The notes beneath the pieces are model-generated. The model was not told the origin of the DNA and ran no database searches. It was given only the letters and a program-made list of their open reading frames with translations. From an uncultured Pseudomonadota bacterium (GTDB lineage Bacteria; Pseudomonadota; Gammaproteobacteria; Steroidobacterales; Steroidobacteraceae): 42,112 nucleotides of DNA. The stretch covers positions 1 through 42,112 of the forward strand of contig CAIVTJ010000121.1 in NCBI GenBank assembly GCA_903908825.1, read 5' to 3'. Position numbers and translations under genes: made by a program. Positions 1-42,112 of the stretch are shown here, in pieces; positions within the stretch are counted from its first letter, which is position 1, and every line of letters starts with the position of its first letter.

Positions 1-4
1 ACCT

Positions 5-1006
5 GTGATGTCACATCTGTCACACGGGTGCCGCCGCATCTGTGCCTATGCCTTGCTGACCGTGCTGGGACTGGGCGCTAGCGCGGCGGCTCTGGCCGCA
101 CCGGACTGTGCCCGGCAGCCTGCTGCAGCGCCCGCGCTGGCCAGGCTCACCCGGGTGATGGCCACCGGCCGCTATGTGGCTTACCAGCCGACGCAGATAC
201 GCATCATCGACGGGCAGGCCAGTCGCGCCGATGAGGCAGGCATCACCGCCGATCTGACCGTCTTGCGCCCGCACTTTGATGGCTTGATCACTTACAGCGT
301 GGGCAACGGGGCTGACCGCGTGGTGGACGTTGCGGCACGGCTGGGATTCCGCGCGGTCATCCTGGGCGTCTGGAATATTGATGATGAGCAGGAGTTATCT
401 CTGGTGCGGGCGGCGATTGCCCGCCATCCGCAGTTGATTGTCGGCTTGTCGCTGGGCAACGAACGCATCTTGGCCGGCACCACCGACATGAATCAGTTGG
501 CACAACGCATACAACGGTTGCGCAGTCGTTTGCCGGCTCTGCCGTTGACCAGTACCGAGCCGTTTCATCTCTGGCTGCAACCTGCCGCTGTAGCAGTGCT
601 GCGCAATGCGGACTTCCTGTTGGCTAACGTGCATCCGGCTTTTCAGCCTTGGTTCCGTGAGGCCGATGATTTCAACGCTGCAAAGTTTGTCGTCAACGTC
701 ACAGCGCAACTGGCAGCGGTGTTCTGCGGTCCGGTATTGGTCAAAGAGACGGGCGTGCCAACCGCTCCGGCAGATAGGGGCTTTACGGCAGAGCGTCAGG
801 CCAGCTTTTACCAATCGTTGAAAAATCAATTAAAGCCTGATGAACGGCGCGCCTTTGCATGGTTTTCGGCTTTTGATGCGGCTTGGCGCGTGAATGACTC
901 GCATCCCACAGCAGGCCCGCAGCCGCAGGAAGGTTCCTGGGGCCTCTACACAGAAGATCGCAAGCCCAAGCTTGTAATTGGACAGTTGTCGCCGCTGATG
1001 CGCTAG
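5..1006 (+). CDS. Secreted glycoside hydrolase, GH17-like (exo-beta-1,3-glucanase type)
   Basis: Signal peptide (MSHLSHGCRRICAYALLTVLGLGASAAALA); TIM-barrel-like sequence with GNE motif (putative acid/base) and KETGVPT (putative nucleophile Glu). Start GTG at 5 or ATG at 8. Confidence 0.7.
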   Translation: MMSHLSHGCRRICAYALLTVLGLGASAAALAAPDCARQPAAAPALARLTRVMATGRYVAYQPTQIRIIDGQASRADEAGITADLTVLRPHFDGLITYSVGNGADRVVDVAARLGFRAVILGVWNIDDEQELSLVRAAIARHPQLIVGLSLGNERILAGTTDMNQLAQRIQRLRSRLPALPLTSTEPFHLWLQPAAVAVLRNADFLLANVHPAFQPWFREADDFNAAKFVVNVTAQLAAVFCGPVLVKETGVPTAPADRGFTAERQASFYQSLKNQLKPDERRAFAWFSAFDAAWRVNDSHPTAGPQPQEGSWGLYTEDRKPKLVIGQLSPLMR

Positions 1007-1042
1007 AGTCCGGTAGTCGATAACCATAATTAGGGGGGCTCT

Positions 1043-3967
1043 ATGATTAGGCATGCTTCGGTTTCCGCGTGCGTGCGCGCTGCATTGAGTATCGGTCTGA
1101 TGTCATTGCCGGCTGCAGCTTTTGCGCAGCAGGCGCAGGTCGCTGATGACGCGCTGGAAAGTGTCATCGTCACCGGTTCACGCATTGTGCGCGACGGCTT
1201 TCAGTCACCGACCCCCGTCAGCGTCATGGGCTTGGATCGCATCGAAGAGCGCGCCGCCAGCAACATCGGCGATGCCCTCAACGAACTGCCTGCGTTTCGC
1301 GGTACCCAAACACCTGCTGCGCAGGGCTTCAGCACCGGCTATGTCGGTGGTCGCGTGCTTGACCTGCGCGGTCTGGGTACGCAGCGCACGCTGACCATCG
1401 TCGATGGCAAGCGCTTCGTGCCCTCCACGACGCAGGGCACTGTCGATACCAACATGATCCCCAGCGGCATCATCGAGCGCGTTGAGGTGGTCACCGGTGG
1501 TGCATCGGCCGCCTATGGCTCAGACGCAGTCGCCGGCGTGGTCAACTTCATCGTTAACGAGAAGATGACGGGCCTTAAAGTTTCGGGCGAATACGGCGTC
1601 TCGGCACTGGACGACGACAAGACAACGGCTTTCCACTTTTCCGGTGGCACCAGCGCATTCGGTGGCCGCGGTCATATCGTGTTTGCCGCAGATCTTGAAT
1701 CCAACACCGGTATCGGCACCTGCACCACTCGCGACTGGTGCGCCGACGAAGTGCTCAACTTCGGCCGTCCGCCGGCCACGGCAACCCCCAATCAGCCGCA
1801 GATCAGCGTGGTACCGGCCGTCAACGGTCTATTCCCGATCCCGGCCAACAACATCCTGCCGGATATCCGTCCGTCGACCATCGCCCCGGGTGGCGTGATC
1901 AACACCACCTCGCTGGCCGGCTTGACCTTCAACCCTGATGGTTCAGCGCGGCCGTTTGTCTATGGCAGCCTGGTCAACAGCCTGTACATGATCGGCGGTG
2001 AGGGCGAAGGCCGTAACGGTTACTTCGAAGGCATTCCGATTAAGGCCGCCACCGAGCGCGGCGCGGTGTACAGCCGCCTGAAGTACGACATCAGCGACGA
2101 CCTGGTGGGTCGTTTCGACCTGTCTTACGGACACTTGGAAGGCATTCATTACGCCGGTCAATACCGCAACACGCTGGGCACGACCGCGCTGACCATCTTG
2201 CGCACCAATCCGTTCCTGCCGACTTCCAGCAATGCCACTTATGACATTGCCAAGCGCATGGATGCTGCCGGCGTGACTTCGTTCCAGTTGGGCCGGCACT
2301 ATGCGGAATTCGGTAATCCCAGAGTGCTGTCGGATAACGGCGCGCTGCGTGCCGTGGCAGCCCTGAACGGTAAGCTCGCCGGCACCTGGACCTGGGATGC
2401 GTCCTACACTTATGGTCGTAACGACTATAAAAACACCGTCAGCAACAACGTCATCAATTCCAAGATGGCTAACGCCTTCAACGCGGTGAAAGACGCCACG
2501 GGCAAAGCGGTCTGCAGCATCAACGCCGATGCCAATCTGGCCAATGATGACCCGGCCTGCGTGGCACTGAACCCGTTCGGTAACCAGATCAACCCGGCGG
2601 CCTGGACCTATGTCACCGGCAACTCGGTGCAGACCAACGTCACCACCGAGCAAGAGCTGGCCGCCAACGTGCAGGGCGCACCCTTTGCTACTTGGGCGGG
2701 TGATGTGTCGGTGGCCACGGGCTTGGAATATCGCGTTGATGACATGGTCGGTACGGCCGACGCCATTTCGCAAGCCTTGGGCTTCTTTGGCTCCAACGCG
2801 CAGAACATCGCCGGCAAGGTCACGGTCAAAGAGGCTTACGCTGAGACCATCGTGCCCTTGGCCAAGGATGTCTTCCTGGCGCATGACCTTGATGTCAACG
2901 GCGCAGTGCGTCACACGCAGTACGAGCGCAACGGTGCCAATTCATCCAGTAACGTCAGCGCCACGACTTGGAAGCTGGGCGGTACTTGGGCGCCGTTTAC
3001 CTCAGTGCGTTTCCGGGCCACCAAGTCGCGTGATATCCGTGCGCCCAACGTGTCCGAGTTGTATGGCCCGCAGACCAGTGGCTTCTCGATCCTCACCGAT
3101 CCGGTCACCGGCTTGCAGACTAACCATGCGCTGACTTCAGGCTCCAACCCGGACCTCAAGCCCGAGCAAGCAGACACGCAGACTTTCGGTGTGGTGCTGC
3201 AGCCGCAGGTGGATGGCGCTCTGGGTCGTCTGCAGATGTCGGCCGACTACTACGACATCACCATCAACGACGCCATCGGCACGCTGGGCAACGCGACCAT
3301 CGTCAACCGTTGCTATCAGGGTGCCACTGAGTTGTGCGCACTGGTGACGCGCGATCCGGTCAGCAACATGGTGACGCTGGTCAAGGACGTGCTGCTGAAC
3401 GTCAACAAGCTGATTACCCGTGGCTTGGATGTGGAGCTGAGCTACAAGCAGCCGATGGGCGCTGCCGGTAATCTGGACCTGCGTCTGTTGGCGACCTTCG
3501 TGGCTGATCTGAAGACGGTGGATACCGCTGGCACCCTCGATCGGGCCGGCTATACCGGTCTGCGCGGTGGCCAGATTCCGGGCATCCCGGATTACACGCT
3601 GGACAGCATGGTCACTTGGCGTAAGGGCCCGCTGCAGACCAGTCTGCATGCGCGCTACATCCCCAGTGGCAAGTTCTTCATCGGCTTCATCGGGCCGGAT
3701 GAGCCGGGTTGGTCGCTGTCCTCGACTTCGGTCAACAAGGGCATCACGTCCAACCGCAATGATGTGCCGTCGGCGATGTACTTTGATCTGAGCGGTCAGT
3801 ACGCCATCAGCGGTCTGACGGCCAATGATCTGGTGGTGTTCGGTGCCATCAATAACGTGACCGATAAAGACCCGCCGCGCACGCCCGGTGCCAACGGTTC
3901 GGGTAACAACGTGCTGTTTGATGTGACCGGTCGCGCGTACAAGATCGGACTGCGTTACAAGTTCTAA
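1043..3967 (+). CDS. TonB-dependent outer membrane receptor
   Basis: 974 aa, signal peptide, ESVIVTGSRI plug start, GGASAAYGSDAVAGVVNFIV plug motif, C-terminal YKIGLRYKF ending in Phe; GGGGGG SD-like sequence just upstream. Confidence 0.93.
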   Translation: MIRHASVSACVRAALSIGLMSLPAAAFAQQAQVADDALESVIVTGSRIVRDGFQSPTPVSVMGLDRIEERAASNIGDALNELPAFRGTQTPAAQGFSTGYVGGRVLDLRGLGTQRTLTIVDGKRFVPSTTQGTVDTNMIPSGIIERVEVVTGGASAAYGSDAVAGVVNFIVNEKMTGLKVSGEYGVSALDDDKTTAFHFSGGTSAFGGRGHIVFAADLESNTGIGTCTTRDWCADEVLNFGRPPATATPNQPQISVVPAVNGLFPIPANNILPDIRPSTIAPGGVINTTSLAGLTFNPDGSARPFVYGSLVNSLYMIGGEGEGRNGYFEGIPIKAATERGAVYSRLKYDISDDLVGRFDLSYGHLEGIHYAGQYRNTLGTTALTILRTNPFLPTSSNATYDIAKRMDAAGVTSFQLGRHYAEFGNPRVLSDNGALRAVAALNGKLAGTWTWDASYTYGRNDYKNTVSNNVINSKMANAFNAVKDATGKAVCSINADANLANDDPACVALNPFGNQINPAAWTYVTGNSVQTNVTTEQELAANVQGAPFATWAGDVSVATGLEYRVDDMVGTADAISQALGFFGSNAQNIAGKVTVKEAYAETIVPLAKDVFLAHDLDVNGAVRHTQYERNGANSSSNVSATTWKLGGTWAPFTSVRFRATKSRDIRAPNVSELYGPQTSGFSILTDPVTGLQTNHALTSGSNPDLKPEQADTQTFGVVLQPQVDGALGRLQMSADYYDITINDAIGTLGNATIVNRCYQGATELCALVTRDPVSNMVTLVKDVLLNVNKLITRGLDVELSYKQPMGAAGNLDLRLLATFVADLKTVDTAGTLDRAGYTGLRGGQIPGIPDYTLDSMVTWRKGPLQTSLHARYIPSGKFFIGFIGPDEPGWSLSSTSVNKGITSNRNDVPSAMYFDLSGQYAISGLTANDLVVFGAINNVTDKDPPRTPGANGSGNNVLFDVTGRAYKIGLRYKF

Positions 3968-3991
3968 GACTTTTGGTGCTTAAGGCTGCGG

Positions 3992-4017
3992 GCAGGCGGA
4001 ATTAAACCTCCGCCTGC
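3992..4017. terminator. Possible bidirectional hairpin between convergent genes
   Basis: Perfect 9-bp inverted repeat GCAGGCGGA-ATTAAACC-TCCGCCTGC in the convergent TonB-receptor/ABC-F junction; no strong T tract, so termination is only inferred. Confidence 0.35.
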
Positions 4018-5924
4018 TCCAGCGCTTCACTGGCCTGCAACCACAGCGCTTCGGTGGTTTCAGTTTCGCGCGTGACCTTCGCGCGTTGCGCAGTGACTTC
4101 CAGCAGCCGTTTTTTCGCGCCTTCGGCATAGAGGCCGGCATCGGCCAGTTGCTCATCAAGCTGCGCTGCCTCGGCCGCAAGCTTGGCCAGACGTCGCTCA
4201 CAGTCATCCACTTTGGCCTTCAGGGGCGCCAGTTTGGTGCGCCGCTCGGCCTCTTCACGTTTACGTTGTTTGCGATCTTCGGCCGTCGGCGTAGCGCTGG
4301 CGGTGGTGCTGGTCGTGGCATCGGCTGCGACGGGTTTGACTGCGCTGCTATCGAGCCAGCGCGCATAGTCATCCAAGTCACCGTCAAACTCCTGTAGCCG
4401 GCCATCGTGGACCACATACAGCGTGTCGCTGACGCTACGCAGCAGGTGGCGGTCATGCGAGACCATCACCACGGCACCGGCAAAATCCTGCAGCGCCATG
4501 GCCAGTGCCTGACGCATTTCCAAGTCCAGATGATTGGTGGGTTCGTCCAGCAGCATCAGATTGGGTCGCCGCCAAGCCACCAGACCCAACACCAGACGTG
4601 CTTTTTCACCGCCTGAAAAGGGTGCGACCGGCTCGAACACACGATCACCCATGAAGCCGAAGCTGGCGAGGTAATCACGAAATTCCTGATCCGTGCCCAA
4701 GCGACCGCTGTCGACGGCCGTGCGTCGCAAATTGCCCATGGGCGTATCGGTGATGTCCAACTGCTCTAGTTGATGCTGCGCGAAGTAGCCGATAGACAGG
4801 TCACGGGCATCGGTGCGTGTGCCGCTGGCCGTGGCCAGTTCGCCGGCGAGCAGCTTGATCAGTGTCGACTTGCCTGCGCCGTTGCGCCCTAGCAGTGCGA
4901 TGCGATCGCCGGGATAGAGCGTCAGATTGATGCGGCTGAGCAGTACGCGCTCGCCGTAACCGGCTGACTGGTTTTCGATGGCCAGCAGTGGACGCGGTAG
5001 CTTGGCCGGTTGTGCAAAGCTGAAGGTGAAGGGTGAGTCGACATGCGCCGGTGCGATGCGTTGCATGCGCTCCAACGCTTTGAGGCGGCTCTGCGCCTGC
5101 CGGGCTTTGGTGGCTTGCGCGCGAAAGCGCTCGACGAAGGCCTGCATGTGCTGGATGTCGCGCTGCTGTCGCTCATACAAGGCCGATTGCTCGGCCAGGC
5201 GTGCGGCGCGCTGCACTTCGAAGTCGCTGTAGTTGCCGCGATAAGCGGTGGCCTGACCGTGTTCGATGTTGACGATGCGATCGACCACGCGATCGAGAAA
5301 CTCACGGTCATGCGCGATCAGCAGCAGCGTGCCCGGATAATTGCGCAGCCATTGTTCCAGCCACAGGATGGCATCGAGGTCCAGGTGATTGGTCGGCTCG
5401 TCCAGCAGCAGCAGGTCGGAGCGGCACATCAAGGCCTTGGCCAGATTGAGCCGTACCCGCCAACCGCCCGAGAACTCGCGCACGGCACGTTGCTCATCGG
5501 CTGTGGCAAAGCCCAAGCCGTTCATCAGTTGCGCGGCGCGTGCACGCGCATCGTAGCCACCGGCCGCCGCGTATTCGGCATACAACTCGCCCAGCTTTGC
5601 ACCGGCGTTAGCGTCTTGTTCCGCAGCAGCGATGCGTGACTCCAGCGCGCGCAGCGGTGCATCGCCATCGAGCACAAACTCCAGCGCGGGCTGCTCGGTG
5701 GCGTGCAGTTCCTGCGAAACCTGCGCCAGCTCCAGGTTGGAGGGCATAGAGAACTGCCCGCCATCGCATTGCAGTTCGCCGCGCACCAACGCCAGCAGGC
5801 TGGACTTGCCGCTGCCGTTTTCGCCGGTGATGCCGGCCTTCTCAGTGCGATAAATGCTGAAGCTGGCCGCAGCGATGAGCACTCGCGGACCGCGGCGTAG
5901 GGTGACTTCGTCGAACTTAAGCAT
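4002..5924 (-). CDS. ABC-F family ATP-binding protein (YheS/Uup-like)
   Basis: Two ATP-binding modules (GENGSGKSSLL, GRNGAGKSTLI), two LLDEPTNHLDL motifs, charged linker and C-terminal coiled coil; likely start MLKFDEVTLRRG at 5924 rather than the longer ORF start. Confidence 0.93.
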   Translation of the reverse strand: MLKFDEVTLRRGPRVLIAAASFSIYRTEKAGITGENGSGKSSLLALVRGELQCDGGQFSMPSNLELAQVSQELHATEQPALEFVLDGDAPLRALESRIAAAEQDANAGAKLGELYAEYAAAGGYDARARAAQLMNGLGFATADEQRAVREFSGGWRVRLNLAKALMCRSDLLLLDEPTNHLDLDAILWLEQWLRNYPGTLLLIAHDREFLDRVVDRIVNIEHGQATAYRGNYSDFEVQRAARLAEQSALYERQQRDIQHMQAFVERFRAQATKARQAQSRLKALERMQRIAPAHVDSPFTFSFAQPAKLPRPLLAIENQSAGYGERVLLSRINLTLYPGDRIALLGRNGAGKSTLIKLLAGELATASGTRTDARDLSIGYFAQHQLEQLDITDTPMGNLRRTAVDSGRLGTDQEFRDYLASFGFMGDRVFEPVAPFSGGEKARLVLGLVAWRRPNLMLLDEPTNHLDLEMRQALAMALQDFAGAVVMVSHDRHLLRSVSDTLYVVHDGRLQEFDGDLDDYARWLDSSAVKPVAADATTSTTASATPTAEDRKQRKREEAERRTKLAPLKAKVDDCERRLAKLAAEAAQLDEQLADAGLYAEGAKKRLLEVTAQRAKVTRETETTEALWLQASEALEQAEV

Positions 5925-6006
5925 GGCCGCGCGCAGGCTAACGGGCCTTACCCGATGCAGCAAGCGCGCATTCGCCTGTCTGCGCCAGTCGCGTTAGGCT
6001 TGCACC

Positions 6007-6798
6007 ATGACAACGCACATTCCGCCGGTTTTTATTTCGCATGGTTCGCCGATGTTTGCCTTGGAGCGGGGGCAGGCGGCCGACATGCTGTCGGCCCTGG
6101 GGCGGCAGTTGCCGCGGCCTAAGGCCATCCTGGTGGCCTCCGGGCATTGGGATACGCGTTCGCCAGCTGTCAGCACCACCGCTACGCCTGACACCATTCA
6201 CGACTTTTATGGCTTTCCGGCCCCGCTTTACCAGCTGCGCTATACGCCGCCGGGTGCCACAGAGGTGGCCGGACGCGCTGCCGCGTTGCTGCGCGCTGCC
6301 GGGGTGCCCTGCGCCGAAGAGCCCACGCGCGGCCTTGATCACGGCGCCTGGGTGCCGCTGCTATTCATGTACCCGCAAGCTGACATCCCCGTGGCGCAGA
6401 TCGCCATACAGACCCGCCTCGGGCCAGCTGCCGCCATGGCCGTGGGGCGTCTGCTGGCGCCGCTGGCCAATGAGGGCGTGCTGTTGATGGGCTCCGGTAG
6501 CATCACCCACAACTTTCAGGAGCTCGATGCGGCAGCGCCAGCCGGGTACGCCGCACCTTGGGTCAACGAGTTTGTTGATTGGATGGCGCAGCAGATCGCA
6601 AGCGGTAACGAGCAAGCCTTGCTGGATTATCGCAAGCTGGCGCCTCACGGTGCCAAGGCCCATCCCAGCGAAGACCATCTGGTGCCGCCGCACTTTGCGC
6701 TGGGGGCTGCCGGTTGCAAGGGTCGTCGATTGGCGGGCGGTGTGACATTGGGTTCTGTGTCCATGGATTCTTTTGTGTTTGACGGGAGTGCGGCATGA
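6007..6798 (+). CDS. DODA-type extradiol aromatic ring-opening dioxygenase (YgiD-like)
   Basis: PPVFISHGSPMFAL, GHWDTRSPAVSTTATPDTIHDFYGFP, GLDHGAWVPL motifs. Confidence 0.9.
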   Translation: MTTHIPPVFISHGSPMFALERGQAADMLSALGRQLPRPKAILVASGHWDTRSPAVSTTATPDTIHDFYGFPAPLYQLRYTPPGATEVAGRAAALLRAAGVPCAEEPTRGLDHGAWVPLLFMYPQADIPVAQIAIQTRLGPAAAMAVGRLLAPLANEGVLLMGSGSITHNFQELDAAAPAGYAAPWVNEFVDWMAQQIASGNEQALLDYRKLAPHGAKAHPSEDHLVPPHFALGAAGCKGRRLAGGVTLGSVSMDSFVFDGSAA

Positions 6799-7283
6799 CG
6801 GTGATGAAACGTGGCATAGCCCTGCTGGCGACTTGCGCGCTGGGCAGCTTGGGGTCTGTGTCTGTACAAGCAGCCATTGAGGCCGATGCCGGCTGGTCGC
6901 GGCAGACGCCGCCGGGCATCACCGTGGGCGTCGGTTATTTCACGCTGAAGAACACCGGCAGCAAGACACGTGAGTTATTAAAGATCACTGCGCCGCAAGC
7001 CGCGGCCATAGAGATCGATCGCACCAGCACTGATGCCCAAGGCGTCACCCGCATGTGGCCGGTGGGTAAGCTCGAGATCGCACCGGGTCAGACCGTCAAA
7101 CTTGCGCCCAATGGTTTGCACATCATGCTGCGCGGACTCAAACAGCCTTTGCTACCCGGGCAAACCGTGCCTGTGACGATGCTGTTCGCCGATGAACCGC
7201 CGGTGACTGTGGTCTTGCAAGTGCGCGCCCTGAGCGACATGCCCATGAGCCACGACATGCCCATGAGCCACGAACACCACTGA
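6795..7283 (+). CDS. PCu(A)C-type periplasmic copper chaperone-like protein
   Basis: Signal peptide; GVGYFTLKNTGSKTRELL, TRMWPVGKLEIAPGQTVKLAPNGLHIMLRGLKQPLLPG; Met/His-rich C-terminus. Starts inside the upstream stop codon (ATGA). Confidence 0.88.
   Translation: MTVMKRGIALLATCALGSLGSVSVQAAIEADAGWSRQTPPGITVGVGYFTLKNTGSKTRELLKITAPQAAAIEIDRTSTDAQGVTRMWPVGKLEIAPGQTVKLAPNGLHIMLRGLKQPLLPGQTVPVTMLFADEPPVTVVLQVRALSDMPMSHDMPMSHEHH
7236..7271 (+). repeat. Two tandem 18-bp units encoding DMPMSH-DMPMSH
   Basis: GACATGCCCATGAGCCAC at 7236-7253 repeated exactly at 7254-7271. Confidence 0.95.
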
Positions 7284-7291
7284 CGGCAGCC

Positions 7292-10144
7292 TTATTTCAG
7301 CGTCAGGTCGATGCGCAGGTGCTGTGCATCGACGCCGGCCGGCGACGCGTTGATAACGAACAGGCGCGCCGGCTCCAGGCCGGTGTTCTGCAGCAGCGCA
7401 TCTAAGATCGCTGTTGCGCGCGCGCGTCCCAGTTCTTGCAGATCAAGGTCCGTCACCTGCCAGCGCGCCAGCAGTTGCGCTTCCAGTTCCGCCGCCGCCT
7501 CGGCGGGCGGTGCGGGCGCTTTGGCACCGGCTTCGGCGTGCCAGACGCTGAGTAACTGCTGATAGCGGTCAGGGCCTGCACTGGCCGCCGCAGCTTGTAG
7601 TTGCGCAGCGAGCCGGCGCTGTAGCAGGGCGGGCCGGTCGAACTCGGCTGACCAAGCCGCCGGAACTTCCAGTTCGAGTGCCGGTCGCTCTTTGAGCGCC
7701 GTGGCCAGTGTTGCCAAGCGTTTGTGATCAGCCTCATCCAGAGTCGCCAGACCCGGCTCAAACACGATCTGATTGACCTCGGCATCGTTGCCGCCGAATA
7801 GATTGCCGATGAAGGAGAACGGCGAGGTCACCACCTTGACCAGCAGGTTTACAAACGCCTTCCAGATGATCGGGCCGACGCGAAACTGCGGGTCATCCAA
7901 GGTGCCGGTGATCGGCAGGTCGATATCGATGACGCCGTTGCGGTCTTTGAGCAGCGCAATGGCCAGACGCACCGGCAGTGTGGTGGCTTCGGGGCTGCTG
8001 ACTTTGTCGCCCAACTCGAGTTGGTTGATGACCACATGGTGACCTGCCTTGAGCTTGCGGTTATCGATCTTGTAGGACAGATCGACGTTGAGTTTGCCCT
8101 TGCGGATCTGATAGCCCGCGAAATAGCCCGAGTAAGGCGTCACCGTAGTCAGTTCCATATTGCTGAACTTCAGCGCCATGTCTGAATAAGCGGTGGCCGA
8201 CAGCAGGTTGATCTCGCCGCTGATCAGCGCCGGCGCATAGCGATCGACGGCGCCGCGTAGATCCACCTTGGCGCGTGTGCCCGCAGCGCTGGACAGGCCC
8301 ACGATGTTGCCCTTGAGTTCGCCGATACCGATGGCGAAGTTGGGCTTGATCCAAAGGTCCTCGAAGTTGGCCGAGCCATTTTCGATACGCACCTGACCTA
8401 TCGTGATATCCATCGGCGGCGCGGCAGGTGCTGCAGCAGGCGTGGGCTGCGGCACTGAGCTATCGGGGGAGTCGGTAGTGGCGATAGGCGCAGCACCCGG
8501 ATTGAGTATGTGCGTCAGGTTGAGCGTGCGATCGCCACCGACGATGACGCGCGCATAAGGTGTTTGCGCCACGATCTCGCGGATGTGCAGGTGCTGCGGA
8601 TTGCTGCGGTAGTCCACGCCGAGGGCTTGCAGGCGTTGCCATTTGACGAAGTCCTGACGCAGCTCGTTATCGATGCTGCGCAAGTCCCGTACATCAACAC
8701 TGCCGCTGGCATCCAGCAGCGACTTCGCGCTGTGCTGCACCTGCAGTTGCGCGCTGAGCCGGCCACTCAATAGCGACATAGCCGTCTGCTGCTGCAAATA
8801 CGGCTGCGCCGCGCGCAGGTCGATATCTGCGAGCTTCAGTAGCCCTTTGAAGTTCAGGCTGTCCGGATGCAGTTGCCCGTCCAGTTGTAAGTGGCCGGAG
8901 TCACCGACCTGCAGGCCGAGTTTGACCGGCAGCGCGGGCTTGAGATCATTGCTCAGTCCGGTGATGCCCAGCGACACATCAGCCAGCTGTAGCTGGCCAT
9001 TGGGCTTCAGCGTCTGATCGAGTAACTCGACACGCAGTCCAGCGACCGCCAACTCCTGCAACGCATAGCGCCAGTCCCCGCCGGTGCCCGGCGTTGGTGT
9101 GGTCGGCGCTGGTGTGGTCGACGCAGCCGGTGCAGGCGGCGCACCTGCCAGATCAAGCAGGTTTAAATGCCCGTCAGGCAGCAGCGTGGCGTTTATAGCG
9201 CCGCCCTGCAGCGCCACCCGTTCGATGCTCAGCTTGCGTGTGGTGATGTCCGCTTTCACACCAGCGACAGTGATGCTGTCGAGTTGCACGCTGTCCTGGG
9301 CTGCATCGCGCGCCCGCAGACCCAGTTGCGTGATGGCCAGTTGCGCAATACCGGCCTGCAGTTGCAGCGGACCGTCGCCGCTGACCAGACGATAGTCGCC
9401 GTTGAGCGTGATGTTGCCGGACGACAGCACCAGCGGCAGTTGCTCGCCCAAGTAGCTTGCCAGCGTGGCGACCTGCAAACCCTCAATGCGAAACTCACCG
9501 TTGGAGCGGAACGGATCCAACTGCAGCTTGCCGCTCCAATCGAGTAGTTCACCGGCATCCGAGCGCGCCACGAAGTGATAGCCGTTGCCGGTTTCATCCA
9601 GCGTGCTGAAATGCGTCAGCTCAAACCGGATGGGTTTGAGCTCCAGTGCGAAAGGCTTGGGCCGGTCCAGTTCCTGCAGTCCGATCTGGCCGGCGTTGAG
9701 TGCCAGCCTATCGACAGCCAGGCGTAGCGGCGTGTCGTCACCGCTGTCCGGGCCGGCAAGCCGTGCCAGATCGGCCAGATTGAGCTGCCCGTCTTTGCCG
9801 ATGATCGCCTGCACGGCGAGGCCATCGATTTGCAGTGAACGCAGGTGCGGGCCGCGCATCCACAGGCTGGCCCCTAAACGCGCGCTGACCTGCAGCTGCT
9901 GCCAGCTGATGAGCGGTTTGCCGTTGGCATCGGGCAGGCTTACGCCCTTGATCGTCAATTGGAGCCGGTAAGGGTTGAAGGTGATCTCGCCGACGGTCAG
10001 CGGCCGTTGCAGCCGCTCTTGCACCAGGCCTGTGGCCAGCGAGCGCACCAGCGGTGGCGCTGCCCAGAAACCCAAGGCCGTCCACAGCGCACCCAGCGCG
10101 GCAACGATGATCAGCAGTTTGACGGCCAGTGTCCGGATGCGCAT
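7292..10144 (-). CDS. DUF748 / AsmA-like repeat protein
   Basis: 950 aa, N-terminal TM, repeated AsmA-like beta segments, conserved MELTTVTPYSGYFAGYQIRKGKLNVDLSYKIDNRKL segment, C-terminal OmpA-like IVFEPGLATLDEADHKRL segment. Confidence 0.85.
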   Translation of the reverse strand: MRIRTLAVKLLIIVAALGALWTALGFWAAPPLVRSLATGLVQERLQRPLTVGEITFNPYRLQLTIKGVSLPDANGKPLISWQQLQVSARLGASLWMRGPHLRSLQIDGLAVQAIIGKDGQLNLADLARLAGPDSGDDTPLRLAVDRLALNAGQIGLQELDRPKPFALELKPIRFELTHFSTLDETGNGYHFVARSDAGELLDWSGKLQLDPFRSNGEFRIEGLQVATLASYLGEQLPLVLSSGNITLNGDYRLVSGDGPLQLQAGIAQLAITQLGLRARDAAQDSVQLDSITVAGVKADITTRKLSIERVALQGGAINATLLPDGHLNLLDLAGAPPAPAASTTPAPTTPTPGTGGDWRYALQELAVAGLRVELLDQTLKPNGQLQLADVSLGITGLSNDLKPALPVKLGLQVGDSGHLQLDGQLHPDSLNFKGLLKLADIDLRAAQPYLQQQTAMSLLSGRLSAQLQVQHSAKSLLDASGSVDVRDLRSIDNELRQDFVKWQRLQALGVDYRSNPQHLHIREIVAQTPYARVIVGGDRTLNLTHILNPGAAPIATTDSPDSSVPQPTPAAAPAAPPMDITIGQVRIENGSANFEDLWIKPNFAIGIGELKGNIVGLSSAAGTRAKVDLRGAVDRYAPALISGEINLLSATAYSDMALKFSNMELTTVTPYSGYFAGYQIRKGKLNVDLSYKIDNRKLKAGHHVVINQLELGDKVSSPEATTLPVRLAIALLKDRNGVIDIDLPITGTLDDPQFRVGPIIWKAFVNLLVKVVTSPFSFIGNLFGGNDAEVNQIVFEPGLATLDEADHKRLATLATALKERPALELEVPAAWSAEFDRPALLQRRLAAQLQAAAASAGPDRYQQLLSVWHAEAGAKAPAPPAEAAAELEAQLLARWQVTDLDLQELGRARATAILDALLQNTGLEPARLFVINASPAGVDAQHLRIDLTLK

Positions 10145-10275
10145 GGATGCCCCCTTTTGCGGCTGATAGTACCCGCAGCCGGCACGTAGAAGTACTGCCC
10201 CATGCGCTCACCTGCCGGCCGCAGCGGGGGCTAGAATCGACCGTACGGGTCACCTATCACACGGAGTCTGTTGCC

Positions 10276-10590
10276 ATGACCAAGCCCACTGTCGATGCGC
10301 TGATGGACGACGTTCGTCAGGCGCTGGCCGAGGTCGAGCAGATGCTCAAGGCCGGGGCCGATCAAGCCGGTGAACAACTGGCGGACCGCGTCGATGACAC
10401 GCGCGTGCGGGCTGAGCGCACGCTGCACGATGCGCACGAGCGGCTCAGCTCGCTGCAGGACGAGCTGAGCTCACGGGCACGCCGGTCGGTGCGCGACGCC
10501 GATCGCTACGTGCACGACAACCCATGGCAGGCCATCGGTATCGCCGCCGGTCTGGCCTTCGTTGTGGGCCTGCTGGTCAGCCGGCGCTGA
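10276..10590 (+). CDS. DUF883 / ElaB-YqjD-like membrane protein
   Basis: Coiled-coil N-terminus and DRYVHDNPWQAIGIAAGLAFVVGLLVSRR C-terminal TM typical of the family. Confidence 0.88.
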   Translation: MTKPTVDALMDDVRQALAEVEQMLKAGADQAGEQLADRVDDTRVRAERTLHDAHERLSSLQDELSSRARRSVRDADRYVHDNPWQAIGIAAGLAFVVGLLVSRR

Positions 10591-10592
10591 CC

Positions 10593-11003
10593 GTGTCTGG
10601 CACCAGCGACCCGCGTGATCGCCCGCAAGGTCTGCTTGAAGCCTTGCGTTCGCTATTGGCCAGCGTGCTGCAGTTGCTGCATACCCGCGTTGAGCTGTTC
10701 ACCCTCGAGGTTCAAGAACAGGTGCAGCGTCTGCTGTGGTTGTTCGTGTGGACCATCGTGGCGTTGTTCTGTGGCAGCCTGACCGTGTTGATGCTGTGCA
10801 TAACGGTGTTGATTGCCTGCTGGGACAGTCATCGTCTGTTAGCAGCAGGTTGTTTAACAGGCGGCCTGCTGGTGTTGTTGCTGGCTGCGCTGCTGGCTTT
10901 GCGGGCGCAATGGCGGGCCAGCCCGCGCTGGCTGGACGCAAGCCTCGATGAGCTGCAGCGGGATGCTGACGTCCTGCGTGACCGCTCAACACGGAGTCCG
11001 TGA
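10593..11003 (+). CDS. Phage holin family / YqjE-like inner-membrane protein
   Basis: Two TM helices after LLASVLQLLHTRVELFTLEVQEQVQRLL; GTG start 2 nt after the DUF883 gene. Confidence 0.8.
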   Translation: MSGTSDPRDRPQGLLEALRSLLASVLQLLHTRVELFTLEVQEQVQRLLWLFVWTIVALFCGSLTVLMLCITVLIACWDSHRLLAAGCLTGGLLVLLLAALLALRAQWRASPRWLDASLDELQRDADVLRDRSTRSP

Positions 11004-11299
11004 TGAATGCGCGGCAGCAGGCTTTAGCGCAACGTCGCCAGTTGCTGCAGCTGCGCAGCAGTCTGTTGCGCCAGGATCTGCTGCTGCAGTGCCAGCAGTT
11101 GTCCCAGCGCACCCGGCCCGCGACGCTGGCCATCGACTGGCTCCAGGGCTTGTTACGCCGGCCTATGCTGGCCACGGCAGCCGGCGCTTTGCTGCTGACG
11201 CTGCGGCCGCTACGGGCCTTTAAATGGGCCTCGCGCGGGGCGCTGGCCGTGTCGCTGTTGCGGCAGGTGCTGGCCGTTGTTACGGCTGTGCGTCGCTAG
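11003..11299 (+). CDS. YqjK-like small protein
   Basis: Third gene of a DUF883/YqjE/YqjK arrangement; [20 protein letters not shown]-terminus and hydrophobic C-terminus; TGATG-type overlap with the previous stop. Confidence 0.65.
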
Positions 11300-11625
11300 C
11301 CGCCCGAGCGTTTGGCGTCGTAGCCCAGCTTGATCATCTCGGCTACCAGCTTGTCGCGGTGGTCACCCTGTATCTCGATCACAGTGCCGTTGACGGCGCC
11401 GCCCGCGCCGCAGGTTTTTTTAAGCTTGGTGGCCAGCTCTTCCAAGGCCGCGGCCGCCAGCGGCAATCCGGTGATGACGGTTACGCCCTTACCGCCGCGG
11501 CCGGCCACCTCGCGGCCGACGCGCACTTTGGGCGGCCCTTTGCCGGCCTGCGGCGCCGGCGTGACCGGCTTGGGTGCGTGTTGCATCACCACGCCGCGAT
11601 AAGTGAACTTAGCCTTCATATACAC
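11296..11625 (-). CDS. Translation initiation factor Sui1/YciH family protein
   Basis: [22 protein letters not shown]...[42 protein letters not shown] matches the SUI1 domain. Confidence 0.93.
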
Positions 11626-11653
11626 TACGCAAAATAAGAATCAGGGGTCGCTA

Positions 11654-13285
11654 ATGTCCACGATGCCGGGCCTGCTAGACAAGACACGTACCGTCGCCGC
11701 ACCAGGATTTAACCGCTGGCTCATCCCGCCGGCGGCCTTGGCCATCCACCTGTGCATCGGCATGGCCTATGGCTTCAGCGTGTTCTGGCTACCCTTGTCG
11801 CGCGCTGTCGGCATCACCGCACCTGTAGCCTGTGCCGCCGATGCCTCCTTGTGGACTTCGCTGACCACCAGCAGCTGCGACTGGTCTGTGGCGCTGCTGG
11901 GCTGGACCTATACGCTGTTCTTTGTGCTGCTGGGCTCCTCCGCGGCGCTGTTCGGCCACTGGCTCGAGACGGCCGGGCCGCGCAAAGCCGGTGTGGTGTC
12001 GGCGCTGTGCTGGTCGGGCGGTTTGGCGCTGGCGGCGCTGGGCGTGCAGCAGCATCAGTTGTGGCTGGTCTGGCTGGGCGCGGGCGTCATCGGTGGCATC
12101 GGCTTGGGACTGGGCTACATCTCGCCGGTGTCCACGCTCATCAAATGGTTTCCGGATCGTCGCGGCATGGCCACCGGTATGGCGATCATGGGTTTTGGCG
12201 GGGGCGCCATGCTCGGCGCGCCGATGGCCGACCTGCTGATGAAACACTTTGCCGGCCCCACGCAAGTGGGCGTGTGGCAGACCTTCCTGGTGATGGCGGC
12301 GGTCTATGCCGTGTCGATGTTGCTAGGCGCCTTCGGTTACCGCGTGCCGCCTACCGGTTGGAAACCGCAAGGCTGGACGCCGCCGGTCGCCGGCGCACAG
12401 GCCATGGTCACCACCCGGCATCTGCATGTCGACCGGGTGTGGTCCACGCCGCAGTTCTGGTTGCTGTGGGGTGTGCTGTGCCTGAACGTCAGCGCCGGCA
12501 TCGGTGTGGTGGGTATGGCCTCGCCCATGTTGCAGGAGGTGTTCGGTGGACGCTTGCTGGGTAAGGCGTTGCCGCTGGCCGATTTGATTCCAGCCGATCG
12601 TGCGCAGGTGGCCACCATCGCTGCGGCGTTTGCGGGTCTGCTATCGCTGTTCAACATCCTGGGCCGTATCTTCTGGGCCTCTTTTTCCGATGTCATCGGC
12701 CGCAAGGCCACGTACTTCGTGTTCTTCCTGCTGGGCATCGCGCTTTATGCGGCAGCGCCTTCTGCGGGCGGCGCGGGTCAGGTGGCGCTGTTCGTCGCCT
12801 TGTTCTGCGTCATTCTCACCATGTACGGCGGCGGCTTTGCCACCATCCCGGCTTATCTGGCTGATTTGTTCGGCACGCAGCATGTGGGTGCCATCCATGG
12901 CCGTCTGCTGACGGCGTGGTCCGTGGCCGGCATCCTCGGACCGGTGGTGGTCAACTACATCCGTGAGTTCCAGTTGGCCCACGGTGTGCCGGCCAGTCAG
13001 GCCTACAACACGACCTTGTACATTCTCGCCGGCTTTCTGCTGCTGGGCAGTCTGTGCAACCTGCTGGTGCGTCCGGTGGCCGCAGAACGTTTCATGAGCG
13101 ATGAAGAGCTGGCGCGTGAACGGGCGCTGGCCCATGAAGTGGCCAGTCGTGAACAACTGCAGGCCGGTGAGCAGCAGCGCATCACGCCTGTGGCGCTGGT
13201 GGTGCTGGCCTGGGTGGCCGTCGGCGTGCCCATGGCGTGGGGCATCTGGACGACGGTCATCAAGGCGCTGCCGCTGTTCAGATAA
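11654..13285 (+). CDS. OFA-family MFS transporter (oxalate/formate antiporter-like)
   Basis: About 12 TM helices; GIGLGLGYISPVSTLIKWFPDRRGMATGMAIMGFGGGAM and NILGRIFWASFSDVIGRK motifs; start at MSTMPGLL. Confidence 0.9.
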   Translation: MSTMPGLLDKTRTVAAPGFNRWLIPPAALAIHLCIGMAYGFSVFWLPLSRAVGITAPVACAADASLWTSLTTSSCDWSVALLGWTYTLFFVLLGSSAALFGHWLETAGPRKAGVVSALCWSGGLALAALGVQQHQLWLVWLGAGVIGGIGLGLGYISPVSTLIKWFPDRRGMATGMAIMGFGGGAMLGAPMADLLMKHFAGPTQVGVWQTFLVMAAVYAVSMLLGAFGYRVPPTGWKPQGWTPPVAGAQAMVTTRHLHVDRVWSTPQFWLLWGVLCLNVSAGIGVVGMASPMLQEVFGGRLLGKALPLADLIPADRAQVATIAAAFAGLLSLFNILGRIFWASFSDVIGRKATYFVFFLLGIALYAAAPSAGGAGQVALFVALFCVILTMYGGGFATIPAYLADLFGTQHVGAIHGRLLTAWSVAGILGPVVVNYIREFQLAHGVPASQAYNTTLYILAGFLLLGSLCNLLVRPVAAERFMSDEELARERALAHEVASREQLQAGEQQRITPVALVVLAWVAVGVPMAWGIWTTVIKALPLFR

Positions 13286-14636
13286 GCCGGTCGATCTTCT
13301 TGTGCCGCCACACCAGGCGGTAGTAAGTCGATTGCGCGATCAGCATGGTGATGAAAGTGGCGGGGTAACCCCACCACACGCCTTCGAGGCCGATCCGGTG
13401 GCTGAGCAGCCAAGCCACCGGCACCTCGACAAAGGCGATGGCGCTGATGGCGATCAGCGTGGGCACCATCACCGTGCCGCTCGAGCGCATGACCGCCGAC
13501 ACCACCGACGCGCAGCCCCACAGCAGCGTGCTCCACAACACGATGTGCAGCATGCGCTGCGCCAGTTCGGTCACTTGAGCGTCATGTGTGAACAGGCCGA
13601 TGATCGAACGTGAGAACACATAGCACAGCAGCAGCAGCGAGCCGGTCACGGCAAAGTTGAGCAGGATGCCGGTACGGGTGATCGGGCCCAGGCGCTCCGG
13701 GTGGCCGGCACCAATGGCCTGTGCGCCCAATATGGATGCGGCAATGGCGATAGACATCGCCGGGAACTGCACATAGCCCAGCACCTGATTGCCCATGCCA
13801 TAGGCAGCTGTGGCCGGCGAACCGAAGCCATTGACCAGCGACAGCAGCGCGATCTCGGCCAGCGACAAGACCACCATCTGCAGCGCCGTGGGTATGCCGA
13901 TACGCAGCACCGCCAGCAAAATCTTGCGCTCGATGCGCAAGTGCGCAAACAGCGCGGCGTTGGGTGCCAAGGGGTGGTCTTTACGCCGCAGGAACCAGGC
14001 CAGCCAGATCAAGGTGACAATAAATGAGGTCACCGAGGCATAGGCGGCGCTGGTCACGCCCAGTCGCGGCAGACCGAGCCAACCTTGGATCAAGGCTGGG
14101 GTGACGATCAAGCCCACACAGGTCGACACTAACAGCGCCTTGAGTGGCGTGACCATGTCACTGACACCGCGCAATATCGAGGTTGCGATCATGAACAAGA
14201 AGAAGCCCGGCATCGTCAGCAGCATGATGCGCGAATAGGCCGTCGCATCGGCCAGGATGTCGGCCGGTGTGGCCAGTGCGCGCAGCAGCGCCGGCGCAAA
14301 CAGTCCGCCCAGCGCTGCGATGACCAGCCCGCCGAAAAAGCCCACGGTCAGCGTGGTGCCGGCCACAGCGCGCACGCGTTCGTGGTTTTTAGCACCCCAG
14401 GCTTGGCCGATCAGCACCGACGAGCCGGTGCCCAAGCCCAGCACGAAAGACAGCAGAAACAGCATCAGCGGGAAGAACGCAGAGGCTGCGGCCAATGCGC
14501 CGACCCCCACCATTTTGCCGACGAAGATGTTGTTGATGGTCCCGGACAGCGCCTGCAGGATGTTGGACAACATCATCGGACCCAGAAACAACAGGAAGGT
14601 TTTCCAGACGGGGCGTTGGGTGTTCAAAGCGGGCAC
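13278..14636 (-). CDS. MATE family efflux transporter
   Basis: Two MatE repeats: FLLFLGPMMLSNILQALSGTINNIFVG and GIPTALQMVVLSLAEIALLSLVNGFG; 12 predicted TM segments. Confidence 0.93.
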   Translation of the reverse strand: MPALNTQRPVWKTFLLFLGPMMLSNILQALSGTINNIFVGKMVGVGALAAASAFFPLMLFLLSFVLGLGTGSSVLIGQAWGAKNHERVRAVAGTTLTVGFFGGLVIAALGGLFAPALLRALATPADILADATAYSRIMLLTMPGFFLFMIATSILRGVSDMVTPLKALLVSTCVGLIVTPALIQGWLGLPRLGVTSAAYASVTSFIVTLIWLAWFLRRKDHPLAPNAALFAHLRIERKILLAVLRIGIPTALQMVVLSLAEIALLSLVNGFGSPATAAYGMGNQVLGYVQFPAMSIAIAASILGAQAIGAGHPERLGPITRTGILLNFAVTGSLLLLCYVFSRSIIGLFTHDAQVTELAQRMLHIVLWSTLLWGCASVVSAVMRSSGTVMVPTLIAISAIAFVEVPVAWLLSHRIGLEGVWWGYPATFITMLIAQSTYYRLVWRHKKIDRLI

Positions 14637-14766
14637 CAGGTGGCGGGCAAACCGCGATCAAAACACAACTGCCGGCGACACGGTATGATTGCTGTCCCGC
14701 CGCAGGGCGTTACAGCAGACTTTATGTCTTTACGCCCGCGTCCAGCCGGCAGCAGGAACACCGCTC

Positions 14767-16095
14767 ATGCATGACATGGCCGTGATCCTGGCGCTCATTT
14801 TGCTCAATGGCTTGTTTGCTTCAGCCGAGTTGGCGCTGGTCTCGGCGCGCCGGCCCCGCCTGCAGGCGCTTGCCGATCGCGGCCATCGCGGCGCGCGGGC
14901 GGCCATCGGGCTGCTCAATGACCCCACACGTTTGTTGTCTGCCTCGCAGACCGGCATCACGCTGGTCGGCATCCTCACCGGTGTTTACAGCGGCGCGGCC
15001 TTTTCCCCGGATCTCACGCGCTATTTAAGCGGCTTTGAGCTGATGGCGCCTTATGCCGAGGAAATCGCCTACGGCGCCATCGTGGTCATCATGACCTATG
15101 TGTCGCTGGTGCTGGGTGAGTTAGTCCCCAAGCGTCTGGCCATGGCCCATGCCGACAGCTGGTCGATGCTGGTGGCTTTACCTATGCATTGGTTGGCCAA
15201 CGCCGGCGCACCCTTGGTGTGGTTGCTGCAGCGCTCCACCGAGGGTCTGTTGAAGCTGGTGCCCATGGTCAACGCCTCGCAGGCAGCGGTCACCGACGAC
15301 GATGTACGCGCTCTGGCAGCCGAGGGCATGCACAAGGGCGCGATCCACCGCCATGAGATGGAGATGATCGATTCGGTGCTCAGCCTGGCCGACCGCTCCA
15401 TCGATTCGATCATGGTGCCGCGTGGCGACATTCTGTGGCTGGATGTCGCCGAGCCGGTGGCCGCGTTGTGGGATGAGGCCCGCCGCAGTGGCCATGCGCG
15501 CTTTTTGCTGTGCCGTGGCGAACTCGAGCAACTCATCGGTGTGATCTCGCTGGCCAATCTGGGTGAGGCGCTGCGCCGCGGACACTTGGACCCCGATGCC
15601 GATGTGCAAGCGCCGCTGCATGTGCCTGAGAGCATTTCAGTGCTCAAACTACTCGAAACCTTCCGTCGTTCCAGCGTGCATCTGGCGGTGGTCACCAGCG
15701 AATATGGCGGCATCGAAGGCTTGGTCACGCCAGCCGACATTCTCAAAGCCATCGCCGGTGAATTGCCCGAGATGGGCAGTCGCGATGCCGCCGCTGCGCT
15801 ACAGCGCGAGGACGGCAGCTGGTTGATCGATGGTCATCTGCCGGTCTATGAGGCTGAGCGTGCACTGGGCCGCAAAGATCTGGCGCGGGGTGACAACTAC
15901 CACACCATGGCCGGCTTCGTGCTGTGGCACTTGGGTCGCTTGCCCATGCAGGGCGAGAAGATGGCTTGGCGTGATCTGTCCATCGAAGTGGTCGACATGG
16001 ACGGGCTGGTCATCGACAAGCTGCTTATTGCGCGCCGTGATACGCAGACGCTGCGCACCGGCCAACGGGACGCCAAGCTCGAACGCGAAGCCTGA
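14767..16095 (+). CDS. CNNM/CorC-type hemolysin family protein (DUF21-CBS-CorC_HlyC)
   Basis: ILALILLNGLFASAELALVSARRPRL DUF21 domain, CBS pair (SIDSIMVPRGDILWLD, ILKAIAGELPE), C-terminal CorC/HlyC domain. Confidence 0.92.
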   Translation: MHDMAVILALILLNGLFASAELALVSARRPRLQALADRGHRGARAAIGLLNDPTRLLSASQTGITLVGILTGVYSGAAFSPDLTRYLSGFELMAPYAEEIAYGAIVVIMTYVSLVLGELVPKRLAMAHADSWSMLVALPMHWLANAGAPLVWLLQRSTEGLLKLVPMVNASQAAVTDDDVRALAAEGMHKGAIHRHEMEMIDSVLSLADRSIDSIMVPRGDILWLDVAEPVAALWDEARRSGHARFLLCRGELEQLIGVISLANLGEALRRGHLDPDADVQAPLHVPESISVLKLLETFRRSSVHLAVVTSEYGGIEGLVTPADILKAIAGELPEMGSRDAAAALQREDGSWLIDGHLPVYEAERALGRKDLARGDNYHTMAGFVLWHLGRLPMQGEKMAWRDLSIEVVDMDGLVIDKLLIARRDTQTLRTGQRDAKLEREA

Positions 16096-16111
16096 ACCGG
16101 CCCGGTCAGCG

Positions 16112-17125
16112 CTAGCGGCTGGCGCGATCCCAGAACAGCGCATCGAGGCTGATGCGGATGCCCGGATCGGCATGCCAGCCATAGTCGCGCTCCCAGCGCA
16201 CGAACGGTGTCACCTGCCAGTACAGCCAGCGATGTGCAGTAGGCTGCTTGTAAAACACGCTGAGTTCATAGCGTTGCATTTTGTCGGTGCTGTCGCCGCT
16301 GACCAAACCCTCGAAGCCTATGCCGCGTGCCAGATCGCGGCCGCCCAGTACATCGCTATAGCGACCGAAGCGGATGACCTCGCGGGCGCGCGCCACGATG
16401 AAGGCCTGAGTCCATTCGGTGCCGTGGTTGTCACGTTGCCAGTTGCCGTAGCTGGCTGAACGCACGACCCAGTGGTCGAACCAGCGCTCTAAGTTGACGC
16501 CATTGGCCCAACCCACGCCGCGTTTGGTTTCTACATAGGCTTTAGAAAAGGGCTCGAGCCGCCAGCCGGCTAAGTCAAACTTCTTTTGCCAGCGCAGCGA
16601 GGCGAAAGCCACCGGCGGCACATCGGCGCGCACACCCAGATCGAAGTCCACAAAATCCAAGGGGGTCACGCGTACACCGGCACGCAGGCTGTTGAGGCCG
16701 CCGTTTTGCCGGTCAGATGACTCATTGACGTTGTCGCTGGTGATAAACAACTGCAGCTTGCGCTGCAGGTTGGGCATCTGCAGGTGCAGATCGACATCCA
16801 CCTGCGGCGTAGCGCTGGTGCTGCTATCGCCATGACGCAGCACTTCCGTTTGCAAGGTGATGCGAAACGGCGAGCCCGGCGTCTGTAGCGCTGCGTTGGC
16901 GTCATCAGCGTAATAGCTGTCGGTACGCTTGATCAGGGATTCCAGACCCAGATAAAGCTGGTCGTGCCAGTGGTCCAGCACAGAGTCGGTGGCGGCTGCG
17001 TCACGCAGTTGCCGTACGTTGCCGCGCGCCGGCACGATCTCTAGCGGCGCGTCGGCCAGCGCCTGCAGAGGTAGCAAGACCAGCAGGACGCCATAACAGC
17101 AAAACGTGCGTGCCAGATGAGGCAT
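16112..17125 (-). CDS. Uncharacterised secreted, probably outer-membrane beta-barrel protein
   Basis: Signal peptide (MPHLARTFCCYGVLLVLLPLQALA), alternating amphipathic beta pattern, no recognised family; starts 8 nt after the modC stop on the same strand. Confidence 0.65.
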   Translation of the reverse strand: MPHLARTFCCYGVLLVLLPLQALADAPLEIVPARGNVRQLRDAAATDSVLDHWHDQLYLGLESLIKRTDSYYADDANAALQTPGSPFRITLQTEVLRHGDSSTSATPQVDVDLHLQMPNLQRKLQLFITSDNVNESSDRQNGGLNSLRAGVRVTPLDFVDFDLGVRADVPPVAFASLRWQKKFDLAGWRLEPFSKAYVETKRGVGWANGVNLERWFDHWVVRSASYGNWQRDNHGTEWTQAFIVARAREVIRFGRYSDVLGGRDLARGIGFEGLVSGDSTDKMQRYELSVFYKQPTAHRWLYWQVTPFVRWERDYGWHADPGIRISLDALFWDRASR

Positions 17126-17133
17126 ATCAGATC

Positions 17134-18243
17134 TCAGTTAGCCGGAGCAGTCGGACGGGAATAAGTGTGACCCTGAATAGATACAGACTTTACCAGTACC
17201 CAGACTGCGAGCCCCGTCTGCAGTTGTAACTCCAAGGTGGCTTCCCGGGTAATACGGGCCACTACGGTAGCGCCGCCGATATCTATTTCGACCAGGTCAC
17301 TGTCGGCATCGGCACTGATGCTCTGTACGGTGCCGCGCAGTTGATTGCGTACTGACAGACCATGCGGTTCTTGCGTGGCCAAAATCAAATCGCGCGCCAG
17401 CAGTTGTACGCGGACGCGCTGTCCGGACTGTGCGCCGCGGTGCTGCAGACGCAGCGTGCCGTTGCCGACGCGGATCTCGGTCAGGCCGCTGCCCGGGGTT
17501 TCGCTCTCTTGTACCCAGCCATCGACCACGGCGCCCAGTGCCTGCGGCCCGACGATGGCGCGCAAGGCCGGGGCGCGACTGATGGTGCTGAGGTCGCCCT
17601 GCGCCACCCGCTGTCCGCCGTCCAGCACAATGACTTCGGTCGCCAGTCGCAGCACTTCATCGAACTGATGGCTGACAAAGATCATGGGTATGCGCAGCTG
17701 ATCGCGCAGCCGCTCCAGATACGGCAGCACTTCATCGCGCCGCGCGGCATCGAGTGAGGACAGCGGTTCATCCAGCAGCAGCAGCCGCGGTTGCGCCAGT
17801 AGCGCACGGCCTAAAGCCACCCGCTGTTTCTCGCCGCCGGAGAGGCTGGCGGGACGGCGCTTCAGCAAGGGTGCCAGCGCCAGCAGGTCGACGATTTCAT
17901 CCAACTGTGCAGCGCCGGCGGCTGCATCGGGTTGGCGCTGTGCGCCATACAGCAGGTTGCCGCGCACGCTGTAGTGCGGAAACAGCCGTGACTCCTGGAA
18001 CACATAGCCCACGCGCCGCTGCTCGGTCGGCAGGTTGATACCGGCGATGGTGTCCAGCCACACCTGGCCATCGACACAGATACGTCCCTGCTGCGCGGGC
18101 AACAGTCCGGCCAGCAGATTGACCAGTGTGGTCTTGCCGCAACCCGAGCGGCCGAACAGCGCCACGACGCCCGGCGTGGTGGCGCTGCAATCCACATCCA
18201 GCAGGAAGTTGCCGCGTTGGTGGCGGATGGCGATCTCGAGCAT
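17134..18243 (-). CDS. modC: Molybdate ABC transporter ATP-binding protein
   Basis: GRSGCGKTTLVNLLAG Walker A, LSGGEKQRVALGRALL signature, LLDEPLSSLD Walker B, C-terminal TOBE/mop-like domain. Confidence 0.9.
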   Translation of the reverse strand: MLEIAIRHQRGNFLLDVDCSATTPGVVALFGRSGCGKTTLVNLLAGLLPAQQGRICVDGQVWLDTIAGINLPTEQRRVGYVFQESRLFPHYSVRGNLLYGAQRQPDAAAGAAQLDEIVDLLALAPLLKRRPASLSGGEKQRVALGRALLAQPRLLLLDEPLSSLDAARRDEVLPYLERLRDQLRIPMIFVSHQFDEVLRLATEVIVLDGGQRVAQGDLSTISRAPALRAIVGPQALGAVVDGWVQESETPGSGLTEIRVGNGTLRLQHRGAQSGQRVRVQLLARDLILATQEPHGLSVRNQLRGTVQSISADADSDLVEIDIGGATVVARITREATLELQLQTGLAVWVLVKSVSIQGHTYSRPTAPAN

Positions 18244-18245
18244 GG

Positions 18246-18938
18246 TCAGCGCCCCAGCCAGCGGCGCAGTCCGCGCGACAACAGTTCGGCGCCGAGCAAG
18301 CCGGCCAGACCCAGCCCGAAGGACAACAGGGCCAAGCGTGCGGCTAATGCATCGCCATCGGGCGATTGCAGCGCCGAATACAAGGCCAGCGGTAGCGTGC
18401 GCGTTTCGCCGGGTATGTTGGATACAAAGGTGATGACCGCGCCGAACTCGCCCAAGCCTGCTGCAAAGGCGGTGACCGCACCGGCCAGCACGCCGGGCAG
18501 CATCAGCGGCAGCGTGATGGTGATAAAGCGGTCGAAGGGTCCGGCACCCAGCGTGCGGGCGGCTTGTTCGAGGCCGGTGTCAACGCCTTCCAGCGACAGC
18601 CGCATGGCGCGCACCATCAGCGGAAACGACATCACAGCTGTGGCCAGCGCTGCGCCGTTGGTGGTGAACACCAGCCGGATGCCCCACCACTGCTCCAGCC
18701 ACTGCCCCACCGGTCCACGCACACCCAGCAGCAGCAACAGCAGGTAACCCACCACCACCGGTGGCAGTACCAACGGCAGGTGCACCACGGCATCGAGCAG
18801 GGTGCGGCCCGCAAAGCGCCGCCGCGTCAGCAGCCAGGCGATGGCCAAAGCCGGCAACAGGCTCAGCAGCACACTGCGCGAGGCCACGGTCAGGCTTAAG
18901 TGCAGCGCTTGCAGTTCGGGTTCACCAGGCAGTGTCAT
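18246..18938 (-). CDS. modB: Molybdate ABC transporter permease
   Basis: LSLTVASRSVLLSLLPALAIAWLL, LPLVLPPVVVGYLLL, AARTLGAGPFDRFITITLPLMLPGVLAGAVTAFAAGLGEFGAVITF EAA-loop region; start at MTLPGEPELQ or 14 codons upstream. Confidence 0.9.
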   Translation of the reverse strand: MTLPGEPELQALHLSLTVASRSVLLSLLPALAIAWLLTRRRFAGRTLLDAVVHLPLVLPPVVVGYLLLLLLGVRGPVGQWLEQWWGIRLVFTTNGAALATAVMSFPLMVRAMRLSLEGVDTGLEQAARTLGAGPFDRFITITLPLMLPGVLAGAVTAFAAGLGEFGAVITFVSNIPGETRTLPLALYSALQSPDGDALAARLALLSFGLGLAGLLGAELLSRGLRRWLGR

Positions 18939-19003
18939 GTGCGCAGCATAAACTTCGAACGGGTGCCTTGCTGGCATCACCTAGCGCCACGGATAATGTA
19001 GCC

Positions 19004-20020
19004 ATGAATACACCCACTGTTTCCGGTTCACGCCCGGCTTTTGCCGACATCATCACCTTGCAGGCGCACATCCTGCAGCAGCAGGCCCGCTATCCGGAGG
19101 CCACCGGCACCTTTTCGTGGATCCTCTCGGCCATCTCGATCTGCGCCAAGATGATTGCCTCGCAGGTGCGCCGGGCGCGTTTGGAAGACGTGCTGGGCAG
19201 TGCCGGTGAGCACAACGTGCAGGGCGAGCAGCAGCAAAAGCTCGATGTCATCGCCAACGACATCTTGCTGCGCATGCTGGGTGGGCGTGAGGGCGTGGCC
19301 ATCGTCGCTTCAGAAGAAAACGAAGAGCCGGTCATCCTGCGCACACAGAACGACGGCGAGACACGCTATTGCGTGCTGTTCGATCCGCTGGACGGCTCGT
19401 CCAACCTCGATATCTGCGGTTCGGTGGGCACCATCTTCAGCATCCTGCGCAAAGACCGCCGCTCGTCAGTGCCCGAAGATTCGCTGCTGCAGCCGGGTTT
19501 GCAGCAGGTGGCGGCCGGCTATGTGCTGTATGGCTCATCCACCGTGATGATGCTGACCATAGGCAACGGCGTGGATATGTTCGTGCTCGATCCGGCTATC
19601 GGTGCGTTTGTGCGCGTGGCCGAAAAGCTGCGCATGCCGGCCACGAACAAGTGTTATTCGCTCAACGAAGGCAACCGGCTCAGTCTGCCCGAGGGCTATC
19701 AGCGTTATCTGCAGTGGGCGCAGTCCAACGGTTATAGCAGCCGTTATGTCGGCGCCATGGTGGGCGACGTGCACCGCATTTTGTTGCAGGGCGGCGTGTT
19801 CATGTATCCGCCAACCAAAAAGGCGCCGCAGGGCAAGCTGCGCTTGATGTACGAAGCCAACCCTATGGCCATGTTGGTCGAGCAGGCCGGTGGCAAGGCG
19901 CTGGTGGCACCGGGTCAGCGCATCCTGGAAGTGCAGCCCGAGGGCATACACCAGCGCTGCTGCGTGGTGCTGGGCAGCAGCGCCGAAGTCGATGCGGTCA
20001 TGGCCCAGGTGCAAGGCTGA
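19004..20020 (+). CDS. fbp: Class I fructose-1,6-bisphosphatase
   Basis: YCVLFDPLDGSSNLDICGSVGTIFSI, GKLRLMYEANPMAMLVEQAGGKA motifs; start MNTPTVSGSRPAFADIITLQ. Confidence 0.96.
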   Translation: MNTPTVSGSRPAFADIITLQAHILQQQARYPEATGTFSWILSAISICAKMIASQVRRARLEDVLGSAGEHNVQGEQQQKLDVIANDILLRMLGGREGVAIVASEENEEPVILRTQNDGETRYCVLFDPLDGSSNLDICGSVGTIFSILRKDRRSSVPEDSLLQPGLQQVAAGYVLYGSSTVMMLTIGNGVDMFVLDPAIGAFVRVAEKLRMPATNKCYSLNEGNRLSLPEGYQRYLQWAQSNGYSSRYVGAMVGDVHRILLQGGVFMYPPTKKAPQGKLRLMYEANPMAMLVEQAGGKALVAPGQRILEVQPEGIHQRCCVVLGSSAEVDAVMAQVQG

Positions 20021-20047
20021 CGCGCAGCGCCTGCCTGGCAGCGGCGC

Positions 20048-21526
20048 TTACAGTTGCGCAGGCAGGGCGTTGAGCAAGATGGTCTTGGTCTCGGTATAGC
20101 CCATCAGCCCTGACAAGCCACCTTCGCGACCGATGCCCGACTGTTTAAAGCCGCCGAAGGGCAACTGGTAATCGAGCCGGAAAGCGTTTTGGGTCAGCGC
20201 ACCGGTGCGCACGCCACGGGCAATGCGATAGGCACGGTCGGTGTCGTGAGTGAACACGGCACCGAACAAGCCATATTGCGAATCGTTGGCGATACGCAGT
20301 GCATCGGCCTCATCGTCATAGGCCAGCAGTGCGATGACCGGCCCGAAGATCTCTTCCTGCGCGATGCTCATGCCGCTGGTCACATCGGTGAACAGCGTGG
20401 GATCGAAATAGCAGCCCTGCGGCATGTGCGCACTGCGTGTGCCGCCGCAGACCAGGGTTGCGCCCTCGGCCTGACCGCGCGGCATATAGCCCTCGACGCG
20501 CTCTAGCTGGCGGCGCATGGCCAGCGGACCCATCTGCGTGGTCGGGTCTGTGGGGCTACCCACACGGATCGCCAGCAGTTCGGCCCGCAGGGCCTCGGCC
20601 AGTTCGGCCTGACGCGCGCGCGGCACTACCACGCGGCTGAGCGTGGCGCAGACCTGGCCGCTGAGTATCGAAATCGTGCCGGCCAGCTGCTTGGCCGCGG
20701 TGGCCAGATCATAGTCATCCAACACGATGGCCGCTGACTTGCCGCCCAGCTCTAAGGTGCAACGCGCGATGCGCTCACCGCACAAAGAGGCAATACGCCT
20801 GCCGGCCGCGGTGCTACCGGTGAAGCTGACCTTGTCGACATCCGGGTGACGCACCAGCACCTCGGCTGCTTCGCGGTGCGCCGGCACCAGATTGACAACG
20901 CCGGCCGGAAAGCCAGCCGCTTCGGCGGCTTCGGCAATCAGATAAGCCTCAAGGGGTGACTCGGGCGCCGGCTTCATGATCACCGTGCAACCGGCCAGCA
21001 ACGCCGGTGCGATCTTATTGATCATGATGGTCAGCGGCGCATTCCACGGTGCGATGGCGGCGACCACACCCACCGGCTCGCGCGCGATGATGGCGGCGCC
21101 TTTACCGTCCGACGGATTCACCGACTCGGCAAACGCAAAGTGGCCCAGGCCGGCGTAATAGCGCAGCAGACCCAGCGCGCCGCCCACCATGTAGGGCGCC
21201 ACGGTGGCCAAGGCGCCTACTTGCCGCACCCAGGCGTCCGCCAGTTCGCCGCTGCGCAGTGCCAGCGCATCGCCCATCTTGCCCAGCAACTCCGCGCGTT
21301 GTACCGCGCTCAGCGCCGGCCACGCGCCGCTGTCAAAGGCGCGCCGCGCGGCAGCCACCGCGTCGTTCATGTCCTGCGCCGACGCTTCGGCCACCGTGGC
21401 AAAGACGCGGTCGTCGCTGGGCGAGACCACATCGATGTGTCCGGCCAAAGCAGGTGCCACCCAGCGGCCATCGATGAATAGCCGGTCGGGATGACGGGGG
21501 CTGACGGTCGTGGCGGCAGTGGTCAT
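20048..21526 (-). CDS. NAD(P)-dependent aldehyde dehydrogenase
   Basis: GVVAAIAPWNAPLTIMINKIAPALLAGCTVIMKPAPESP, LELGGKSAAIVLDD, SGQVCATLSRVVVPR catalytic Cys region, FGGFKQSGIGREGG. Confidence 0.94.
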   Translation of the reverse strand: MTTAATTVSPRHPDRLFIDGRWVAPALAGHIDVVSPSDDRVFATVAEASAQDMNDAVAAARRAFDSGAWPALSAVQRAELLGKMGDALALRSGELADAWVRQVGALATVAPYMVGGALGLLRYYAGLGHFAFAESVNPSDGKGAAIIAREPVGVVAAIAPWNAPLTIMINKIAPALLAGCTVIMKPAPESPLEAYLIAEAAEAAGFPAGVVNLVPAHREAAEVLVRHPDVDKVSFTGSTAAGRRIASLCGERIARCTLELGGKSAAIVLDDYDLATAAKQLAGTISILSGQVCATLSRVVVPRARQAELAEALRAELLAIRVGSPTDPTTQMGPLAMRRQLERVEGYMPRGQAEGATLVCGGTRSAHMPQGCYFDPTLFTDVTSGMSIAQEEIFGPVIALLAYDDEADALRIANDSQYGLFGAVFTHDTDRAYRIARGVRTGALTQNAFRLDYQLPFGGFKQSGIGREGGLSGLMGYTETKTILLNALPAQL

Positions 21527-21595
21527 GAGGCGCTCCGGAGTTTTGACCATTGATGATATCCACTATGGCGGTGGACGGACGCATGGGGTATGTTG

Positions 21596-21615
21596 TTGAG
21601 ATCAATTCTCATTAA
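21596..21615. promoter_or_regulatory. Candidate Fur box upstream of feoA
   Basis: TTGAGATCAATTCTCATTAA; reverse strand reads AATGAGAATTGATCTCAA, with the AATGAGAAT half of the Fur consensus; 10 nt before the feoA start. Confidence 0.5.
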
Positions 21616-21624
21616 CGAGCTGAT

Positions 21625-21909
21625 GTGAGCGTTCAGTCCTCTGACAGTCCCGCCCCGGTTTCCCTGGCGACCTTGCACAAGGGTGCGCGGGGCGTGGTGG
21701 CTCAGGTTCTGCTTGATGACACGCAGATCGGCGAGTCGGCCGGGACCACGGTGTCGCGGCGGCTGCTGGAGATCGGCTTTGTGCCGGGCGAGGCCTTCGA
21801 GATCATCGCCGAGATCCGGCCCGGTGCCGACCCCATCGCCGTGCGCATCGGCGGCAGTTGTTTTGCGCTGCGCCGCAGTGAAGTCCAAGCCGTGCTGGTA
21901 CAGCTGTGA
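21625..21909 (+). CDS. feoA: Ferrous iron transport protein A
   Basis: 94 aa SH3-like FeoA (SRRLLEIGFVPGEAFEII...PIAVRIGGSCFALRRSEVQAVLV) directly preceding feoB; GTG start. Confidence 0.92.
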   Translation: MSVQSSDSPAPVSLATLHKGARGVVAQVLLDDTQIGESAGTTVSRRLLEIGFVPGEAFEIIAEIRPGADPIAVRIGGSCFALRRSEVQAVLVQL

Positions 21910-23780
21910 GCACTGCTGCAGGGCGCGATTGTGATCTGCGCATCGCTCTGGTCGGCTTGCCCAATTGCGGTAAGACGGCCTTGTTCAACCGCCTGACCGG
22001 CAGCCGGCAAAAGGTTGCCAACTATCCCGGCGTGACCATCGAGCGCAAAGAAGGCCGTTGCACTGATGCAGCGCAGCAGCGCAGCTATAGGGTGCTCGAT
22101 CTGCCCGGCGCGTACAGCCTGTCGGCCACCACGCTCGATGAGGCGGTGACCCGTGATGTCATCGTCGGCCGCCTGGCCGGCGAGCAAGCGCCCGAGCTCA
22201 TCGTCAATGTGCTGGATGCCACCAATCTGCGGCTGGGTTTGCGGCTGACTTTAGAGCTGCTGCAGTTGGGCCGGCCGATGCTGGTGGCACTGAACATGAG
22301 CGATCTGGCACGCCGCAAGGGTATGGGCGTTGATGCGCAGCGCTTGGCTCAGCAACTGGGTTGTCCGGTGGTCGAGACCGTGGCCGTCAGCAGCGGCGGC
22401 GAACGCAGTCTGCTGGCGGCACTGGCTCAGCTGTCTCCGGCCGTGCTGCCACCGGCCGCGGTCTATGTGCCGGCCACGGCCGAGCAGATCGGCCAGACGC
22501 AGCGCCAGGTGCGCGTCATCCTGGCCGAAATGGGTTATCACGAACCGCTGCGCAGCCGTGCGCTGGCCCGGATTGATGATTGTGTGCTGCATCCGGTGGC
22601 CGGTCCGCTGCTGCTGGCCTCGGTGTTGTTTCTGGTGTTCCAAGCCGTGTTCAGTTGGGCACGCTGGCCCATGAGTCTGATCACCACGGCTGTGGCGGCG
22701 TTGGCGCAGGGTCTGCTGCAGGTAATGCCCGAGGGTGCGCTGCGCAGTCTGCTGGTCGATGGTTTTGTATCGGGTGCCGGCAGCGTGCTGGTGTTTCTGC
22801 CGCAGATCCTGATCCTGTTCCTGTTCATCCTGTTGCTGGAAGACAGCGGCTATCTGCCGCGCGCGGCCTTCTTGCTCGACCGTTTGATGGGCAGGGTGGG
22901 TTTGTCGGGGCGCGCGTTCATACCGCTGTTGTCTTCGTTCGCCTGCGCCATCCCCGGCATCATGGCCGCGCGCACCATTCCCAATCCCCGTGACCGGTTG
23001 GCGACCATCCTGATCGCACCGCTGATGACCTGCTCGGCGCGGCTGCCGGTGTACACGTTGATCATCGGTGCGTTCATTCCGCAGCGCAGCGTGGGCCCGT
23101 TCAGTCTGCAGGGGCTGGTGTTGTTTGCCTTGTATGGCGCCGGCATTGCCGGTGCGGTGCTGGTGGCGCTGGTGATGCGCTTTGCCATGCTGCGCTCGAA
23201 GCTGCATCCGCTGATGATGGAACTGCCCGAATACCGCTGGCCCAATCTGCGCAACCTGATGCTGGGTCTGTGGGAGCGCGTGACCATCTTCGTGTCGCGC
23301 GTCGGCGGCATCATCCTGGCCTTGATGATCGTGCTGTGGTTTCTCAGCAGTTATCCGGCAGCGCCTGCCGGCGCCACGCAGCCGACTATTGTTTACAGTT
23401 TTGCCGGCATGTTGGGCCGCTTGCTCGAAGTGGTGTTCGCGCCCATCGGCTTTAACTGGCAGATCGCCATCGCACTGGTGCCGGGTCTGGCAGCGCGCGA
23501 AGTGGCCGTGGGTGCTTTGGGTACCGTCTATGCCTTGTCGGCTTCCGGCGATGATGTCGGTACGCAGCTATCGCCGCTGATCGCCGCACACTGGAGTCTG
23601 GCGACGGCCTTCTCGCTGTTGGCGTGGTATGTGTTTGCGCCGCAATGTTTATCGACACTGGCCACGGTCAAGCGCGAAACCGGCACCTGGCGCTATCCGC
23701 TGATCATGGCCGCTTATCTGTTTGCCATGGCCTATGCGGCCTCATTCATCACCTATCGGGTAACGCTGTGGTTGATGTGA
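21906..23780 (+). CDS. feoB: Ferrous iron transporter B
   Basis: G-domain GLPNCGKTALFNRLTG, VANYPGVTIERKEG, DLPGAYSL; permease gate motif IPLLSSFACAIPGIMAARTI; GTGA overlap with feoA. Confidence 0.97.
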   Translation: MSTAAGRDCDLRIALVGLPNCGKTALFNRLTGSRQKVANYPGVTIERKEGRCTDAAQQRSYRVLDLPGAYSLSATTLDEAVTRDVIVGRLAGEQAPELIVNVLDATNLRLGLRLTLELLQLGRPMLVALNMSDLARRKGMGVDAQRLAQQLGCPVVETVAVSSGGERSLLAALAQLSPAVLPPAAVYVPATAEQIGQTQRQVRVILAEMGYHEPLRSRALARIDDCVLHPVAGPLLLASVLFLVFQAVFSWARWPMSLITTAVAALAQGLLQVMPEGALRSLLVDGFVSGAGSVLVFLPQILILFLFILLLEDSGYLPRAAFLLDRLMGRVGLSGRAFIPLLSSFACAIPGIMAARTIPNPRDRLATILIAPLMTCSARLPVYTLIIGAFIPQRSVGPFSLQGLVLFALYGAGIAGAVLVALVMRFAMLRSKLHPLMMELPEYRWPNLRNLMLGLWERVTIFVSRVGGIILALMIVLWFLSSYPAAPAGATQPTIVYSFAGMLGRLLEVVFAPIGFNWQIAIALVPGLAAREVAVGALGTVYALSASGDDVGTQLSPLIAAHWSLATAFSLLAWYVFAPQCLSTLATVKRETGTWRYPLIMAAYLFAMAYAASFITYRVTLWLM

Positions 23781-24007
23781 ACGCTTGGCAAAATGTGCTG
23801 GTCGCACTCATCGTGGTGGCGGCAGCGGTGTCTGCGGCTTGGCGCTTGGTCAGTGCGCAAACGCGCTTGCGCGGCTTAGAGGGTTTGCTGCGTTTGAGCG
23901 GTGAGCGCGGCTTGCTGGCCAGAGCCTTGCGGCATCTGGCCAACACGCAGCGCGCCGCCCTGCAAGCAGCAGGCTGCGGCGGCTGCGCGGGTCACAAAGA
24001 CCCCTGA
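23777..24007 (+). CDS. Small single-TM, Cys-tailed protein of the feo operon (DUF6587-like)
   Basis: GTGA overlap with the feoB stop; MNAWQNVLVALIVVAAAVSAAW TM segment, C-terminal AAGCGGCAGHKDP; position expected for FeoC or a FeoB-associated Cys-rich protein. Confidence 0.62.
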   Translation: MNAWQNVLVALIVVAAAVSAAWRLVSAQTRLRGLEGLLRLSGERGLLARALRHLANTQRAALQAAGCGGCAGHKDP

Positions 24008-24014
24008 GCGGCGC

Positions 24015-25091
24015 TTACTTGACGTCAGTCCGCTGGAAGATGACGCGGCGGTTTTGCGCGCGACCTTCAGCAGTGGCGTTGTCCGCTTCGGGTTGGCTCT
24101 TGCCATAGCCCTTGGTGCCGACGCGGCTGGCGTCTATGCCCTTGCCCACGACGTACTTCTTGACCGAGTCGGCGCGGCGCTGTGACAGACCCTGATTATG
24201 GGCATCACTACCGTTGCTGTCGGTGTGGCCTTCGAAGATGCCGGTAGCTGCCGGTGCATCTTTGAGGAACGACACCAGCACATCGAGATCGGCATAAGAC
24301 TCGGGCATCAGCTTGGCCGAATCATGGGCAAAGAACACCTTGAGGCGGGCGCGCAGGCTGCAACCTTGCGCATCGACCTTATCGCCGCGCGGAGTGGTCG
24401 GGCAGCGGTCGATGTTGTTGGGTACGCCATCCTGATCGTCGTCGGCCGGCGGCGGCGGCGGCGGTGTGACTACCGGGCGCGGTGCGGGTGCAGCGACCGG
24501 GGCAGGCGTTGGAGCCGGCGCGGCCGCAGGAGCAGCCACCACCGGACGTGAACCACCGAAGGACAGTTGCAAGCCCAAGCCTGCGATGGTGTCGACCCAG
24601 TTGCCACCCTTGCCGTTAACGGCGAGATAACGCCACTTGGCATCGGCACGCCATTGCAATTTGTTTCCCGACTGCAGCGTCATCAGATCGCCGATGAGAC
24701 CGACACCCAATGCAGCGGTGGCACCACTGTCGTTGGCGGCATGGCTGCTGTTGCTCAAGTAGCCGATGCCCAGACCTATGAACGGGGAGACAGCCTGATC
24801 GCGATTGAATACGCGGTTGAGGTCTATGCCGCCACCACTGAGGCTCAGGTTGTTGCCGTTGCTCTTGTGCTTGCTGCTGATGCCGTTGAGTTCAATGTCC
24901 CATTCCGGGCTGATGACACGGCCCAGCGACAACTGCCCACCCAGGCCCAGATCGGCTTGGCGGTTGTTGTCCGGGGCAACGCCCACAACTTTGGCGCCGG
25001 CGTACCAGCTGTCGGTCTCTGCCCCTGCCCAGACAGAGGTGCTTAAAGAAATGACGCTGAGGGCGAGCGCGAGCTTGAGGGTGGAACGCAT
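24015..25091 (-). CDS. OmpA/OprF-like outer membrane protein
   Basis: Signal peptide, N-terminal beta-barrel, Pro/Ala linker, DDDQDGVPNNIDRCPTTPRGDKVDAQGC TSP3-like repeat, OmpA C-domain (FEGHTDSNGSDAHNQGLSQRRADSVKKYVVGKGI). Confidence 0.94.
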   Translation of the reverse strand: MRSTLKLALALSVISLSTSVWAGAETDSWYAGAKVVGVAPDNNRQADLGLGGQLSLGRVISPEWDIELNGISSKHKSNGNNLSLSGGGIDLNRVFNRDQAVSPFIGLGIGYLSNSSHAANDSGATAALGVGLIGDLMTLQSGNKLQWRADAKWRYLAVNGKGGNWVDTIAGLGLQLSFGGSRPVVAAPAAAPAPTPAPVAAPAPRPVVTPPPPPPADDDQDGVPNNIDRCPTTPRGDKVDAQGCSLRARLKVFFAHDSAKLMPESYADLDVLVSFLKDAPAATGIFEGHTDSNGSDAHNQGLSQRRADSVKKYVVGKGIDASRVGTKGYGKSQPEADNATAEGRAQNRRVIFQRTDVK

Positions 25092-25166
25092 GCGGGAAGA
25101 CTCCGTGGTTATTCTAAAAAACCAGCGAATGCTATCTAAATCTGCAATCGGACAGAAGACAGCCGG

Positions 25167-25646
25167 CTATTTCGTCGCAAAACTGCCATGCAACACGCGG
25201 TCGCCTTCGCGCAGTCCCAACCGCTTGCTCTCGCCGGCGCGTATCTCGAGCACACCGCCGATGACGCTGCCTGACGAGATGATGTTGGTGGACAGCGGCT
25301 CGGTGTTGGCCGCGATGCGCACGATGCGGCCGTCGGTGCCGATGAACACCATGTCCAGCGACACATAAGTGTTTTTCATCCACATGGTCATGACGCGCGG
25401 CGAGTCCAGCGGGAACAACATGCCGTAGCCGGGTGGCAGCTCGGTCAGGAACATCAGGCCTTGTTGCTGGCGCTCGGGTGTATCGGCCAGCCAGATCTGC
25501 AGCGTGTGCGTGGTCTGCTCGTGGACGATAGACAATTTATCCTGCGGAAAACCGCGCAGCTGGGCAGGCGCAAAGTCTGCAGCCATGGCCAGCAGCGACT
25601 GCAGGCCCAGCAGTGTCAGTAAGGCAAGTCGGGTGGCAATACGCAT
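25167..25646 (-). CDS. DUF192 family secreted protein
   Basis: Signal peptide; RQQGLMFLTELPPGYGMLFPLDSPRVMTMWMKNTYVSLDMVFIGTDGRIVRI is a DUF192 signature. Confidence 0.93.
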   Translation of the reverse strand: MRIATRLALLTLLGLQSLLAMAADFAPAQLRGFPQDKLSIVHEQTTHTLQIWLADTPERQQQGLMFLTELPPGYGMLFPLDSPRVMTMWMKNTYVSLDMVFIGTDGRIVRIAANTEPLSTNIISSGSVIGGVLEIRAGESKRLGLREGDRVLHGSFATK

Positions 25647-25650
25647 AGAG

Positions 25651-26244
25651 CTAGTCCTCGATAAGACGCGTGGTGAATTCGAACGTGGTCAACAACAGCC
25701 GCTGTGTGCCATCGACAGAGCTGGCCGGGCCGGTGCAAAAGCCGCGCGCCTCGATGCGACTGGCCTTGCCCTGAGCGGTGTCCGCCAGCGGTGTGCGCAG
25801 CAACTGGTCGGTGGTGCATTTGTCATCACCGCGGGTGGCAAACAACTGTGCCGCACCTTCGATGATCAGCGTGACATTGGTGGGCAGGGCGGTGCCTTGC
25901 AACTGCCCGGCGGGCAGGTCGATGCCGAACACAAACCGCAGTTGCTGCGGCGCAGCGCCGTCTGCACTGATCCAGGGACCTGCCAGGCTGAGGCGCAGAC
26001 CGCTGCCATCGGGACGCAGCCCGCCTTCGCACGTTAAGCGGGCGTCGCGCCATTGCAGGTCTGTGGTCACCGCGCCGCGCAGGCTGGCACGCATATAGGC
26101 GCTGCCGTCTGCCAGACAGGGCACGGCCGCTTTGGTGGGCGCTGCTAAGGCTGCCGGAGGGCCTGATTCGGGTGGTGCGGCGCTGCATCCGGCGGCCAGC
26201 CACAACCCGGGCCAGATCAGAGCCGTTAGCAAATGACGTGACAT
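25651..26244 (-). CDS. Hypothetical lipoprotein
   Basis: N-terminal signal with lipobox LAAGC; no recognised domain; 4 nt upstream of the DUF192 gene on the same strand. Confidence 0.7.
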   Translation of the reverse strand: MSRHLLTALIWPGLWLAAGCSAAPPESGPPAALAAPTKAAVPCLADGSAYMRASLRGAVTTDLQWRDARLTCEGGLRPDGSGLRLSLAGPWISADGAAPQQLRFVFGIDLPAGQLQGTALPTNVTLIIEGAAQLFATRGDDKCTTDQLLRTPLADTAQGKASRIEARGFCTGPASSVDGTQRLLLTTFEFTTRLIED

Positions 26245-26251
26245 GTGCGGA

Positions 26252-26294
26252 AGTCTAGGTGATTCACAGTCTGTATGGCGCAGTGAACTAGACT
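26252..26294. repeat. Imperfect inverted repeat in the glgP/lipoprotein divergent promoter region
   Basis: AGTCTAG(GTGA)TTCAC at 26252-26267 and GTGAACTAGACT at 26283-26294; perfect 12-bp complement apart from a 4-nt insertion in the left arm. Confidence 0.75.
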
Positions 26295-26300
26295 GGACCT

Positions 26301-28859
26301 ATGCAACAGATAGAAATCTCCCCGGTCATCCCGGCAAGCCTTGCGCGATTGCGTGAGCTGGCGTTCAACCTGGGCTATAGCTGGCACCGTCCCAGCCGCG
26401 CGTTGTTCGAGGATTTGAACCCCTTGATCTGGCAGCAGAGCAACGGCAATCCGCTGCTGATGCTGCGCTGCGTCGAGCAAACGGCTTTAGATGCCGCAGC
26501 CGCCGATCCGGATTACCTGCAGCGCTATCACGCGGCGCTGGCCGCTTTTGATAGCTATCAGGCAGGCAAACCTGCGCAATCCGGGCAGCCGCTGATCGCC
26601 TATTTCTGCGCTGAATATGGCTTTCATGAAAGCTTCCCGATTTATTCTGGCGGCTTGGGCATTCTGGCAGCCGACCATTGCAAGTCAGCCAGTGACGAGT
26701 GCCTGAACTTCGTTGCCGTCGGCCTGCTGTACCGGCAGGGCTATTTCACCCAGTCTGTCGATGCAGACGGCGCGCAAAACCCGCTCTATCGCGATGTCGA
26801 TCCACGTGATCTGCCGGTCGAGCGGGTCGATGATGCACACGGCAACGGGCTGGTCGTACAAGTGCCCATCGGTCGCCGTCAGGTTCATGCGCAGGTCTGG
26901 CGGGCGCAGGTCGGCCGTATCAGCGTCTATCTGCTCGACACCAACATTGCACCCAACGATGCAGCTGATCGCGACATCACCTTTCGCTTGTATGGCGGCG
27001 ATGAAGGCGTGCGCATCCGTCAGGAAATGGTGCTGGGCATCGGTGGCACGCGGGCTTTGCGTGCGCTGGGCTTGGCTCCTGCGGTGTGGCACATCAACGA
27101 GGGTCACGCGGCGTTTTTGATACTCGAGCGACTGCGCGAGCAGTTGGTCTCCGGGCTGAGTTTTGAGGCCGCGCTGGAGGCTGTCGCCGCGCAAAGCGTG
27201 TTCACCACGCACACGCCGGTGGCGGCTGGTCACGATGCGTTTCATGACGGTTTGTTCAGCGATCACTTTGAGGGTATGGCCGATGCCATGGGTCAGACGC
27301 TGGCGCGCTTGCTGGCGCTGGGTCGTACACCGGGTGTGCCGGGCTTGTTCAACATGACGCGACTGGCGCTAAACGGTACGCGGCGCATCAATGGCGTGAG
27401 TCGTATCCACGGTGGTGTGTCGTCACAGTTATGTGCCGATCATTGGCCCGATCTGCTGCCGGAAGAGAACCCCATCGGCTACGTGACCAATGGCGTGCAC
27501 GTGCCGACGTTTCTGGCGCCGGTGTGGGCGCGCTATCTGGACGATCAGTCACCGGGTTGGCGCGATGAGTTGTCGCAGCCTGACCGCTGGCAGGCCATCG
27601 AGTCGCTGGATGAGCAGCGCTACTGGACGGTGGCCCAGGAGGCTAAGTCGCGCATGTTGGCCGGTGTACGCTCGCGACTGGAACGCGAATACCGCCGCAA
27701 GGGCTTGGGTAGCGCGCAGTTGCGGCGTATCACGCGCTGGCTGGATCCGGCCAACCCCGATGTGTTGACCATTGGCTTTGCGCGCCGCTTTGCTACGTAT
27801 AAGCGCGCCGCGCTGGTGTTGCAGGATCGCGAGCGCTTGTTGCGTCTGGTGTCCGATGCGCAGCGGCCCGTGCTGTTTCTGTTCGCGGGTAAGGCTCATC
27901 CGGCCGACTATCCGGGGCAGCAGGTGCTGCGCGAGATCAAGCAACTGATGCTGACGCCGGAGTTCGCCGGGCGGGTCGTGTTTTTAGAGGACTACGACAT
28001 TCAGTTGGCGCGCTGGTTGGTGACTGGCGTCGATGTCTGGCTCAACAATCCCATTGCACCGCTGGAGGCCAGCGGCACATCCGGCATCAAGGCAGCCATC
28101 AATGGCCGTCTGAACTTGTCGATCCTCGATGGTTGGTGGGCCGAGGCCAGCGATGGCCGCAACGGTTGGGGCCTGCCCGGCGCCGATGTGCAGGACCCGC
28201 AGCGTCGCGATCAACTCGATGCCGCGATGGTCCTTGATGCGCTCGAAGAAGAAGTTGTCCCGCTTTACTACGCGCGTAACGCCAGCGGCCGCTCGCCGGA
28301 GTGGGTGGCCCGTTGCAAACATGCGATGGCAACGGTTATGCCCGCCTTCAATATGCGGCGTGCGGTGCGCGACTATAACCAAGGCATCTACCAGCCTGCC
28401 GCACAGCAAAGCCAGTTGCTGCTGGCTAATGAGTGCGCCGGTGCCATCGAGCTGGCCGAGTGGAAGCGCCGTGTGCGCGTGGCTTGGCAGGATGTGCGTC
28501 TGCATGAAGTGCAGCCTTTGGTGCGCGAGGCTGATGCAGAGGCAGCCGTGCGGGCGCAGGTGCGCGTTGAACTCAACGGACTGCAGCCGCAGGACTTGCG
28601 CGTCGAGCTCAAGGCCTATCGCTCGCTACCCGAATATGCGTTTGAACCGGCGCCCTTGTGCTCTTATGGTCACGGTGTGCCCGACGGGCAATGGCGCGCG
28701 CAATTCCAAGCGCAGGAGCCGGCAGCAGACGGCTCAGTGATTTATGAGTTGGTGACCGCACCGCCCGCTGCGGGGCAGTACCGCGTTGAGGTGCGCGTTT
28801 ATCCGTGGCACCGGCTGCTGACGCACCCGCTGGAAATGGGCTTGATGAAGCGTCTTTAG
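26301..28859 (+). CDS. glgP: Alpha-glucan phosphorylase (GT35, DUF3417-containing type)
   Basis: N-terminal DUF3417-like region ([28 protein letters not shown]), [54 protein letters not shown]. Confidence 0.93.
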
Positions 28860-31132
28860 GGCGCGTTGGCGCGGGCCTGCGGCAATAGCACCAGCGCGCC
28901 CAACGGTGGCAGGTCCAGCAGCACCGACCAAGGTAGTCCGTGACACGGCACCGCTTCGGCGGTGGTCACGGCATTGCCGGTGTTGCTACCGCCATAAAAG
29001 CTTGAGTCGCTGTTCAAGGCCACCGCATAAACGCCCGCCCTGGGTACGCCCAGCCGGTAGGCACTGCGCGGCACGGGCGTGAAATTGCCGACCACTACGG
29101 CCAGCTGCTCGCCGGCAAGGCGCATAAAGCTCAAGATCGATCGCTCACGGTCATTGCAATCTATCCATGCGAACCCGGCGGCTTCGAACTCCAGGCTGTG
29201 CAAGGCGGCTTGTTGCACATAGAGCGTGTTGAGATCAGCCACCAGACGTTGTACGCCGCCGTGTTCGGGCTGCGTGGTTAGAAACCACGGCAGTGCCGTG
29301 CGGAAGTCCCACTCCCAGGGCTGTGCGAACTCACCACCCATAAACAGTAACTTCTTGCCCGGCTGCGTCCACATCCAAGTGTAGAGCAGACGCAGGTTGG
29401 CCAGTTGCTGCCAGCGGTCTCCGGGCATGCGTCCCAGCAAGGAGCGTTTGAGATGAACGACTTCATCATGCGAGAACGGCAGCACGAAGTTCTCGCTGTA
29501 GGCATACATCAGCAGGAAGGTCAGATGATCCTGCTCATAGCCGCGGTATAGCGGATTGGTGCGGAAGTAACCCAAGGTGTCGTGCATCCACCCGAGGTTC
29601 CATTTCATCGAGAAACCCAGGCCGCCGGCATCAACCGGCCGGCTGACTAAAGGCCAGTCTGTGGACTCTTCGGCCATGATCAGCGTGCCCGGTGAACGGG
29701 CATGGGTCAGTGTGTTGAGGCGCTGCAGAAAACTGACCGCCTCTAAGTTGTGGCGACCGCCATCGCGGTTGGGCAGGTAGTCGCTGCGGCCGCCGAAATC
29801 CAGATACAACATCGAGGCGACCGCATCGACCCGCAGGCCGTCGAAGTGAAACTCTTCCAGCCAGTAGCAGGCGCTGGCCAACAGAAAGCTGCGGACTTCG
29901 TTGCGCTCATAGTCAAAGATGTAGGTGCCCCAGTCAGGGTGTTCGCCGCGGCGCGGATCAGCATGCTCATACAGGGGTGCGCCATCAAAACGCGCCAAGC
30001 CGTGTGCATCGCGTGGAAAGTGCGCAGGGACCCAGTCCAGCAGCACACCGATGCCGGCCTGATGACAGCAATCCACCAGAAACTTCAGATCGTCGGGCGT
30101 GCCATGCCGGCTGGTGGGCGCGAAATAGCCGGTGGTCTGATAACCCCAGGAGTCATCGAGCGGATGTTCGGTGACCGGCAGCAACTCGATGTGCGTGAAG
30201 TGCATCTGCCGCAAGTAACGCACCAACTGCATCGCCAGTTCGCGGTAGTTGAGGAAGCGGCCATCGGCATCGCGTCGCCAGGAACCCAGATGCACTTCAT
30301 AAATCGATAGCGGCGCATGCAGCCAATCGCGCTCGCGCCGCGCGCTCATCCACGCGCTGTCCTGCCAGGCATGTGTGTCGCGCGCTGTGACCCGACACGC
30401 TGTGTCGGGCCGCAACTCCATGGCCCTGGCGTAGGGGTCAATCTTTAAAGCCACCGCGCCGCTGTCCCGGTTACGGATCTCAAACTTGTAGACAGTGCCG
30501 CAGGACAAGCCGGGCACGAACAGTTCCCAGACGCCGCTATCGCCCAGCACGCGCAGGGGCAGGCGTCGTCCATCCCAATCGCAGAACGGGCCGACCAGGC
30601 TCACCCGCTCGGCATTGGGGGCCCACACGGCGAAACGCACGCCGTCGATGCCATCCAGGCAGGCGGCGTGGGCGCCCAACATCTGCCAAGCCTGCACATG
30701 CTCGCCGTTGGCAAACAGCGTCAGGTCCGCTGCCTGCAGCGTCGGCGCAAAGCTATAGGGGTCAACACGCTCGCTTTGGCTGCCATCGGGCCACTGCCAG
30801 TGCAGACAGGGGTGCTTGGGCACGGAGGCCGGCGCGGCGATCAGCCGGAAGAAGTCGCTGTCCGGCAATCGCTGCAAAGACCTGCCATCGGCCAGTCGTA
30901 CAGCAGACACACCCGGCAGGTAGGCTGTAACAACTGTTAGGCCGGCCAGATCGTGCCGGCCCAGCACTGAATGCGGATCGTGATGACACGCGGCGGCAAG
31001 ACGTTCGAGTCCCTTGACGTCGAAACTGCTCCAAGGCTCGGCGGCGCTGATGATGACGTGGACTCCGCTGACCCGTGCTGGCCGATGACCTGTAATATAC
31101 CCAAAGCTTCCCTGACAGTGAGCTTGCACCAT
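28856..31132 (-). CDS. glgB: 1,4-alpha-glucan branching enzyme
   Basis: [91 protein letters not shown]. First plausible canonical starts are ATG 31132 or GTG 31129; the longer ORF is antisense to glgC. Confidence 0.93.
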
Positions 31133-32408
31133 GGCAAAGCCATCCCGCGCCTCTTCCGGTCGATATGTCAGCCGTCTCACCGGCGGTGCGCTGGCCATGA
31201 TCATGGCTGGTGGTCGCGGTGAGCGCCTGCGCGGCCTCACCGAACATCGCTGCAAACCGGCTACGCCGTTTGGCGGCAAGTTCCGCATCGTCGATTTCGT
31301 GCTCTCAAACTGCGTCAATTCCGGCATCCGCCAGATCTGTCTGCTGACGCAGTACAAAGGCCAGTCACTCATCCAGCATGTGCAGCGTGGCTGGAGCTAT
31401 CTGCGCGGTGAGTTTGGCGAGTTCATCGATGTCATCCCGGCGCAGCAGCAGATCGGCAAGCACTGGTACTTGGGCACTGCCGATAGCGTCTATCAGAACC
31501 TCGACGTGATCCGTGCACACCGGCCCAAGCATGTGCTGGTGCTGGCCGGCGATCACATCTACAAGATGGACTACGGTCCGATGATCGCCTACCACGTGGA
31601 GAAGGGCGCAGACATCACCGTGGGTGTGGTCGAGGTGCCCATTGCCGATGCGCGTGAGTTTGGCGTGCTGTCGGTCACCGAGTGGAATCGCGTGACGCGC
31701 TTCAGCGAAAAGCCGCGCGAACCCGAGCCCATGCCCGGCCGTACCGATGCGTCGTTGGCGTCAATGGGCATCTATGTGTTCAGCACCAGCCTGCTCGAGC
31801 GGCTGCTGACCGAAGATGCGGCTGACGCCAGTTCATCACATGACTTCGGCAAGAACATCATCCCCAAGGCCATCGAGCACCTGCAGGTGTTTGCCTATCC
31901 GTTCCGCAACGTCAAAACACGCGCCCAAAACTACTGGCGTGACGTGGGTACGGTCGATGCGTTCTTCGAGGCCAACATCGAGTTGGTCCACGTGGCACCC
32001 GAACTCAATGTGTACGACGAAGAGTGGCCGATCTGGACCTATCAGGTGCAGCAGCCGCCGGCTAAGTTTGTGCTCGATGATGACGGGCGTCGCGGCATGG
32101 CCATCAACTCGCTGGTCTCCGGCGGATCGATCATCTCCGGTGCTGTGGTGCGCGAATCGCTGCTGTTTTCCAGCGTGCGCGTCGATGAAGGCTCGAGTCT
32201 GCACCGCGCGGTCATCATGCCGGGTGTGCGCATCGGCAAGGGCTGTACCGTCAACAATGCCATCATTGATGAGCACTGCGAGATCCCCGACGGCATGCAG
32301 ATCGGCGTCAATCCGGTGGCAGACCGGGAGCGTTTCGATGTATCGCCCAAGGGCGTGGTGCTGGTGACGCCCGAGATGCTGCACGCTTACACCTTGTCTA
32401 AGGTTTGA
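31131..32408 (+). CDS. glgC: Glucose-1-phosphate adenylyltransferase
   Basis: [56 protein letters not shown] and C-terminal left-handed beta-helix region. Confidence 0.96.
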
Positions 32409-32418
32409 ACGGACTGCC

Positions 32419-34140
32419 ATGAGTGCCAGTCGTTTGCCGGTGGTGCTGTTCTGGCATATGCACCAGCCGCACTACCGGGATGCACTGTCCGGGCAATACA
32501 TACTGCCCTGGACTTATCTGCACGCCATCAAAGACTACGTCGACATGGCCGCGCACCTCGAAGCCAATCCGCAAGCACGGGCGGTGGTCAACTTCACGCC
32601 GGTGCTCATCGAACAACTCGAAGATCTCGGCGCCAGCCTTGCCGCACACCTGAACACTGGCCAGCCTGTGCCCGATGCGGTGCTGGCGTTGTTGTCTGAC
32701 GCGCCGCTGCCTGCAGACAACGAACAGCGCCTGCAACTGCTGCGGGCCTGTTTGCGCGCAGACCGGCAAAACCTCATCGAGCGTTTTCCGGTGTATGCCG
32801 AACTGGCTACGCTGGCCGCGTCGCTGGGCACGCCTGAACAGATCGCCTATGCCTCGGATCAGTTTCTGCGCGATCTGGCCATGTGGTTTCACATCGCGTG
32901 GCTGGGCGAGACGGTGCGACGCAGCGATATCCGGGTCACACAGCTGAGCGAACACGCGCGACAGTTCGGCCCGGAACACCGGCGCCAGTTGCTGGTCATC
33001 ATCAGCGAACAGCTGGCCGGAGTGTTGCCGCGTTACCGCGCGCTGGCAGATGAAGGTCGCTGTGAGCTGGCCGTTTCGCCTTATAGCCATCCCATCCTGC
33101 CGCTGCTGCTGGACTTCGGTGCCGCGCGTGAGACCGAGCCGGCCGCGCCGCGGCCGCAGCATGCGGCGTATCCGGGCGGCCCAGAGCGCGCCGCCTGGCA
33201 CATGCAAGAAGCCTTACGCGTGTTCCAGCGGGTCTTCGGTCGTTTGCCGCGCGGTTGCTGGCCTTCCGAGGGGGCCATCAGTGATGGCGCCTTGCGTGTG
33301 GTCGAAGACGCGGGCATCGAATGGGTGGCTTCCAGTGCCAATGTGCTTCGCGGTGCACTTGATGCCTGCGGCATACCGCTGGGTCAGGACGGCCATGATC
33401 CGGAGCGCTTGCTCAATCAGGCGCATCGCGTTGCGGACGGCAATATGGCCTGCTTCTTCAGGCACGATGAAATCTCGGATCTGGTCGGCTTTACCTATTC
33501 GCGCTGGCATGGCGACGATGCCGCGCGACATCTGCTGGAGCAGTGCGAACGCATGGCTGAACGCACCGAAGGTGTGCCGGGCCGCGTGTTGCTGATCGCC
33601 TTGGATGGCGAGAACGCCTGGGATCACTATCCGTTCAACGGCTACTATTTCCTCAATGCCCTGTATGCCTCGCTGGCGCAGTCGCCGCGTTTGCAGCTGA
33701 CCACGTTGTCGGGCTTTCTCGATGACATGCGTTCGCGCGGCGTTGCGCCGCATGTGTTGCCGCGAGTGCGTGCCGGCAGTTGGGTGCACGGGACGCTGTC
33801 CACGTGGATGGGTGATCCGGCCAAGAACGCCGGTTGGGATCTGCTGTGTGAGGCCAAACTGGCCTATGACGCAGTCGTTGCCAGCGGTCAACTGAGCCCT
33901 GAACAGCAGTTGCAGGCCGGACGGCAACTGGCTCAGTGCGAAAGCTCAGACTGGTTCTGGTGGTTTGGCGATTACAACCCGCCCGAGGCCGTGCGTGATT
34001 TTGATCTGCTGTATCGCCATCAACTGACCAGCCTTTACACCTTGCTGGGCTTAGAGCCGCCTGCTGCGCTGCAACAGTCGCTGTCTGCCGGCGGCGGTGA
34101 TCCCGAAGGCGGCGGTGTCATGCGCCGCGCGCAAGGCTGA
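32419..34140 (+). CDS. Glycoside hydrolase family 57 protein (amylase/branching-type)
   Basis: VVLFWHMHQPHYRD, GCWPSEGAISDGAL (putative nucleophile region), LLIALDGENAWDHYPFNGYYFLNALYASL; 10 nt after glgC. Confidence 0.9.
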   Translation: MSASRLPVVLFWHMHQPHYRDALSGQYILPWTYLHAIKDYVDMAAHLEANPQARAVVNFTPVLIEQLEDLGASLAAHLNTGQPVPDAVLALLSDAPLPADNEQRLQLLRACLRADRQNLIERFPVYAELATLAASLGTPEQIAYASDQFLRDLAMWFHIAWLGETVRRSDIRVTQLSEHARQFGPEHRRQLLVIISEQLAGVLPRYRALADEGRCELAVSPYSHPILPLLLDFGAARETEPAAPRPQHAAYPGGPERAAWHMQEALRVFQRVFGRLPRGCWPSEGAISDGALRVVEDAGIEWVASSANVLRGALDACGIPLGQDGHDPERLLNQAHRVADGNMACFFRHDEISDLVGFTYSRWHGDDAARHLLEQCERMAERTEGVPGRVLLIALDGENAWDHYPFNGYYFLNALYASLAQSPRLQLTTLSGFLDDMRSRGVAPHVLPRVRAGSWVHGTLSTWMGDPAKNAGWDLLCEAKLAYDAVVASGQLSPEQQLQAGRQLAQCESSDWFWWFGDYNPPEAVRDFDLLYRHQLTSLYTLLGLEPPAALQQSLSAGGGDPEGGGVMRRAQG

Positions 34141-34150
34141 TGGCCTTAGC

Positions 34151-35527
34151 ATGAACCTGTTGCCGCGCCTGCCGGTGTTTGACCAACGTCGCAGCGGCGT
34201 GTTGTTGCACCCGTCTTCGCTGCTCAATGATTCAAGTCCGGGTGCGTTCGGCACGGCAGCCCGCAGCTTCATCGATTGGTTGGCTGATGCGGGTTTTAGC
34301 GTCTGGCAGGTGTTGCCCTTAGGGCCTACCGGCGCTGACGGGTCGCCCTACTGGGCGCGCTCCGACTTCGCTGGCAACCCGCTGTTCATCGACCCCACGC
34401 AAGAGCCTGCCGGTGGTGAGCGCGCTTTTGCCGACTATTGCCTGGCCCATGAAGCTTGGCTGGATGATTACGCTTTATTCGAAGCGCTGGCTGTGCAGTT
34501 TGAAGGACTGCCCTGGTGGCATTGGCCGGTGCCCTTGCGCGATCGCCATGCCGATGCAGTGTTGGCAGCGACACATTCGCTGCAGCAGGCCATCACGCGC
34601 ATCAAGCGGCAGCAATGGCAGTTTGCCGACCAATGGCAGCAACTGCGCAGCTATGCGCATACACGTGGTGTGCGCTTGTTCGGCGATCTGCCCATCTATG
34701 TGGCACCTGATTCTGTGGCCACGTGGACGCAGCGCGAGCAGTTTCAGTTAGACAGCGCCGGTCGGCCGTCCGAGGTCGCCGGCGTTCCACCCGACTATTT
34801 CAGCGAAGACGGCCAGCTGTGGGGCAACCCGCTGTACGACTGGTCGCACATGGCCGCTGAGAACTACCTGTTCTGGCGGGAACGCCTGGCCGCGCAGATG
34901 AGCCGCTTTGATCTGCTGCGCATCGATCATTTTCGCGGGCTGGCGGCTTATTGGGCCGTGCCGGCGGGCGCAGCGACGGCGCGCGACGGCCAATGGCGGG
35001 AGGCGCCCGGGCAACGCATGTTGGCGGCAGTCCGTCGCGAAATGCCCGATTTACCCCTGGTCGCCGAAGACCTGGGCGTCATCACTCCCGATGTCGATGC
35101 GCTGCGCCGTGAGTTCGGCTTACCCGGCATGCGCGTGCTGCAGTTTGCTTTCGGTGGTGACGCAGGCAACCCGCATCTGCCGCACAACCACTCCCCTGAC
35201 GTTGTCGTCTATACCGGCACGCACGACAACGACACCACGGGCGGCTGGGCTATGCAATTGCCCGAACCGTCTCGCAGCCACGTGCAGGATTATTTGTCGA
35301 TCTGGGATCAGGACATCTCTGAGGCGATGACGCGCGCAGCGCTGGCTTCTGTGGCTGGCTTAGCCATACTGCCCTTGCAGGATGTGCTGCGTTTGGGCAG
35401 TGAGGCGCGCTTGAACACACCCGGTACCGTGATCGGCAATTGGCAATGGCGGGCGCCGCTCGCAGCGTTGACGCCGCGTCTGGCGCAGCAGTATCGCGAG
35501 CTCAACGCCTTATTTGGCCGATGCTGA
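34151..35527 (+). CDS. malQ: 4-alpha-glucanotransferase (amylomaltase)
   Basis: RRSGVLLHPSSL, GPTGADGSPYWARSDFAGNPLFID, LFGDLPIYVAPDSVATW, LLRIDHFRGLAAYWAVPAG, VAEDLGVITPDV, YTGTHDNDTTGGW. Confidence 0.95.
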   Translation: MNLLPRLPVFDQRRSGVLLHPSSLLNDSSPGAFGTAARSFIDWLADAGFSVWQVLPLGPTGADGSPYWARSDFAGNPLFIDPTQEPAGGERAFADYCLAHEAWLDDYALFEALAVQFEGLPWWHWPVPLRDRHADAVLAATHSLQQAITRIKRQQWQFADQWQQLRSYAHTRGVRLFGDLPIYVAPDSVATWTQREQFQLDSAGRPSEVAGVPPDYFSEDGQLWGNPLYDWSHMAAENYLFWRERLAAQMSRFDLLRIDHFRGLAAYWAVPAGAATARDGQWREAPGQRMLAAVRREMPDLPLVAEDLGVITPDVDALRREFGLPGMRVLQFAFGGDAGNPHLPHNHSPDVVVYTGTHDNDTTGGWAMQLPEPSRSHVQDYLSIWDQDISEAMTRAALASVAGLAILPLQDVLRLGSEARLNTPGTVIGNWQWRAPLAALTPRLAQQYRELNALFGRC

Positions 35528-35985
35528 GCCGTTGCCGCACGCGCCTGTGGCTGGGCCTGAGCGCCTTGGCGGTGCTATCAGCTTGTTCCAGCCTGGGTGT
35601 GGTCACCCTCAAACCCGAGGTCACTGTGGCCGATGTCGCGCTCATCAAAGGTGATCTGACGCGTCAGGATTTGCGTCTGCGCTTGCATGTGCGCAACCCC
35701 AATGACCGCGCCTTGGTGGTCAATAGCATCCGCTACGAAGTACAGGTCGCCGGTCAGAAAGTGGTCAGCGGTGCTACGCAACAGGGCTTTGTGGTGCCGG
35801 CCAAGGGCGAGTCTGACTTTGAACTCGATGCCCAAGCAGATCTGGCCTCGGCGGCGCTGCGTATGCTGTCAGACAGTTTGCGCGGTCAGGCCACGGCCTA
35901 TCGCGTGGTGGGTCAGTTGAACCTGGGCAGCGGCCTGATCAGAACACTGCCCTTCGAGCAGCAAGGTCGCTTGGGCGGCCGTTAA
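35521..35985 (+). CDS. LEA type 2 / WHy-domain lipoprotein
   Basis: Lipobox LSAC; LTRQDLRLRLHVRNPNDRALVVNSIRYEVQVAGQKVVSG typical of LEA14/WHy; overlaps the malQ stop. Confidence 0.85.
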   Translation: MLSRCRTRLWLGLSALAVLSACSSLGVVTLKPEVTVADVALIKGDLTRQDLRLRLHVRNPNDRALVVNSIRYEVQVAGQKVVSGATQQGFVVPAKGESDFELDAQADLASAALRMLSDSLRGQATAYRVVGQLNLGSGLIRTLPFEQQGRLGGR

Positions 35986-37148
35986 CCGGCAGAGCCCGCA
36001 GACCGCGCTGCAGCCTGCGCCAAGTTAAGCATCGTGCTGCCTTCGACCAGCAACACACCGGCGACCACCAGCCACAGTGGCAGATGCGTCAGTCTGCGAC
36101 CGACAGTGGTGGTCATCAACAACGGGCCCAGCAGCCACAGATAAGCCGTGCCCCAATGGATCTGCAAGGCCACACCGCCCAGCAGCGATAACAGCGTCAT
36201 CAATGCGAACGGCAATAAGGCGTGGACTTGCAGTAACAGCAGGGCCTCATGTTCGCGTTCTGTTCTGGCCGCCGGTGCCGGCGGTGCGTCCTGGCGATAG
36301 CGCAGGCGCGCCAGCCACGCCAGCAGCAGTGCCACCACAGCCATGGGCGCTGCTCTACCGATGTGATGACCCAAAAACTCCAGTGTGTTGAGTAAGCGCT
36401 GGTAGCCGGGTAAGCCGGCGGTCATCGAATGGCTGGCATATCCGAAGGTCGGGAAATCGTTGCTGACCAGCCAATAGGCATGCGGCAGCAACAGCAGCGC
36501 GCAAACGCCACCGGCGATGAGCAAACCCTTCCCGAACTCGCGCACTTCACCAGCGCGTCCGGGTTGGCGCGCCAGCAAAGCCAGATAAACGACATTGCAG
36601 GCGATGGTCAGTGCCATCTGATATTTGGATAAAGCACCGCAACCCCAGATGAGGCCCAGCAACACCCACCACCGCGTGCGCAGTGCCTCGGCGCAGCGCC
36701 AGATGCACAGCGTGGCGGCCGCATGCGCGAGCATCAGCGCGGTGTTGTGGTTGAAGTAGCGCACATGGCTGGTGTAGTAGGTGATGCCGCAGATCAGCAG
36801 CACGCTGATGAGGGCGCGGCGGCGATCGAGTAATTCATCGGTCAGCAGCCAGGCCAGCCACAGCATCGCGCCGGTGAACAGCGCGCCCAGCGCATAGGTC
36901 GTGGCTACGCCGTGCGGCAGCAGCAGCTCGGTAGCGCCGAGTACCCAGGTCGGAAACGGCGGATGTTTGGCATAACCCCACGCCAGATGCTGCACCCAAT
37001 CGAGCTGTTCGTAATTGTCGACCGGTACTTTCCAGTGGCCCCAATAAGGCGTGAGCGTCCACACCGCCAGGTGCAGTACGACAAACAGCAGCAGCAGCCA
37101 CGGCAGCCGTGGCGAGTCTGTGGAGTGTTGTCGCGTGGGCATGGTCAT
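35982..37148 (-). CDS. GT39/ArnT-like polyprenyl-phosphate sugar transferase
   Basis: Multi-TM GT-C protein with DNYEQLDW...YAKHPPFPTWVLGATELL N-terminal loop and LSKYQMAL; overlaps the upstream gene by ATGA. Confidence 0.85.
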   Translation of the reverse strand: MTMPTRQHSTDSPRLPWLLLLFVVLHLAVWTLTPYWGHWKVPVDNYEQLDWVQHLAWGYAKHPPFPTWVLGATELLLPHGVATTYALGALFTGAMLWLAWLLTDELLDRRRALISVLLICGITYYTSHVRYFNHNTALMLAHAAATLCIWRCAEALRTRWWVLLGLIWGCGALSKYQMALTIACNVVYLALLARQPGRAGEVREFGKGLLIAGGVCALLLLPHAYWLVSNDFPTFGYASHSMTAGLPGYQRLLNTLEFLGHHIGRAAPMAVVALLLAWLARLRYRQDAPPAPAARTEREHEALLLLQVHALLPFALMTLLSLLGGVALQIHWGTAYLWLLGPLLMTTTVGRRLTHLPLWLVVAGVLLVEGSTMLNLAQAAARSAGSAG

Positions 37149-37939
37149 GCGGTGGGCGCTTTCAGGCAGACTCGGGTCTCTTCTTGTAAGGCCAACCAGT
37201 GCGGCGAGGCAAGGTAGCGGTGTTCAGCGGCACGCGCCGCACTGGTGTGGGGTCCGGGCAGTTCGGGGTGGCACATGAGCACGCCACCGTCTGCCAAGCC
37301 GGCCAACCAGCCGCGCAGGCGCGTATCGTAACCGCTTTCACTGACCAGATCGTACACACCCGCAAAGTCGCTGTTGCTGCGCAAGCCCCGCAGCCGCAAC
37401 TGCCGGCGCAGAGCCTTAGCACCCAGCAGGCCGATCACGGCGGCTTTAGCACCGCGATAGCGCTGCGGCCAGGTGCAGCGTAGCCACAGGTGTGTATTGC
37501 CGCGATGCTGCAACTCTGCCAGCAGCAGGTCGCGGATCACCGGGAACTGATGCACATGTTCGTGACCATCGATGAAATCCGGTGGTGTGCCGAACAGCGT
37601 TTCGAAACGTTGCAACTGCCGTGCGATCTCGGTGCGCAAGGCGCTACGGTCCAGTCGCAGCCGCAGATAAGTCGCGGCGATCCAGCCGGTCAGCGGGCGG
37701 GTGCCTGAAAAGACTTTGTTCTCGGTCAGGTTCAGGTGCAGGCCGACCGCTAAGTCCGGACGCAGTGCGCGCAGCGCCGGCAGGTGCTCTGCCACATAGG
37801 GGCCGTCAACGGCGCAACTGGTGGCGTTGATGGCACCCGCCGCACCCAACTGCAAGATCGACTGACACGCGGCCTGGCTTAAGCCAAAGTCATCGGCACA
37901 CACGATGATGCGCCGCAGCTCTGGCGCTGGCGCGTTCAC
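37145..37939 (-). CDS. ChbG/YdjC/HpnK-family carbohydrate deacetylase (NaxD-like)
   Basis: IIVCADDFGLSQAACQSI, VGLHLNLTE, DFIDGHEHVHQFPVIRDLLL, VLMCHPELPGP motifs; GTG start overlapping the upstream stop (GTGA). Confidence 0.9.
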   Translation of the reverse strand: MNAPAPELRRIIVCADDFGLSQAACQSILQLGAAGAINATSCAVDGPYVAEHLPALRALRPDLAVGLHLNLTENKVFSGTRPLTGWIAATYLRLRLDRSALRTEIARQLQRFETLFGTPPDFIDGHEHVHQFPVIRDLLLAELQHRGNTHLWLRCTWPQRYRGAKAAVIGLLGAKALRRQLRLRGLRSNSDFAGVYDLVSESGYDTRLRGWLAGLADGGVLMCHPELPGPHTSAARAAEHRYLASPHWLALQEETRVCLKAPTA

Positions 37940-38934
37940 CGGTGCGGGCCACCGGGTTGCAGCGGTCTGGCGCCGGTGCCGGTTTCGCGGCTGATCAGAT
38001 AACGCGGCCGTTGTTTGACCTCTTCAAAAATGCGCCCGACATATTCGCCGACGATACCCAGCGAGATCAGTTGCACGCCCGACAGGAAGAACACGGCCGC
38101 CGCCAGCGTCGCAAAGCCGGGGATCTCCTGGCCCAGAAACAGCTTCTCGAACACGATCCACAAGGCCATCAGAAACGAGATGACCGAGATGCCTAAGCCT
38201 GCCAGCATGACCATACGCAGTGGCTTAACCGAAAAAGCCGTGACGCCGGTGGCCGCCAGGCTGGCCAGGCTCAGCGGGCTGAACTTGCTCTCGCCTGACA
38301 CGCGCTCTTCCATGGTGATGGCCAGCCCTTCCGAGCGAAAGCCGACCCAGCCATACAGGCCTTTCATGAAACGGTTGCGCTCTGGCAGTGCGCACAAGGC
38401 ATCGACTACGCAGCGATCGAGCAGGCGGAAATCGCCGGCATCGGCTGGAATCTGCGCGCCATGACGCGAGGCGACCAGGCGGTAGAACAGCCGCGAACCC
38501 AAACGGCGCAGCGCCGGTTCCTGATCGCGGTCGGCCTTGGTGGTGTAGACCATGTCGACGCCGGCCTGCCAGCGTTCGACCATGCGCGGGATGACCGACA
38601 GCGGATGCTGGAAGTCCGCATCGAGCAGGACAACACAGTCGCCGGTCGCAGCATCCAGCCCGGCCTGCAAAGCGGCTTCTTTGCCGAAGTTGCGCGACAA
38701 CTCGATGTAATGCACCGGCAAGTGCTGCGCCGCCCGCGCGACGATGGCACCGGTGTCGTCGCTGCTGCCGTCATTGACCACAACGATGTCCACATCATCG
38801 CTGAGGCTGCGGACCATGGCGGTCAGTTGCGTCAGGAAGTCGTCAATCTGCTGCGCTTCGTTATAGGCGGGCACCACGCAGGAGAGGCGGAACTTGCCGT
38901 CCGGATGCCGCAGCGCTGGGGGTGTGTCGATCAT
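37936..38934 (-). CDS. GT2 polyprenyl-phosphate glycosyltransferase (DPM1/ArnC/GtrB-like)
   Basis: LSCVVPAYNEAQQIDDFL, VVVNDGSSDDT, ELSRNFGKEAALQAGLDAATGD, LLDADFQHP, two C-terminal TM helices, GIVGEYVGRIFEEVKQRPRYLI. Confidence 0.93.
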   Translation of the reverse strand: MIDTPPALRHPDGKFRLSCVVPAYNEAQQIDDFLTQLTAMVRSLSDDVDIVVVNDGSSDDTGAIVARAAQHLPVHYIELSRNFGKEAALQAGLDAATGDCVVLLDADFQHPLSVIPRMVERWQAGVDMVYTTKADRDQEPALRRLGSRLFYRLVASRHGAQIPADAGDFRLLDRCVVDALCALPERNRFMKGLYGWVGFRSEGLAITMEERVSGESKFSPLSLASLAATGVTAFSVKPLRMVMLAGLGISVISFLMALWIVFEKLFLGQEIPGFATLAAAVFFLSGVQLISLGIVGEYVGRIFEEVKQRPRYLISRETGTGARPLQPGGPHR

Positions 38935-40397
38935 GTGCGCGGTCCTTGCAGCAGGTGCTGGTACAGCCGTTCATAGGCGCCGACTTGCTTGCGCCAGGAG
39001 AAGTCCTGCGCCATGCCGTTTTGCACCAGCCGTCGCCAGAGCGCTTTGTGTTGATACAGGTCGAGCGCGGTGTTGAGGCCCCAGGCGACGCCACCACCGT
39101 CAAAATCGTTGAACACGACGCCGGTGCCGCTGCGGGTGTCGGCATCGAACTGTTGCACCGAGTCGGCCAGGCCGCCGGTGCGGCGCACCACCGGCACCGT
39201 GCCATAACGCAGGCTGTACATCTGGTTGAGGCCGCAGGGCTCATACAGTGAGGGCATCAGGAAGATGTCACTGCCGGCTTCGATCCAGTGCGACAGTTCC
39301 TCGTTATAGCCACGCTGAAAGGCCACGCGCTGCGGCCAAAGTTGCGCCAGCGCGGCAAAAAAATCTTCGTAGCGCGCATCGCCGCTGCCCAGTACCACCA
39401 GACTCGCGTCGCGTTCCTGCAGCAGCTGCGGCAGTGTATCGAACAGCAGTTCAAAGCCTTTTTGCAGCGTCAGGCGACTGACCACACCGATCAGCGGTCG
39501 CTGCGCCAGCGCTTCCAGCCCGACGCGCTGTTGCAGCAGCTGTTTGAGCTCGGCCTTGATGCCCAGCTGATTAGCGTTGTAATGCCGCGGCAGGTGGCGG
39601 TCGTGTCGCGGGTCCCAGTCCTCGTAATCGACGCCATTGAGCAGGCCGGTCAGATGCCCTGCGCGCTGACGCAATACGCCATCGAGGCCCCAGCCGTGTT
39701 CGGCCGTCTGGATCTCCTGCGCGTAAGTGGGGCTCACGGTGCTGATGTGGTCGGCGTGCAGGATGCCCTCGCGCAGCGGATTGATGCGGCCGGCGTAGCG
39801 TTCACCGGCATCCAGCTGACCGGTTGCCGGGCCCAGACCCGTGTCGGCCGCAAGGTCCGAACTGAAGCTGCCCTGATAGCCCAGGTTGTGTAGCGTCAGC
39901 AAGCTGCGGGTTTCGGCAAACAGGCTGTCCCACGCAAACACGGTGCGCAGCAGCAGCGGTGCCAGCGCGGTGTGCCAGTCGTTGCAATGCAGGATGTGCG
40001 GCGCAAAGCCCATGCGCTGGCAGGCCAACAGCGCCGCGTGGGTCAGCGCGATGAAGCGCAGGTGTTCATCGACGTCGTTGGTATAGAGGCTGCCGCGCGC
40101 ATACAGCTGCGGGCAGTCGATGAGGTAGACCATGGTGCTGGCGCCGGGCAGGCGTGCCGTGTGCACGTCAAACCGCAGCGCATGACTGCCCAGTTGCAGC
40201 GGCACGTTCTGCAGGAACTCGACCGGCCAGACTTCAAGCGTGCTGCGGTCTATTTGCGCGTAGAGCGGCATGAACAGCCGGATGTCATGGCCGGCCGCAT
40301 GCAGATATTTGGCCAGTGCGCCAGACACGTCTGCCAGTCCACCGGTTTTGGCCAGTGGCGCAACTTCAGAGGCGATAAAGCAGATCCGCAGTGCCAT
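38931..40397 (-). CDS. glgA: Glycogen synthase (ADP-glucose)
   Basis: MALRICFIASEVAPLAKTGGLADVSGALAKYL, LHCNDWHTALAPLLLR, LTLHNLGYQG, LNGVDYEDWDPRHD, MPSLYEPCGLNQMYSLRYGTVPVVRRTGGLADSV. Confidence 0.96.
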   Translation of the reverse strand: MALRICFIASEVAPLAKTGGLADVSGALAKYLHAAGHDIRLFMPLYAQIDRSTLEVWPVEFLQNVPLQLGSHALRFDVHTARLPGASTMVYLIDCPQLYARGSLYTNDVDEHLRFIALTHAALLACQRMGFAPHILHCNDWHTALAPLLLRTVFAWDSLFAETRSLLTLHNLGYQGSFSSDLAADTGLGPATGQLDAGERYAGRINPLREGILHADHISTVSPTYAQEIQTAEHGWGLDGVLRQRAGHLTGLLNGVDYEDWDPRHDRHLPRHYNANQLGIKAELKQLLQQRVGLEALAQRPLIGVVSRLTLQKGFELLFDTLPQLLQERDASLVVLGSGDARYEDFFAALAQLWPQRVAFQRGYNEELSHWIEAGSDIFLMPSLYEPCGLNQMYSLRYGTVPVVRRTGGLADSVQQFDADTRSGTGVVFNDFDGGGVAWGLNTALDLYQHKALWRRLVQNGMAQDFSWRKQVGAYERLYQHLLQGPRT

Positions 40398-40527
40398 GGC
40401 ACCAGTGTAGCGGTTACCGGTGTCGCTGCGGGTGGCGGATGGGCCCAAGTTTTGAGCGCCAAAGGCCCTAGACCTTCCTGCGGCGGGTTGGTTCCACATC
40501 GCGCAGCATTTTTGTGCGCTGCTTGCC

Positions 40528-40581
40528 GGAAGCAGAAAACAGCCTGTTTTGTTGTATCAGCAAGCTGTTCCGACTGCTTCC
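40528..40581. promoter_or_regulatory. Nested inverted repeats upstream of the RND efflux operon
   Basis: Inner AAAACAG-C-CTGTTTT at 40536-40550; outer GGAAGCAG at 40528-40535 and CTGCTTCC at 40574-40581. Confidence 0.5.
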
Positions 40582-40645
40582 TCGGCAGGCGCTGCAAGTG
40601 CCATACTGCGACCTCAACAAAAGCCAATTTTTAAGGCGCGCTCTC

Positions 40646-41962
40646 ATGGCCGATATCCGTTCTGTTGTCACCGCTGTTGCTGTCGTCGCTGCGCTTGCTT
40701 GCGGCGGATGGGCGGTCTATGCCGCGAAGCACACCGGGGCCGGGGGCGGCGGCTTTGCGCAGCAAGGCCAAGCCGGTGGTGGTGGTGGCGGAGAGCGCCG
40801 CAATGCCAACGGTGGCGCCACCAACGGCGCGGCCAGCGGTGGTAACGGTGGTTCCGCGCAGAGAGCGCAGGGCGGCCAAGGGGGCGGCCAAGGCGGCCAA
40901 GGCCGGTCTGGTGGCGGCGGTCAGGGCGGCCAGGGCGGGCCGGTCGGCGTGCTGACCGCCGAAGTCCGTATGGCCATTATCGACACCGGGCTCGAGGCCA
41001 TCGGCACGGCGGTGTCCAACGAAGCGGTCAGCGTCACCGCCAAGACTTCCAACATCGTCACGGCCATCCATTTTCAGGACGGTCAGATGGTCAAAGCCCG
41101 CGATGTGCTGGTCGAGCTCGATCACGCACAGGTTACCGCTGAGTTGGCTTCGGCTCAGGCCGACTACACCAACAGCGTCAGTCTGTTCAATCGCAGCAAA
41201 GAACTGGCCGCCATGCAGTCCTTGTCCAAGGCGCAGTTCGAACAGCTCGAAACCAACATGAAATCCAACGAAGCCAAGGTGGCGGCCATACAGGCGCGCT
41301 ACAACGACACGTTTATCCGTGCGCCGTTTAGCGGCCGCGTCGGCCTGCGGCGCGTGAGCTTGGGCGCATTGATCAACCCGGGCACGGTGATCACCACACT
41401 CGATGACTTGAGTGTGGTCAAGGTCGACTTTGCTGTGCCGGACGTATTCATGGCCGAGCTGGGTCGCGCGCAGGCTGTGGCTGCCAAGACGGCTGCCTAT
41501 CCGGGCCGCAAATTCATCGGCAAAGTGGTCAGTGTCGACTCGCGTATCGATCCGAGCTCCCGCTCGATCACTGTGCGTGCGCTGTTGCCTAATCAGGACG
41601 GTGCGCTCAAGCCGGGCATGTTCCTGACGGTCAGCATGGACCGCGATCAACGCAAAGCACTGGTGATCCCTGAGGAAGCGCTGGTGCCTGAGCAGGCACG
41701 GCAGTTCGTCTATGTCATCTTGCCGGGCGATAAAGTGGCCAAACGCGAAGTGCGTATCGGCCGCCGGCAGCCGGGCGAGGTTGAGGTGGTCGAGGGCTTG
41801 GTCAATAACGACCGGGTTGTGGTCGAAGGAACGCTCAAGTTGCGTGAGGGCGCCAGCGTCATCGAACGGCGGCAGGGACAGCCGCCGGCGGGCGCAGAGG
41901 GCGGCGATAAAGCGGCTGCCAAGGCAGCGACTAAGGCACAGGCCAAGGCAGCGACGCCATGA
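40646..41962 (+). CDS. RND efflux transporter periplasmic adaptor subunit
   Basis: N-terminal TM, Gly-rich linker, HlyD-like core (VLVELDHAQVTAELASAQADYTNSVSLFNRSKELAAMQSLSKAQFEQLE; FIRAPFSGRVGLRRVSLGALINPGTVITTLDDLSVVKVDFAVPD). Confidence 0.94.
   Translation: MADIRSVVTAVAVVAALACGGWAVYAAKHTGAGGGGFAQQGQAGGGGGGERRNANGGATNGAASGGNGGSAQRAQGGQGGGQGGQGRSGGGGQGGQGGPVGVLTAEVRMAIIDTGLEAIGTAVSNEAVSVTAKTSNIVTAIHFQDGQMVKARDVLVELDHAQVTAELASAQADYTNSVSLFNRSKELAAMQSLSKAQFEQLETNMKSNEAKVAAIQARYNDTFIRAPFSGRVGLRRVSLGALINPGTVITTLDDLSVVKVDFAVPDVFMAELGRAQAVAAKTAAYPGRKFIGKVVSVDSRIDPSSRSITVRALLPNQDGALKPGMFLTVSMDRDQRKALVIPEEALVPEQARQFVYVILPGDKVAKREVRIGRRQPGEVEVVEGLVNNDRVVVEGTLKLREGASVIERRQGQPPAGAEGGDKAAAKAATKAQAKAATP
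40735..40950 (+). repeat. Low-complexity Gly/Gln/Ala-rich linker coding segment with GGCGGCCAA repeats
   Basis: Encodes GAGGGGFAQQGQAGGGGGGERR...GGQGGGQGGQGRSGGGGQGGQGG; GGCGGCCAA units at 40871, 40883 and 40892. Confidence 0.85.
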
Positions 41963-42112
41963 CTATCTCTGAACTGGCCATACGCCGGCCGGTGTTTGCC
42001 ACCGTGCTGTCGCTGCTGTTGCTCATCTTGGGCATCATGGCAGCGCTGCGCTTGTCGGTGCGCGAATACCCCAACGTCACCTCACCGGTGGTCAACATCA
42101 GCGTCACTTATC
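41959..42112 (+). CDS. RND efflux permease subunit, N-terminal fragment (runs off the window)
   Basis: MTISELAIRRPVFATVLSLLLLILGIMAALRLSVREYPNVTSPVVNISVTY; ATGA overlap with the adaptor gene. Confidence 0.95.
   Translation, partial: MTISELAIRRPVFATVLSLLLLILGIMAALRLSVREYPNVTSPVVNISVTY

Follow-up and report, generated by a model that had tools for sequence, protein, structure and literature searches.

A GT2, YdjC deacetylase and compact GT39 gene set behind glgA as a probable undecaprenyl-phosphate-hexosamine cassette in a Steroidobacteraceae genome

Why should genes for a glycosyltransferase, a sugar deacetylase and a membrane transferase follow a glycogen synthase gene so closely that each reading frame overlaps the next? 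The question is raised by a 42,112-nucleotide stretch of DNA (the window) from an uncultured member of the Steroidobacteraceae, in which the initial annotation saw a minimal FlmF2-NaxD-FlmK-like unit whose linkage to glgA could tie envelope glycosylation to carbon storage. The order glgA, GT2, YdjC, GT39 on the minus strand and the three serial 4-nt overlaps are seen directly in the sequence, and the four open reading frames, their coordinates and their families, the last by Pfam and NCBIfam models, were confirmed:

38931-40397, minus strand: glgA, ADP-glucose glycogen synthase (TIGR02095, 525 bits)
38934-38931, minus strand: ATGA, overlap of the glgA stop and the GT2 start (sequence)
37936-38934, minus strand: GT2 with two C-terminal transmembrane segments (Glycos_transf_2, 110 bits)
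37939-37936, minus strand: GTGA, overlap of the GT2 stop and the YdjC start (sequence)
37145-37939, minus strand: YdjC deacetylase with a GTG start (PF04794, 147 bits, Pfam cut-off 29.7)
37148-37145, minus strand: ATGA, overlap of the YdjC stop and the GT39 start (sequence)
35982-37148, minus strand: compact GT39-like GT-C transferase of 388 aa (PMT_2, 76 bits)
35440-35985, plus strand: LEA2-domain protein, the convergent neighbour at the far edge of the insertion site (PF03168, 62 bits)

The GT2 start is credible because an AAGGA stands 8 nt ahead of its ATG (38947-38943), within the 3' end of glgA, and the genes may be translationally coupled through their 4-nt overlaps. The glgA/GT2 overlap and its upstream AAGGA are what favor a functional link between envelope glycosylation and glycogen storage by co-translation with glgA. 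Two congeners (G002 and G003) have this overlap as well, although it is absent from G001 and G006. However, the gene order in relatives makes such a link very improbable. The linkage of glgA to the cassette is limited to one genus, and even there the LEA2 gene directly abuts glgA at an empty site in G004 and G007 (L099, L100), as it does at the cassette-less site of G025 outside the genus (L104). FecR and TonB-receptor genes lie between glgA and the GT2 gene in G001, and probably in G005, and a gap of about 320 bp separates the two in G006, where a search for FecR or TonB-receptor remnants found none. Behind glgA in G003 and G006, the GT2-YdjC pair occurs without GT39. Outside the genus, the compact cassette adjoins other genes, e.g., opgG or FecI-FecR genes. 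A survey of the full glgA-GT2-YdjC-GT39 synteny, as the initial annotation had proposed, thus leaves it confined to one genus with empty, interrupted or GT39-less relatives, and the suggested tie to carbon storage falls with it. Present in all of the genomes tested (13/13), with or without the cassette, glgA is a conserved gene of the host locus and stands outside the cassette proper. The position behind it probably reflects a genus-level insertion between glgA and the LEA2 gene that has no functional tie to glycogen.

Two minor points concern the same locus. HlyD flanks glgA in the cassette-less G008 as well, so the RND/HlyD neighbors belong to the host locus and were rejected as partners of the cassette. 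In addition, the GC content of the cassette (0.62-0.64) equals that of its neighbors, which gives no compositional signal of recent transfer.

The YdjC protein retains all of the active-site motifs of its family in the alignment (ADDF, GLH, DGHxHxH, and CHP), and the signature DFIDGHEHVHQFPVIRDLL, which had been named for it beforehand, was found in the translated reading frame. The family and these motifs are common to HpnK and ChbG, but the protein scores far below the cut-offs of both (67 bits versus 232.6 for TIGR03473 and 73 bits versus 227 for NF002559). In the deacetylase tree it groups with the Acinetobacter baumannii NaxD candidate and the Bordetella Lgm-type proteins, and a 100/100 split separates this side, on which the A. 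baumannii and B. ansorpii references fall, from 13 HpnK proteins and E. coli ChbG; the references were identified by gene order or uniqueness, and Francisella proteins are absent from the trees. Both the HpnK and the ChbG identities were therefore rejected, and the phylogeny placed the protein on the NaxD/Lgm side, as had been anticipated. The extended motif DGHxHxHQ[FL]P follows the same division, being found in 38 of 58 proteins on the NaxD/Lgm side versus 1 of 25 on the HpnK and ChbG side. As the relatives of this protein almost always lie beside a GT2 gene (38 of 41 genome-contig loci), a pathway from undecaprenyl-phosphate-HexNAc to undecaprenyl-phosphate-hexosamine is well supported at the sequence level, with the window protein as the predicted undecaprenyl-phosphate-HexNAc deacetylase.

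The GT2 has its best PDB match in GtrB sll0501 (265 bits). It scores 299-335 bits against GT2 proteins encoded next to YdjC genes, well above the 172 bits against E. coli ArnC. Each of its eight best GT2 class matches is encoded no more than about 3 kb from a YdjC gene. Like an FlmF2/LgmA-type enzyme, it belongs to the GtrB/ArnC superfamily, has a C-terminal transmembrane pair and adjoins a NaxD-side deacetylase. It is predicted to be a polyprenyl-phosphate N-acetylhexosaminyltransferase, the donor sugar N-acetylhexosamine being only inferred.

With these three activities, a deacetylase on the NaxD/Lgm side and a last enzyme whose predicted structure (AF2, pLDDT 81) has ArnT as its nearest PDB fold (5f15, TMq 0.59, E=2.4e-4) and so a GT-C fold, the cassette could be taken for a minimal FlmF2-NaxD-FlmK or LgmA-LgmC-LgmB unit acting on lipid A phosphates, its GT39 being a shortened FlmK/LgmB ortholog. 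The GT39 itself makes this rather unlikely. In a tree with ArnT, the LgmB-type enzymes and the A. baumannii GT39 as references, a 100/99 branch parts it from all of these. A phmmer search with it, run to E values of 10, matched neither E. coli ArnT nor the GT39 of A. baumannii, versus a match to a Variovorax PMT_2 protein at E=2e-23, and a sequence search of the PDB found nothing. ArnT carries the motifs RYA and YFEKP in its first periplasmic loop and a C-terminal periplasmic domain with an essential Glu (PMC5377068). In the alignment of the window GT39, RYA and YFEKP were not found, with DNYEQ and YAKHPPFP present instead, and the C-terminal domain is absent, the 388-aa protein stopping after its last transmembrane helix. 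The loop residues DN.EQ and KHPP.P are invariant, and the KHPP stretch bears only a partial likeness to the ArnT loop motif. In the two trees, the compact GT39 clade travels together with a matching YdjC clade. An FlmK/LgmB/ArnT-like identity at the subfamily level is thus not supported by the sequence, although hexosaminyl transfer in the periplasm is still the predicted function. Of the proposed FlmF2-NaxD-FlmK-like unit, therefore, the NaxD/Lgm-side deacetylase and its polyprenyl-phosphate-sugar-type GT2 stand, on the evidence of tree, matches and synteny, whereas the FlmK-like third gene does not.

Comparison with known systems gives a similar picture. The cassette is proposed to share the chemistry of Francisella FlmF2-NaxD-FlmK, in which FlmK acts on lipid A (PMC4688374). 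The A. baumannii NaxD cluster, NaxD-GT2-GtrA-GT39, places galactosamine on lipid A (PMC6635527) and resembles the window in a YdjC protein on the same side of the tree, a GT2 matching at 299 bits and a clustered GT39 gene. However, its GT39 is a 548-aa, ArnT-like protein (186 bits), whereas that of the window is compact and separate, and a GtrA gene is missing from the window cassette. In Bordetella, LgmA-LgmB-LgmC add glucosamine to lipid A phosphates (PMC11401268, PMC4993483). The window deacetylase shares 45-46% identity with a B. ansorpii protein encoded in the order GT2, ArnT-like GT, YdjC, but this gene order differs from that of the window, and the LgmB-type GT is ArnT-like and about 550 aa long. 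The glucosaminyl-phosphatidylglycerol system GpgSDF also uses a GT followed by a sugar deacetylase, but GpgS is a family 4 GT, GpgD belongs to COG3233, and the acceptor is phosphatidylglycerol (PMC12713373); with these other enzyme families, GpgD-type modification was rejected for the window. GpgSDF, moreover, has no GT-C enzyme.

In the Ara4N pathway of ArnC, ArnD and ArnT, undecaprenyl phosphate is loaded with a sugar, an acyl group is removed, and a GT-C enzyme performs the transfer. The logic is that of the window cassette, but ArnD belongs to a different deacylase family, and the arn genes sit separately from the cassette in the window genome. Arn-type genes occur elsewhere in all nine genomes with a compact-clade cassette, including that of the window, with arnC in 9/9 versus 0/4 of the tested genomes lacking such a cassette, in a small sample in which phylogeny was not controlled. 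The GT2-YdjC pair might thus supply a transferase encoded elsewhere, e.g., the ArnT of the arn operon, leaving the compact GT39 as an accessory or for another acceptor. The presence of ArnT with GT2-YdjC in G003 and G006, where the compact GT39 was found nowhere in the genome, would fit. We nevertheless regard this as improbable, as GT2, formyltransferase and deformylase genes already form part of the arn operon, a GT2-GtrA-YdjC set occurs in G025 in the absence of arn, and the co-occurrence comes from the limited sample just described.

The placement of the cassette after opgG in G010 raised osmoregulated periplasmic glucan as an acceptor, and at L024 genes for a 716-aa GT2, MdoG, GT2, YdjC and GT39 all run in one direction. 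However, no MdoG match was found in the window genome or in the five other cassette-bearing congeners, and the absence from the window genome ruled against this acceptor, which we consider exceedingly improbable.

We favor, with some reserve, GT2-YdjC-GT39 as an undecaprenyl-phosphate-hexosamine cassette that acts on an envelope acceptor and has no tie to glycogen. At the cytoplasmic face, the GT2 would use a UDP-sugar to charge undecaprenyl phosphate with N-acetylhexosamine, and the YdjC protein, judging from its intact active-site motifs and its position on the NaxD side, would remove the acetyl group to give a positively charged hexosamine. A GtrA protein whose gene lies elsewhere in the genome may then flip the hexosamine lipid, and in the periplasm the sugar would pass to the acceptor through the compact GT-C enzyme. 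The weakest step is the acceptor, most likely a phosphate of LPS/lipid A or an inner-core position, modified beside the separate arn pathway. Lipid A is plausible, but with the GT39 outside the ArnT/LgmB subfamily, homology gives no ground for naming it as the acceptor, which weighs against the favored explanation. So do the retention of GT2-YdjC in G003 and G006 without a compact GT39 and the prediction of a dedicated lipid A arn pathway in the same genomes. In a less probable reading, the compact GT39 would form a hexosaminyltransferase subfamily of its own that acts alongside the arn pathway in the same cells and adds an undecaprenyl-phosphate-linked amino sugar to an envelope acceptor distinct from the lipid A phosphates served by ArnT, LgmB and FlmK.

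The cassette probably provides these cells with a second system for amino sugars, and its co-occurrence with arn-type genes makes testable the idea of two such systems serving two envelope targets in one cell. The comparisons suggest that the final transferase working with a NaxD-type donor-making pair may be of more than one kind, so that a NaxD-like gene alone is no predictor of lipid A modification. The compact GT-C enzyme, having no C-terminal domain, also offers a simple test case for the role of that domain in ArnT-type enzymes.

As to the possible flippase, the window genome has a GtrA gene on contig C323, and in G017 a GtrA gene lies inside the cassette. The setting at L031 suggests a connection with envelope stress: genes for a histidine kinase, a response regulator, a DUF3019 protein and MipA stand there in divergent orientation to the compact cassette, a kind of module that has been tied to the polymyxin response (PMC10936184, PMC13413815).

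The cassette behind glgA on the minus strand of the window pairs predicted donor synthesis of the NaxD/Lgm type with a GT-C transferase that is compact and lies outside the ArnT group. A sequence check confirmed exactly what the initial annotation had described, four ORFs on the minus strand joined by three overlaps of 4 nt, and profile searches assigned the products to TIGR02095 (GlgA, 525 bits), PF00535 (GT2, 110 bits), PF04794 (the YdjC deacetylase, 147 bits), and PF13231 (PMT_2; the GT39 protein, 76 bits). LEA2, malQ, and GH57 genes are convergent neighbours, and one further gene lies on the other side of glgA:

40514-41962, divergent from glgA: HlyD-type adaptor gene, with a long glycine-rich stretch close to the N-terminus

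The deacetylase, whose active-site motifs are intact in the alignment, falls far short of the cut-offs for HpnK (67 of 232.6 bits) and ChbG (73 of 227 bits), and the same is true of the related A. baumannii and B. ansorpii proteins. A tree of 83 YdjC proteins, whose NaxD/Lgm references come from these two species and were named by inference, has a 100/100 branch with 25 rows on one side, among them 13 above-cut-off HpnK proteins and E. coli ChbG, and 58 rows on the other, which include the window protein along with one A. baumannii and two B. ansorpii proteins. This bears out the earlier placement of the deacetylase with NaxD/Lgm and apart from HpnK/ChbG. The A. baumannii gene is presumably naxD, because it occurs at a single place in chromosome-size records and within a deacetylase-GT2-GtrA-GT39 cluster, and the B. 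ansorpii proteins are regarded as Lgm-type because of the order GT2, ArnT-like GT, deacetylase. The motif previously associated with this group, DGHxHxHQ[FL]P, was also upheld, as it occurs in 38 of the 58 rows on the window side vs 1 of 25 on the other.

The best solved relative of the window GT2 is GtrB sll0501 (265 bits), followed by ArnC (172 bits), and its similarity to GT2s encoded beside YdjC genes (335, 308, and 299 bits) exceeds that to E. coli ArnC (172 bits). The best eight non-self matches of a class-wide search all have a YdjC gene within ~3 kb on the same contig, and 38 of 41 loci fetched by the deacetylase alone contain a GT2 gene, mostly adjoining.

The proposed membership of the GT39 protein in an FlmK/LgmB/ArnT-like group did not hold. 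At E values up to 10 it matched neither E. coli ArnT nor the A. baumannii GT39; a Variovorax PMT_2 protein was matched at E=2e-23. The compact proteins form a single clade (100/99) in a GT-C tree of 60 sequences, where a 100/99 branch parts the window group from that of ArnT, LgmB-type, and A. baumannii proteins. ArnT requires a Glu in its C-terminal periplasmic segment together with the Tyr and Lys of its RYA and YFEKP motifs (PMC5377068), whereas the window protein has DNYEQ and YAKHPPFP and its chain stops past the last TM helix. A longer relative (L032) has an additional C-terminal region. The closest fold to the AF2 model (pLDDT 81, built from a five-sequence alignment) is ArnT (TMq 0.59). 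Because of this nearest fold, the separate branch, and the motif and C-terminal differences, the protein is predicted to work like a GT-C polyprenyl-P-sugar transferase, yet outside the LgmB/ArnT group.

A GtrA gene lies within the cassette of the relative G017, and the relative G025 has a separate GT2-GtrA-YdjC set, which shows that such a set can exist without arn genes; the window genome (G000) has one GtrA gene, located away from the cassette. An unexpected result was the co-occurrence of ArnC with the compact cassette. ArnC (at least 307 bits) is present in 9/9 genomes with a compact-clade cassette (G000-G003, G005, G006, G010, G017, and G034) and was found in 0/4 of G004, G007, G008, and G025 (Fisher's test, p=0.0014), an association that is only suggestive, given the relatedness of the genomes and the incompleteness of two of them. 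The arn genes of G003 lie near lysS in the order ArnT-ArnB-ArnC-formyltransferase-ArnD. Two pieces in the window genome (loci L253 and L267), outside the window itself, are taken as a single broken locus:

G000:C132: ArnT-like fragment, running off the contig end
G000:C355: ArnT-like fragment then ArnC, at the contig start

The family of each protein, its place in the trees, the retained motifs, the synteny, and the fold are direct observations; beyond them, the GT2 would use UDP-HexNAc as donor, the lipid-linked sugar would be deacetylated, the lipid would be flipped in trans, and the sugar would be transferred to an acceptor in the periplasm. LPS is the favoured candidate acceptor because of precedents in A. 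baumannii and Bordetella (PMC6635527, PMC4993483, PMC11401268) and the context of one locus (L031:659-4223), where a compact cassette diverges from a gene set for a histidine kinase, a response regulator, DUF3019, and MipA that resembles polymyxin-response modules. The acceptor may still be a different one, given how distinct the transferase is and that arn genes are present separately.

The suggested tie to glycogen through glgA falls away, since the adjacency is confined to one genus, with empty or interrupted sites, and other neighbours occur outside it. Within the genus the cassette sits between convergent glgA and LEA2, with the complete set in G002. G003 and G006 (L019/L020) retain GT2-YdjC and lack GT39 at the locus; genome searches found the compact GT39 nowhere else in either genome. 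FecR and TonB-receptor genes separate glgA from GT2 in G001, and probably also in G005, over two contigs:

L018:4343-7872 (G001): FecR and TonB-receptor genes, immediately before GT2
L022:11520-13394 (G005): TonB receptor, directly upstream of GT2

LEA2 abuts glgA directly in G004 and G007, and likewise in G025 outside the genus, and an ATPase-like gene occupies the glgA/LEA2 site in G008. None of the loci examined outside the genus has glgA adjoining the cassette: FecI-FecR-TonB receptor genes are divergent from it in G017 (L023), it comes after opgG and a large GT2 in G010 (L024:3387-9222), and an RND pump lies beside it in G034. The most economical reading is insertion, or else loss from certain species, without a link to glycogen; the apparent link is ordinary genome rearrangement. 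MdoG is missing from the cassette-bearing congeners of the window and present in the cassette-less G004 and G008, and the glgA match of G004 (G004:C47:66755-68212, L080) contains one in-frame TAA.
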